Shown piece by piece: positions 1 to 64,000 of a stretch of DNA of 64,000 nucleotides. Numbering within the stretch: the first letter of the stretch is position 1; each line of letters starts with the position of its first letter. The notes below the pieces were generated by a model. It saw nothing but the letters and a program-made list of their open reading frames with translations, was not told the DNA's origin and made no database searches. The stretch lies in NCBI GenBank assembly GCA_019775845.1, contig JADQAV010000020.1:434001-498000 (forward strand), written 5' to 3'. The translations under genes were made by a program, and so were the position numbers. This DNA comes from Myrmaecium sp. VS I D KN 1 (Eukaryota; Ascomycota; Dothideomycetes; Valsariales; Valsariaceae).

Positions 1-1232
1 AAAATCCTAAGTATATAAGCCTTCTCTATAAGGGGTATAGTTTGGTTTATATTAGAGAAGGATAGCTATAAACGCGATAGAGTAGACGAATTTTTAGCCT
101 AGATTAACGGAATATAAGGGTTTTCTATAAGGCCTAAAAGCCCCGATTACTTACTTAATTAATTCCTATTATAGTGCCTAAGGACCCTATATTTAATAGA
201 CTTATATTAAGTCTATTATATAATCTATAGCTATTATAGTATATCGCGGCCTACTTAGTAAGACGCTAGGAGTAAAATCGTCCTATCTTCTCTTATAGGA
301 GACTTAATTATAGTATACCTTTTATAAAATCCCTAGTATCTTAATCTCTTAGTATAGTAATTTATCTAGCGTATTATCTAATTAGGGTAACGCCTAGCTA
401 CTATAAAAACCCCTATTAGGGCTTTACTTATCTTATTAGCAGCTCCTCTTATATTACTTAATAGGCTTAAAGTAAAGATATCGAGCTCCCCTAAAAAGAA
501 CTTATTAGTATTAGTAGTATTAGTGTTAGTTAAGTAACTAGAGTTATTATTTTAAACGATGATAGCCTCCCCATCCTTACCCTTATATAGTAGTATAAAG
601 TTCTTTTTATTATTAAACTATAGGCTGTAGTTATAATTATATACATCGATTATAATTCTACTCCTTCTCTTAAACTATTCCATTATTTTATTTCTATAGA
701 TAAAGCGTTCTATTTCCTCTACTACTTTAGTGGGAGAAACTCTATTTATATATAAATTTATATATCTATTAGATAGATAGACTTACTCTAGATATTAGTA
801 GATACTAGTAAGGCACGCTATATATATTTAGAACATTTATTATTATATATATTAGTCCTCTTCTAAATCCTAGTATTCCTTTATAAATTTAGGCTATAGG
901 TGATATTTTAATAATAATATATAAATAATAAGTACTAAATTAAATTAGTAACTACTAAATTAGTAAACTAGGTCCGCTTACCTCGGGTAATATATTTACG
1001 CGCGGCTTTCTTACCTTCTTAATAGCCTACTAGACTTCTACCTTCTTACTCTCTAGCTTCTCTTTATCCTCTATATTTAGTTAAAGCTCTAAGGCTCGCT
1101 GTTAAAACTAAGGTATTATAATATAGTTATAATACATTAAAACTACTAAATAAAGGCATTATAAGATGCCTGTAATACTAGGAACTGAGGTAAAGAACCA
1201 GCTAATTAAGAATTAAGCGGGGCCTAGAATTA

Positions 1233-1296
1233 GATGATCTAGAATTAACTAAGGCCCAGACTTAGATAATTTAGAATTAACTAAGGCCCAGACTTA
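1233..1296. repeat. 32-bp tandem duplication
   Basis: Two adjacent 32-bp units (1233-1264 and 1265-1296) share the core AATTAACTAAGGCCCAGACT. They differ at two positions near their left ends, one G-to-A and one C-to-T, both RIP-type transitions. A shorter partial copy of the left part precedes them. Confidence 0.75.
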
Positions 1297-2385
1297 AGCT
1301 TAAAAGTAGCTAACTAGTTCCACTAAGTTAATTTCAAATTAATAAAAAACTCTATAAAAAAACTAGAAGCCTAGCTTCTATACTAGGGGCTTAGTATTAC
1401 CGTAAGGAAGGTCTATAAATAAGAAATCTTTTATAATACCTTATATGCTTAGTTAGCTCTACCCTGTTTAACAAAGTATACTAAGATATATTATAAATAA
1501 GAAATAATATACCTTTTTTTTCTTTTATAACTAGCGCTTATGCTACGTTAAATATAAGGCCTATATTTATAATATCTATAATATAGATAAGAGGTATATT
1601 ATAATAGTTAGTTTTATACGTCCTATTAGTTAATAGGAGATTAGGATACTATTTAAGGAATTTAATTAATACTAAATAAGCTTAAAAGAGATAATTAATA
1701 TTATTATTATTATCTTTATCCTATTTAAAAGTATACTAATAATTATATTTTTATTATACTTATAAAGAGCTAGCTATAAGGCCTAAGTTAGTAGTAAGCT
1801 TTTTAAATACTCTACCCTAATCCTTAACACTTTATTATAAATATCCTTCCTGATAAATAACTTACTTAGATCCTATTATTATAGCGCGTCTTAATCTATT
1901 AAGGTTTAACTCTCGCTATAATAAGGCTATATATTAACCTTTTATAATTATCTATAAGCTACCTATAAGTAGGAATAGTAGTCTAAAAAAAGAATAAATA
2001 AATAATTATAATAAGAAATTATAATTTATAGGAACTAGTAAGCCTAGCTACCCTTAAGTTTAATAATAAATTTAATAGTATTTTTAAAGCTATAGTTATA
2101 CTTATATATACTTATTATGTAGTATATAATAACTAAGTTATATATCTTACTCTTACTATAGCCGAAATTAACTTTATTAATAATCCGCTCTAGATATAGT
2201 AAACAGATTCTATAAGCCTCCTTAGCTTATTATTTAGTAGTTTATAGCTAATATAGCTGTTTAAAATAGTTATATAATAGGTATTTATATATAATAGTAT
2301 TTAGTAGGGTGCGCTTATTAAGAAGATTAATTAGATAAGATTACCTATAAATAGTAAAATAGCTCCCTGTAAATAATAATTCTTA

Positions 2386-2472
2386 GTATAATTTACAGGT
2401 ATAGTTATAGTAGTTGCCGGTATAGTTACAGGTATAGTTACAGGCGTAGGCGCAGGCATAGCTGTATAAACA
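2386..2472. repeat. Imperfect 12-bp minisatellite (ACAGGTATAGTT)
   Basis: Several imperfect tandem copies of a 12-bp unit occur here, with variants such as ACAGGCGTAGGC. Read on the minus strand in one frame the tract gives a run rich in Pro, Thr, Val and Ile, so it may be the relic of a low-complexity protein segment of the degraded element. That reading is inference. Confidence 0.55.
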
Positions 2473-2807
2473 GGCGTTAGATATAATAGGTTATAATTAG
2501 CCTACTAGGGATAATAGCTGTTACTAACTTCCTATTAAATAACGCTGCTAGCAGGGAGTTCACTTGCCTATAAGCCGCTATAAGGTATATGTATAACTAT
2601 ATAAAGGTGAAAAGGTTATATAGCTTATTTAAGTCACTTTAGTAATTAAAAGAGGATATTCTATAGGCTCGAGACTAGTCCGCATATTATAGAATTGTTA
2701 CTCGGTGCCCTGCTCTTTTAAGTATGGTAAGGCTACTTTGGAGCGCTTCTATGTATCTTAGTCTACCATCGTCCACGAGAGCCACAGAATAACCCAGAGT
2801 AACATCT

Positions 2808-3862
2808 CTACAAGTTGGTTAAATAGTCCTCTACTTCTTGTGAGCTCAACTTTCTGAAGCGCGGACCTTGAGCGCCTTCCACACCTTCATAACCTAGAAG
2901 GCGATCTTCTGGTGGACCAACAATGCCTTTTTGAGTTAGATTTACAGGTATAGTGAGTATCAAGATCTATATGCGACTCACCAATCTCAACGGTATCTCC
3001 GTTCATCTCTCCTTCTATCGTTTCTTTCAGCGTCAGCAGAGCAATGTGGATTGCATCCTCCAACTCCAAGCCCTCGGTGTATCGCTTTTCGAGGAAAGTC
3101 TTAGCACTTGTCGCACTCTTTCCGATTGCCGTGGCTTTCCAAGGGAAGTAAGAGCCGCTAGGATCGACCTGGTAGAGGCTAGGACCGCCCTTCAGTATTC
3201 CGCCGGTCTTGCCTGATGATCTTTTCTTTTCGGCTTCTGTTTCGCCCGATTCCTTCGCTTCTTGTTCTGGCTCAATACCATCATCCCAACCAGCGATTAA
3301 CAAACTGACACCGTACGGCCTAACTCCACCAGATTGAGTAGCTTCTTGCATCACACGCGCAACATCCTGCACCAATATCCTTGTCGGCGGGTACTCGTTG
3401 TAGATGCGCTTGTATCCGGTATGCGAAACTTTGCGAGCTTTGTCAACCAATACGCGATAGTCAGGACCCATTCCGGAGTACACCATTCCGATGTTGGGTG
3501 TTATTAGGCTGATTTTGGAACCGGAGTTGGCGTCAACGAGGGGGGAGGACAGCTTCTTTTCGGTAGCGAGAACAATGCCATTCGTGGCTAGGACGCAGAA
3601 TTAGCAATCTACCTCAGAGGGTCGCAAGATTCTATACCTTTGATACCGAGGGACGTCACTCCCTGGTTCACTGCGTTAAGAGCATACTCTAGATTGACAT
3701 CAGCATCAGCTCGAACCGGGGTCAGGAGAGACAGTATTCCTAACCAATCTGGACCAATTTCCCACTTTGGCTCTGGGTCAGTAGTAGTTTCTATTTTGAG
3801 GATTTGAAGCTATCTTACCTGGGGGAGAAAGTTGTAAGAGAGAAGGAGTAACGATCTGCCAT
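2808..3862 (-). CDS. pre8: 20S proteasome subunit alpha type-2
   Basis: Alpha-2 subunit of the outer ring of the 20S proteasome core, which gates substrate entry. Five exons join in frame: 3862-3819, 3764-3745, 3688-3638, 3587-2982 and 2926-2808, giving 279 residues. The N-terminus [17 protein letters not shown] leads into the alpha-subunit signature ending [12 protein letters not shown], followed by [12 protein letters not shown] and [13 protein letters not shown]; the C-terminus is [12 protein letters not shown]. Intron 1 ends AAAG, intron 2 starts GTTAGG, and exon 2 is only 20 nt, so automated predictors may miss the start. A charged insertion rich in Glu/Lys follows the GWDDG motif and explains the length above the roughly 250-residue norm. 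The stop lies about 100 bp from the RIP-degraded block. The gene itself looks intact. Confidence 0.95.
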
Positions 3863-4384
3863 AACGAATGAGGTTATGCGGTTTCAAAGGCAGGCAGAAT
3901 AGTAAAGGGGGATTGGGTCTGAAGGACCGGAGATGGTTATGAGCACTGGAAAGTAAGGTCAGATGGGCAGAGACGTTGTTGAGCTTGACATGGAGCTCCA
4001 TTAGGCATACGCATTGACGCGCGACCTGGCTTGCTGGGCCAGCTGGATTCTCGGATGTCCATTCTTCCGTACCGAAACAGGTCCGTGCTTCTCGGTATTC
4101 CTTCAATTTCCACAAGCTGTGATCAGCTTTCTTTTCTAACTCCCACTCTGTTGGAATGTCAATCCGGCTTTCCTACATGTTACGGCGTCATGGCGCTGAG
4201 AATCTGCTGACTTGAAAACATCACAGTCCTCAAACTATCCCACGTCCCCATGCGATTACTCTTTCTTTGCAGTGTTTACACATGAGTCCCAGCTATCTTT
4301 TCTTTTTACCTCTGTTACGAACATTGTTTTCTTCAACCTCACTCTGACACCAGCTATCTACTACAACTCTACAACAGAAATCCA

Positions 4385-5485
4385 ATGTCTACATCCCTCA
4401 ATTTCCGCACTGCACCTGGCTGGTACTGGCCTGACGAGGATGACGATCACCTCACGACTGGAGGTCCATCGGATGCAGGAAGAGTGCCGCAGACTGAGGA
4501 GAACGGCAACGCCCAGTCCCGCAGTAAGAGAGCCAATTATCAGCAAAGTCGTAGAAGTAAGCGCTATGGGCCGCGGACATGTCGCATTTGTTTCGACACA
4601 GTTAATCCGACGTTCCATCCTCCCTCACAAAACCTTGGTGGCATGTTTCTATCGGAGCCTGAGGTGACGTATGATTCCGAGGAAGGCCGGTTGCTGCGAC
4701 CCTGCAGGTGCAAAGGCTCGTCCAAATATGTTCATGAAAACTGCCTCCAGACTTGGAGACATGCGGATCCTTCCTATGGTCGGCGCAATTACTGGGAATG
4801 CCCAACATGTGGATTCCAGTACAAATTGGCCAGATTAGGTTGGAGCCGTATGGTTGCCAGTGCTTGTAAGTGATCTCGCAAATGTTGGGCTATCGGTATG
4901 TTACTGACTTTTGTAGCTGCCCAGATTGGACTTACAATACTTGTCCTCCTCTTCGCCACATTTATCCTTGGATTTATTGCTGATCCCATCATCAGTCTTT
5001 ATCTGGACCCGTATGCTATAATACTTGGTGATGATGAAGATTATGAGGTTGTTGAAGAAGAGGCGGGCTGGCTGGAACACTTTCTGAAAGGTTTTGCATC
5101 GCTTGGGCTGATAGGCTTCCTCAAAGCTATGTTGGCCAATCCATTTGGATGGATACGAGTTGGTGGTGGTGGTGGTCGTAGAGCTGCTACAACAGGTCGC
5201 GATAGGCTCGCTAACGTCAGTTGGTTTGTCGTCATGGTCGGTATAATGACCTTCTTATTTGTGAGTCGATGCGCAGCTCATCATGCTTGATGTTTGCTAA
5301 CTCTCGAGTAGTCTGTATGGCAGCTCGTGCGCAGTTATTGCCGCCGTGTCTTAGAGAGAGCCGGTGAGAAGGTCCTCGATGTGCAGCCTGACGACGACGA
5401 CGATGATGGTGATGATGGTGATGATGATGATGATGATGATGATGAGGTTCCGGAGCCTGCAGAAGATGGAAGCACTGCATCATAG
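4385..5485 (+). CDS. RING-CH (RINGv/MARCH-type) membrane E3 ubiquitin ligase
   Basis: Probable membrane-anchored E3 ubiquitin ligase of 332 residues from exons 4385-4865, 4917-5260 and 5312-5485. A RING-CH (C4HC3) finger is complete: C66, C69, C107, C109, H117, C120, C139 and C142, with Trp124 after the HENC motif. At least two hydrophobic segments follow, about residues 161-180 (AQIGLTILVLLFATFILGF) and one near 270 (SWFVVMVGIMTFLF), as in MARCH or Doa10-related ligases that act at the ER or in other endomembranes. The protein ends in an acidic run of Asp encoded by a GAT/GAC microsatellite (about 5393-5446). The start is the first ATG in frame. Substrate and exact compartment cannot be read from the sequence. 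The divergent neighbour is the proteasome alpha-2 gene, about 520 bp away. Confidence 0.88.
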
Positions 5486-6072
5486 CTTCTCTCCCTTCGA
5501 TCCGTTTTGCGCATCAGGAGCAAACGAACTTGATTAGGCTTTCCCCGCGCATACTTTGAGTTGCCGTGTGCTTTTCAGTGCCATGTCAATCAGTCATTGC
5601 GCGAAGATTGGACCGCTTGTGGAGAGCACTGCCGAGTTTTTCGAGCGTCTTGTTCGGTTCTCGAGCCTCCCAAGTACCAACCACTTAATACCTGACGCCC
5701 AGCTCTCTACCGCAAGGAATCTACTAAACAAGAGCTGGTTGATGTTGAAGGTGGCACATTATCCGGAATTATGGCATTATTTTTGACTTCTCTAATATTC
5801 AATACCAATCTTATATTCCTCTATTCTGTGCCTGCTGTCCTTGCAAGGTGGGAAGGCACTCTTCCTCAGTCATGCGGGGTTCGGTCCCGCTACTTGCTAA
5901 TCCTACGCTAACTCGCGGAGTACTCGACGAGCCAATACCTACGGTAGCTACATCAGTATTTACAGCTCCATCGCGACTCGGGTAGATGCCATGCAGTGCA
6001 GCTTGGGTTCAATTCGAGAAGACTACTGCATCAACTTCACCTTTGATTTCGTTCTTGGAACTTCCTCGGCTT
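5486..6072. other. Intergenic region, no gene seen
   Basis: Normal base composition. It holds the 3' flank of the RING-CH gene and the former promoter of the broken FAD gene. Short open frames here lack codon or family support. Confidence 0.6.
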
Positions 6073-7319
6073 ATGATGGACACAGCTTACCCTCGAACGC
6101 TAAAACAGCAGACCTACGACGTCATCGTCGTGGGCTCCGGCAACGCTGGCTTCTTCGCCGCAACATCTGCGTCTGAGGCCGGCGCACAGAGTGTACTGGT
6201 TCTTGAGAAAGCGCCCGAAAGCTGGGCGGGCGGAAATACGAAATTTACCGCCGGGGCTTATCGCACTGTCTTCCCGTCCTTGGACGATGTCCTCACACTG
6301 GTCTCTAATGTACCGACTGAGCTGAAGAGGAGGATCGACATGCAGCCTTACTCGGAGCCAGACTTCCTGGATGATCTGGAAAGAGTCACCGGGGGAAGGT
6401 GTGGCAAAGCTCTAGCGAAAGAATTGGCGAAAGACAGCTGGCAGACTACGTGCTAGTTGAAGGAGGCTGTCGGTGTCGACTTCCAGCTCAGTTTCCATCG
6501 GCAAGCTTATGAGATTGAGGGGAGGTGGAAGTTTTGGGGCGGTATGGTCCTGAGCGGTGTTGATGGGGGGAAGGGACTGACGAGGGCGCATAGGAGATGT
6601 TCGTTGGAGAAGGGAATAGAGATGAGATGGCAAAGCGAAGTCGTAGGGTTCCTGAGAATAAATGAGGAGGTAGTTGGAGTCAAGGTGCAGGGGAAGAGAC
6701 GGTCAATGTATGAAGTTTTCGCAAGAGGCGGCGTTGTCTTAGCAGCCGGGGGGTTTGAGGCAAATCCTGCAATGAGGGCACAGTATCTGGGGCCTGGATG
6801 GGATCTGGCTTATGTGAGGGGACGCCTTTCAATACAGGAGAACTCCTGAGGGTCGCAATCGACGAATTGGGAGCCTTGCCGACGGGGAACTGGTCTGGCT
6901 GCCACTCGGCATGCTGGGATGCAATGCGCCAACGGATGCGGGCGATCAGGTCCTCACGAATCAGTATACAAAGAGCGGATATCCTCTTGGTTTGATGCTG
7001 AACGTGAACGGCGAGAGTTCGTCGACGAGGGCTTCGACTTGCGAAATTTTGCATATGCCAAAGTCGGACGGGAGATATTGAAGCAGCCGGAGTGCATGCT
7101 TACAGGTCTGGGATGCCAACGGTGCGTAGTGGTTACGCAACGAAGAGTATGCCCCTGACGTCGTGGAGAGGATCAGTGCAACGTCACTTGAAGAGCTTGC
7201 TGAAAGGCTGCAAGGGAAGGGACTGAAAAACAGATCGGCTTTTCTACAGACTTTACGAGAGTATAACGACGCGGTTAAAGCGCACAGAGAAGAACAGCCC
7301 CAGGCAAAATTCGATCCGT

Positions 7320-7328
7320 CCTTAGAAG
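7320..7328. repeat. Left 9-bp target-site duplication (CCTTAGAAG)
   Basis: CCTTAGAAG at the left edge of the insertion matches CCTTAAAAG at its right edge with one G/A difference. Both copies belong to the coding sequence of the interrupted FAD gene, at the Ser-Leu-Lys codons. Confidence 0.85.
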
Positions 7329-7348
7329 TTATCTTATAAATCAGACGC
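7329..7348 (+). repeat. Left terminal inverted repeat
   Basis: TTATCTTATAAATCAGACGC, the left copy of an imperfect TIR of about 20 bp. It pairs with 15741-15760 on the other strand, with a short gap after TTATCT. Confidence 0.8.
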
Positions 7349-7398
7349 TCGGCACGGAGAGTTAGGGAGTATAGTATTATACCCTAAATAGACCTAGT

Positions 7399-8390
7399 AA
7401 CTCCTAATAACTCCTAGAAACTCCTTAGCTAATAATAAACTATATTATTTAATATATAGACTATATTACTAACTTCTCCGGCGAAGCGTCTAAGAGTAAA
7501 TAATCGCGATTTTATTTATATTTAAATAACTTTATTTTTATTACCTATACTCCTACGCGTTATATATTATATATAATACTCCTCTTATTATAATTATAAA
7601 TATAATTAAATATATAGATTCTAGTCTATTATTCTATCCTATTTTTATACCTATATTAATAGTATTTAGATATAATATATAGCCTTATATCTCCTAACGT
7701 ATTTTTTATACTCTTATAAAATTATTTCCGTTACCGCGCGATCTATAAACCCTCTTAAACTCTTCTAAATCTATAAAAAACCCTAATAAACTACTATTAA
7801 TATATATAGCCTTCTATTATCTAGAAGGATTAAGTATAGTTTATAAATAGTAGTAGCCGGTAGACGGTAGATAGTAGAGGGTTAACTATATATAGTAAAT
7901 AGTATGAAATACTAGGAAATCTATAAATTAATCTATATTACTAGTATTATTAGTAAGACCCCTATTATCTACTTAATTATAGGTCGTTATCCCGGCTAGC
8001 GAACTCCTTTAAACTCCTATATATAATTAAAAGGCCTAATAATAGTAAGTAGCTATCTATACTTAATTAGCTATTATTATAGCTGTTATTATAATTAATA
8101 AAGTCCTATAAACTCCTATAAACTCCTAAGCTAATTAATAATATAATTTTAGTATTATCTAATTATCTCTAAGCCGTTATTAGTTTAGTAGTTAGTAACT
8201 TTTATAAACTCTCGTAGACTCCTATAAACTCTTAGGCTAATATAATCTTAGTATTATTAATTCGTCTCTAAGTAACTATTAATCCGGCGGTTAGTAACTC
8301 CTATAAACCCTAAACAGCTATTAATCTAGTAGTTAATAACTCTTATAAACTCTTATAAACTTCTAAAGACTCCTATAAACTCCTAGGTTA
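7399..8390 (+). repeat. Left subterminal repeat array (AACTCCTA motif)
   Basis: Clusters of AACTCCTA and close variants occur at 7399-7427, 8002-8020, 8102-8130, 8196-8238, 8295-8309 and 8336-8390, often as two or three tandem copies spaced about 10 bp apart. Further copies in the same orientation lie at 11347-11376 and near 11461. Such arrays commonly serve as transposase binding sites in other TIR elements; that role is inferred here. Confidence 0.7.
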
Positions 8391-8599
8391 ATTAAATAGT
8401 TAGACTATTATTTAATAGGTAAACTAAGTAGTATTATAGCTAATAAAAGACGGCCTTTAAGTTATCTATATAGTCCTCTACTTAGCCTCTATAGAGGCTA
8501 CTATAGAGGCTATTATAGAGGCCCTAGAATATATATAACTATATAGCTAGTATCCCTTCTATATCGCTAGTAGATCTCCCTACTATTATTAATAAGATT

Positions 8600-10200
8600 T
8601 AGAAAGAGGAGTATATTAGTTTATAAATACTAGTTCTTATTACCTATCTCTAGTATATTCTATATAAAGGGGATTATTTATTAGCTTATTCCTATAAGGA
8701 ATAGGTCCGTATACTATAATAGTTAATCTTTTATTACTTATACTAGCTTTAGAAAGAGCCTTATCTTCTACGCCGATATTATCCTTATAAAGTAAATTAC
8801 TATCTAGATTATTCTATTTATAAAGTTAGAAGAGGAATAGTTTACTAGTATTTAGAGACTTAATAGCGTCTATTTATACTTTATAGCGGCTAATACTAAG
8901 TAAAGGAAAAGAATATATTTATAAAGATAAAGAATAAAGTATATACTTATATACTCCTTTCGCTAAAATAAGTATTATCTAAGGAATTCTATAATATCCT
9001 TAAGAAAGTAAAGTTCTAGGCGAAGATTAGTTTAGTTATAATTAATAAATATTACTTAATCTTATAATAAAGAGATTTTAGAATAAAGTTTACTATACTA
9101 GGCGAGTTATAACTTATTCTCTATTAGGATATTATATAGTTCGGGTATTTTATAACGCTTAGCGAAGAGGTAGAGAAGCTTATACTTATTAATAGTAGCT
9201 TTTAACTAAATAGTACTTAGATATACTAAATAGAGGTAATTTATATCTTTATTAATCGGCTCGATATCTCCGTCTATATATAACTACTCCTGCGGAAGAA
9301 ACTAAAGTCCTTTAAGGTATTACTATTTATATTAAAGGAGGCCTTCGACGGCTCGTTACGTATAATAACGCCTAGTAATTTACTATATATTATTATCTTT
9401 ATAAATAGTACTATTACAGTTAAAGAGATTATATAGTTCTTCCGAGATATATTTATATCTATTATAAGGGAGTATAAGACCGGCCTTAGATATAGCTTAA
9501 ATATAATAAAGAAGCTCGACGTTTATATTATAGTTAGTACTTTTATTTCATACGTTTCTTAGTATAACTATATATAGTAATATAATAAATTCTAGAAAAG
9601 GGACTCCGCTATCCGGATTATAATAGCGACTATAACCCTCGGTATAGGGATTAATATAATATAGGTAGGACGTATTATTATTTATTAGTTTCTAATAATA
9701 GGTAATCTAGGCGACGCCTAATATTAACTTAGTTAGAGGGAGTAGCTTAAAGGTACTTCTAGCGAGGGCTATATCTTCCTACTATATTATATATTTAACT
9801 TAGAGGGTATAGAAAGACTAAATAGTTAGCTATTACTTCTACTATTATAATAGAGAGCTATATAAAGGAGCTACTATAAGCTACTAGCTAACTACGCTTA
9901 ATATAGCTAGCTATAGAATATAATAACTCTAGAAGACCTTAGCGACTATAGTAATAATAGTAACTACTTTACTATATTAGTATTAAGTAATATACTATAG
10001 AGATATACTATAAGAAGTAGTAAAGAGGAGCTAAGGTACTAGACTAAGTAAGAAAATATTATATATAGTAATATACGTAGTTTATAGAAAGATATTATTA
10101 ATAACTCTTATTATTATAAGGCCTTCCTTTTCTATTTAGAGGAGGATAAGCTACTTACTAATACTAAGGTTACTTAAGTATTACCTAAGCGGTATTATAG
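8600..10200 (+). pseudogene. RecQ/DEAD-type helicase remnant inside the transposon
   Basis: One plus-strand frame, ignoring its many stops, gives helicase-like blocks in the expected order. Around 9026-9063 a KISLVIINKYYLIL-type run sits where a VIDECH (DExH) motif belongs. Around 9611-9664 is IRIIIATITLGIGIN, the ATxxLGxGIN motif of the C-terminal RecA lobe. Around 9760-9800 is EGYIFLPYYIFNLEGIER, as in fungal RecQ-like helicases. These matches come from memory of family motifs and are inference. Walker A is not clearly recoverable. The remnant is too damaged to be functional. Helicases of this type are also known from fungal subtelomeres, so the cargo could have been captured rather than being native to the element. 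Confidence 0.5.
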
Positions 10201-11976
10201 TTATTATAATCTCTCCCTTCTTACTATATTTATCTAGTCTCTATCTATATAGAAGCCCGCCTAGGTACTAAGAGGTAGAAGTTAAGTAAGTATAACTCTA
10301 TATTTATTAGATAAATAGGCGACTAGCTAGGCTAAGGTAGTTTACTATAAAGTTAATTATTACTTTCCTATACTAGCTAGTTTTATAAGTATATATTATC
10401 GCTAGTAACTATCTACGTTATTTACTACTATAAGTAATAGTATTAACTAGGGGTCTACAGCTTTAATAATAGATTCTATCTATAAAGAAGTACTATTATT
10501 TCGAGATTAGACGATGTTTATATAAGATAGTAGTATTCTACTTATATAGTTATAATTTATAGTAGCTAAAGTAGATACTTAATTTAAGATTACTAAAAGA
10601 AGGGCGGTAGAATAGAGGCGTATAATAATAATTATTTAGGATCTAGAAGTATAAGATTAATTTATACTATCTAGTAACCTAGCCGAGAGATATCTAATAG
10701 AAACGCGATAAAGAGATAATATACTTACTATTTAGGTTATAAGAAGGGAAGCTCTAAAGTACTATATTAAGATATAGCTATTATTAGTAATACTAAACGA
10801 GCGCGTTATACGGCTACTATTTATAATACTAAGTAAGCCCGTCCTACTTACTTAAATACCTTATATAATTTAGAAGAGTCCTTATATTAAAGAAGATATA
10901 CTCCGTTCTCTACCCCGGCTAAACTACTCCCCTATCTTAGTAGTAGTTCTAGACTTATAAGCTATCCCTAATATATAGTAGGATATAGTTATTAATATAT
11001 AGGTATCGCCGGATTTATAGTAGGATATTATCGCTAATATATAGATAGATATACGAGGAGCGTTTAGAAATCGGGGATAGTAATATAAAGGCTATACTAG
11101 AAGCGATTACTAAATAGATACCTAGTTAGAAGATAAAGTTTTTATATACTACCTTAAGGAATTAGATATATAGTTAGTAAGATAGTTAGATATCTATTTA
11201 ATAACTATTAGTAGAGAAGAGTAGTAATATAAAGAAGTTAATATTCTTACCGGTTATAAAAAGTAGTTAAATATATATACTAATAGTAAAGGGAAGAGAG
11301 AACTTTAAATATATATAAGTTAGTCTATATATATAAAATATACCTTAACTCCTAGGAACTTTTATAAACTCCTATATTTATTATAATACTATACTCTTTA
11401 GCTACCGTAATATTTAGGTATAATATATATAGGCGACGGAAACTTATATAAATACCTAGTAACTCCTATATTAGTTAGGGCGTAGAGAACTTAATAATTA
11501 AGATAGTTAATATCTTCCTTACTAACTTTATTATTAATATATTCCGCCGAAGCTATCGATCGCTATACCTTTAAGCCGATCCTACTATACTATACTATTA
11601 CCGCTAAATATAGCGTGGTGCTATCTTTTACAGTAGTTAGATACTTAATCCTAGGACCGAGGGCTTACTACTACTTACTAGTTTAGGTAGTAAAGGGTTA
11701 AGGTAGGAATTTATAATATTACTTAAGATTCTATACTATTACCTAAGATCCTATACTATTACCTAAGATCCTATATTATTACTTAAGAACTCTTCCGTTA
11801 ATTATATCGCGGGGATTCGTCCTACTATATTTTATATATTAGTTAGTATATATTAATATAGATATTCTTAACTATAACCGACTAATCTTTCCCGTAATAT
11901 ACTTTCTTTATTTTCTTCTTCTTCTTTATCTTCTTCTTCCTACCCTCCCTACCCTAACTAATAATAATAATAGTAA

Positions 11977-12070
<94 letters not shown>
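11977..12070. repeat. (TAG)n microsatellite, about 31 copies
   Basis: 94 bp of uninterrupted TAG triplets, flanked on both sides by degenerate TAA/TAG triplets that extend the low-complexity zone. Looser TAA/TAG-rich patches recur to about 12,660. It lies inside the transposon. Confidence 0.95.
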
Positions 12071-12071
<1 letters not shown>

Positions 12072-13706
12072 ATAATAATAGTAATAATAGTAATAGTAGT
12101 ATTATATCTAGTTATTCTTTTACTATTAAGTTCTCGCGCGTCCGCCTATTATTACCCTTAATAAACGGGTAATATTAGATATTACTACCCCTCTTACCTG
12201 CGGTACTCTTCGGAGTAAAAGGTAATAAATATATATTATCTTATCTATTCTACTATATAATGTAGTAGTCTAACTAATATTAAATAGTTTATAACCGCCG
12301 CCACTCGCTTCCTTATACTAATAATAGTACTAATAGTAGTAAGAGAAGGAGCTATAATAATAGTAATAATAAGGAGATCTTCTATTACCCCCCGGCCCTA
12401 ATAATAATAATAACGATAACTTCTTATAAGTATATACCTAAGAGGATATTAAGATTATAGGTTACTAACCTATATAATTAGTATAAACTTTCTCCCGCCT
12501 ATCTTATCCCTAGTACCGTCTACTATAAAATAATAATAATAGTAGCTATAGTAGTATTAATAATAGTAGTAGTAGTAATACTAGTAGTATTAATAGTAAT
12601 AGTAGTAAGGTCTCTAGTACCTCCTTCCTTATAATAATAATAACGATAATAATATTCTATAAGTAAGTACTTAAAATAAAAAAAATAAGACTATAAATTA
12701 CTAACCTATATAACTAGCTTCGCGTTTAGCCCTCCCTCCTTATCCTAGCCTCCCTTCCTTCTTATATTACCGCCGCTATTATTACTACTATCCTCCTTAC
12801 TATCGCCCCCTAAGTACTAGTCCTAGCTCTTATAGCTACTCTCTTAATCCTAATAGTTACTAGCCCTACTATTACTATTATAATATAGTAGCTTATTATA
12901 TTTAATATAGTAGATTAGCTGCGCCGCCTTTAGGCGGATTTTTAATTTAAGGCTATAGGGCCCTAACCCCCCTAAATAACTAAGAAGTAGTAGAGCCTTA
13001 ATAATAGATTCCCGGAGGAGTAGAAGGCCTCTAAAGTATAGGACTAGTCCTATATAGAGAGAATTATAAAGACCTTTCTAGGGGAGAAGCTACCTAGTAA
13101 TATAGTATATTTAGAATATTAGTTTAATAGGTTTAAATATTAGACCTATTTAAAAACGGGTATATTATTAGTTTTAAAGGCTAGATTAATATATATTCGG
13201 TACTAGGCTTATATAAAAGCTTATTTAGTCTCTATTTATAAGTAGTAGTTAGATTACTCTCCGCCTCTATATCTCCTCCTAAAAGGGGGAGGAGGTCCTC
13301 CAGGACCTAATACTCCTAGTATTACTATTTAATATAAAGTATATTATAGACTATATATTCTAGTTCTTATATTATAGTCGGGTCTCTAGTTATATTATTC
13401 TTTTAGTATAGTATTATCTATTTAGCTTAGTCCGCCCGGATTCTAGCGGGGTAGTATAGTTTCTATATACTAGATTCTTTCTATAGTTTCTATAATATAG
13501 TCTATATAAATTAGTATAAATATAAGTAATACGTGACCAGAATAATATATTAGTATATTTACTTTATAGTTATTATTATAGTAGTATAAGGATAGTTAAG
13601 AGGAGAGGTCGCTTAAATAATATACGAATAAAATAATCTAAGGGACTAAGTAGGTCCCTATTATACTATAAATATACTAGTAGTATATAATAGATATATT
13701 ATTAGC

Positions 13707-15690
13707 CTAGGAGTTTATAAGAGTTAGAGTTTACGGGGAATATAGATATTATTAGTTATTATATAGTTTAGGAGTTTACTAAAGTTCCCGGGTTTACTAG
13801 AGTTTAGTTATAGTTTCTTACTCCTCCTACCCTCCTCCCTCTTCTTTTTTATTTCCGAGGGGCGGTATTATTCGTATAAGTAAATATATCTTAAAGAAAG
13901 GACTTAGAATTAGTAGTATATCTACTAAGAAGTATTTAGTAATAATTACTAATAAATAGGATTATTAGTTAATTTTCCTATCTTTAAGAGCCTATTTAAG
14001 GTATCTATTAGTAGCTTAGTAAATAACCTACTCTAGAGACCTATATATAATTAGTAATTTCTTAATATCTTAATTACGCGGGTTTATATTAATTAAGCAG
14101 CGTAGAGCTTTAATAGCTCTAAATTCTCTACTATATATTATATTAATAGAGGTAGATAGAGCGACGCTTCTATCTATTCTATAGGTTAATCTACTTAGGG
14201 TCGTAGTTATAAATAAGACGACGGTCCCCTTAAGGGGAAGAGTAAGATAACGGTCCTCTTAAGGGATATCCTTAAAGTTAATATTATTATAGATAACTAC
14301 CGCTTATAAATCCCTTACTAGAACCTGAAGATATCTTTATTAAGGCCGACTTAATTATATTAGTTAAGTATATTAATTAGCTTAGGAGTTTATAGAAGTT
14401 AATAGGAGTTAATAGGAGTTATTAGAAGGGTAAGTAATATAAGTAATAAGAAATAGAAAGGGGAGAATAAATATAATATAATTAATTAGTAAGTTTATAG
14501 AAGTTAGTAGGAGTTAGTAGGATATTTTAAAGGTAAATATAATATAGGGTATTAGAGTAGTATAAGGCTATAAAGGGGAATATATCGACTTAAGAGTTAA
14601 TAGGAGTTTAAAAGGCGAGAGAGATATAATTACTAGTTATATACTTTAATATTCTTCGCGATATCCGCTATTAATTAGTTAGCTTAGTAATAGCTATAAT
14701 ATAAACTAAGGCTAGAAAGGACTTTAATAACTTAACGTTTTATACTTAACCTAATAAAATAAGTATTAAGTATAGAGGTAAGATAATTTAACTTCTTTTT
14801 TATATAAGAGAAGTATAGTATAGAGATAATTATATATAGCTGTTTCTCTAATATAGTTAAAACTAAGCCTTAATATATAGCTTAATATATCCGCTAGTTC
14901 CTAAGGAGGCCTATTAAGACCTTATAAAGTATAGGTATAATACTTCTTATTATCTTAAATATAGCTATAAAGTCTATTCTTTCTATATTAATATAATAGT
15001 TAAATTTATTAAAGAAGGGCTATTAGATTAAGTTATTAAGCTCGTCCGTAAGAACCTTAATAAAGGTTAGAGTATTAACGTAAAGATAACGAAGGCGGCG
15101 ATTATTACTTAGAACTATCTTTAGAATATATTACTATTATATAGGTATATAGTATAAATAATATAAATAATACTAGATTATAATATTTTATTATTATATA
15201 ATAGTGCGCGCGCTAACTCCTACCTAAGCCTTAATAAACTACTTAAACGACTATTAAACTTATTATATTATATTAATAATTACTTAGAGCTTCTTAGCGG
15301 ATATAGAGCGTCTACCCTAAGTATTCTATATATTCTAATTAGGTATATTAGGTATTAGGGTATTAGTAAATAATAATAAATAGTTAAGTAATAGAGATAA
15401 GAATGTAGGTAATAAAATAAATAGTATAGATATTATAATAGACTTTATATTTAATAAATTATATATAGTAAAAGAAGTACTTTTAAATAAGCCTAGTTTA
15501 AAATAGATAAGTAACAGGAGTAAAAGAAAAGTATAACGGTAAATAATATAATAATAGATTATATAGAGATAATATTAGAGTAGTATATAAATTAATTATT
15601 TACCCTTAAATACTCTACTAGGAATTAGTCTATAGTTACTATAATTAGCTTAGGAATTTCTAAAGGTTATTAGGAGTTACTAGGAGTTTA
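13707..15690 (-). repeat. Right subterminal repeat array (TAGGAGTT motif)
   Basis: The inverse complement of the left motif, TAGGAGTT, is found at 13707-13726, 13768-13785, 14383-14424, 14491-14520, 14595-14610 and 15651-15690. The switch of orientation between the two halves mirrors the terminal inverted repeats and supports one element, or two nested related ones. Confidence 0.7.
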
Positions 15691-15740
15691 AGATAGTCCT
15701 AATTAGGTATAGCTCGAGTAGCGCTAATTCCCGCTAGGGA

Positions 15741-15760
15741 GTCTGATTTACCTGAGATAA
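15741..15760 (-). repeat. Right terminal inverted repeat
   Basis: Reads TTATCTCAGGTAAATCAGAC on the minus strand and matches the left end apart from the short gap after TTATCT. Confidence 0.8.
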
Positions 15761-15769
15761 CCTTAAAAG
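15761..15769. repeat. Right 9-bp target-site duplication (CCTTAAAAG)
   Basis: Right-hand copy of the target duplication. It is followed directly by ATGGATTATCAACC, which resumes the FAD gene in frame. Confidence 0.85.
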
Positions 15770-16333
15770 ATGGATTATCAACCAGGTCGAGCAAAAGCGG
15801 ATTAGCTTTGGACAAGACAAACGGGGCGATGCCGGTTGTGGAACCGCCATTTCTCGCCGTGAAGGTGACCTGCGGCATCACTTTCACGTTCGGCGGGCTG
15901 AAGATAGACCCAAAGTCCGCGCAGGTTATTTCTACGATGGAGGAGCCGATTGCAGGTTTGTATTGTGCTGGAGAAATGGTCGGCGGTTTATTCTATGAGA
16001 ATTATCCTGGAGGGAGCGGGCTCACTTCTGGTGCAGTATTCGGACGAAAGGCCGGGTGGAATGCTGCTTTAGCAGCATAGCAAACATAGGTGATGGAGAG
16101 GAAAAACTTGCGAAGGCAGTAACAATCAAGCAGCCCCCTTTTTGCCCGCTTGCCAGTCGTGCCAGTTTATGGCGATGATAAGGTCGACCTCCGCGACATG
16201 CAATAGGGGATAGGGCATCGTGTCTTGGCACTTTACGCGAAGGCGCGAGGCGCGTCTTCTTCGAGAGACTTTCCGTATCGTTCGGCATCCAACATCACAT
16301 TCACCTCCTGTCTCCCAAGATACCTATAGTGAA

Positions 16334-17572
16334 ATGGCTCTCCTTGTTGACAAACACCGCCCGCGCTCGCTTGATGCCCTCAGCTACCACCACGACCTCT
16401 CTGCTCGCCTACGCTCACTTGTATGTCCAGTGCCCTGTGTCACTCCGGCCACTTTTACAAATCATACAGGCATACTAACGAATACAGGCCCAAAGCGGCG
16501 ACTTTCCTCATCTCTTAGTCTATGGCCCCTCGGGAGCTGGCAAAAAGACGCGCATCACAGCGACACTCAAAGAGCTCTATGGGCCTGGCGTTGAGAAGAT
16601 CAAGATCGACGCGCGCGTCTTCCAGACAACCTCGAACCGAAAACTCGAATTCAATATCGTAGCGTCCGTCTATCACCTTGAGATTACACCGAGTGATGTC
16701 GGCAACTATGACAGAGTGGTGGTGCAAGATCTGCTGAAGGAGGTTGCTCAGACGCAGCAAGTGGATTTGAGCGCGAAACAGCGCTTCAAGGTGGTGGTCA
16801 TCAATGAGGCGGATCACCTCAGTAGGGACGCACAGGCTGCATTAAGGAGAACCATGGAAAAATACAGCCCGAATCTCAGGTTGATTTTACTGGCCAATTC
16901 TACGTCAAATATAATCGCACCGATCAGGAGCAGAACGTTACTCGTCAGGGTAGCAGCACCAACGGTTGAGGACATCGCAAATGTATTGAAGAAGGTCGGG
17001 ACAAAAGAGGGGTGGAAAGAGGTGCCGGCACTAAACGAGCGGATCGCGAAGGAGAGCGGGCGAAATTTAAGGAAGGCATTGCTTATGTACGAGGCGGTGT
17101 ATGCTCAGAAGTAGGTTTGGATGCAGATCTCATGGGCGGGATGAGAAGCTAACATGATGGCATCAGTGAGACGGTCAACGAAAACACTCCGATCCCGCCT
17201 CCGGATTGGGAGGCACTCATCGCCCAGATCGCGGATGAGATCATTGCAGAACGCACTCCGGCACGGATACTACAAGCCAGAGCAAAGCTCTACGATCTTC
17301 TAGTTCATTGCATACCTGCCACAACCATCTTAAAGGTTTGTCGTCTCTTCGAATCCTCTATGCGCATCGCATCTACTGACCGAGACATGCAGACCCTGGC
17401 TTTCAAACTCATGCCGAAAGTCGACGAGCAGCTGCGACCGGAGATCATCAAGTGGGCCGCCTTCTTCGAGCACCGAGTTCGCCTGGGTAGCAAGGTCATC
17501 TTCCATTTGGAAGCTTTCGTAGCCAAGTTCATGCGGATATATGAGAGCCACTTGATGGGAATTGATTTCTGA
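16334..17572 (+). CDS. rfc5: Replication factor C subunit 5 (clamp loader)
   Basis: Small subunit of the RFC clamp loader that opens PCNA and places it on primer-template DNA in the nucleus; it corresponds to yeast Rfc5 and human RFC3. Exons 16334-16420, 16488-17110, 17167-17335 and 17393-17572 give 352 residues, the usual family length. The N-terminus MALLVDKHRPRSLDAL is the RFC box. Walker A is GPSGAGKKTR, and NEADHLSRDAQAALRRTMEKY follows as Walker B and helix, with Asn replacing the usual Asp at its start, as is normal for this subunit. Then comes IRSRTLLVRV (sensor region) and a C-terminal collar domain ending MRIYESHLMGIDF. The upstream in-frame ATG at 16220 was not used because the family starts at MALLVDKHRP. 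The FAD pseudogene ends 253 bp upstream. Confidence 0.96.
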
Positions 17573-17928
17573 GAACCACAGGGGTCAGGTCAGTCAAGGC
17601 GTTGTGGCACTGAATTGGGTAAGGAAAGCATATCTCGGCGTTTAAGCTTGCATACATCCTCTTATGTGTTCGTTTCCTTCTTGCTTCAGGTTGTACTCCG
17701 AGTACTTAGTCGCAGTGATTATGAGAGATGGCTTGGCGTGCGCGACATGCGGGTACCGGTAGTGATGTCATTCGGACGCCGGAAAGCTCCCAACAGCAAC
17801 CTTTCCCAACGGCTTTCCTCGTCCACATCCAACCATCGTTAAACCAACTTTACCTTCACTAAGCGCACTCTGCTGCTCCATCCGAAATCACCCTAACAAG
17901 TCATCCACACGCCGTAAACAGCTCAAGC
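17573..17928. other. Intergenic region, no gene seen
   Basis: 3' flank of rfc5 and promoter of the next small gene. No open frame of note. Confidence 0.6.
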
Positions 17929-18415
17929 ATGTCCGGCCAGCTCATGGACACTTCGCCCGGCGGCGAAACATCTCAGTATGTTTTCATCCGCTTCTTCTCG
18001 GGCCCATCTGACTAGACCGCCTAGCTAACTCTGCACCGTCAGATATGAATCGATCCAGACCGTCACCAAGTCACCTTCCCGCTCACCCGGCCAGCTCGGC
18101 TCCTCCCAAGAAGGCACCGCGCCCGCCTCCTCGGCCCTCTTTCCCATCGGCAGCGGCAGTGGCAGCGCGGCCTCCACATACACCAACCCTTCTGCTGGCG
18201 CCAAAACTGCCGAGAAGATCCGGTACGGCCAGGCCATCAGCGAAGAAGGTGCAGGCGGATACACGGCGGGCGGGCTGGGTTCCAACAGCGCGGTGAGCGA
18301 GGACGCAGGGGGCCCAAGGGCGCAGGAAGGCGAGTCGGACAACGGGGCGGCGAAACAGCGGAGGGAGCAGGGATATGGCGGGTCGAGGGATATGAGGAGG
18401 GATGTCGGCGCGTAG
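17929..18415 (+). CDS. Small conserved fungal protein of unknown function
   Basis: 139 residues from exons 17929-17975 and 18043-18415, with an intron carrying a CTAAC branch site. The start is MSGQLMDTSPGGETSQYES. The middle is rich in Ser, Gly and Pro, and the block AEKIRYGQAISEEGAGGYT is the part most likely to be conserved. The C-terminus is charged. There is no signal peptide, membrane segment or known domain. A long minus-strand frame overlaps the whole gene but is a shadow, since the plus-strand reading splices cleanly. I do not recognise a function. Confidence 0.75.
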
Positions 18416-18948
18416 ACGTCGGCGGAGGATGACTGTTCCGCGAATGTCCCATATATCGCACAGCCAACACTGTACTTTAGTTCGTCGCAGCAGGAAACCA
18501 TTGCCGGAAGAAAAGAAAGGGAAAAGCCTTGGGCCAAGAAAAGCAACTGAATTCGTTACTGCCGTATGACGCATGTCCAATCTAAAAGTGAGATAACAAC
18601 CAAACTTCGTTGCTGCTTCGTTCGTGGCATCTCATTCAACCCATGACCGGGAGGGAAAGGCAAACGGTAAATGGTGTAATGTGGGAAGAAAAGAGAAAGT
18701 CATCATGTGGATAGGAGGTATAAAGAAAGAAAAGAAGATGCCATAGTAAAGAAAGATCAGAACGGATAAATGGGAGTCAACGAAGGAAATGCGCCCACAG
18801 GCGCTAACAGCGCACCCCATATAAACCCATAAGCAATGTCACAGTATGTCAAACCGTACGAACGAAGTTCCTTCCATCCGTTTGCCACCGATCCAATCCC
18901 TCTAGGTGGTCCAAACCTCACGTATCTTCCACAAGCTTGCTTCGTCGT
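18416..18948. other. Convergent intergenic region
   Basis: Shared 3' flank between the small plus-strand gene and the minus-strand DUF7514 gene. No gene seen. Confidence 0.6.
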
Positions 18949-20952
18949 CTAAACATACCTGTTCCCTCCCCCTCCCGTATCCCACCCTCCGGGCATGCCT
19001 TGGGGATAAGCATACGAGCTGATTCCCCCAACACTGCTGCCCCTTCTCCTGCCACGATAGCCCGTGGCACTAACATCATAGTCATCCCAGCTGGTTCTCG
19101 CCCCTGATGCTGAAGGCGGGGGCGATGCCGGATAGCCCTCTTCCGCCCGCCGTCTCGCCCAATCCGAGCCGGTCCTGTGTTCGCCCCACTCCTCGTCGAA
19201 GGGATCCCGTCCGCCTCCTGCGGCGTCATACAGGTTGCTTTGGTAGTAGCTCCCTGGAATCTCGGTGACATTCGAATCGCTCCTCGTGCCGTATGGACCG
19301 AAGGATGGGGAGCGGGGACGGCGGTGCCGACCTTCACCGCCATTATAGCCACTTGGAATGTAGGCGCTGTTGCGGTAGTGGCGGTTGGAAGCCGTGGGAT
19401 TGTAGTCGCGTGGTGTCCCGTCACTGTTGAGGGCGGAGCTGTGCGTGCGAAGGTGAGACGAATGATGCAAAGCAGGTTCGCTCGCACTGTCATTGTATAC
19501 CTTACCCCCGCCCGGCTGGGCAGAGTAGGGTTTACGCTCTCGCTCTAGCGGGACAGAGGGTGGAGAATCGGGCTCGTCATCATCAGAATACACGACGGCT
19601 GACGACACGCTCGAGTCTCCCGCAACAGAAGAATATGGGTTACGTTTGCGATCGGCTTCGGGAGATGACTGTGCTGTGGCCAGTGGCTGTGTTGGTGGGG
19701 GAAATGCTGTGCGCTTTGCCAGGGTGATGCGCGGGTCTTGGGTCAGTGCGGCGGCGCAGCGCTGCTGAGCCTGAGGGTTTTCGTGTTTAGGAAAAAGCCG
19801 ACGCGGAAGATCTTTAGGAAAGCGCTCCCTAGGATTGTCAGCGTTGGAGATAGGCATATGAAGGACGGCATTGGCCAGGCGCTGGGCTTCAGCATCGGGA
19901 TATGCCTGAATGAAGGCTGTCATCCAAGCTTGAAAGCCAACGGGTGTGAGTGCCGGAATGCGTGGTTCCTCGCTATGACTGTCTTGTTGAATGAAGTGGT
20001 GTTCACATTTGAGATCGCGGTAAATTTTGCTAAGAGCACTGTGGGAAAGTTGGCTAAAAATGACTGCCAGAACATCAGCTACATTCACGCAGGATTATCG
20101 GGGAACCTACCTCTCCACGGATATATCTCCTCTGGTAGTTTCACATCCTCGTAAAACTTAAGCATTTTTGCAGGAGGGATAACTAAACTCTTCTTCGGCT
20201 CGTAGTCATCGATCTATCACTGTGAGCCGCTGATCCCGTACGAGGAGGACGTACGAGCTTACGATGTGCAAGGCAAGGCCTCGGAGAAACTGCCCTAAGC
20301 GCGCTGTTGGAGTACCGTCCGTCTTCTCGAAAAGAGGCTGCCAGATCTTTTCAACTGTTGTGGTTTCACTCTCGGTAACTGTCCTTTCTGGTGCTGCAGG
20401 TCGCGTGGGGGTGTTGTCGTAAGCAGTGCCTTGAGTAGGCGGCGGCTTGATGTTATTACATGCTCGTGTTCCGGTCACATCCTCGGCTCCCGCGGCAAGG
20501 GACTCTTGAGAGGCCCGTTCAGGTGAGTTGTATCTTGTGCCAGGATGTTCTCGAGTCGGCGACGGAGGGGTATATACATTACGAATAGGATAAGTAGCCG
20601 TGGACGATGTCGAGGAGCGGTTAGTACGAGCCTGAGGCGGCGGCGACTGTACAGGAATTCCACCTGTCTTTAAGCTATCTAAGACCTGCTTTTTGACTTG
20701 CTCTGTGATCTGCTGAATGATTGCCGGATCCACTTGACTGGCGGCATCCGTCTTGTCGAAGGTATTGTTAACAGCCTCGTAAAACGCAGGTTGTTGAGAC
20801 GTATCCGACCGAGTCCTCGACGAGGCGCGCGAACGCGGGCTCAGCGGAGTATGCGACTGGTACGAGCTTCTGCGATAATCCGTGTTGTAGTTGCGTGCAT
20901 CCAAGTAATCGTCGTAAGTGGACTGAGAGCCGCGGTAGCCGTCAGAAGCCAT
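18949..20952 (-). CDS. DUF7514-type protein of unknown function
   Basis: 635 residues from exons 20952-20263, 20213-20111 and 20063-18949; both introns are under 50 nt. The first 230 residues are low-complexity (Ser, Thr, Arg, Pro), with a short helix around VDPAIIQQITEQVKKQVLDSL. A folded region from about 231 to 365 contains IDDYEPKKSLVIPPAKML, YEDVKLPEEIYPWRVIFSQL, LSKIYRDLKCEHHFIQ and FQAWMTAFIQAYPDAEAQRL, ending with ERFPKDLPRRLFP; this matches my memory of the DUF7514 family. The rest is disordered, rich in Ser, Tyr, Gly and Arg. There is no signal peptide or membrane segment. An ATG three codons upstream (20961) is an alternative start. Function is unknown; a scaffold or regulatory role would be a guess. 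Confidence 0.85.
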
Positions 20953-23821
20953 GGTTAACACTCGTCACACATGTATCTGCGGCTTGTTCGGTGGCCGAGT
21001 AGTTGTTGATTGTTATCGCCTCTGTTTTGGTTGAGCGCGGTTGGCTGATCAACAAGCTGAGTGTTCTGGCGTATGGTTCACGGCACAGTAGCAGGTACAG
21101 TAGGTGGTGGTGGTGATGGTGGCGGATGTCGAGGAAGCGGAGACCGGCTCATGCAGGGTATCCAGTAGCTGCTAGAAGGTCGCAAAGCCAGATGACGATC
21201 GCCAAACCCACGATTTCCTCCGCGGTAGCGTACGTTACTGCATAGGTATAGAGGGAGAAAGGAGCAAGGCAAAGACAGAATGGGGATTGTTCTTGCAGAC
21301 AGCGTTTGACGTGTTGCGGTTGCAGGATGTATGTACATGGCGAGGCCGAACAGGGAGGGGCCAAAGGGCATGCATGGTAGGTACAGTACTACTGGTACCT
21401 ATGTACGGAGTAGGTATCCACGCAACTGCAGTTGAGGGATCCATGGACGATTCAGGGGACCGCACCCTCGGGCAAAGCGGTTTTGACCGCTCACCTTTAC
21501 CATTCTTCGTCCTTTTGCACTCAAGGCTGGAGAGCAGTCAGTACATGATGACCCAGTCTCAAGGCACAAAAAACAGCGGACGTCATCTCCCGGCCCACTG
21601 CCTTTCCCAGCTAACTGTCTACCCCAAAGCGACGCGGAAGCTCCCCTCCGCAAACCTGGCATCATGGTAGAAATAGTCCTTCTGAGCCATTCCGAAGCTG
21701 TACCTGTGCGAGTGTTTTCATCTGTTCGCGGGCGCATCGCTCCAGCCCAGGCGTGGTCATTGTGCATAGCAGCAGGACGATGACCCGCTTCCTGGGCGTC
21801 GGTGCGCGGTTGTTGGCTCAGCCAAGCGTTCCGTACGAATCAACCGCAGTGATATCGGTCGGATGATCCACTTGCCCGTCACCGATTCGCACCTGGGCTA
21901 GCTATGTAAATAGCTAGGTACTAGAAGACCAAAGGGCTGAGACGTGTTGGTTACTCGTTTGAAACGCCGCTACAACAGCTGCCAGGATTATCGGCCTTCC
22001 TCCGCTTCTGCCAAAACGCTGGCAAATCCTTCCAGAGGCTCCGTCAGCGGCAATGGACGGCCAGTCAAAGCAGCTGTACGGATACAGGCTGGCCTACGAC
22101 AGCCGGCTGCGGGCACGGAAGAGGAGATCACGCTGATCGAGCAGATTCCCTTGCATTTCCCCTTCGAGGCTCCCATCTCGTGGGGCGCTTCAGCTCGTTG
22201 TCTCAGGAGATACGTGGACAATTCCACTCGGCGAGCTTTGGGAAGGCAGATTACGCTGCGCTTTCGTATTCCAGTTCGAGGTTGACGCAGTGAGATGCGC
22301 GGAAGGCAGAGAGCAGCTCCAGGCGTTTTCGATGCGAACCTAGAACACCACCAAAATAGGACCGATTACCAGCTCGTTGCGTCGGGTGCGCAACCCGGCG
22401 ATATGATAGGGAGAATGACAGCAGCGCCGATCAGCGCGCCCGGGCGTTGTTTCGCACCAGCTTGTTTGACAGATGGACGGCGGAAGGCGATGGCTGTAAT
22501 TGGCCGATCGCGTCTCGGCGAGCCGAAGCTCCCTGTTATAACCATTCTCAGAGTTCAAAGACAGAGCTGAATAAATACATCAATTACAGCTTTGGGGAGC
22601 AACAAGCATTTATATCCGTGCTAGACATGTACCTTATGTAGACAATGGATCTCAAAGGCTAATTTATTAAATGTCACCCACACAGGCAGCCATGGGATAA
22701 ACAGCTAAGGTTGAAGAATTGATTTTATCCAGCATCAGCAACGGGTGAATCATTCATGGGTTGCTCACAAGACACCTGGGCTTCTTCCCGACGTTGTAAG
22801 TTCGATGCTCTGAATCAGTAGGAGTAGAAGGCATCTGACTTCGCGTAGAAGTATCCAGTATGTATGTAAAAGCGTATGAGTACGTGACGGGCTGACAGTT
22901 CGGGTGGTATTTATTGTACATCACTGTAATGGAGCCGCATGTACAGTAGCAGTAGGGGTTTTGGGCGCAGGGCTGGACGGGCGGAGAAGCAGAGGGGCAC
23001 GCTGAAACACTAGCCGGTTCTTTGACGGTTTCAAAGCGTGCCCGGGCAAGCCCCTTCAAAATAACAGCACCACTCGCCCACTCTCTCCCGACGTGCCCGC
23101 TCGACATGATCTCTGGCCGTCAGTGAGAGTCCTGCGACGCTGTTTCTTCATGCCCCAGCTTTGTTTCTACGGCGTGCGTTGCCGCTGTTCTCCTCGCCGC
23201 TGATACCTACCGCCCCCACCCCAGACAAAGAGACAGGCCGCTGCTTGGGGAGACTGAAACTCTCGAGACTGGGTCTGGCTCTCTGCCCGCCGCATCCCGC
23301 TCCCTCCAGTCATCGTCGGTACCTACGGCAGTACTGTAGTGCCTGTGAGGCCCCGACGCTCCCTCTTTCGTCTCAGCATCATCATCAGCGTCATGATATC
23401 TAACCTACACGCGTCCCCAGCTCGTTTCCATAGCCACCCATCGGCCACATCTGGCTTTGCTTTCAGCGACTCCAACACCTTCAACGGCACGGCGTCTTGT
23501 GCGGCACACGACTCTCCTACCCCCCCCACCCAGTCAAGCCGTGTAACCTTGGGCTTTCGAGAAACATCACATACCTTTCCGCTGCCCTGCGCACCGAACG
23601 CCCCGGACGACAACCGCTTCCACCCCTATTATACGCTCTCTTTGGCCTATCTCTAACGCTGCGCGTTCATACGATACCCTTTGCATTGAGACGATGCTAC
23701 AGTGACGACATCACGAAGCGCTCCACATATTTCTACGGCAGGACAGCAACGTCACACGGAGACAAGATCTTGCATTGATTTCCTAGACAATAACGAACAC
23801 AACATCCCTTTCGAGAGAAGT
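20953..23821. other. Long divergent intergenic region
   Basis: 2.9 kb between two divergent genes. Short frames here have no family support. The pyrimidine-rich stretch near 23,160-23,700 probably forms the promoter and long leader of ste11. A cluster of GTAC-type motifs, including GGTACC and TACGGAGTA, lies at about 21,374-21,420. Confidence 0.6.
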
Positions 23822-26816
23822 ATGGCAATGTTGGCGAAGACTTCATATCCGGCGCCGCTGGGAATGGGATCGCAAACGCCCTCTTATGGACAAAATGTCT
23901 CCAATTACAGAGTGAATGCGCCAACTAGTCGCTCGGAGACAGCGTTCTTTGCAAGTCCCACGGAATCCGAGTTTTCGGAGACGTACGACCATCCAGACTC
24001 TGTGAGGTATGGTTATATGCAGCCAGTGGCTCGAGAGCATGCTGACCGGCTTAGACATTGGGATGAAGACAAAGTGGGAGACTGGCTGCGCAGCATCAAC
24101 TGTTCGCAATATGTGGAGCTCTTCAAAAGTATGCTGTTCTTAGTCTCAGCTGACAACTAGATGCTGACAACCTGCAGAGAACAACATCACTGGAGATGTA
24201 TTGATGGAAATGGACCAAAATCATCTCAGGGAGATGGGCATAAAGAAGATAGGTGACCGTGTGCGCATCGGTTCTCAAGCCAAGCTTTTTCGAAGCCGAG
24301 AGTACTCGAAAGTCACTCGTAGCTCATCAAATAGGGTATGCCATCATCAGATTGGCTGTGTTGCCTGCCTATACTGATCCACCCAGGAATCATTGGCCAT
24401 TCTCGAGCATGCTCAGTTCGCTCCTTCGGACTCTCCGCGACCCTCTGTGTCTTCGCGCTCAACGGCCTCTCGATCGGACAAGCGCATGTCTCGCCAGATC
24501 ACCTCGCTCGGTAGCGATCTCCTCGCTCACAGTGCAAAGCCCGGGTCTCGTCCCAGCTCCCCGATGGTGAGCCAAGATGGTCGTGGACTGCGGCCTCAGC
24601 GGTATGGAGGACTTAGTAGCCCGAAGGATAGCGGAAAAAAGGAGCCCGCATCATATTTCTCTCAATCTGGTACCGTGAGTGCCTCTGTCCGCACTCCATA
24701 CTCCGGTGGCGAGACTCCTCAAACGGCCCGTTTCCCTCAAAGCAAGAGCTATCCCACCCCGTCGGAGACTCCACAGACTGCCCGATTTGGTCAGCATAGG
24801 CCTACAGGTAGCCTCGACAATTCAGTGACCAACAGCAGTATACTGCCTAAAGACAAGCCACTTATCCGGGTCATTTTCAGTGAAGGACGCTCCTCTGTGG
24901 TCAATATTGATGGCTGCAAGAGTGCCGAGGAGATCATCCTCAAAACTCTGAAGAAGGGCTCCTTGAATGAGGCACATGTGAAAAACTATTGCTTCTACGT
25001 TCTGGATGGCATTGAACCGACCCCTGCGAAGTGTCACCGTCTCAACGACGTGGAATTACTGCGGATTTGCAATGACGGTAACCGACGCGAGAGAGGGCGA
25101 CTCCTGCTAAGAAAGATTCATGCTGGCGAGCCCGACGATGAGCAGCTTCGAGCAGCAGCTAGCATTGCTAGTCAACAGCAACAGGTTGCACAGTCACCTC
25201 CTGGCAGCATTCCGAACCGGAGCCTACTCAAGCTTGAGAAAATCACTGGCGAGTCTCTGGCCGCAGTGAGCTATCCACTTTCACCGGCCTCCCGGCGCGA
25301 ACGCGAACGCCATATCAATAGTACTGCCCAAGATCTTGAACGTACGGAGAGCGCTTCCGTCAGCACCAGGGCCAAGAAATTGAAGGAGTTCTACGGCGCA
25401 CGTCCACCCAGTGAATTAATTACTTCCGACTTAACCTCTTATTTCCCTGATGTGGAAAAGGATGAGATTAACAAGACCATCCGCATGTCTGTGCGCCGCT
25501 CCCACCGAATCAGTCGGGCAACCAGCCGTCTCAGTATGGCAAGTAATTTCAGCGTCGCTTCGAGTCTGAAGGACGCCCCGCCCCTGCCTTCCATTGCAGA
25601 TACATGGTTGAACAATAACCAGGCCCGTCCTCTCCGTCCTCTTTCAGTCATGCGATTAGGTATACCCCAAAACAGTTATCGAGATTCCGTTGCTTCGTCG
25701 GTTCTTGAGCCATTAGATGAGGAGTCGCCTCTTGAGCCCAACCGGAAGTCTTATGTTTCATTTGACGGTGGGAACGAGAACATCGCTGTGACAGATCCCG
25801 ATGGGCATACCATGAGCTATTTTGACGATGGCGGCAGCAGCCTTAACAGCAGTGGCGCCGGAACAGAGGGTGGTGATTCCCTCAACAAACGGCTTAGCCA
25901 AGCCATCGCCGAAGATGGCGAAGAGGATGATGAAGAACTTACGGAGTATCTAGAGTCGTCATCGTGGGAGAACGTGAAATACATGAAGGGTGCCTTGATA
26001 GGACAAGGCTCCTTCGGCAGCGTCTACCTTGCTTTGCATGCCATCACTGGTGAGCTGATGGCAGTGAAGCAGGTTGAACTCCCTTCGCCTTCCGGGACCT
26101 CACAAGTGGATACCAAGAAGACGAACATGGTCGAAGCTCTTAAGCATGAAATTGGACTTCTCCGTGACCTAAAACATCCCAATATTGTTCAGTACCTTGG
26201 CAGCAACAGCGACGACAGTCATCTCAACATTTTCTTGGAATACGTTCCTGGTGGTTCAGTTGCAACGATGCTTGTCAATTATGGTCCGCTAGGCGAATCT
26301 CTCATTCAAAACTTCGTCCGCCAAATCTTGAGGGGCTTGGCATATCTCCATAGCAAGGACATCATTCACCGCGATATCAAAGGCGCGAACATCCTTGTTG
26401 ACAACAAAGGATCAGTGAAGATCTCCGACTTCGGTATTTCCAAGCGGGTTGAAGCGTCTACACTTCTATCCAATCAGAGCGGCGGCAAGAAAGGAAATCG
26501 TGTTTCTCTCCAAGGATCTGTTTTCTGGATGGCGCCCGAAGTTGTGCGTCAAACTGCTTACACACGTAAAGCAGATATCTGGTCGTTGGGGTGTTTGATC
26601 GTGGAAATGTTCACAGGTAGCCATCCACATCCGACATGCAGCCAGCTACAGGCTATTTTCAAGATCGGTAGCAAGGACGGAGCTGTCCCAGATACTCCCG
26701 AGGCGGCTGGTGAAGATGCGAAAGAGTTCCTGAAGCGTACGTTCGAAATGGATCACGAAAAGCGGCCAACGGCAGACGAGCTACTGCTGAGTCCCTTCTG
26801 TAACCCGAAGGCTTGA
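23822..26816 (+). CDS. ste11: MAP kinase kinase kinase Ste11
   Basis: MAPKKK acting at the top of the pheromone/filamentation MAP kinase cascade (Ste11, SteC or NRC-1 in other fungi). Exons 23822-24128, 24178-24335 and 24387-26816 give 964 residues. A SAM domain at about 80-143 (HWDEDKVGDWLRSINCSQYV) would bind the adaptor Ste50. A Ras-associating-like domain starts near 312 (KPLIRVIFSEGRSSVVNI). A disordered regulatory stretch follows, with an acidic patch just before the kinase. The kinase domain runs from about 690 to 960, with GQGSFGSVY, AVKQVEL, HRDIKGANIL, DFGISKR, MAPE and DIWSLGCL all present. The start at 23822 is the first in-frame ATG; a second ATG lies two codons later. Nothing appears broken. 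Confidence 0.96.
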
Positions 26817-27780
26817 TTTCTCGAGCAAGCCAGAGGTTTTACTTGAGAAACACCGCCGCTTAGGAACAAAAAAGATATTATAATGACTTGATAACCAGAG
26901 AGGATATTTGGGAGACGGAATACTTGATGGTGTTCATTTGAGTTTGTGCCATCTGCAGATGGCTCTTTTCTTCAGCTCGGCTTTTCGTCACACTGGCTAC
27001 GTACCGGATAATCATCCGCTGCCAATTTTCATTTTCTTTCTCTATTCTTCCTCTCAGCCGTTTCACCTCCATGACGTTATGCTGTTTCTAATGAACAAGA
27101 GGACGGTGAGGGAAAAAGGTCTGATCTGAGAAGCCCTCCTCAATATCTGTTCGTAATTTATAGTGGATTATCGGTATGGTCCTTGCCTTCACTAAATCAA
27201 CTCTTTGGGTTGGCTTTTCTGGTTGTATTCATAGCATGAAAGAGAGGGTCTTACTTGGAGACCATGTGGGTAATTGGTAATGCCTCATAAGGAATATTAC
27301 TAGTACGGAACTTGATCCCCATAACAAGTGAACCTTAGTGGGACCTGGTCTTTGCAAAACTCATAAGCTGGAACGCCAGATATACATAGTCCTGTTTGGA
27401 AAACTTTGATACTACCTTCGTACGTACCCAATCGACATTGATTGGTGACATGTGTTGTGACAAACACACTTCTGCCGCGTTAGGTCCAGCGAAGCAAACA
27501 CAGCGACTTCCGTCCCTGAAAGGTACCTGGTACCTACTACTTTAGTACCTTCAAAGTATCCGCACCTTTTTCAGTCTTCCAGCTGGATCCCACCTCAATT
27601 TCTTTCCGTACTGCCTACATACCACCTATAAGCAAGGCTGAGCGCCATCTCATCACATGCCGTCCGCTCACCGCTGTGTTCATACACATATTTAACACAA
27701 GTCCCGCCCCTCTGCAAGACCAACTATCTGCACTGATTCCCCTATCCAAGCCGCCAGACCGTCATATTTCCTAGTACACC
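26817..27780. other. Intergenic region, no gene seen
   Basis: AT-leaning 3' flank of ste11, then a promoter region for the Stc1-domain gene. It includes a GGTACC-rich patch at about 27,520-27,550 and pyrimidine-rich DNA before the start codon. Confidence 0.6.
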
Positions 27781-28959
27781 ATGCCTGGCAGGAAGGCGAA
27801 CATCGTTGCCACTAAAATTGGTGGCTACAAACCTCCAACCTCATCCGACCTGAAGAACATCACACTGCCAGAAAAGATCCGCTGTGTAAGATGTCAGAAA
27901 TGGAAAGCTCGTCCGAACTACTCCAACAAGCAACTCAACGATGCAAAAAACCAAATCCTCAGATACGGTGTTAATTGCAACCTCGATCTCCGTTGCCGCA
28001 CATGCACAGGAAGTGCTCCAGTGGAGATGACGTGCGGCATGTGCAAGAAGACGAAGGGAATTGAGAGCTTCTCAAAAAATCAACGGAAGATGGACAACGA
28101 TAATGCTGTAAGTGTCCACGTATCGGAAGCTGTGTCGGCATACTGAAAGAGCGTCAGAAATGCACCAGCTGCATCAACCAACAGGTCGATAGATCTCCAG
28201 CCGACGATTTCGAAGGCATCGATAACTATGGTTCTGATTCGGAAGAAGAGACGGATGACGAAGCCGAAGAGGAGGAAGCGAAAGCGCAATATCACGACTT
28301 CGAGTCAGCCGACAAACCGGTCGTGTCTGGAGGCGTCAGCCTGAGCACTCCTGAGGCACAACTCAATACTGTGATGTCTGGAATGTCCACATCCGGGAGT
28401 AGCAGAAGGGGTGCAGAGTCTGTCTCAAACGGCCTGACTAGTAGACAGTTCGGTTGGAAAGAACTTTCGAATGCCAAGCCTCTGGTCTCCAACAAGTCTC
28501 CAAGCTCTTCCGCTGCTGCTGCCACCGGCGTACCGAGTGGTTCAGCAGAGCCTGCATCGGCTTCTAACTCGTACGCCTCTAGGCTAACAAATGCACCCGG
28601 TGCCTCTGCAGCAAGAGGGGCCTCATTGCCATTCAACCCCAATAACTATGGCAATCCACGAGCTGAAAGTACATATGCGCCATCCTCTGTAGGGACGGGC
28701 AATACCAACGCAACCGAGCACACTGCTAAACAGTGCATGCCTCGGGGGCAGCGAAACACCAAGTTCGCAAAGGTTCCTGCTTACGTAAGTATACCATCCC
28801 CAGGGGGCACTCTTGAATCCCATACTAATCATCGAATAGCAGAACAAGAACAAAATTGACCTTTGGGACTCAGATAACGAGCAGAGCCCCGAATCAGAAG
28901 AAGAAAATGATGATGACAGCGACGACGACGACGACGACGACGATGACTACGACGAATAA
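27781..28959 (+). CDS. Stc1-domain protein (LIM-like zinc domain, heterochromatin link)
   Basis: 357 residues from exons 27781-28107, 28158-28784 and 28840-28959. The N-terminal 120 residues hold four CxxC pairs: CVRC, CRTC, CGMC and, across the first intron, CTSC. They are spaced as in the Stc1 domain, with the motifs YSNKQLNDAK and IESFSKNQRK. In fission yeast Stc1 bridges the RNAi machinery to the CLRC histone methyltransferase complex; that role is established only there and is inferred here. The remainder is disordered with an acidic stretch after the domain, and the protein ends in a long Asp run. There is no signal peptide or membrane segment. Many filamentous fungi carry several Stc1-domain proteins, so this may not be the functional orthologue. 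Confidence 0.85.
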
Positions 28960-29618
28960 ATGTGTTGTGGCTAGCTGCTTTTTCCGGACGAGCCAAATGC
29001 CATGAACAACGACCCTCGCGTTTAATGACCGCTTTGCTGATTGCTCTAACTTTGCTTAATTTAGGGCTTGAGAAAGGGTTGAGGGAATGTCCAGTGGACC
29101 GAGACGGGTAAAAAATGAAAGACTGCAAAGAGATGACAAAGAGGATAAGGCTCTTGAAACAGAAATGCCCATACACGTAGGCGGTACAGAAAGAAACAGG
29201 GAGGTCACTCTGGGAAATGGAGATATGGAGATGACAATAATCAGAAGCTAGTTGCTCTCAAGATAACAATGGAAAAACGAAGAAAAGACTCAGGAGGCAG
29301 AAGGTGAAGCATGAACGGTGAAAGCTCCAGTCATGACCCTGTTGACTCAATCGATACCTATCGGCTACTCGGAAGAACTTGAACTTTCATGGTGGATTCG
29401 GTTTTCCCTGTCTACTTACTGTATCGCCACCTGACCTCGCGTTAGCGTGTGGGCGTTATCCGATAAGGAGCAGTCGCCTTTCTTAGCGCAAGACTGTTGC
29501 CTCCTCGTCCACGCTCTTGCATGTCTTTGAACCAGGTCTACGCCCTTTCATCTTCCGTCCTTCTTCACGCTTTCATCGTGCCGTATCAGACCATCAGTAT
29601 AAATCTCAAACGGCTAAG
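28960..29618. other. Intergenic region, no gene seen
   Basis: 3' flank of the Stc1-domain gene and promoter/leader of rad7. The leader is pyrimidine-rich. Confidence 0.6.
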
Positions 29619-31634
29619 ATGTAATGTCAATTCTTTTCCGCCAGCCACTGAGGATGACGGTCACTAACCGAGCGACAAATCGACAATAGGTTGAACCGAC
29701 GACAGCAGGCAAATGCAAACCGGATTAGAGGGCCGCAGAGTGCGCTGACAGACTTCCTTGCTGCGAACAATATCTCTGCTGCGCAGATCCGGGACGACTA
29801 TCAACGGAGATTGCAAGCTGCCCAGCAACATCAACAACAAGGAGAGTCAAGCACCGCGAATGCAACGGGCGATAACCAAGAGGAAGAGGCAGAAGCTGTT
29901 CGCCATGCTGCAGAGGCTGCAGCTGCCTCACGCAAACGCAAACGTAACATGGAAGCTGCCATTGACAAGGCTAAGAAAAACAAGGCTGCAGCGAGAGGCA
30001 AGGGTAAAGGCAAGAAAAAGAAAGGCGGGTCGGACGACGAAGATGATGCAGATCTGCTAGGGGAGAGCAGCTACAAAAAAGCGCCGAAGTTACCCGGTCA
30101 GCTGGAGAACTGCGAGCTCTGTGGCAAGAGATTTACCGTTACACCTTACAACAGAGAGGGAGCGAACGGCGGAATGCTGTGCGCGCCGTGTGGTAAACAG
30201 ATCACCGCTGACGAGAAGGCCGCAAAGAAGGCAGAGGCGAAGAAGGCCCCCGTGAAGAGGAGGAGGAAGCTGGAGAGCGACCGGCTGGATGGCATAGTAA
30301 CCCAAGGCGCTAAGACATTGCAGCAGCTGTGCATCGAAAAAATCGCACAGCACGCTGGCGATGTAGAAGAGCTTGGCGATCTGCCGGAGGCATTGATGGA
30401 TAGGCTGAGCGAGATATTCTCGAAGAAGCGAGTGCTCAGTCCGAAAACCCTGGGTTTGTTTCTGAGACCGGATCTCGATACCGTGGCTATTCATGATGCT
30501 GCGTATCTTGAAACTGAGAACTACGATCAGATTTTTGCAGTGGTGCCAAGGGTCAAGAAACTCGTCCTGAGAAACGCGTGCCAGTTCAAGGACCAGTCAG
30601 TGGAGTATATGTTGGAAAAAGCCAAGGAACTAGAGTCCATCCAGCTTTATGGTGCAAACCTGGTGACTAACGAGATGTGGATCAACCTTTTCACGACTAT
30701 AGGGGAGCGGTTAAAAGTTGTCAAACTGCAGTGGCTGGACGCTGCATTTGATGATGATGCGGTCGAGGCATTGGCGAATTACTGTCCTAACCTCGAGCGC
30801 GTAAAACTCAAGCTTTGTCGGCGGATTGGTGTTGACAGCGTCAACCATATCCGCGTCCTCAAAAAGCTCCAGCATCTCTCTTTGCAGCAGTCCTCTGTCG
30901 CCGATATTCTTGCTGAACCAATCGTTTCCTTCATCGAGGCTGTGGGTATTAATTTGCACACCTTGTCTCTCGAAAACTTCTACGAAGCGGATGATTCAGT
31001 TCTCGCGGCTGTGAAACATCATTGTACCAGATTGCGCAAGCTCCGACTTTCTCATAACGACCTCGCTACTGATGCTGGATATGTGGATCTCTTCACGGAC
31101 TGGAAAAATCCTCCTCTTCGCCACATCGACTTCTCCTCTACCCGCGACATTGACAATAACAACCCCGACGGCCCTCTAAATTTCCCGGTCGGGCTGGGTG
31201 CCCCAGGCCTCAAGGCTCTCCTTGCTCATTCTGGGACGAAGCTCGAGCGTTTGGATGTTGCGTCTTGCCGGCATATCACCCATGCTGGATTCTTAGAGGT
31301 TTTCGACCCAGAGAAATTCGTCTATCCGGAGCTACAAGAACTAAATCTCTCTTTCTGTCCAGGCGTCGACACCTCGGTGGTCGCGGGCGTGTTCAAAACT
31401 TGCCCGAAGCTGAAGAAGTTGGTGGCATTCGGCGACTTCGGTATCGAGGAAGTGACGGTCCCAAAAGGCATCGTATTGATCGGTGTGCCGAAGGCGTGGG
31501 ATGCTATCGAAAAGTTTGGAGGGGCAGAGGGTGGATATGGAGGGGATTTGGGCGCCTTCATGGACGTCATCAGTGGTATGGGCGGCATGGAGGCGATGCA
31601 AGAGGTGGGAAGGGCCGTCGGAGTTGGTGCTTGA
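29619..31634 (+). CDS. rad7: DNA repair protein Rad7 (leucine-rich repeat, global genome NER)
   Basis: Subunit of the Rad7-Rad16 complex that finds lesions in silent DNA during nucleotide excision repair and works with a cullin ubiquitin ligase. It has 648 residues. The N-terminal block RIRGPQSALTDFLAANNISAAQIR is typical. A Lys/Arg-rich stretch follows, then a CxxC...CxxC zinc motif at about 142-168 (CELCGKRF and CAPCGK). Leucine-rich repeats fill about 270-600. The open frame at 29690 has no ATG at its start. An intron at 29621-29689 with a CTAAC branch site joins AT at 29619-29620 to the G at 29690, giving an ATG split by the intron and MLNRRQQANANRIRGPQ. No in-frame ATG was found upstream within the leader checked, and the first internal Met would lose the conserved N-terminus. 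Confidence 0.9.
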
Positions 31635-32524
31635 GAGCCCTGAAGCGAAAGGTTGTGGCGGGCTATTTGCTTGTTTTCGGTAAGTCGTGATGGCCTATCT
31701 GACACTTTCGGACTTATCACATGGTCATATCGTGCTGGACTCAATGTAGACACCGGGGCAACATATGTACACGGTCTACTGTGCAAAGCTCGAAATGGTT
31801 AGTTTTGACGGCAGGAGTTTCTACCAGCCGGTTAGGCGCTTACACGGTTCTATGCTTGGTGCTTTTCCCATCCCTCTCAAGAGCTCCTGTAAATGTTAAG
31901 GTATTATCCTTTGCGAATCGGGAAGAGACGAAGGTATGACGTTTGATCATTGAGGGTCTTCGTTATGTACTGCAGAAGAATCGAAGCTACCTCATACGGC
32001 TCAGTTGTTTCGTGTTTCATTGCTAGAATGCAGTTTGCCCGCACGGGTTCCGACGCCACGTACGAAGCGTCTTTGCTTCGTCTCAGCCTTGTGAATCCCG
32101 CATTTGTTAGAGGGTCGAGCCGCTCATGCCTATTTATCAACAGTAATGCTGTCCGGGTGAAGCCGCCCAGAGAGATTCATACATATACATCCTGTTGCTC
32201 TGGCAGATGCGCGGACCATGATGCCTCGGGCAATCATCTGCTGAGCCGCATCATGTGATGGGGCGTTCCCATTCTGGAAAGCTGGCAGGGGTGGATAAGC
32301 GGACGTCAGCTTTGCTGGCACCTCATCTGGATATTTCGTGCTAATGTATGTGTTGAGCCTCAATACTTATATCATGCACATTTCATCTTACGAGTTTCGC
32401 TCTACCGTCTTTTATACTCCTCTTCTGAAGAAAGGAAGCCTTCCTTCTGAGTTGAACCTCCTGGCCTTGACTTACTCGCGATCTCCTTTCGACAGTCTGT
32501 CTATATCCCCATACGGAAACAATC
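31635..32524. other. Intergenic region, no gene seen
   Basis: 3' flank of rad7 and promoter of the Zn2Cys6 factor. Short frames only. Confidence 0.6.
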
Positions 32525-34999
32525 ATGGACGACACCGTCGGGTATTACGATATTGGCCGCACTCCATATGGAAGCACCTCCTGGTCTTCGAGACAGCTTA
32601 CGTGGAGAAAGGCGAGGCACCTTCAGACGTTGCCTGAGCAGTCAATGACGAGTCCGCATCTGCAGGGCGGCGGCGACCACGTACGAGGCCAGCAGCAGCC
32701 GCCACAACCTATCGCACAAACGCAACAGTTATTCAGTGCATCTGAGGAAGCTCAGACTGATGCGAACATTCAGAACTGGCTCTCTGTGACTGGTCCAATG
32801 GCATTGAACCCAGCCTGCTTTTCCACCGGAGAAACCCATGATGTTACCCCAATCGCGGCTGATGCTGTGGGTATGACTGAACCGTTTTACAATAGCCTTC
32901 CACACCTGAATCATCATTCTTCCCTGATATCAACTGCTGGAGTTCATGCTTGGGGGGATGTCCCGGATACTTTACTCGGATACGGACCTCTCCCGTCTGA
33001 TGAATTTCTGTTGAGGTCTCCTGATGAATCTCAGACTATCGCCAATGCTGTAAGTACTTACAAAGTTTTTGGTTCCCACGCGGCACACTTATACAATCCA
33101 GGACGCCAATCATGATCGTGACCATGAGAGCCAAACCACAATTCCCTACTCAAGGGATCCCTTCCTGCGGTCGGAATGGCCGTCGACTTCAGTCCAGGTT
33201 ATGCAGGATATATCTGTACGCAAGCAGTTTGACCTGCCACCATGCCAATATCAGAAAACGAACTGCGCGCGTTCGGTCAGCCCCTCAGCCAACGCAAATG
33301 ATTTAGAGCTGAGCACCCACTCTCCCAGCTCTTGGGTAGAGGTGGGACCGAGAGATCTGGACTCCCAATCTTCTGATGCCCCCAACCTTACGCAACCCAT
33401 CAGCCTCCGCAATAGTTCTTTGTCGCCTTGGGACATGAGTCCTTCTTCGATGTATCCTTTTGTCCCTAGCCCAGTGAGTAGCACCAATCCTTGTCAAAGC
33501 GTCAAGTCAACCACACAGAGAACGGGTTCCCAACAACAGAGCCACCAACGTAAGAGACCTCGGAAGGAGAAAGGAGCGAGCAAGATTCCGGTGAAACGTG
33601 CCGAGAAAATGAAGATCAGCAAAAGAGGGGGCGAGCTATCGGAAACAGGGAAGAAAGAGGCTGCGGAGGTACGCAAGATGCGCGCCTGTAACCGCTGTAG
33701 ATTCTACAAAATCAAATGTGATGCTAGGGATGGTATGTGTGGGAGGTGTCTAAAAGTCCTACCCGGGGCTCGAACTTTTAAGGTCATCTGCAGTCGCGAG
33801 GACATCAAGTCTGTCAGCTTGGTTCGGCACAGTAACGGTCGCTTTGCCCAAGAGAACGTCCAATGGATTGACTACAAATTTGTGGACGAACCGGATCGGA
33901 ACATGGATATCATCTGGAAACTACCGGATGGCTCTGTCGTGACACGCAGTATCCTTTGCGTGCCATATCGTTCATATCAATATGAAGAAGGGAACCCTGC
34001 GAGGGGAAGCACTTTCTATGTCTGGCGCGACTGTGCAGGAGAGAACTTGATTAGATCACCTCCTTACGCCTGTCCAGACAAGTTACGCATCACCTCTGCG
34101 GTCAAAGCCTTTCTTGCTCAGTGCCAACCAGAGATTGAACGTTGGGTCCTCGTTCGCGATTCCGCAGACCCTCTCCGGTACCATACTTACAGGGAGGTGC
34201 TGCGTTACCGTACTACTCATTCTTCAGACTTGATCGAGCTGGCCTTACAAATGCAGTGCGGTGCTATCCTGAGCCAAGGGTGGGGGATGGTCTTGAACGA
34301 TATTGCAGGTCTGGATCTGATCGACTACACCACCATGGGCAAGAGTGGCTACGAAGCCTTTGACAACCGAGGTCGTGAAAGGCCTCTTCCCCAAGCAATA
34401 GAACATCAGTTTGATGTTGCGATCCTAAAACATATCAATGCCCTCCAGGGCGATATGCTAAGTTGTCTGAGTAAGAAGATCCACATGAAGGAGCCAAAGC
34501 CCTGGTATGAAATTTACCTAGTGTACTTCGTTCTGCTGTCCAACCTGGAGTACATACACAAGGGCGCAATCTGTTATATGCAGGCGGAAATGCAGACAGT
34601 GAGTCAGAACTCTCTTTTGCGAGATGCCAGTGTGATGAACGAGTGGCTGAAATGTAGCCGCAGGTACTTGAGACGCAAGTATCCTTTGTTGTTCGCCAAC
34701 AAGTCGCCGAATGGGAATATGCCTTCAATGTCATGATGCTATACTTTCGATGCGTGCTCAAGTCTTTCGCACCCTTCAAGGTGGCACGACAGAACATTGA
34801 AAAACTCCGCATGGAGGCGCAATTGGATGACGAGAGCGTTGTGTACATCAATACAGCGCTGGAGTTGTTAGACAGGCGCGGACACAAAGCTGAGACGGGT
34901 AACCCGAGCCGCGGAAAGGCTGCTGCGGGAACAAAAGGAGGTGGGAATGCAGGCGCTTGGGTTGATCAGCTGTTTAGCTGCGGATATGGTGATGGATGA
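32525..34999 (+). CDS. Zn2Cys6 transcription factor with a central zinc cluster
   Basis: 785 residues from exons 32525-33049, 33102-34598 and 34664-34999. The first 365 residues are low-complexity (Ser, Pro, Gln) and end in a basic region (KRPRKEKGASKIPVKR). A binuclear zinc cluster follows at about 369-402, ACNRCRFYKIKCDARDGMCGRC with a sixth Cys 14 residues on. The spacing is C-x2-C-x6-C-x6-C-x2-C-x13-C, so the last gap is longer than the usual 6-9. A folded region after it (NVQWIDYKFVDEPDRNMD, FYVWRDCAGENLIRSP) and a helical C-terminus resemble other fungal C6 factors with this architecture. The third exon is needed, since the second frame stops soon after the splice site; it restores VLETQVSFVVRQQVAEWEYAF. 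Target genes are unknown and no metabolic cluster is adjacent. Confidence 0.87.
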
Positions 35000-35667
35000 G
35001 ACGGTCATGAAGGAAGCAGGCTTCTCCTGTCCCTATTGAGAGTTAACTCGGCCTTAAAGGTATAATGTTCTCTTTGAGATTATGCTCCTATGTTCCTTCC
35101 CCCCTTACTCTTCTTCAGCATTACTTGCTACTAGTAGCTTTCATAAGCATGTGTGATCCACTGTACTCCATCATTCTGCGCTTTACAAGGTTGGCTTTTG
35201 TTTTTTGAGTACTTACGTTAAGGTATGGGCAGTTTTTTGCATGTATGAAGAAAAGTTTTTATGTTTTCCGCCTCATACCCGCAATCTCTTCTACTTTCAT
35301 GTCCACAGTGCTAACTGTAAATTCTGATCCTTTACTGTACTAGCATTTAAATCATCTCCCATTATATTGACCATTGATGATTCAAAACTAAAGGCAAAAT
35401 CTGACAAGGTAGTGCCCCACCGGATCTCGACTCGCGCCGTTCAAATGATCCCAGAGACTCAATACATTCCAATGGAAGCCAATGGAAGCAGAACAATAAC
35501 GTGAGTGCATAACGAGAGGATTTACAGTGGCCGACCGGGGCACCAGGGAAAACGCAAAGGAACAGAAAACAGTAGAACCATGTAGCTAAACATTCCAGGT
35601 GCCATTCATCCCTCGCCGTGGTTTCTGAGATTGACAGCCTGAGCTCAATAAGAAAGTCCACCAAGCG
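35000..35667. other. Convergent intergenic region, no gene seen
   Basis: AT-leaning shared 3' flank between the zinc-cluster factor and the minus-strand dioxygenase. Confidence 0.6.
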
Positions 35668-37011
35668 CTAGCCATGAGAGTTAATGCCACTAACCTTGAA
35701 CCACGGGTCCGTGTCCTCTACCGGTATCTCTCCCTTCAATCCGCGGGACTGATCAAAGACTTCGTCGAACTTATGACGCCACTCATCTGGCTTCTCCCAA
35801 GCGAATTCGGGATCACGCAGAAAGAGCCTCAGGAGGTGTCTACCTTCCACATTCCCAGGTCGATCCTTTGGAGTCACCTCGTACTCGGCCCGCGCATGCA
35901 GGACGCTTAGATTGTGGACGAGAACGATATCTCCTTCTTGCCGGTGTATTTGAATACCCAGCTCGCGAGCTGTGGATTGAACGATACTCAGCGCGCGCTT
36001 TTGCGCCTCATTCAGCGAGGGGAAATGCGCAGGACGGGGAATCGTTGGCGTTCCGGTCAAAGGCGCATAGACAAGTTGGAGCATCGGCTTCCTAGCCCCA
36101 TTTTCGTCCGGTGGGGTGAAGAAGAGGGCCGGACCATATTCGATACTGGCTTCTAACTTGGTTTGGCCAGAAGGGAGGCTGATAGCCCGCTTTACCTCCC
36201 AAGGCCAGTCAGGGCTGGCCAAAGTCTGCAACACATCTGGTGCACGGGCGAGGAGAGCGTTGTAGATGGCATGAAAGCTGCAGAGAAACTGCTCTCCTCC
36301 CGATCCTTGAGGCCCAAGAGATGAGAGATACAAGGCCAATATGTCGCCTGAGAAACGATCGGAATGGTAAGCAAGAGGGACTGGAAGCTTGGATCCGGCC
36401 AGCCCTGGCGCGTTCGGTGGCGGAGAGGTAAGGATAGGGGCATGGATGTGAGTCAATGTCTGGTTAGCGAGGCCATCCGTTGCCCGTTGGGGGGCGACGT
36501 GAGAAGTCAGGCCACAGAAGGCGATTATGCTGTCTAATGGGCTAAGAGACAATGCTCGGAGGCCCCTGACAACTGAAACCCCGGCTCCTTGATGGATGTG
36601 CCGACTAAGGGAAGAGAGTTTGGCGCGGAGAGAGGGGGGCAGAGGGAAGGTGGCGGCGTTGATATCAGCGAGGGGTAGAGAGAGCCGTTTGAAGTGCGTG
36701 ATCGCAGCGTCAATGATTCGAAGCTCGAGGGGGTCTAGGGTTGTGGTATAAGAGGAGGGACCGAAAGATGTGGAATCCCAAACGGAGGGACCGTGGATGG
36801 GTGGACAGAGGAAGAGGGTTTGCATCTCGATGGCCGAAATTGGAGACTCCGCTCCCTTGACGGAGTTGAGGCCATCGAGCTTCTCGTTGGAGGCTAGATC
36901 AGAGGAGGAGCCCAGTGAAGAGATGGATTCAAGCGAAGGCTGCCGAGAGAGACTTGCGTGACTATTGGGAGTGGATGACCCGGAGGAGGAGTAAACGGAG
37001 TAAACAGACAT
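35668..37011 (-). CDS. TauD/TfdA-type Fe(II)/2-oxoglutarate dioxygenase
   Basis: Intronless, 447 residues. Members couple decarboxylation of 2-oxoglutarate to oxidation of a small organic acid such as taurine. The iron triad is visible: H216 and D218 in AYHSDRF and distal H372 in NLSVLHARAEYE. Arginines near 391-395 (GRHLLRLFLRDP) should bind the 2-oxoglutarate carboxylate. The first 60 residues are a Ser-rich tail with no signal peptide. The ending FAWEKPDEWRHKFDEVFD is usual for fungal TauD-like enzymes. The substrate cannot be told from sequence; fungal relatives include taurine and gamma-butyrobetaine-like enzymes. A TATATAAA box lies 108 bp upstream on the minus strand (37119-37126). The start is the first in-frame ATG. 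Confidence 0.9.
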   Translation of the reverse strand: MSVYSVYSSSGSSTPNSHASLSRQPSLESISSLGSSSDLASNEKLDGLNSVKGAESPISAIEMQTLFLCPPIHGPSVWDSTSFGPSSYTTTLDPLELRIIDAAITHFKRLSLPLADINAATFPLPPSLRAKLSSLSRHIHQGAGVSVVRGLRALSLSPLDSIIAFCGLTSHVAPQRATDGLANQTLTHIHAPILTSPPPNAPGLAGSKLPVPLAYHSDRFSGDILALYLSSLGPQGSGGEQFLCSFHAIYNALLARAPDVLQTLASPDWPWEVKRAISLPSGQTKLEASIEYGPALFFTPPDENGARKPMLQLVYAPLTGTPTIPRPAHFPSLNEAQKRALSIVQSTARELGIQIHRQEGDIVLVHNLSVLHARAEYEVTPKDRPGNVEGRHLLRLFLRDPEFAWEKPDEWRHKFDEVFDQSRGLKGEIPVEDTDPWFKVSGINSHG

Positions 37012-38850
37012 GATGAGGGTCTTCGAACGACAACCGTCAGATTCAAGCGCAGTTCGTTTGATTTTGAGCCTTGTTCTCTGGAAAGTCCGATTTTCCGTCG
37101 GCCGGGCATGACTTGCTCTTTATATATTGTCTCCCATCCCATTTGAGCCGCATCACGAGAACCTTCATCCCCATAGCGAGCAGACAAGCCTCAACCTTCT
37201 GGCATGGGTCGGACCCCATTTCGATCAGAGCACAGGCTCCGCAACAATCTGCACGAGGCCATGGCATGGCATGGGCATCTAGCAAGCCATGAAGCCAATG
37301 TCGACGATGCGAGGCTCCAGTTATGTCAGCCTCAAGATGCGGCTTAAAACAACTTCATGCTGATTGGGCCCGAAGGATGATACGCGCCCTGGATTCGCCT
37401 GATCTCAACATTGACGGATGCTGAAATCCTTGGAATAGCTCCGTGAGATCTATATTATTTAGACAAGGCCGTCTTTGGGAATTGGGAAACATAGCTCGTC
37501 ATTGGCGGAGCCAGCCTTGTCAGCCTTCATGGCCCAAGTGAGCCGGATGTGCCCTGGTGCCGTCCAACCCTCACCGGGCGAAAGAGCTGGTGGTGACCTC
37601 CCACAGCTGCTGGGGGCGGAGATCCTGCCAGCACAAGCGAGCGAACTTGCAGGGACATTGCCCGGGCTTCGCAAGGCTATTAGGTAGGTTGTGTTGAGCA
37701 TCATGGAGGGGCCCGGCTGCAGCAGGTCCAACGCAGCCACCTCACCTGGTGTTACAAGATCATGCCCCTCAGCTCGTCCGCTTACGACCAATCAAGATAC
37801 TTCAGACGATCGCTTGCGGGGCTGACATCCCACGCAGAGCCTCAAGTCGGTCTTGTTTTGTTTTGTTTTGTTGGTTGGGCTGGATACCTACTACTCCTAG
37901 TAGGTGTGATGACTCGCTCCACCGATCTCAACTTTGTCGGCAACGTCATGCGGCTCTGCTCGGACGGACCAATCAGACATCTCACCTCGATCAGATGTAG
38001 GCTATGTGGTTAGTGTAGTACGTGGTAAGGTACCTGGTACATGAGGCTCCCTTCCGATCCCGAACGTCGAGCTTAACGCTTCTGAGCGCGTATACATAGG
38101 CGTGCGTATCAGGCATCGCTGGGGAGGCGGAAGCGAGGAGGCCTGGATAACCTAACCTGCTGCATTGAATCCGGCTGGGACTATCGCGAATCGTAAGTCC
38201 CCATTCGCGATCGAGCCGCGCTTTCGAGGGCTCGTCGGTAGTGCCTCGTAAGTTCTCCTCCAGCTCCTGGGTTCACATCGATTGAGTCACAAAGAGCTGA
38301 CATCAGCTGCGACATGTTCGGATGGTCTGTTAGCTGAAGAGTTTTACCAAAGGAAAGGTCTACCTCCTAGAGACTAGAAATGGCTACGAACGATAAGACC
38401 CGATCCTTTCTCCTTATTTTCTGGTCTGTACCGACGTAACATAGCGCAGAGTGCACTGCTGGGCCGGTCATATGAATAGATATACCCCCTCATTAAGGAG
38501 AAGCCTTGAAAGTGAGATTTGATTAGACATGCAGAGGTTAGGCCAGCGGAAAGCCAGTTATTGACGGGATTGAGGATGGGAAGGTCACAAGCGATTTCAT
38601 CCACGCTGGCCGGAAATGGTGTCATCGATCGGAAGCAAGGAGCGGGTGGTATAAAGACTCAGCTATGAATCCGAATTGATACCATAGGTACACGTTATAG
38701 AGCTGTTGCCGTTAGAAGATCTCCACCACTGTCTAAGACAGACCATAGCCATCTTGACCATTTTGCACCCGTTATAATAAGATATCCCTGAACATATCGT
38801 CAAGCTACTTCATCCGCACATATGTCCACCCCCGCCCCTCCTCCAAGGCT
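37012..38850. other. Intergenic region, no gene seen
   Basis: 1.8 kb. It contains the dioxygenase promoter, with a TATATAAA on the minus strand at 37119-37126, and the 3' flank of the CCCH gene. A GGTACC patch lies near 38,026. Short frames lack support. Confidence 0.55.
37119..37126 (-). promoter_or_regulatory. Candidate TATA box of the TauD-type gene
   Basis: TATATAAA on the minus strand, about 108 bp before the start codon. Confidence 0.4.
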
Positions 38851-39862
38851 TTATCCCCTCCCCGTCACCTTGAAGTAGTCATCAAGCTCCTGAACCAACC
38901 TTTCCCGTTCCCCCTCGCGTCGGAACGTCGGCATACGCACCCCCGCTTCGCCGCCTTTCGGGTTCTTGCCAACAGCGCCACGCCGCGGATCATAACCGCC
39001 GCCGCCGCCACCTCCGCCGCCGCTACCGTTTGGGGTCGCGTCGACCGCCGCGGTCGCCTCCTTCCGCTCCCCGTCAACGGAGCCCCGCCGCCGCATCAGC
39101 TCTCGGTGCCGCTGCTGTTGCTGCTGCTCTTGCGGCGCCCGCAGCTTCCGCTCCCAGTGCTCGATCTGGGCCGGGGGGTCGTCGGAGCTCCACCAGACGT
39201 GCCGGTAAGGGCAGGTGGTGGAGGTGCACCCCCGGGGACTGTTGGCGAAGAATCGGCAGACGATGGCGTGGTGGGCGTTCGGCGCGGGCCCCAAGGCTGG
39301 GAGGTCCCGATCTGCGTTCTGGAGGCTGGAGGGCCCTGATGTGGGGTTGGTCGGCTTGCCTGGAGCTGGCGGGATTGGGGTCTTTTGGTCGTGCTTCTGT
39401 TGTTGTTGTTGCTGCTTTTGCTTTTGCTGTTGTTGCTGCTGGTGCTGCCGCTGCTGCTCTTCGTCTAACAGCGCTTTGATGTCAGACTCTAAGCTGTTCT
39501 TGCTGGCGATGACGACGGCGTCTGTACCGGCTTTCGGCACCCCGTTGGCTGCACTGCTTGCTATGGGTTGTTGTCAAATCCCCAGACTTCGTCATTTTAC
39601 GTCTTTGGTACTCACGCGGTGGAGCGTCTTGAGGCGATGGTGTCGCTGTCGCGGTATCCGACCTCGACAGGTGCGTCTCGTAGAAGTCGATCTCTTGCTC
39701 GACGCATCCTCTCTGGCGCTCCCTTCCGGCCATGTACCGCTGCTTCTTCTCGATGTCTCGGTGGATCAGGGCGATGTCGGCGGTCATGGCGGTCAGGTTG
39801 CGCCGTGCTTCGGCGAGACGACCTTCGAAGTACTCGTTTGCCATCGGCACGCTGGGATTCAT
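38851..39862 (-). CDS. CCCH zinc-finger protein with coiled coil and poly-Gln tract
   Basis: 318 residues from exons 39862-39616 and 39560-38851. The N-terminus MNPSVPMANEYFEGRLAEARRNL begins a predicted coiled coil of about 60 residues; an ATG at 39844 is an alternative start. A Gln/His/Lys-rich run (about residues 115-140) follows. A CCCH finger lies near 190-210: CRFFANSPRGCTSTTCPYRH, spaced C-x9-C-x4-C-x3-H. The C-terminal part is rich in Gly and Arg and ends LVQELDDYFKVTG. Fingers of this kind usually bind RNA, which suggests a role in mRNA handling, but no orthologue was recognised. The intron carries a TTGACAAC-type branch region and joins the two frames cleanly. Confidence 0.82.
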
Positions 39863-40457
39863 CGTTCTTTGCCTCCAGCAGCTTGGGGCTTTGAATCTTC
39901 ACACCCTGCCTCACATGCCGCTCGATGGGCTTTGTGGGGGTTTTGTGCTGTTTCGGACGATGGAGGAAGGAGCAAACATGCCGGACGCAAACATCATGCG
40001 CCTACCCGAACTACATTGCCGAACTTCCACTTCCAACGGAGAGCATACCTACTAGTAGTTGTCGAGACGGAAAAGCCGAACTTGCAAAAGGAACATGAAG
40101 ACATTAATCTCGATTTCTGCAACAGATTACCTACGACAGAATACACCAGCTTACAATGGGAAAGGAGGTTGGTTGGTGCCGAGGGGAAGAAGAACCGCGG
40201 CAGAGCCACCAGGTCTGATGCGATCCATTCATCGCCATCCATAGCCCCGTCACCAACAGAATGGGAAAAAAGCAAAAGAGAGAAAAAGGAGGGGCAACTA
40301 AAGCACCGGGGATGCAAGAAATGCGAACGGAGCGCAGGATAACGACAACCGTTCAAACTACCAAATCCGTGAACCTGATCCATAGGCATTCTCATCCCGC
40401 CCGGACGACACCCACCCATCAAGCTCAACTAGTCCCATTCCTCTCCACCCCAATAAC
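39863..40457. other. Intergenic region, no gene seen
   Basis: Promoter of the CCCH gene and 3' flank of the Cys-rich gene. Only shadow frames. Confidence 0.55.
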
Positions 40458-41327
40458 CTACGCAGCCACGATAGTCCCGGGCGAGCCGACGCACCTGGTC
40501 CCGGGCGCGACAGCGCCCATGTCGACCCAGCCGCCTTGATCGCAGACCATGTACCCAGCCCCGGCAGCGGTGCACTGCAGCGCGCCATCCAAGGCGCAGC
40601 TCCCATTGGGGCGGGCGCGAATGTAGCGATCGTCGCGGTACCAACCCGCGGGCACGGTGCCGCTGCCGCTGCCCGCGCAGACGGCCGTCCCGCCCACCGT
40701 GGACGCACTGCAGGGGGAGAGGAAGGGGAGACAGTCCATCCCTGCGGCGACGACGCGGGAGGCGCCGTACGTCCACCCTGTCGTCGTCTGGATGCAGGTC
40801 AGGAAGGTGGTCCGAGAGGTGCAGAGGAAGGAGCCTGGGTTGCATGGGAGGTAGGCAGATGGGTCGGTGGCGTACGGCGGCAGACCGTTCGGAGGCGGCG
40901 GGCTGGAGGAGGTGGAGGATGGAGGTGTCGAGGAACGGGTGGTGCGGGTGGATGGTGGGGGAGGGGAGGTGGAGTGGGATGAGAGAGGTGGAACGGAAGA
41001 AATGATAGAGGAGGATGAACGAGGGCGTTGGCTAGAAGACGAAGGGAGTGGCGCCCTGCTCGACGTGAGCGGTGTGCTGGAGCTGCTGGCGCGAGGTCCC
41101 CGGCTTTGGGATGGAGTCGCAGTGACGGTGACGGTGATATCGGGCTCGGTGCAGGGCTCCTCGGACATGGGAGGCGGCGGCGACGGCTTGGAGGTGTGAT
41201 GGCAGGGCTTGCCAGGTGGACAGGAATAAATAAGCGACGTCCTGGTAACGGTGACGTCGTAGTCGCCCTCCGGCGAAGACATGACCGGAGTCGACGTAGG
41301 ACGGTACGGATCGGGCACGCAGGACAT
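40458..41327 (-). CDS. Cys-rich, Ser/Thr/Pro-rich protein with CBM19-like repeats
   Basis: 289 residues in one exon from ATG 41327. The N-terminal half is a Ser/Thr/Pro linker of the kind that is heavily O-glycosylated in secreted fungal proteins. The C-terminal half has two Cys modules: CNPGSFLC...C...C (about 160-205) and CALDGALQC...MVCDQGGWVDMG...PGTRC (about 240-280). The second resembles the chitin-binding CBM19 pattern, so binding to cell-wall polysaccharide is plausible. No hydrophobic signal peptide is visible at this start. A short upstream exon was sought at 41,340-41,480, but the splice that could be seen gives the wrong frame, so the true 5' end may be missing. A long plus-strand frame here is a shadow. 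Confidence 0.68.
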   Translation of the reverse strand: MSCVPDPYRPTSTPVMSSPEGDYDVTVTRTSLIYSCPPGKPCHHTSKPSPPPPMSEEPCTEPDITVTVTATPSQSRGPRASSSSTPLTSSRAPLPSSSSQRPRSSSSIISSVPPLSSHSTSPPPPSTRTTRSSTPPSSTSSSPPPPNGLPPYATDPSAYLPCNPGSFLCTSRTTFLTCIQTTTGWTYGASRVVAAGMDCLPFLSPCSASTVGGTAVCAGSGSGTVPAGWYRDDRYIRARPNGSCALDGALQCTAAGAGYMVCDQGGWVDMGAVAPGTRCVGSPGTIVAA

Positions 41328-41868
41328 GGAGCACTACACGGGATGGAAAAAGAAATTAATAAACCAGGAGAAACCTTCCTACCTCGTCCTCCTTCCCCTC
41401 CTTGGGGGATATGCTGAGTGAAGAGGAACAGAGGGATTCTCCTGCAGGCTCGCGCACCCATGGCACAGCGATCAAATCCGTCACTCTTGAGAGGGTAATT
41501 CGGTCGATGCTCGAACCCGGATCAGGGTGTTTTGATTTAGTTTGGTTTGGTCTGGTTCGAGGAGGCGTCGTCTTCTTCTTCCTTCATGAACTCCTTCACC
41601 AAGCACGACTCCGCCAGCAGCTCTGTCGATGCAATTAACATTATAACACAAATAATAGTCCGTACATACCGGCCCCGACGCTCGACCCGCGCAATGCGTG
41701 TGCACCCTCCTCTCTCTAGTGTAAGTAAGTAACGCCGTCACATGCGATGCAAGCCTTGTTCCGGTATTGGTGAGGGGGTCGTCTCATCTCCAGTCCAATT
41801 GCCGCCCATGCGAGTCCAACATCCCTCTGCGCTCCACTGCCGTCGCATCTGCCCATCCTAGCCCCTCC
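41328..41868. other. Intergenic region, no confirmed gene
   Basis: It may hold an undetected 5' exon of the CBM19-like gene. Otherwise it is the 3' flank of pga2. Confidence 0.5.
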
Positions 41869-42574
41869 TCAATCGACCAAAAACTCCTTGATATCCTCAT
41901 CCTCCATCTCAGCCTTCGATTCAGCCAGCATGCGCTCGTGGCGGGCGAGCTGCTCACGGACGAACTTGCGTTGGCGAAGACGGGCCTTGCGACCCCAATC
42001 CATCGATCCGGACGCGCCCTCCGCGTCGTCCTCGCTATCCGTCTCGCTCTCGACGCCGGGAATGTCGATCTTGGCCCGGACGGCCCGACGCAGCTCGTTC
42101 GGCGACATCTTCGACAGCTCCTCCGCCTCCGCCGCCGAGTCCTTCTCGTGCGCGCGCATCTGCATCTTCGCGCCCACTGGGGAGATGTGTCGTTAGGGCG
42201 GAGGGAACGAGAGACGGTTGGTCGTGCGGGACAAGGAGATTGAGGAGGAAAATACGTACGCTTCATCAGATACGGTCGCAGCAGCGCATACGCGCCCACG
42301 ATAATTACCAGTCGGATGTAATCCTGCGCGCGCATGTTCGAGAATGCTACACGATTTCTCCGTTAGCCCAACCGATCCGGTCGCCCCACGGTTCTACAAC
42401 AGGAGGAAGACAGAGGGGAAAGAGAAAGAAAGAGACAAGACACGTACTATTGCCGGTCTGCGTCTTCAGATTATTCCACCAGATCGGCATCATCGTCAGG
42501 ATGTCGGCCGCGCTGTCCGGGATGGCAGCACCCGTCGCTGAGGAGGACGGGGTAGAGGCGGCGGAGGAGTCCAT
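41869..42574 (-). CDS. pga2: ER trafficking protein Pga2
   Basis: 173 residues from exons 42574-42448, 42346-42260 and 42176-41869. The N-terminus MDSSAASTPSSSATG is followed by MPIWWNNLKTQTGN, then a single membrane segment (YIRLVIIVGAYALLRPYLM, about 52-71) and a charged coiled C-terminus ending MEDEDIKEFLVD. In yeast Pga2 is an ER membrane protein needed for processing of Gas1 and alkaline phosphatase. The layout of a short N-tail, one membrane span and a cytosolic helical tail fits, and the length is close to the family norm. Both splice junctions restore the frame exactly. Confidence 0.85.
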
Positions 42575-43160
42575 GCTTTTTATCTTCTGATGCGTCTGAA
42601 ATTTCTGTCTTATCCAGTCGTCTTGGGAAGAGGAGAACGTTTCGAATGTAGGATATCGTGGAAGGACGGGATGGAGCGTATGACCGGCGACTTGTCGGGG
42701 AGGAATGCAGAGGGGCGCGGCGGTTTGCGGAGAAGGAGGAAGAAGAAGAGGAAGAAGTGAGCGGTGAGAGAGAGATAGACAGAGAGGGAGGGAGGGTAAG
42801 AGAAGAGTTGGAAGAGGGTTTTGTTGAGTTGAGAAAGTTGGATGCGGAGGTAGGTGATGATAAAATCGCGCGCGCACCCACCTAAAGGGGTCCCGGCCAT
42901 CCCTCCCGGCCGGACTCCCGGATGACGGGGTTGGGGTGCCGAGATGTCCGCCAGATCCCGCCCGTCGCTCGGACCTACCAGAACCCTTGCGTTGCGATGC
43001 ACGCGAGACCTCAACGAATTGAATGAATAGATATTCACGGTACAAATCCAAATCGTTCGTTTGTTGCCAGTAGGGGGTATATACAGCATCATCAAGAACC
43101 AACCAAAAAAAGCCATTCAGAACAACGTGCCATATCACGGCCGTTCCTAAGCCTTCTCCT
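42575..43160. other. Intergenic region, no gene seen
   Basis: Pyrimidine-rich on the minus strand near 42,700-42,830, as expected for the leader of pga2. The rest is the 3' flank of the next minus-strand gene. Confidence 0.55.
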
Positions 43161-44771
43161 TCATTCATCGACCTCCTGCACCTCGATGTCGCTACTCGCG
43201 GCGGCGGCGGCGACGCTTGTCCCTTCGCCTTTACCCTCAACACCACCACCATTACCACTTTCCCATTTCCTCTTCCAACCTTCGAGTTGCTTCTCCCTCC
43301 ACCATCGCAACCCCTCCAGTGCCCGCGCCTCACACTCTAACCTCTGGATGCTGCCCTGCAAGCCGCGCACCATCTCCCGACGGGCCTCCGTCACGCCCCT
43401 CCCCCGCCGTCTCGCTTCGACCTCCTTCTCCTTCAGCGCGTTCAGCTCGAGTTGACCGCGCTTTCCATAGCGCTTCAGCTGCTCCAGCGCTCGGTGGGAC
43501 GTCTCGTTGATCTGGCGATACTCCTCCTTTTTCCGGGCAATGAATTCGGCCCGCCGTCGGCGCCGGTCCACGTCGTCCAGCTCCCGGCGCGCCTCCAGCT
43601 GCCGCGCCGCCTCGTCCGCACCCGGCCCGGCCGACGTCGACGCATCCGTCAGCCCGAGCTGCTGCATGCTCACAATCCCCCGCGCGGCCATGATGCTTCC
43701 CTGCTCCACCGTCACTTCCAAGCTCTCCATCACGCACGTCGGACACGGCAGCGCGTGACCGCAGCTGCAATCCAGCCAACTCCTCGCCATCTGCTGCGCC
43801 GATTGCTGCTCCTTCTCCTCCTCATCCTCCTCCTCTTCCTGATGAGTCCGTACCTCGGGCTCGTCCGCGAACGCAACGGCGTTGCGGACCATGCAGCGAC
43901 AGCAGAGCCAGTATCGCTTCGGAGGTTCCGTCGATTTCCCTCCGCTTTGCCCCGCGGAGTGCGGCTGCTGCAGCACCTTGTCCCGCGATTTCGTGCGCGA
44001 ACGCATCGACGGCCGCCGCGATACCGGTGGGCGTGGCAGTACGTTCTCCCGCGACTTCGTCCGCGCTCGGGTCCACGGCCGTCGGATCGGCCCGATCAGT
44101 TGTTTCGGCGTCGCGGACTCCTCGTGCCTGGCTCCTTCGCAGCTCGCGCTCTGATCCTGCTCGGCAGCGGCATCATCGGCATCATCGTCAATCTCTTCTA
44201 TGCGAGGGCCAGTGGGTGAATATTGCCTCCTCACCCCTGGTAGTCTTGAGAAATGCTGCGTGCAAGGATATGGAATCGGCGGAGGTAGGATCTTCGCCTC
44301 CGTGACGGACTGGCGTTTACGCTTCCGACCCGGGGTAAGGGGCCCGACCGGGCCTGCGGAGACTGATAGAGAGGTTGATGTTGGTTGGGTAGAGGGATAG
44401 GAGACGGAAGACGGTGGGGTCGATGCGAGAGCGGGAGGTGTAGCGGTCTCGGTGGTTGCGGAGCGACAGGGGATACATGACCCTTGAAAGATGGAGGGAA
44501 GGAGAAGGGGGTCCGCAGAATACGTGATCGAGGTGGAAGGGCGCGGCGTGGAGGGAAACGTGGAGAAGCTGCTACCGGACGCGGTGATGGTGAAAGTAGT
44601 ACGTTCGTACGAATGCACGGTGGTCGTGCTGCTGATGGTGTGTATGTGGGAGTCTGGGAGGATGGTGTTAGCCTTGCTGCTATAAGGCGGACTGGGGTCG
44701 GAGGGGAAGTGCGCAGCGGCGGAGATCTTCCTGCGATTGACGTAGGGTGTGGGAGATACAAGGAAGAACAT
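43161..44771 (-). CDS. Unknown protein with Cys cluster and long coiled coil
   Basis: One exon. The frame could begin at 44846, but M26 (44771, MFFLVSPTPYVNRR) is the likelier start, giving 536 residues; neither can be proved. The first half is low-complexity Ser/Thr/Pro. Two similar basic blocks (RTKSRENVLPRP and RTKSRDKVLQQP) lie near the middle. A Cys cluster follows, WLCCRCMVRN and then LDCSCGHALPCPTC about 60 residues later, likely a zinc-binding site, with an acidic run between. The final third is a highly charged coiled coil (from about DEAARQLEARRELDD to REKQLEGWKRKWE). No family is recognised. Similar Cys-plus-coil proteins occur in fungi as uncharacterised orthologues. Confidence 0.7.
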   Translation of the reverse strand: MFFLVSPTPYVNRRKISAAAHFPSDPSPPYSSKANTILPDSHIHTISSTTTVHSYERTTFTITASGSSFSTFPSTPRPSTSITYSADPLLLPSIFQGSCIPCRSATTETATPPALASTPPSSVSYPSTQPTSTSLSVSAGPVGPLTPGRKRKRQSVTEAKILPPPIPYPCTQHFSRLPGVRRQYSPTGPRIEEIDDDADDAAAEQDQSASCEGARHEESATPKQLIGPIRRPWTRARTKSRENVLPRPPVSRRPSMRSRTKSRDKVLQQPHSAGQSGGKSTEPPKRYWLCCRCMVRNAVAFADEPEVRTHQEEEEDEEEKEQQSAQQMARSWLDCSCGHALPCPTCVMESLEVTVEQGSIMAARGIVSMQQLGLTDASTSAGPGADEAARQLEARRELDDVDRRRRRAEFIARKKEEYRQINETSHRALEQLKRYGKRGQLELNALKEKEVEARRRGRGVTEARREMVRGLQGSIQRLECEARALEGLRWWREKQLEGWKRKWESGNGGGVEGKGEGTSVAAAAASSDIEVQEVDE

Positions 44772-46868
44772 AATGAGAAAGCAACCACGTCGGGAAAGAA
44801 TATGATAACACGATCGCGGAAGAAGAAGATGCGCATGCGCAACCACAACTCACCTTGCTCCATCCTGCTGAGGTTCATCAATAATCGCGTAAGGGGTACA
44901 GTATGTCGTCAATCGAAGTGTATCACAAGGCCGAATCGTACGTCCGTCGACTGCAACTGCGAAATAGAGGGTATCTTTGCCGAACACCTTGCATAATCCA
45001 AAAACGCGCTGGGTGAATAGATGTTGCTTTTCACGCCGATGCTCCCAAGACGGCCTTTCCTTTTGCTTCCTTGCTTTCTTGCTTTAACGGTGGCGGTTGT
45101 CCATGGGGAGACAGAGTCGGATGATATGAAAGAAAAAAAGAAGAAAGAATGGAAGGTCGAGGAAGTGGGGGAATGGGAACGGGAAGGGAGAAGTCGGGAT
45201 GAGGATATGGTTCGGGAGCTGCCGAGGATGATGAGGATGGGAAGCTACCGTCTGCCGTCGTTTCTCGGTCGTTGTACTCGTGTCACACACATACACACGT
45301 GCGCAACCCCCTTTTCTTTTCTCTTTTCCTTCTCTTGCTTCCTCCTTCCTTTTTTTCTGGTGTCGTGAACGAGGGGGTGTATGTGTGTGGCAATGCGGTA
45401 CCGGTGTCGTGGCGGTGGTGGTAAGCAGTCGAACGACGAGGAAGTAGTTTCCCTGCGCCTCTCTCACTCCCACTCTCTGAATGGAAGAAGCACAAGAAAG
45501 AAAGTGAAGGCGACAAGGCACACACAGCACACCAGAAGAAAAGGGAAAAAAAGAGGGAACCAAAAGGAGCGACACGAGCCTGGGATGGGGGGTTCTTGAA
45601 GCAGCAAACCGCTTCCCTTCCTTCTCTTCCCCCTACGTCAGCTTCCGGGCGGGACAATGGGGGAAATGCTGGAGGCTTCTCTTCCTTGCCGGCCTCGGGA
45701 CGGGCGTGAAAGGGGCGGGCGAGGCTTGGCGCTTCGAGGAGGTTCGGGGAGGCGGGATCGTCGACCGGTTCGGGATGGGCTGCGGACCAATCAGCTACTC
45801 TCCTCCCGTACCTCGTATACATACATACACTAGCACTGTGAGATAGGTGGTTCGGTTCGGCTCGGTTTGAGGAAATCGTGATCGCGAAGAGCTGCCCAGC
45901 GGGCAGGTTTGGCGATCTGAAAGGTGTAGGCAGGCGGCGTGTCGCATTGAGATTTGCTGCAGGACTTGACGTCGATGTCGGTATCACCCAAACAGCCAGA
46001 GGAGTTGGCATCCTGTACAGCATGCAGCATCAGGCTCAAGTAGATAACAAGTTCCTCTAAGCGAGTTGACGTCGTCGTCGTTGGTCGTTCATGCATCCTT
46101 CCCCATCACATCGCGATCCCCTTCGCTCCTCCGTTTATTTCTTCCCGCCGGCGTCGGACCGGATCTCCTAAAAGCCACCCTAACCTAACGCTCTGCAGAA
46201 TGGAGATTTCGGTTCCCGTCCATGGCGATCCAAGGGACCACCTGCACCACCACCAATCACACCTTCAGGGCAGCGTGAGGTACTTGAGTATGTATCACAG
46301 ATAGGTAGGAGTACCACGACAGGTGACTAAAGCCACGTCGTCATTGGGCCAGCTGGCGAGGAAAGAAAGTAGGTACCTAATAGCCGAGGCACAAGTACAG
46401 TACTCCTACGGAGTATACTTGAAGTATTTTTTCGAGATTTGGAGGATTCTTCTTTTTTTTTGGATCGCGAGCAGAGAGGAGGGGGCACGGTGAAAGAGGA
46501 AAGAGTGCAATGACGGGGGATGACGCGCGAATCCGGCGGGCGGATGGATACCTTAGGCACCCTACCTACGGAGTACCTACCTGTCCATCCAGGTACCGGA
46601 GAAGCATGCGAACCGGACAAAAGAAACTCCCAACTGGTGTCAAATCGTTTTCTTTCTTCAGTCTACGGCAACCAAGCTACGGAAGTTCTGCGCTCCTCGC
46701 ATGCCTATTTCTGTCCTTCTCGTGTACAACAATCATCGACTCCAGCAAACACCGCTACCCCAAAACCCGCTCTACACTGTCCGATGAAGATGCCAACAAA
46801 CTCCATCCATGATCCGCGAAAGGTCGTGAGAAGCGACAAAAGCATCCACCGCTCGCTCCGCCCCGCGT
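44772..46868. other. Intergenic region, no gene seen
   Basis: 2.1 kb. It contains purine-rich DNA at about 45,125-45,240 and pyrimidine-rich DNA at about 45,310-45,360. Two GTAC/TACGGAGTA clusters lie at 46,366-46,430 and 46,560-46,600. No open frame has family support. Confidence 0.6.
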
Positions 46869-48077
46869 CTAAAACCTCTTCCCAAACACCTTGTCGTACC
46901 CCACCAGCGTGAACCGGTACCGGACCCGATCATTCTTCCACACCCGCTCGACCGCCTCCTTGATCCCCGCCTCGCTGATGTCGATCGTCTCGACCCAGCT
47001 CTTGATATTCAGCTTGCTGGCCAGCTCGAACATGGCGACCATCTCCTGGTGGTTCCCGATGTGGCTGGCGCCCATGCTGCACCCGTTCGCGCCGAAAGCC
47101 TGGATGGCCAAATTCGGGATCGGCTTGTCGGGGAAGCCGACGTTGTGGAAGACCCCGTTCACCTTGAGCGTGCTGAAGTACTCCTTCAGGTCGAACCGGT
47201 CCGTCGCGTCGGCCGTGTTGATGATGAAATCGAACTGGAACCGGTGCGGCGCCGCCCACTGCTCCTTCTTCGTGTTGATGAAGCCGTCCGCGCCGAGCGT
47301 GGCGCTGTCGGCTTCCTTGTTGGGCGAGTGCGAGATCACCCAGACCTCCGCCCCGAGCGCTTTGGCGAACAGTACGGCGAAGTGGCCGAGACCTCCCCTG
47401 TGCGGAACGACGTTAGTAACTGCACAACGCTGGTCCGGTCCGTTCAGGGGCTCTTACAGTCCAACGACACCGATTTTCTTGCCCGGCCCGGCCCCGAGGC
47501 GCACCAGAGGGGAGTACACCGTCAAGCCGGCGCACAGCATTGGCGCGGCGATGCTCGACTCGATATTGTCGGGGATCTTGAAGGTGAAATACTCGTGCGC
47601 GCGCACGTGGCTCGAGTACCCGCCCTGGCTCACCGTCCCATCGGGATACTTGGCGCCGTAGGTGTCCAGCTGGTTGGGGCAGTAGTTCTCCTGCTGCTGC
47701 TGGCAGTTGCCGCAGGTCAGATCGGCGCTGATCTGGGCGCCCACGCCGACCCGGTCGCCGACTTTAATGTTCTTGACCTCCGAGCCGACGCGGACGGCGC
47801 GGCCGACGATTTCGTGACCGACGCAGAGGGGCAGCTCGATGTCTTCCCCCCAGCCGCCGGTGATGGTGTGGACATCGGAGGCACAGACGCCGCAGGCCTC
47901 GACGGCGACATCGACATCATGATCCTCGAACGGTTTGAGTTTGAACTAGGCGGATGTCAGCAGGAGTTGGCGAGTTGCGACGGCCAAGGCGCCCGGATAT
48001 ACCTCCTGCTTCTTGAAGGTGCTCCAGTTCTTGATGTCGGTCACGACGAAGCCTTCGGCGGTCTCTGGGTAGCCCAT
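46869..48077 (-). CDS. Zinc-dependent NADP alcohol dehydrogenase (cinnamyl alcohol dehydrogenase type)
   Basis: Medium-chain dehydrogenase of 363 residues from exons 48077-48003, 47945-47458 and 47397-46869. It should reduce aromatic or aliphatic aldehydes with NADPH in the cytosol, as yeast Adh6/Adh7 do. Catalytic zinc ligands are C46 and H69-E70 (CGVCASDVH, VGHEIVG). The structural zinc site shows CGNCQQQQENYC. The nucleotide-binding loop GLGGLGHFAV is rebuilt across the second intron. The typical C-terminal part (FHNVGFPDKP, SHIGNHQEM, VRYRFTLVGYDKVFGKRF) is complete. Both introns carry clear branch sites (CTGAC and CTAAC). No flanking pathway genes suggest a particular substrate. Confidence 0.94.
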
Positions 48078-51000
48078 CTTGCATTCGCGAGTGTCGGTCG
48101 GCGGTACCAGGAAGCAAAATGCAGAGTGGAAGGCAGCTGGGTGATTGAGATGGGAGGAAAAGGGAGGAAAGCAGGAAGTGAGGGGCTCGTCCGGTGGTTA
48201 TAAAGCGGTACCCTCACGTCAAGACCCGCGAGCCAAAACAGACGACGCCCGCCCATTGTCCAGTTGTCGCTCCGCTCATTCGTGCGTCCCGCCGTGGGAT
48301 GGCGGGGTCGCGAGAAAAGCCATGGCGCGGATAAGAAACGCCTGGCAATGGTCGCCGAGCACCTCCCACGCGCGGGGTTGTTGACCGCCGGCAGACTTGC
48401 CGAGGACCACTATTCACCTCTAATGCCCACCTCACCATCGTCGGGTGGAGGAAGAAGCGCACTCCAAAGCAGAGATGCCTGATGTACTCCGCACGCAAAA
48501 TGAAAATCAACATCGTGACGACGACGACGGAAATGGAGTAGGTCAACATACTGGAGATATCTCATCGGCATTCAATCCGCCACAATTGCGTTGCGATCCG
48601 GGGAACGTCGTGGGGGTTCGTCGCAAAGAGGAAATCCGCAGGTAGGTATGCGCCGCGCGACGAGTTTCTCCGCCAATGAGGTCAATGGCTGCGGGGGCCA
48701 CTCGGCTCGCTCAACTCACTACTTTCTCCGCATTCCTCGTTGCGGAAGCGCTCGAGAAGGTTGTTTTACCGGTAAGTGGATCGCCTTGTTAATATGCAGA
48801 TGGTCAGATCCTGGTAAATGTGTTTGTTCAAGGATTTATTGATGCCCGGAAGAGATCTCTTTCTATCAAGGGTAAGTCCCGGGCCCGCATCTCCCGCTTC
48901 GTTAAACAAGATCGCTTACCGGGAGGAGAACCAATGTCCCTGAGCATGAAGATGAAGAAGAGGGATGAATGTTATTAGGATGTCCCCGTACAACATTATC
49001 GTTCCCTCGAGATGATCATCTACTTCATCTTTTTGCAGCTTCGACTGATGGCGCTTCCCATTGATCCATTGCTGCTGGAGGGTATCGAGCACGTTTCGCG
49101 TCGGCACTACTCCTAGGTACGTACCCATAGATATACATGTACTGCATGAACAAATATTGGGTCGTTGACTGCTTGATTAACTTCGCAATTGTTTGCTTTT
49201 TCGTTTCCGCTTGAGCGGTTCAACGGTTTGACGGTTGTTACCGTTGTCACTCGTCTCCAAAGATGATGATGCCCCCCATTACCCTGGCTCCAATGGGTCT
49301 TAAGAACTCCCTTGGATGCGAGGAGTCTCACGTCCTATAGGACTGCCTTAAACGCGCATATATAGATCGTAATAAGCAGTCGCAGGGAGGTTCCAGAGCC
49401 GAGCAAGCAAAAGACACACAAACCCGCTCAAGATACAAACCTGAGAAGCCTCAACAACTGGTTATCTGACGCCACGTCGTTCGCATTGTGCGTGGGCCGG
49501 TGGGAGAAGAAGAAGAAGAAGACGGAATAAAAATCCTGCTGAACGCATCCCCATCACATCAATCCTCGCCCGCAAATGTGACGCTCGATTCCTGCTGGGG
49601 AAGGAGGAGTGATGCCATCCTTGTCTTCGGCAACGAGATCCGTCATCGCCATCTCATCGTTCGCGAAAGGAAACCCAAGATCTCTCTCCTGGTCCTTGGT
49701 TTCAGGTTCTATCCCTTTCCTGGTCCACGGTTCTCATTCCTGGTTTTCTGGGTTCCTGCAGCAGTCCTGACGTTTTTCGCTTTCCATCTCGTTCGTTGAC
49801 GTTGACGTGGGTGAGCCGGGACGGGAAGGGCGGAATGGGGGCGTTCCAGGCCCTCGATGACATGACGCATACGGCAGGGGATCCAAGCCACAGACGTCGG
49901 GGTTTGGCAATCTCCACATCGATCCCGTCCGATCGTGGGGAAAATGGTGATAGGAGAGTTTGGTGTTTCTGTGAGTTCTTTTCCTGTGTACATCTTGTCT
50001 GTATTCGCTGCGCTGTGTTTCCGTGGTACCTTTGCTTTCAAGGTACGGCGCATAATGTTCTCCCCTTGCATAGTGTGTGAATGTAGTACATAAACGATAG
50101 GGCACGAGCTTGTAAGACGACCCGTGCACGGCTTGGGCGGAGCATTTCTCTTTTATGCTTGTTTCATACAGTGCGCGATAGGGCTGACAGCCGCAGGATA
50201 CATGCACGTCCAATGTGGGGAGGCATCTCTTACCTTCGAAGTTCTTTGGCGTTTTGAGGGACTTTCTTTTGTCTCTAAACTTATGCGACCGAGTTGACTT
50301 TGGAGGGGAAGGAGAATAGTAAATCGCTCCAACGATGGGCACATGCTTGACGCAGCTGTGAACTGGGCGACGCGGAGATCGGCAGACCCGATTAGAGTTG
50401 GGCCCCTTGTGTCACCGCTCTCTACGGGATGGTAGTGCACAGGGAATTCCACGGTCCTTTTTCACAGGCAACGAGAGAATGGTTCGTCCCTTCGACGCAC
50501 GAGAAAGATATGTACTTTGCCAGCGGAGCCGGCATGAACTCGTGGGGATAATTAACAAGCAGCGAGGGACCCATACGCACTCACAGATGGGAGAGTGAGT
50601 GACAAGCTGTAAAAGAGTGAAAGAATATGTTTCGCAGAGGCAGTCCCAGAGGGTTGCGGTGGAAAGGGGGGCTGGGCCAGCACAGTTCAGCTGACGGGGA
50701 TGGACAGATTCACCCCATCCAATGACCGGACCCAGTTTAGCCCCATTGTTGACGCAGCCTCGCCGCCACATGTGTAAACAAGCATGCCCATCATTGGGAC
50801 TTTCTCGAAGAACGCTGTCACGTACATTAGTGATCGGGTCAATTCCAAAGAGTCGAACTCCTCTATCCTCCCAAGTCAACATCGACAAACCACCCCTTTT
50901 CAATGTACTCACAGATTAGTTGAACTTTTCTATCACTTTTCACATGTCCTGCCCCCAGGTCCCTCGCTGTTCCTCGTTCATGACGTGGTGGCTGATGAGG

Positions 51001-51398
51001 CGCAGACCTTGTGCGCTGGGTGGAGCGGGAGGCAGCCGGAGTGGCCCTCCTTCCCTCCTTCCCCACCCCACCTGCGACCCTGCCCAGGCCATCCGCCGCT
51101 CTTGCCCTGCCTGCCCATGCCCAGTCCGCTCAAGCTTTAAACTCGGGACTAGCGGGTTGCCCATGACGCAGGACTGACCGTCCTCGTCCTTGTCCGCTGC
51201 CCTGTGATCAGCCCTCCGTTATAAAAATCTCCTCACCTCCAACCAGCCAACCATTTCCCTCCCAACCTTTCACTTCAACCTCCATTCCCACCTCGCGTCA
51301 CATACCACTCGACCCGACTCGATTCGACTAGACAACCTCCTGTTCCTGACACCAACAGGCCTGCCTTCAATCTTCCCGGAACCCTACAATCGCCTACC
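48078..51398. other. Long intergenic region, no confirmed gene
   Basis: 3.3 kb between divergent genes. Several frames of 60-200 codons exist but have no recognisable domain or splice support. A long leader or noncoding transcripts are possible. Confidence 0.55.
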
Positions 51399-52359
51399 AT
51401 GTCCGTCGGCGGAGCGTGTCTGCGGCTTACTGCGACCGTGCTGTACGCGCTCGAGTTTTGCTGCGCGGCCATCATCCTCGGCATCTACTCCTACTTCCTT
51501 TCCGTCCTCGCCGACCGTGATCTCCACATCCCGAAATGGGAGAAGGCCGTGGAGGGCATGAGCGGCGTCGCCGTCCTCTACCTCATCTGCGCCGTCATCC
51601 TGACCTGCTTCCTCGGCGGCATCCGCTTCTTCGCCTTCCTCGCTATCGTCTTCGACATCCTTCTCTGCGGAGCCTTCGTCGCGATTGCCGTCCTTACCCG
51701 TGATGGCGCCGACAGCTGTGATGCCAGCACCGTCCACACTCCCCTGGGCGATGGCTCTCCCAGCGCGAAGAATGGATACGGTAGTAATGGTTTCGGAACT
51801 TCCAGCGGCGAGAACGTCACCTACTCTGCCTCCCTCGGTACTGTGTGCAAGCTCAACAAGGCTTGCTTTGCCGTGGCCATTGTCGGAGCGTAAGTCTATC
51901 CCATTACATTGTCCCATGTTTCCTTGGCTAACTGGTTGCAGTGTCCTCTTCCTTATCTCCGCCGTTGTCCAGCTCTGGGTGAGCCGTCATCACCAGAAGG
52001 AGAAGCGCTTCGGTCCCGGCCCCTCCAACGGCTACACCTCTGGTACCGGCCGCAAGTTCTGGCAGCGCAAGCCCAAGACCACCCGTGATGCCGAGCTTGG
52101 CGCAGCCGGCGCTGGTGGATATGCTGCCGCTAAGAACCCGGATGTCCGTCCCAGCCACGAGACTGCTTATACCGGATCCACCGTTGGCGCGGGCAACACG
52201 GCGACCTACGATGCTGCTGGCAAGCCTGTTGAGCATGCCGGTTGGAACACTGCACCCACTGGTACTGGTGTCGGTGGTGGCTATGGTGGTGCCAACCCGT
52301 ACGGCTACGACACTACGACTGGTGTTGCCGGTACGGGAAGGACCGCTACCAACTATTAA
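51399..52359 (+). CDS. MARVEL-domain membrane protein
   Basis: 302 residues from exons 51399-51889 and 51942-52359. Four hydrophobic segments form a MARVEL-like bundle: about 8-33 (LTATVLYALEFCCAAIILGI), 52-73, 78-98 and 155-178, the last one spanning the intron. A loop of about 40 residues before the fourth segment carries two Cys (DSCDAS and TVCKLN), which could form a disulfide. The cytosolic tail is hydrophilic and ends in a Gly/Thr/Tyr-rich stretch. Such proteins sit in the plasma membrane, often in eisosome-like domains; this is inferred from the family. The start MSVGGACLRL is the first ATG. Confidence 0.85.
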
Positions 52360-53123
52360 GCGCTGTCCCGCATTTTTCCCATGTCTTATTAGACGTAGAA
52401 GGCACTCCAATATTTGTAATCGCCGAACAACAGAGGCCGTAGAAAACTGTTGCTGGAGAAAGCATTCGGGTAAGAGGAAGGTACCTAGGGGAGGACGAAT
52501 TTCCTTTGTATCTCAGTCGGTCCCGCCTTGTGGGAAGCACGCGTTATATCCCTGAGGGTTATGTTATAATGGTGTATCCAGCGAATTGGGCGATGACATG
52601 TTTTAGCGGGTTTTTACAGGGGTTTGTTCAGGAGGATCCTACAGATACCCTAATGTTTCTACTACACGTTTTAATGACAGATAATGTTCGATCTGAGATC
52701 TGCACTTCGCATGAAGCATTGTGATTGCGATCAATTGGCCTCTGTGCGTTAGCTAACGATGTGTTGTTCTTCGTTTGCTACCAAGCCTGTTCAAGGTATG
52801 GCTTACATCATGATTGATGTGCGTGCGCAGTGGTAGATGTAACCCAGTGCCTTCCACTTCCATCCATACTATATAATATGGACCAGGAGTAAAACTGTTT
52901 CGCATGCGCCGCTCTCCCGTGCCTTGCAAACAGGCTCGGCATCAAGCTGCACATCGGCCTTTCCGCAGGTATGCATACCCACGGAACCATTGGCACCCTC
53001 TCTTGTTTACAACAAGACCATTGTTCCATGTATACAACCCCAAAGCCATGACGCCAGTTACGCCTACGTGGTATCGTATGTATGTATGTATGCTTGCCCC
53101 TCCCCGCCCATCAACGCGTCTCC
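52360..53123. other. Convergent intergenic region, no gene seen
   Basis: Shared 3' flank of the MARVEL gene and mhf1. Confidence 0.6.
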
Positions 53124-53781
53124 CTACGCCGCTTTCCCACGACCGCGCCCTCTTCCTCGTCCCCTTCCTCTCCCACCGCCTCCCGTCCCGCTACCACCGC
53201 CGCTGCCTCTCCCTCTTGCGGCCCTCGCCGTGGTGGTGGTGGTAGTGGATGTGCTCGTGAGTGGCTTCGGTTTCGTTCCGGTCCGGGCGCGCAGGCGGTC
53301 GACGTGCTGCTGCAGGACGGCCTGGAGGCCCTCGTTGCGCCGGGCGAGAAGCAGGACGTCAGGGGTGCGGACGATGGTGCGACCGGCGTGCGCGCTGAAG
53401 GTCTCGAGGTCGCGCGCGGTGTTGGCTGTTGGGAGGTGTGGATGGGGTGAGCGGTTATGGTTCTTTCTTTTTTTTTTTTTTTTTCTTCTCTTTCTTCTAG
53501 TGAAGATGGAGTGAAGAGGAGGGTTGGGAACGTACCGATCTGCGCCCACACGAGCTCCATCAGCGCGCCGATGAACTGCGGCGTCACGTTGACGTCTTGC
53601 CGCAGACACTCTTCGTCCACGAACCGACCGAGCGCGTACCAGAGGGCGGATTTGAGGCGCTGGGGAAGGGTAAAGAAGAAGACAGGGTTGGTTAGGTCAT
53701 CGTGGACGAAATTTGGAAAGATGACGACGGGCTTTTTGAGAGTGGATCACACACCTCTTCCTCTTCGGCGTTGGGCGCCAT
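53124..53781 (-). CDS. mhf1: CENP-S/Mhf1 histone-fold protein
   Basis: Histone-fold partner of CENP-X/Mhf2, acting both at kinetochores and with FANCM-type helicases in repair of stalled forks. Exons 53781-53755 (only nine codons), 53659-53536 and 53425-53124 give 150 residues. The fold is seen as RLKSALWYALGRFVDEECL, VTPQFIGALMELVWAQI and ANTARDLETFSAHAGR, then TPDVLLLARRNEGLQAVLQQHV. The C-terminal tail carries a Thr run and then a Gly-Arg repeat (GRGRGRGRGRG), which is unusual for a protein of about 110-residue core. The second intron contains a homopolymer run of about 18 T (plus strand, near 53,466-53,483). Both splices keep the frame. Confidence 0.92.
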
Positions 53782-54595
53782 GCCTCGGCGCTGCTGAGCT
53801 CTGCTCTGTTCTGCGCTGCTGGCTGAGCAGTTGAGTGTCAATGTCGTGGATGGATCTGGAGAAGGTGCGGAAGGAAGAGAAAAAAAAAACAAAGATGTTC
53901 TCTGTGGTTGCTTGCAAGCCAGCAACGTCTTTGGGGGAAGAGGAACGACGGGTGGATGGATGGGTGGATGGATTATGATGACGCGCAGGCACGCGTGGGC
54001 GCCCCGCGATGTCACATGAGATGCGTGGCGGCCGTGGGCATGGCACTAGAGCGGTTTAGGGTCGGGTGCGAGGCTGTGGATGATTTTAAGCCCCGGAACA
54101 TTTTCCACCCATGTTGATTCGCAGTGTGATGTTAGCGACGCCTGCGTGTTCTAAGGTATCGCCAGACCCTGTGAGTGGCACGGCATACAACTGCTGCTTG
54201 GTCGCATAGACTAGACGTGGGCTCGAGAATTCCTCAAATTGACACGGTAATCCCTAAAGGAACTTGTGAATATGAGAGAGGGGAAAGGGGAAGAGGAGAT
54301 ATTATTAGGCTTATAACGTTACTATGACCGGTGCTTGGAGAATGTTGTTCATTCAAGCCGGGGGATCATAGAATTGGAATCCACGCCGAACTCAAGCAGA
54401 CCCATCGTATGAGAACTGGGCCGGAATCTCTCCCTGTCCTCCGGGTGATCCCCTGAGAATCGGCATCCAAGAAAGTCTCTCCTCGCCTCATTGTACGGCC
54501 ATGTGAACGGTTGACGGGTGTCAGTCACATGGAGGGATGCAGGATGGAAACTACACCTTTCCAGTCGACACGAGGCTAACAGGTCGTCCTTTCAC
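53782..54595. other. Intergenic region, no gene seen
   Basis: Promoter of mhf1 and 3' flank of the next minus-strand gene. Confidence 0.6.
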
Positions 54596-55423
54596 CTAGT
54601 TAATATCCTCCGCGGCAGCATATTGGCGAATCACCTCTACAGTCTCCGCAGGGAAAAGCAGGAGTCCACGAGCCAGGATCATCATGTCCTCCTTGATCGC
54701 CAAGCGAGCCTCTCGATTGTTCACAGACCCGTAAGGCCAGCATCTCAGGCGATGTAGCTCCATCCCTATCCCGAAGTCCAACAGGGCGCGAGGCTGATAG
54801 ATCTGCTCGAACTTCATAACCTGCGCCATAACCGTCCACAGGAACATGTCCTCCACTCCGCGGGCCGGGTCCAAGGCGGTGTTCCTCACCCTCTCGACTA
54901 AGGTGCTGTCCACCGCGGAATTCAAGATATACGGCGCCAGAAGAAGCCAGCAGGGATATAGCTCAGGCCCCACGCGCTGGGAGGGATCCGTGTCGCTGCC
55001 AATCCATGACATTTGATTCAGCATGTGCACGCCGCCAACTCGAAGCTTGCTGTCCTTCAAGGTATGTAGCACGATCTCCAGCGCCCTGACCATCTGCAAC
55101 TTCGGGTTTTCGTGAGGCTTCAAGTGGATTTGCTTGAGCGACCTCTCTATCGTCGGCCAGTTTGGTGACGCGGCGGAGTACCTGAGCATCCGCTGAAGCA
55201 ACTGCGTATGGCTGAGACACAGCATTATTGCGTACCACAGGTACATCTCGGTCCATTCAGGCCTTACTCGGAGATTCCAGCGGAGGATTGAACCGATGCT
55301 AGTGTTGAAGAGGCTGACTTCTCGAATGCCCTCCGGATTCCAGTCTTTTGGCTCGACGGGATCTTCTTCGATCCCATGCTTTTTGAGGTACCACTCTTCC
55401 CACTCGATATCGGCCGCGCTCAT
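54596..55423 (-). CDS. Unknown intronless protein
   Basis: 275 residues, MSAADIEWEEWYLKKHGIEED onwards. It looks helical with regular hydrophobic spacing (EMYLWYAIMLCLSHTQLLQRML, YPCWLLLAPYILNSAVDSTL, EDMFLWTVMAQVMKFEQIYQ) and Trp-rich motifs. There is no signal peptide, no clear membrane span and no cysteine cluster. The sequence is not low-complexity and the frame is long, so it is very probably a gene. I do not recognise the family. It stands isolated, with more than 800 bp on each side free of genes. Confidence 0.72.
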   Translation of the reverse strand: MSAADIEWEEWYLKKHGIEEDPVEPKDWNPEGIREVSLFNTSIGSILRWNLRVRPEWTEMYLWYAIMLCLSHTQLLQRMLRYSAASPNWPTIERSLKQIHLKPHENPKLQMVRALEIVLHTLKDSKLRVGGVHMLNQMSWIGSDTDPSQRVGPELYPCWLLLAPYILNSAVDSTLVERVRNTALDPARGVEDMFLWTVMAQVMKFEQIYQPRALLDFGIGMELHRLRCWPYGSVNNREARLAIKEDMMILARGLLLFPAETVEVIRQYAAAEDIN

Positions 55424-57997
55424 TTGTCTTTGGTTCCTGTTCCTTATATTTTGAATCAGTGAGTTAATTCAGTTTGCAGAAGCTGAAGGCCAAGGTGGAT
55501 GATGATCTGCCAGGCACCTGGAGAAGGCTCACGATGCCGAGGGGACTGAAGAACCAGATCAACGGTAACTTTATATATGGCCAACGCATAGGGCAAAGGG
55601 TCCGAATCCCATGAAGCCTAAAGATGCCGCTGCTTTGTCCACTTCCCTCCAAACGGTGCGACAATCATGCATCACACTCTTCAAGCCTCGCACATGGTGG
55701 GGTCAAGTGCACCACCGTAACAATGAACTCAGACCCTTTGAGCTACGCAGTTCCTATCGCGTGGCAATGAACTGGCCACCGCGTGAATACTCTATGGATC
55801 GCTCCTCTCAAATGGATGACAGTCCGCCATAAGTCTTTACAACATATGTGAATCTTCCAAAGCTGCAGCTGCCATAGATCTGTGGCACCATTAAGATAGC
55901 TATACGCCATGCTACCATTTCGGTAAGCCTGAAAGGTCACTCGTCAAGAACACCGAGAGCGCGACTCGAGGATGATCGATGCAGCTGATAGCGATGTTTT
56001 GAAAACCTCACTTACTCGCTCTCGGCTTTACCCGTACATATCAACCATTCCAACGTCTGCGGGGGTGGAAGAGAATAGATCAATTGAGTATGAGGCATCC
56101 ATTTTCAAAATCGCTATTACGCGAAAGTTCATGCTTAAAACTGAACTTGGAATCCCTACTCAGAGGTTGAGAACACAGGTTTTTAACGCCTCTCTGCTTC
56201 TGGATACGGAAGAGTAACACCGCTTCGCGGGGCAAGCGCTGACGGCAGTTATCAGAGATACCCCTAATAAGTCCTTTCCAGCTTTCTTTCGTTGAATTTC
56301 TCCACGTCAGAGCAGGTACGTATGTGTGAACAGCGAGGCTTGTCACTTGCGGGAGAGTATGTCCATTCAGCGTGATTACAGACAGCTGACAATAGCTTGG
56401 ACTGAGCCTGTACCATGAGCAAAGGCATTATCCCGATTCCAGGTAGCAGAAAAACCCAGATCTTCCTCTGACCTTTTTCATAACAAAATGCCCAGAAACA
56501 GGCAACTATGGCTGTGAGGGGAAGAGGCATGGACGTTGAAATATGGTGCAGGTTGCTCGCCTCCTTCTGCCTGCAGCTCTCTGCCTATGTGGCAGCGTTA
56601 GAAGCCTCTATTTCATTTCGCCTCTCATAGACTCATCTAGAGGGCACTTATGATAGCTCACTCCCTCACGGCAATGACATCGGGACTCTCAATTCAAAGG
56701 TCGGTAACTGTTCGTGAATGCCTTGATGCCCTGGTAAGAGCATTGTTCATTGCTCTGCAGTGCCACACTAACGATGCTTTACTCGAGCCCCCTCCACCTG
56801 GGCTTGTCCGCGGTTTGCTACATCAGAAAGCAGATTCTGTGATAAACCCCTAGACTTAGAAATCTTCATACGATTATGAATATCTCTGCTAGCTTCCAAT
56901 GTAACCATAGTCGAGGAAGCTGTTATGCTTAGGGAAAATAACCGATCTGCGATTGTAGACCCCTTTCAAATACATCTCAAGGCTAAGCTTTGTGGTTATT
57001 ATGGCCTCGAATGATCAAACCAAGCCCCTCACATTTTCGACGGGATTAGTATCATATGAAGGTATTGATCATACCGCAGCGAACTGTCATCAAGTGCCGA
57101 CTGTTTCGGATCCCTAGTGACGTATAGAAGGACCTGAAAATGATGGACATCTCAATGGTGGAATAGAGAAGCTTCTATAAGAGCCGAGCTATACGCAGCG
57201 TCTATTGTGTTATTTCCCCTATATATCACCTGAAGAATTGTTGTCAGCCGACAGGCATTGCATATACTGGTAGACGACATGCATGCCTGTCATTCACGAG
57301 ATCTTTTAAACGCCACAGACAACTGAGCAGAAGGTAGAAGATCAAGTTCGCATCTGATATATGGTGATTATTGGACTCCTGAGTATGCCTAATCGTGGTT
57401 ATATAGTGCCACATGCGTTTCTAATGCAGCCTCGAACGGAACACAAAGGACTAAACAAACCATTCTTCTACAGGGAGGCAAACCAGCCGGAAGACGTCGA
57501 ATAGCTATAGTTTGATGTGCGAAAAAGGAAGAACAGCTGAACGAAGCGTAAGTTCCGGGTTGAATCGGCAACGTACTGTCCACAAAAAGCATGCAGTCGA
57601 GCTGTTCATGAGGTTTGAGGAAGGTGACTGGACCGTCCGTCTTTCACATGCTGGTTTTCCAGCCGCGGGCGACTCCCTTCAGTCACAAACCTCCGTTTGC
57701 ACTTTCGCAAACATGCTTAGTCACACACACACGCTCCCAGGGTACATATAGCTCGTCTTTAAAAGCAACGAGGCTCAAACACACAAACACTTTCTTCTCC
57801 ACACCACTGCGATATCCCTCTCTCTCTCAAGTCGCAAACCGAATCGAGCACATCGTCGAAGCGCGCATCCACCGCTTCCACACACACGTTCGACAACCAC
57901 GCATCCGTCGCACATCGCAGAGCGCAACTCCGCCTCCACACAGCAGCCTCACAAAGCACCTCCCTCTCAAACCCACCAACCAAAGTCCAACACAGCC
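55424..57997. other. Long intergenic region, no gene seen
   Basis: 2.6 kb of moderately AT-rich DNA with only short frames. It lacks the extreme TpA bias of the two RIP blocks. Confidence 0.6.
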
Positions 57998-58639
57998 ATG
58001 AACCCCTTCGGCTTCCCCTTCGGCGGCAAATCCTCCAGCGACTCCGGCTACGACGGCTCCCCTCCATCGCGAAACATCAACCCCTTCACCAGCGCCCACG
58101 GAGGCCCCAGCACCACCACGCCCGCCGGCTCGCCAGCGCCCACCTTCGCCTCCTTCGTCGCCGACAACAAGTACCACGCGCAAGCCCACCACGGACACAA
58201 CGACGACGGCGGCCGCAGCAGCAGCATTAGCGCCCAGCCCGCTCCCTTCACGCCCGACGGCCCGCGTCGCATGGCGCATATGCGCGTCCGTCGCGGCGGT
58301 GGATTGGAAGATAGCAAGGCCGCCACCTATGCCACCGCAGGTTGTCAAGACACCCACACCACCAGCACCGGCACTGGCGTCGACGGCACCGACGACAACA
58401 ACGACACCGCGGTCGCTCCGACGAAGGCGAGCAAGTGGTCGCCCACGGACATGATCCCGCGCGGCGCCCGGCCGCTCAGCCCGCTGCAGAGCGCCGTCAT
58501 TGGGCTGGCGATGATGAGCGATGGCCGCAGCTTCCGGGCGAGCTGGGCGGCGCAGGTGCTGGGTGTTCCCGAGGTTGAGATGATCGTGTTGTTAAGGGAG
58601 TTGAGGGATGAGGGTAGTGTTAAGGAGTGGACTTATTGA
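57998..58639 (+). CDS. Unknown protein with disordered N-terminus and conserved-looking C-terminus
   Basis: 213 residues in one exon, preceded by a pyrimidine-rich leader. The first 150 residues are low-complexity (Ser, Pro, Gly, Thr, Asp). The last 65 look folded: KWSPTDMIPRGARPLSPLQSA, then IGLAMMSDGRSFRASWAAQVLGVPEVEMIVLLRELRDEG. The helix spacing suggests a small DNA-binding-like or helical domain, but no family is recognised. The overlapping minus-strand frame of 176 codons is a shadow. The start is the first ATG after the leader. Confidence 0.68.
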   Translation: MNPFGFPFGGKSSSDSGYDGSPPSRNINPFTSAHGGPSTTTPAGSPAPTFASFVADNKYHAQAHHGHNDDGGRSSSISAQPAPFTPDGPRRMAHMRVRRGGGLEDSKAATYATAGCQDTHTTSTGTGVDGTDDNNDTAVAPTKASKWSPTDMIPRGARPLSPLQSAVIGLAMMSDGRSFRASWAAQVLGVPEVEMIVLLRELRDEGSVKEWTY

Positions 58640-59326
58640 GCGGATGAAGCAGGAGACACGATCGGTGAGGATGGAGAAAGGTGGTGGGAGAAAGGAAAGT
58701 GGACTGAAAATAGAGATGTTTGAGTCGGAACGGAATTGACATAATGGGGCGGGTTAATCTGGTGGAGCTGAGACTGAACGAGAGAAGATGGAGAACGATG
58801 ATGAGAGAATGGAGAGTGAGATGAAAGAACAAGATACCCCTAACCCCTAGGTAAGTAGGTAAATACAGTACTGAGTTCTGGAGTCGAACGATCTCGCCCT
58901 TAGGTCGGACCCTGAACTACGTGCTTCCAATGAACAGATGGCTACAATAACATCACAATGTTAGCAGCGGTTTCTTCTGGGCTGAGGAGCATGAGCCCGA
59001 TGTGATTTATCCTCGCTTCACGGTGCGGTGTACGAGCCTCCTGTGGCCGGGTTAAGCTGAAGGTGATATCCAGATGATTTGGTAGTAGAGACATCATTCG
59101 CACCATACCTCGAAAACTTCGGCCTTACCTAGGGCAGATCCGACAGGAGCATAGAACACGAGGCGCAAAGCGATGACCTTCGCGCACAGAATGACGACAT
59201 AGGACAGTAGAAGGCTGACTTTTCTTACTGATTATAGAATTCTCAGTCCCCTGTTCTAGCAAAGGAGAAGCTACACAAAACTCCCTGAGCATTTTCCTGA
59301 GAACTCGACCCTACCACAAGCGCATC
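58640..59326. other. Convergent intergenic region, no gene seen
   Basis: Shared 3' flank. A tRNA-like GAGTCGAAC string near 58,882 was examined and rejected. Confidence 0.6.
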
Positions 59327-60658
59327 CTAAGCGCTCAAACTGCCAACCCAGGCGTTGTAGTTGGTAATGCCATTCGCCGGCGAAGCCACAATCGCCGCGC
59401 CACTGCCAGACAAGCCGGACACGGCGGCTCCATTCCTCTGCACAGAGAAGTTGACCACGCCGGTCTGCCCGTTGAACGGCTGGCTCGTGTGGAAGGCGCC
59501 AGCGGGGGCCGTGTAAGTGACCGCGGGGGAGCTGCCAACCTGCACGGTCACGGTGGCCGCCTCGGCCAAGATGGCGGTGAAGAAGATCTTGTCCTGGACG
59601 ATGACGTTGGGGTCGTAGCAGGTCTGGTAGCCGTAGATGTTGATGGCGGAGGGGCAGTCGTTGCCGGTGACGCCGTTGCTGCTGCCGGCCGCGGCTGGGC
59701 TGAGGCGGTACCAGTACACGAGCTTCTCCGTCGTCACGGTGGCGCCGCCGCCGTTCTTGTAGGCGGCGATGTAGTAGGGGAGCACCTCGCGCCAGCCGTC
59801 GTGTGGCATGTTGTCCACGTACCAGTGCGCGTCGGCGTTGGTCTGGTCCGGGATGCCGGAGTCGACGATGGGCCCGATGTAGTGGGATTCGCCGAAGTCG
59901 TTCCAAGTCACGATCTCGACGAGCTCGGGGGCGAGCGAGATGGCTTGCTCCCAGCGTTCGTGCCACATGTCGTCGCCGCGCCAGACCCAGGCTTTGTTGT
60001 ACGCGGGGAGATCGGTGAAGAACCAAGGGGAGACGCCCATCATGTAGGGCCTACCGGTCAGGGCACTCCGCCATGCCTCGTCGCTGGCGGTGGTGATGTC
60101 GTTAGGGCCATCCGGCCACATGTCCCAGGAAAAAGCGCCGTCGGCGACATCGAAGTGGGTGGCGAAGGTCGTTGGCCCAAGGGAAGTCCAGTCTGGGATG
60201 AAGGTAATTCCGCCCGGAACTGAAGCCTTGATAGTGGACCAGTCGGCGATGTTGCCGGTGCCTTCGAACGTAGAGACGAGCGGCTTGCCATTGTAGGTGA
60301 ACATGGCGCCGTTAGGGCCGTAGTCGGTGAGGATCTGGATCACATCGGCTTGCGGCCAGGCTTGTCCAGAGCCTAGGTAGTCGAAGGAGAAGAACATCTT
60401 GAAGCCCTTTGCGTTGGCAGCTTGGAAGGCGTAGGACATCTGAGTGGCACAGCCATTGTCACCGTTCCAAGGAGGCGCGATATTGAGGACGAAGGCGTCT
60501 ATCCCGGCAGCCTGGGCAAGGTCGATCTGGGTCTCCCATGTGTCGACGGTGTAGCTGAAAGTGTTGCCGACGATGACATGGGCCACCACGGATTTGCCTG
60601 AGACGACCGCAGGCAGCAGCGCAGCCGCTGCGGCCAGTATGGTGGAGAAAAACCTCAT
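59327..60658 (-). CDS. Secreted GH71 alpha-1,3-glucanase (mutanase)
   Basis: 443 residues in one exon. The start MRFFSTILAAAAALLPAVVSG is a clear signal peptide with cleavage after VVSG; an ATG nine codons upstream would spoil it. GH71 motifs run through the mature protein: KSVVAHVIVGNTFSYTVDTW, AQAAGIDAFVLNIAPPW, FKMFFSFDYLG, ITFIPDWTS, FSWDMWP and VEIVTWNDFGESHYIGP. The enzyme hydrolyses alpha-1,3-glucan of fungal cell walls during growth, conidiation or attack on other fungi. The last 120 residues form a beta-rich module with no obvious carbohydrate-binding signature. A TATATAAA on the minus strand at 60700-60707 lies about 42 bp before the start codon. Confidence 0.95.
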   Translation of the reverse strand: MRFFSTILAAAAALLPAVVSGKSVVAHVIVGNTFSYTVDTWETQIDLAQAAGIDAFVLNIAPPWNGDNGCATQMSYAFQAANAKGFKMFFSFDYLGSGQAWPQADVIQILTDYGPNGAMFTYNGKPLVSTFEGTGNIADWSTIKASVPGGITFIPDWTSLGPTTFATHFDVADGAFSWDMWPDGPNDITTASDEAWRSALTGRPYMMGVSPWFFTDLPAYNKAWVWRGDDMWHERWEQAISLAPELVEIVTWNDFGESHYIGPIVDSGIPDQTNADAHWYVDNMPHDGWREVLPYYIAAYKNGGGATVTTEKLVYWYRLSPAAAGSSNGVTGNDCPSAINIYGYQTCYDPNVIVQDKIFFTAILAEAATVTVQVGSSPAVTYTAPAGAFHTSQPFNGQTGVVNFSVQRNGAAVSGLSGSGAAIVASPANGITNYNAWVGSLSA

Positions 60659-61841
60659 GCTGGGTTGGATAGAGACTGTAATCAAAGGAGGCGAGCCCGT
60701 TTATATATCGTCCGACTATATATAGACCATCATTCGCGAGATCAGGCGCATGCAAGCCACTCGGTTAGCAATGCTGACATGTTCCTGGATGCGGGGCAGT
60801 AATCGGATTCCAATTGGATATAAACTCCGCACCGCCATTTGGAATGCCGTGAGACTGGGTACTGCAGCGCGTGATCCCGAGTAAATTGCAGATGGCGATG
60901 AATTGGAGGAAGAGGGCTAGAGTGGTGGTGGTGATGTTCCGGCGGGGACACTTTGACCTCCGCCTTCCTCCGCCTTCTCATGCTGGTTAGACTGAGTGGC
61001 AGAAACGACCTGGATACGAGGTTGCGTTGCTACACTCTCTGCCATGTCGTCTAGGCGCGCAACCACCGAGTCGAAGGATTGATGAAGTGCGGGGTGCTGA
61101 AAGGCGCTGAGATGAGCTGGTTTCCTGCTACGAAATCTGGCGTACAGGCGTATCAGGCAGAAAGACGATGGAAGTGAGAACCTGTCAAGATTCACAGGGC
61201 TTGCAGCAAGTCACTCTTCACAAAGCCGTAGTCAGCGGAGCGCCTTGTGGAAGCTATAAACTAATGTATGAGGTAGCGAGGTGAACTCAGTGCTTACCGC
61301 AGATGTAGCTGGATGGACTGCCAAGTATTTACTCCTCGAAGGATTTGCACGACCTTCCTAAACAGGACCCTTACTAAGCGCATCCTCGTCCTCCGACGAG
61401 CCCGCTGCTCTCCTCATCCCGTCGGTAAAGCATTTCCTGCCGACCCCCAACCGAGATGTGAGCTGAGGAACAGAAGACGCCTGTGTGCCCATCGTGTCAG
61501 CATCGTTCGGCCATCTGGCCCGGGCCGCCGCCATGCCCGCCTTCCCGTCCGGCCATGGATCCTTGAGGATCCCAACGCGTTTCCGGTCGATGAGTGGGCG
61601 AGAAAGAAGAGAGGGAGATGTATCGCCGCTTGTTGTTCTCACTCATTTCGAACTGGTGTCTTATGGGTGTGTAGGGTGTCTTGGGCTTAGTTCGTCGAAT
61701 GCGCTTGGGCAACGGGGACCAGGCCTCTTTGGATTGCACCGTATCGAATCTAGCTCTCTTTTCTGTCCCAAAGAATCAGCCATCAGCCGTGGGGAAAAAA
61801 AAGAAAGAAAAGAACCCACTCCCTCCAACAACCCCCCAAAC
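60659..61841. other. Intergenic region, no gene seen
   Basis: Promoter of the GH71 gene, with TATA-like boxes at 60700-60725, and the 3' flank of the hydratase gene. Short frames only. Confidence 0.6.
60700..60707 (-). promoter_or_regulatory. Candidate TATA box of the GH71 gene
   Basis: TATATAAA on the minus strand about 42 bp before the start codon. A second TATATATA lies a few bases further upstream. Confidence 0.45.
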
Positions 61842-63044
61842 TCACAGCTTACATTTCTCCCCTCCCCCATTCACCGAAGGTGCACCCAACAACGCCCTCC
61901 CCCCTGCCAAAATCACCCGCTCCCCCACCAACGCCCGACACCGCACCTCCCTCACCGGCCGTCCACTCCCCTCCCCCACAAACCCCCCATCCCACACCTC
62001 CACCACCACCTCCTCCCCGGGCCTCAACGGGCTCGCAAACCGACCCTCAAAAGCCCTCAACTCCCCCTCCACCCCTCCCTCCTTCTCTCCCGTCGCCCTC
62101 GCCGTGGCCCACTCCAACACCACCCGCGCACACACGTTCCACACATACAAACCATGCATGATGACGCCCGGGCCGAAGCCGGCCTGCGCGCCCGCCGCCG
62201 GGTCCGCGTGCAGCGGGTTGTAGTCCCCGTTGAGGCGGTAGAGGAGGTGCGCGTTGGGGGGCACGCGGTGGCGGACGCGGTGGGTCGGTGGAGTGGAAGG
62301 AGGGGTGGAAGGCGAAGAAGAAGGAGGAGGAGGAGGAGAAGAAGAGGACGGACGCCGCACCCCGCCCCGCGGCCCCCCGAAACCGCCTTGGTTGAGGTAG
62401 ATGAGGGTTTCGGTTACGAGGGCGTAGGGGATTTCTTCGTTTGTTTTTTCTTTGTCTTGCGCGGCTGCGTAGATGAGGTGCTCTAGCTCCACGATGGCGG
62501 GCTTGCCGGGCCCTTTGTCGGCGACGTGGAGGACGGTGGTGCGGAGGTGGAAGGTTGTGCCTGGTTTCTCGGAGGAGCTGGCCGGTAAGGGGCGCAGGAT
62601 TCGTAGCGAGCGTCCCCCGTCGACGACGCGGCTGCTGTCGAAGCGGGGGAGGAAACGCGTGGGCACCTTTGTGGAGCCGGAGGAGGAGGAGGAAGCCGGG
62701 TCCTCGCCGTGAAGGGGCAGGGGAAAATTGATATGGGTATCGAAGTGCTCGCGGAAGGAGGAGACGGAAGGATAAGCATGCTTAAAGGAGAGGGTGATAG
62801 GGTAGGTCGGGAAAGGGGCGAAGGCCGGGTGGTTCTCGTAAAGGTAGCGGAGGGTGAAGTCGCGGTCGCTTCTGCTTGTGGTATTCTGGCTCTTGTCGTT
62901 GTCGTCGTCGTCGTCGTTATGGTCCCCGGCTCCGACTCCGATGCTGGCCGCGAACAGCAGTACGTCCCGGGTGTTCCAGGCCAGCGGCACGGGCGGGCGC
63001 GTGTACGGCACCAGTGGCTGGACGGTCGGTGTGGTGCTGCTCAT
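61842..63044 (-). CDS. MaoC-like (hydratase 2) double hot-dog protein with peroxisomal signal
   Basis: 400 residues in one exon. The C-terminal hot-dog carries the hydratase 2 motif LLYRLNGDYNPLHADP with D274 and H279 as the catalytic pair, then GFGPGVIMHGLYVWN. The N-terminal half (about 60-215) fits a degenerate hot-dog. This is the arrangement of (3R)-enoyl-CoA hydratases, which add water to trans-2-enoyl-CoA in beta-oxidation. The protein ends KCKL, and CKL is an accepted PTS1 variant, so it probably acts in peroxisomes. A Ser/Pro-rich insertion at about 231-255 separates the halves, and an Asp run sits near residue 45. It lacks the dehydrogenase domains of Fox2, so it is a stand-alone hydratase. 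Confidence 0.87.
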   Translation of the reverse strand: MSSTTPTVQPLVPYTRPPVPLAWNTRDVLLFAASIGVGAGDHNDDDDDNDKSQNTTSRSDRDFTLRYLYENHPAFAPFPTYPITLSFKHAYPSVSSFREHFDTHINFPLPLHGEDPASSSSSGSTKVPTRFLPRFDSSRVVDGGRSLRILRPLPASSSEKPGTTFHLRTTVLHVADKGPGKPAIVELEHLIYAAAQDKEKTNEEIPYALVTETLIYLNQGGFGGPRGGVRRPSSSSPPPPPSSSPSTPPSTPPTHRVRHRVPPNAHLLYRLNGDYNPLHADPAAGAQAGFGPGVIMHGLYVWNVCARVVLEWATARATGEKEGGVEGELRAFEGRFASPLRPGEEVVVEVWDGGFVGEGSGRPVREVRCRALVGERVILAGGRALLGAPSVNGGGEKCKL

Positions 63045-63551
63045 TGTTGGTTTGGCGGATGTTGTGAGTGTGGGGTGAGGGAAGGTGGGACAAAAAGGGA
63101 CGTTGGACGTTGAAGGGTCGACGTCGGCTGGGGGTGGGGGAACGTCTTTATATCTTCCATCTCACCCACCCCGCTGCCGTCGGAGTTTGCACGCGGGTTT
63201 ATTTCCGATGGCGAGAGGCAGTTTTGACAGGATTATGCATTAATTCTGCATGGCGAATGCATATAGCTAGCCCTCAGTGGCACTTTGCTTTTACTTCCGC
63301 TCTCTACATTCCCGCAACGGCGGCGCATTTCATCTTGGTCCCTGAAGGCACACCATAACCACCACCAAATCTGGCGATAAGAACACGCCAACAAGGCGAA
63401 AGGAAACATTCTACATCGTGCGTACAGTATCGAGACGTAGAAGTATCTTCTCATACACGTCATATCCACAGATTTCTTACAAAACAGCAGTGCTCAACCG
63501 AAGAACGCACAAAACTTTCCCAACGCCAAAACCCACCCGATCCACCCTCCA
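63045..63551. other. Intergenic region, no gene seen
   Basis: Promoter of the hydratase gene and 3' flank of the right-edge gene. Confidence 0.6.
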
Positions 63552-64000
63552 TCACAACTTCACCCCCACCGTCACGCCCGTTCCCGCAACCTGCTTCGGC
63601 TGGAAGGCCAGGGGACAAACCTGAAAGAAGCGCTCGCGGGAGAGGCGCATGAGGGCGCTGCGCTTGTGCGGCAGGTCGACGAACTTCTCGATCCCGAAGC
63701 CGTGCATGAGGTCGTACTGGAGGACGACGGCGTTGCTGGCCTTGGGCTCGCCGACCACCTCCGCCGTCCGCCCGTCGTCCAGGAAGAGGTAGTGGATCAG
63801 CGAGGACCACCAGGCCGCCACCCGGTGCGGGCCCCGGAACCGGACTTCGCCCACCAGGCTGTGCCGCCCCCGCGCGAAGGGGGAGAAGGGGTGGTAGGCG
63901 CCGAGGTGGTCGTCCTGAAGGGGGGAAGGGGAGTTAGCTTTGTTGGGGTTGTTGGGAGGAAAGGAAAAGGCATGAAGATGAACTTACCAGAGCCCAGTAC
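63552..64000 (-). CDS. 3' part of an unrecognised gene, continues past the window
   Basis: The last exon 63914-63552 follows an intron (63987-63915) and 13 nt of an upstream exon (64000-63988), joining YWAL to DDHLGAYHPFSPFARGRH. The visible 120 codons give LVGEVRFRGPHRVAAWWSSL, DLMHGFGIEKFVDLPHKRSA and the end VTVGVKL. It is a well-ordered sequence without membrane spans. I do not recognise the family, and the start lies beyond the edge. Confidence 0.75.

What the first reader, a model, noticed from the sequence alone, without database searches (positions are those of the whole stretch)
8600..10200. RecQ/DEAD-like helicase fossil carried by the TIR element
Helicase-like blocks survive in order on the plus strand, notably IRIIIATITLGIGIN near 9611-9664 and a DExH-position block near 9026-9063. 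A helicase inside a TIR-bounded element with a 9-bp duplication is not part of the classical fungal DNA transposon families I know. It could represent a poorly described large-transposon lineage, or capture of a subtelomeric-type helicase.
Basis: inference. Interest (0 to 1): 0.8.

Follow-up and report, generated by a model that had tools for sequence, protein, structure and literature searches.

The report
RIP-ruined helicase-carrying fungal DNA transposon
A dead fungal jumping gene, wrecked by the fungus's own mutation defence, still shows a RecQ-type DNA helicase inside it and best fits AcademH, a known group of helicase-carrying transposons, although its transposase could not be found.

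Summary
Window 7329-15760 is a RIP-saturated DNA transposon with short inverted ends (TTATCT...AAATCAGAC) and a 9-bp target duplication. On its + strand lies a decayed RecQ-family helicase: motif I region 8742-8945, motifs II-V 8957-9688, patchy coding signal to about 11080. A RIP-tolerant profile scan scores z about 8 here and 10 in a second copy; DEAD-box and reversed-profile controls stay at background. Three elements with these ends were found: this one, a 12.9-kb RIPed copy, and a 275-bp derivative without RIP bias. Both helicase copies found lie inside these ends. Inverted AACTCCTA arrays may be transposase-binding sites. This copy splits an FAD-oxidoreductase gene whose frame continues across the empty site.

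Helicase plus 9-bp duplication is not undescribed: AcademH encodes a helicase and makes 9-10 bp duplications (citing papers; the original is not held). MULE relics here have other ends. Neither copy is near a contig end, so a subtelomeric helicase is not supported. No transposase was recognised: perhaps a helicase-only AcademH derivative, but the test is weak, since the same genome-wide family searches also miss this helicase. Low to moderate interest.

The parts
7320..7328 (.). left copy of the 9-bp target site duplication, CCTTAGAAG
   Evidence: partner CCTTAAAAG, one mismatch
7329..7346 (+). left terminal inverted repeat TTATCTTATAAATCAGAC, the 18-bp type of end, also present at one end of each of the other two elements
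7399..8385 (+). left subterminal array: 7 AACTCCTA words
   Evidence: 20 words of both orientations in the element against a Markov mean of 1.09, max 5 of 200 simulations; 0 in 48 kb of host
8742..8945 (+). RecQ helicase, motif I region (RecQ columns 45-116), in another frame than the rest
   Evidence: weak alone (z 2.6, below its shuffle maximum); supported by the second copy, where columns 13-177 lie in one frame at z about 10; small indels between the copies at 8730 and 8897
8957..9688 (+). RecQ helicase, motifs II to V (columns 130-325); motif II at 9026-9064, motif V at 9611-9655
9689..11080 (+). rest of the coding-like region: end of the helicase and a C-terminal extension of about 400 residues of unknown identity; periodicity is near background at about 9450-10200
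   Evidence: 3-base periodicity z 3.7 at 9954-10454 and 8.1 at 10454-10954; no credible family hit
11347..11468 (+). three further AACTCCTA words after the coding-like region
11482..11698 (.). stretch absent from the second copy but 85% like C10:1294043-1294259: probable small nested repeat
11960..12100 (.). TAG-type microsatellite (approximate limits)
   Evidence: causes the strong periodicity there
13708..15688 (-). right subterminal array: 9 TAGGAGTT words, the reverse complement of the left word
   Evidence: one AACTCCTA word at 15215 lies among them
15741..15760 (-). right terminal inverted repeat TTATCTCAGGTAAATCAGAC (read on the - strand), the 20-bp type of end
15761..15769 (.). right copy of the target site duplication, CCTTAAAAG

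Best explanation
A low-copy cut-and-paste-type DNA transposon of the AcademH kind, inactivated by RIP. Shown: three elements share ends, inverted arrays of a subterminal word and target duplications compatible with 9 bp; the two long ones carry the same RecQ-family helicase, the only coding region I could name. Inferred: a DDE-type transposase, supplied in trans by a lost full element or hidden in the unidentified C-terminal extension, bound the ends and the AACTCCTA arrays, cut the target with a 9-bp stagger and inserted the element, while the RecQ helicase unwound or remodelled DNA at the ends during excision, strand transfer or gap repair. The long copies were then mutated by RIP; the 275-bp derivative shows no RIP bias.
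For: 9-bp duplication: perfect at the 275-bp element, one mismatch here, 8 bp plus a junction T at the second copy. RecQ helicase in both long copies at z 7.7 and 9.8, with controls at background. Both helicase copies found in the genome are inside these ends. Inverted word arrays at the two sides. Insertion into an FAD_binding_2 gene whose frame continues across the empty site. Published AcademH features: helicase, 9 or 10 bp duplication, low copy in Ascomycota among others (passages).
Against: No transposase family was hit: this copy in six frames outside the helicase and the helicase region in part of its frames, the second copy at C2:646100-654676 in six frames and its helicase region in + frames. 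No Academ model or sequence was at hand, and the defining paper is not held, so the ends and protein order of AcademH could not be compared. The family searches are insensitive in RIPed DNA: PF00270 and TIGR00614 miss this very helicase. A periodic stretch at C2:651562-652062 (z 4.7) is unassigned.
Confidence: 0.66

Rival explanations
1. A non-autonomous Mutator-like (MULE) element that captured a helicase and is moved by MULE transposase; MULEs also make about 9-bp duplications.
For: RIPed MULE relics exist in this genome (5 matches to PF10551), one with a 9-bp duplication CTCCACAAG. MuDR-like fungal elements without transposase that carry another protein and have 9-bp duplications are on record (PMC3627910, passage).
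Against: The MULE relics for which ends could be found (3 of 5 loci) have other ends: GGGAGAGACTAACG, GGTTTTACTAAAAA, and CGGACTTGC/GGGACTTGC. PF10551 is detected through RIP in 5 places at E 1.4e-10 to 7e-7 but not in either helicase element; this is weak evidence, because PF00270 and TIGR00614 likewise miss the RIPed helicase. The AACTCCTA/TAGGAGTT word occurs 0 or 1 time per MULE block, 5 of 5 blocks.
Confidence: 0.14
2. A telomere-linked RecQ helicase gene of the host (TLH type) was captured by an otherwise unrelated TIR element.
For: Fungal telomere-linked RecQ genes can be repeated and low in G+C (PMC4522978, passages); TLHs sit at chromosome ends of Fusarium oxysporum (PMC12857005, passages). 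No transposase was recognised in the copies.
Against: The copies lie about 364 kb and 96 kb from the nearest contig end; neither contig is among those with a four-unit telomere repeat. Only 2 of 21 RecQ-family matches pass the cut-off in the genome, at C29:610968 and C11:66575, and no OrsD domain is found; RIPed copies would be missed by these searches. AcademH explains helicase and duplication length together.
Confidence: 0.1
3. [quoted passage not shown]
For: RecQ helicase, reported only from fungi (PMC9587614, passage).
Against: Kolobok makes 4-bp TTAA duplications (same passage); here they are about 9 bp and not TTAA.
Confidence: 0.02
4. No helicase: AT-rich RIP debris that looks like motifs by chance.
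For: Plain profile hits are below their cut-offs or absent.
Against: The main segments exceed 60 of 60 shuffles in both copies, are collinear and RecQ-specific. Five other RIPed blocks, 30 frames in all, give z <= 3.2.
Confidence: 0.02

Closest known systems
AcademH (helicase lineage of the Academ superfamily; Kojima 2020, paper not held and not seen, known here through passages of citing papers)
   Same: helicase inside a DNA transposon; 9-bp target duplication (9 or 10 bp reported); low copy; fungi
   Different: no transposase recognised in either long copy; terminal sequences and domain order could not be compared
KolobokH
   Same: RecQ helicase in a fungal DNA transposon
   Different: 4-bp TTAA duplication; here about 9 bp
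Mutator-like elements (MULE/MuDR)
   Same: 9-bp duplication, TIRs; present in this genome
   Different: other ends, no MULE domain found, different internal words
Telomere-linked RecQ helicases (TLH)
   Same: RecQ-like fungal helicase, repeated, in one report low in G+C
   Different: those sit at chromosome ends; these copies are internal to their contigs and bounded by TIRs and duplications

Membership tests
AcademH | 9- or 10-bp target site duplication | tested here: met
   perfect 9 bp at C13, 9 bp with one mismatch here, 8 bp plus a junction T at C2: 3 of 3 elements compatible with 9
AcademH | encodes a superfamily II (RecQ-like) helicase | tested here: met
   2 of 2 long copies; the 275-bp derivative is too short to hold one
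AcademH | encodes an Academ DDD/E transposase | tested here: inconclusive
   no transposase family among hits, but no Academ model or sequence was available and RIP lowers sensitivity
AcademH | terminal sequence and helicase phylogeny of the lineage | not testable with these tools
   defining paper not held; no fungal AcademH sequences held
AcademH | low copy number in fungi (reported, not strictly defining) | tested here: met
   2 long copies and 1 short derivative found in 25.66 Mb
MULE | MULE transposase domain | tested here: inconclusive
   PF10551 finds 5 RIPed relics elsewhere and none in the element, but comparable searches also miss the element's helicase
MULE | about 9-bp target duplication | tested here: met
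KolobokH | TTAA target duplication | tested here: not met
   CCTTAGAAG, CCTTCGGT(T), CGCTGTCGT
Telomere-linked helicase | position at a chromosome end | tested here: not met
   about 364 kb and 96 kb from the nearest contig ends, no four-unit telomere repeat on C11 or C2; contigs may not be whole chromosomes

The most novel reading that the evidence does not exclude
A helicase-only TIR transposon lineage distinct from AcademH, in which one RecQ protein of roughly 900 residues with an unrecognised catalytic C-terminal extension carries out transposition with a 9-bp stagger, without a known DDE transposase.
Probability: 0.1. Interest if true: 0.65.

Novelty: new member of a known kind. Interest (0 to 1): 0.33.

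Why it matters
It adds a probable AcademH family, with a 275-bp derivative that shows no RIP bias and so preserves the ends, in a RIP-active fungus where such elements are nearly unreadable. The ends and the AACTCCTA arrays give a handle for finding intact relatives and for asking what transposon helicases do. The RIP-tolerant scan shows that saturated fossils can still be typed, with controls.

Tried and rejected
Plain profile searches of masked or read-through frames gave no or sub-threshold helicase hits, and genome-wide PF00270 and TIGR00614 searches did not list the element; kept as negative results. Stop-codon depletion by frame was not informative. Three-base periodicity was: 5 of 5 RIPed MULE relics have a window of z 4.2 or more at or near the MULE domain. 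It also gave signals that I do not explain by the helicase: z 3.3 at window 13829-14329, z 4.7 at C2:651562-652062, and up to 6.5 at C2:652437-653062, the last inside the nested repeat.

A search with the C2-only stretch showed that its right part (L015 3590-5295) matches a repeat family at many other places, probably a nested insertion, so I did not count it as part of the element; its left part carries the element's TAGGAGTT words. Phage collection: no match. Hits such as New_glue (5e-6), TFIIA (2.8e-4, 7.2e-4), OATP (9.3e-4), DUF2162 (0.0017) and P34-Arc (0.021), all under their cut-offs, were taken as composition artefacts; the RNaseH-like terminase hit at E=0.18 was not used. The global alignment misplaces the last kilobase (blastn gives 87% there; the alignment gives 51%), so the substitution rates contain mispaired columns. 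Background in the RIP-tolerant scans reached z 3.5 (W, single copy, another frame) and 3.2 (a MULE block); I count z below 4 as background. The MULE end search gave convincing ends at 3 of 5 loci; at one of these, L053, the duplication is an ambiguous TA run. The literature search for Academ with RecQ was swamped by the word 'academic' and says nothing either way.

On checking I noted that family searches miss the RIPed helicase too, so a missing MULE domain weighs less; I moved AcademH from 0.68 to 0.66 and MULE from 0.12 to 0.14, and ran to cover frames of this copy not scanned before.

Full report
What is there. The window is G000:C11:434001-498000 of a 25.66-Mb, 66-contig genome. Window 7329-15760 (8432 bp) is a block of mostly 26-31% G+C beside host DNA of about 50%. 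(CA+TG)/(AC+GT) is 0.037 in it against 1.22 in 10 kb of neighbouring host DNA: RIP to saturation. Its ends are TTATCTTATAAATCAGAC and, inverted, TTATCTCAGGTAAATCAGAC, flanked by CCTTAGAAG and CCTTAAAAG.

Copies. A pattern search of the whole genome for the 20-bp type of end with up to 2 mismatches gave 7 places; 3 have no mismatch and belong to elements. They are this one; C2:641812-654676 (12,865 bp, RIP index 0.044), whose flanks share CCTTCGGT and a junction T; and C13:377163-377437, a 275-bp element with a perfect CGCTGTCGT duplication and no RIP bias (index 0.94). Each of the 3 elements has one 18-bp and one 20-bp type of end. More diverged copies could have been missed. The helicase region has 2 DNA matches in the genome, both in these elements, and a protein search adds no other place; a search with the whole element adds end, microsatellite and short other matches.

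The helicase. Conventional searches are weak or negative. I therefore scored each codon against a RecQ profile (2 host RecQ proteins, 6 IMG/VR RecQ loci) while allowing for RIP, and compared with codon-shuffled versions. Window 8957-9688 scores 26.4 (60 shuffles: mean 13.9, sd 1.6, max 20.1). The upstream piece 8742-8945 scores 18.9 in another frame (z 2.6, shuffle max 19.1), which alone is not significant. In the C2 copy one frame covers columns 13-177 at 35.1 (60 shuffles: mean 15.2, sd 1.9, max 21.5), including a motif I block and the DExH block. Rerun with controls: RecQ z 7.7 and 9.8; Sgs1 alone 6.6 and 3.6; four DEAD-box proteins -1.3 to 1.2; an RFC-like protein 1.6 and -0.2; a non-helicase part of Sgs1 -0.4 and -0.5; reversed RecQ 0.4 and -0.4; 30 frames of five other RIPed blocks at most 3.2. 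With AAT and AAG read as D and E, recQ_fam is the one NCBIfam hit (E=1.8e-4). So the fossil is RecQ-family, not DEAD-box.

Extent. Three-base periodicity is patchy but marks 8330-11080 in this copy (z 3.1 at 8329-8829, up to 5.9 at 8954-9829, 3.7 at 9954-10454, up to 8.1 at 10454-11079; near background at about 9450-10200) and the matching region of C2 (z up to 6.4), besides trinucleotide repeats. Other signals: z 3.3 at 13829-14329 here, 4.7 at C2:651562-652062 (unassigned) and up to 6.5 at C2:652437-653062 (in the nested repeat). The test finds the coding part in 5 of 5 RIPed MULE relics. Within 8330-11080 the copies differ by 5 indel events, 1.8 per kb, against 2.0 upstream and 3.7-3.8 downstream. 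Identity between copies is no higher there (87.0%) than upstream (88.0%), so nothing here shows selection on the protein. About 400 residues after the helicase remain unidentified.

Cis architecture. AACTCCTA occurs 11 times and TAGGAGTT 9 times in this copy; 10 of 11 lie in the left half and 9 of 9 in the right half. In C2 the figures are 8 of 9 and 10 of 12. There are 0 in 48 kb of host DNA and 0 or 1 in each of five MULE blocks; a Markov model of the element gives 1.09 on average, at most 5 in 200 runs. The 275-bp element keeps 3 AACTCCT and 2 AGGAGTT words. That such inverted arrays are transposase-binding regions is inference.

Insertion site. The left flank encodes the start of an FAD_binding_2 protein (E=6.2e-8, profile 1-45) and the right flank its end (E=9.5e-10, profile 346-411); the piece between, 6461-7327 in one frame, gave no family. 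Read with one copy of the duplication, the frame continues from ...FDPSLE to DGLSTR...; the same frame has two stops further upstream on the left, perhaps introns. The element therefore appears to have inserted into a gene with 9 duplicated bases.

What it is. AcademH encodes a helicase and generates 9 or 10 bp duplications, AcademX 3 or 4 bp (PMC10045372, passages). AcademH is described as low-copy in Basidiomycota, Ascomycota and Mucoromycota, and the same paper names DEAD and Helicase_C among domains of AcademH, KolobokH or Helitron taken together (PMC10799480, passages). RecQ helicase in Academ is mentioned in PMC3627910 (passages). The original AcademH paper is not held and was not seen. 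KolobokH also has a RecQ helicase, but Kolobok makes TTAA duplications (PMC9587614, passages). MULEs are present as relics with different ends (3 of 5 loci) and a domain detected through RIP; it is not detected in this element, though such searches also miss the helicase. The copies are not near contig ends, no OrsD domain is found, and 2 of 21 RecQ-family matches in the genome pass the cut-off, so a telomere-linked helicase is not supported.

What is missing. No transposase family was hit in either copy. That leaves three possibilities: helicase-only, non-autonomous AcademH derivatives; an Academ transposase in the C-terminal extension (or in the unassigned stretch of C2) that I could not recognise for want of a model; or, least likely, a lineage of its own. 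I rate AcademH kinship at 0.66.

Noticed in passing
window 5986-7328 and 15769-16080: An FAD_binding_2-type oxidoreductase gene is split by the element; its frame continues across the empty site.
   Followed up: partly
C13:377163-377437 (L005 1501-1775): 275-bp derivative with both ends and a perfect 9-bp duplication, without RIP bias.
   Followed up: yes
window 11482-11698: Stretch absent from the second copy and 85% like C10:1294043-1294259; probable small nested repeat.
   Followed up: no
C2:651990-653695 (L015 3590-5295): Repeat family with many genome copies, apparently nested in the second element; its last part matches C3:6420-6941.
   Followed up: no
C2:651562-652062: Stretch with 3-base periodicity (z 4.7) between the element's word array and the nested repeat; not identified.
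   Followed up: partly
L051 1690-6155 (C23): RIPed MULE of about 4.47 kb with ends GGGAGAGACTAACGAGCAC and 9-bp duplication CTCCACAAG; MULE relics with other ends at L053 and L054.
   Followed up: partly
window 1-2900: Another AT-rich block (G+C 27-33%) at the start of the window, without the AACTCCTA word.
   Followed up: no
C2:650452-650655: 204-bp stretch that matches its own reverse complement at 84%, a large imperfect palindrome.
   Followed up: no
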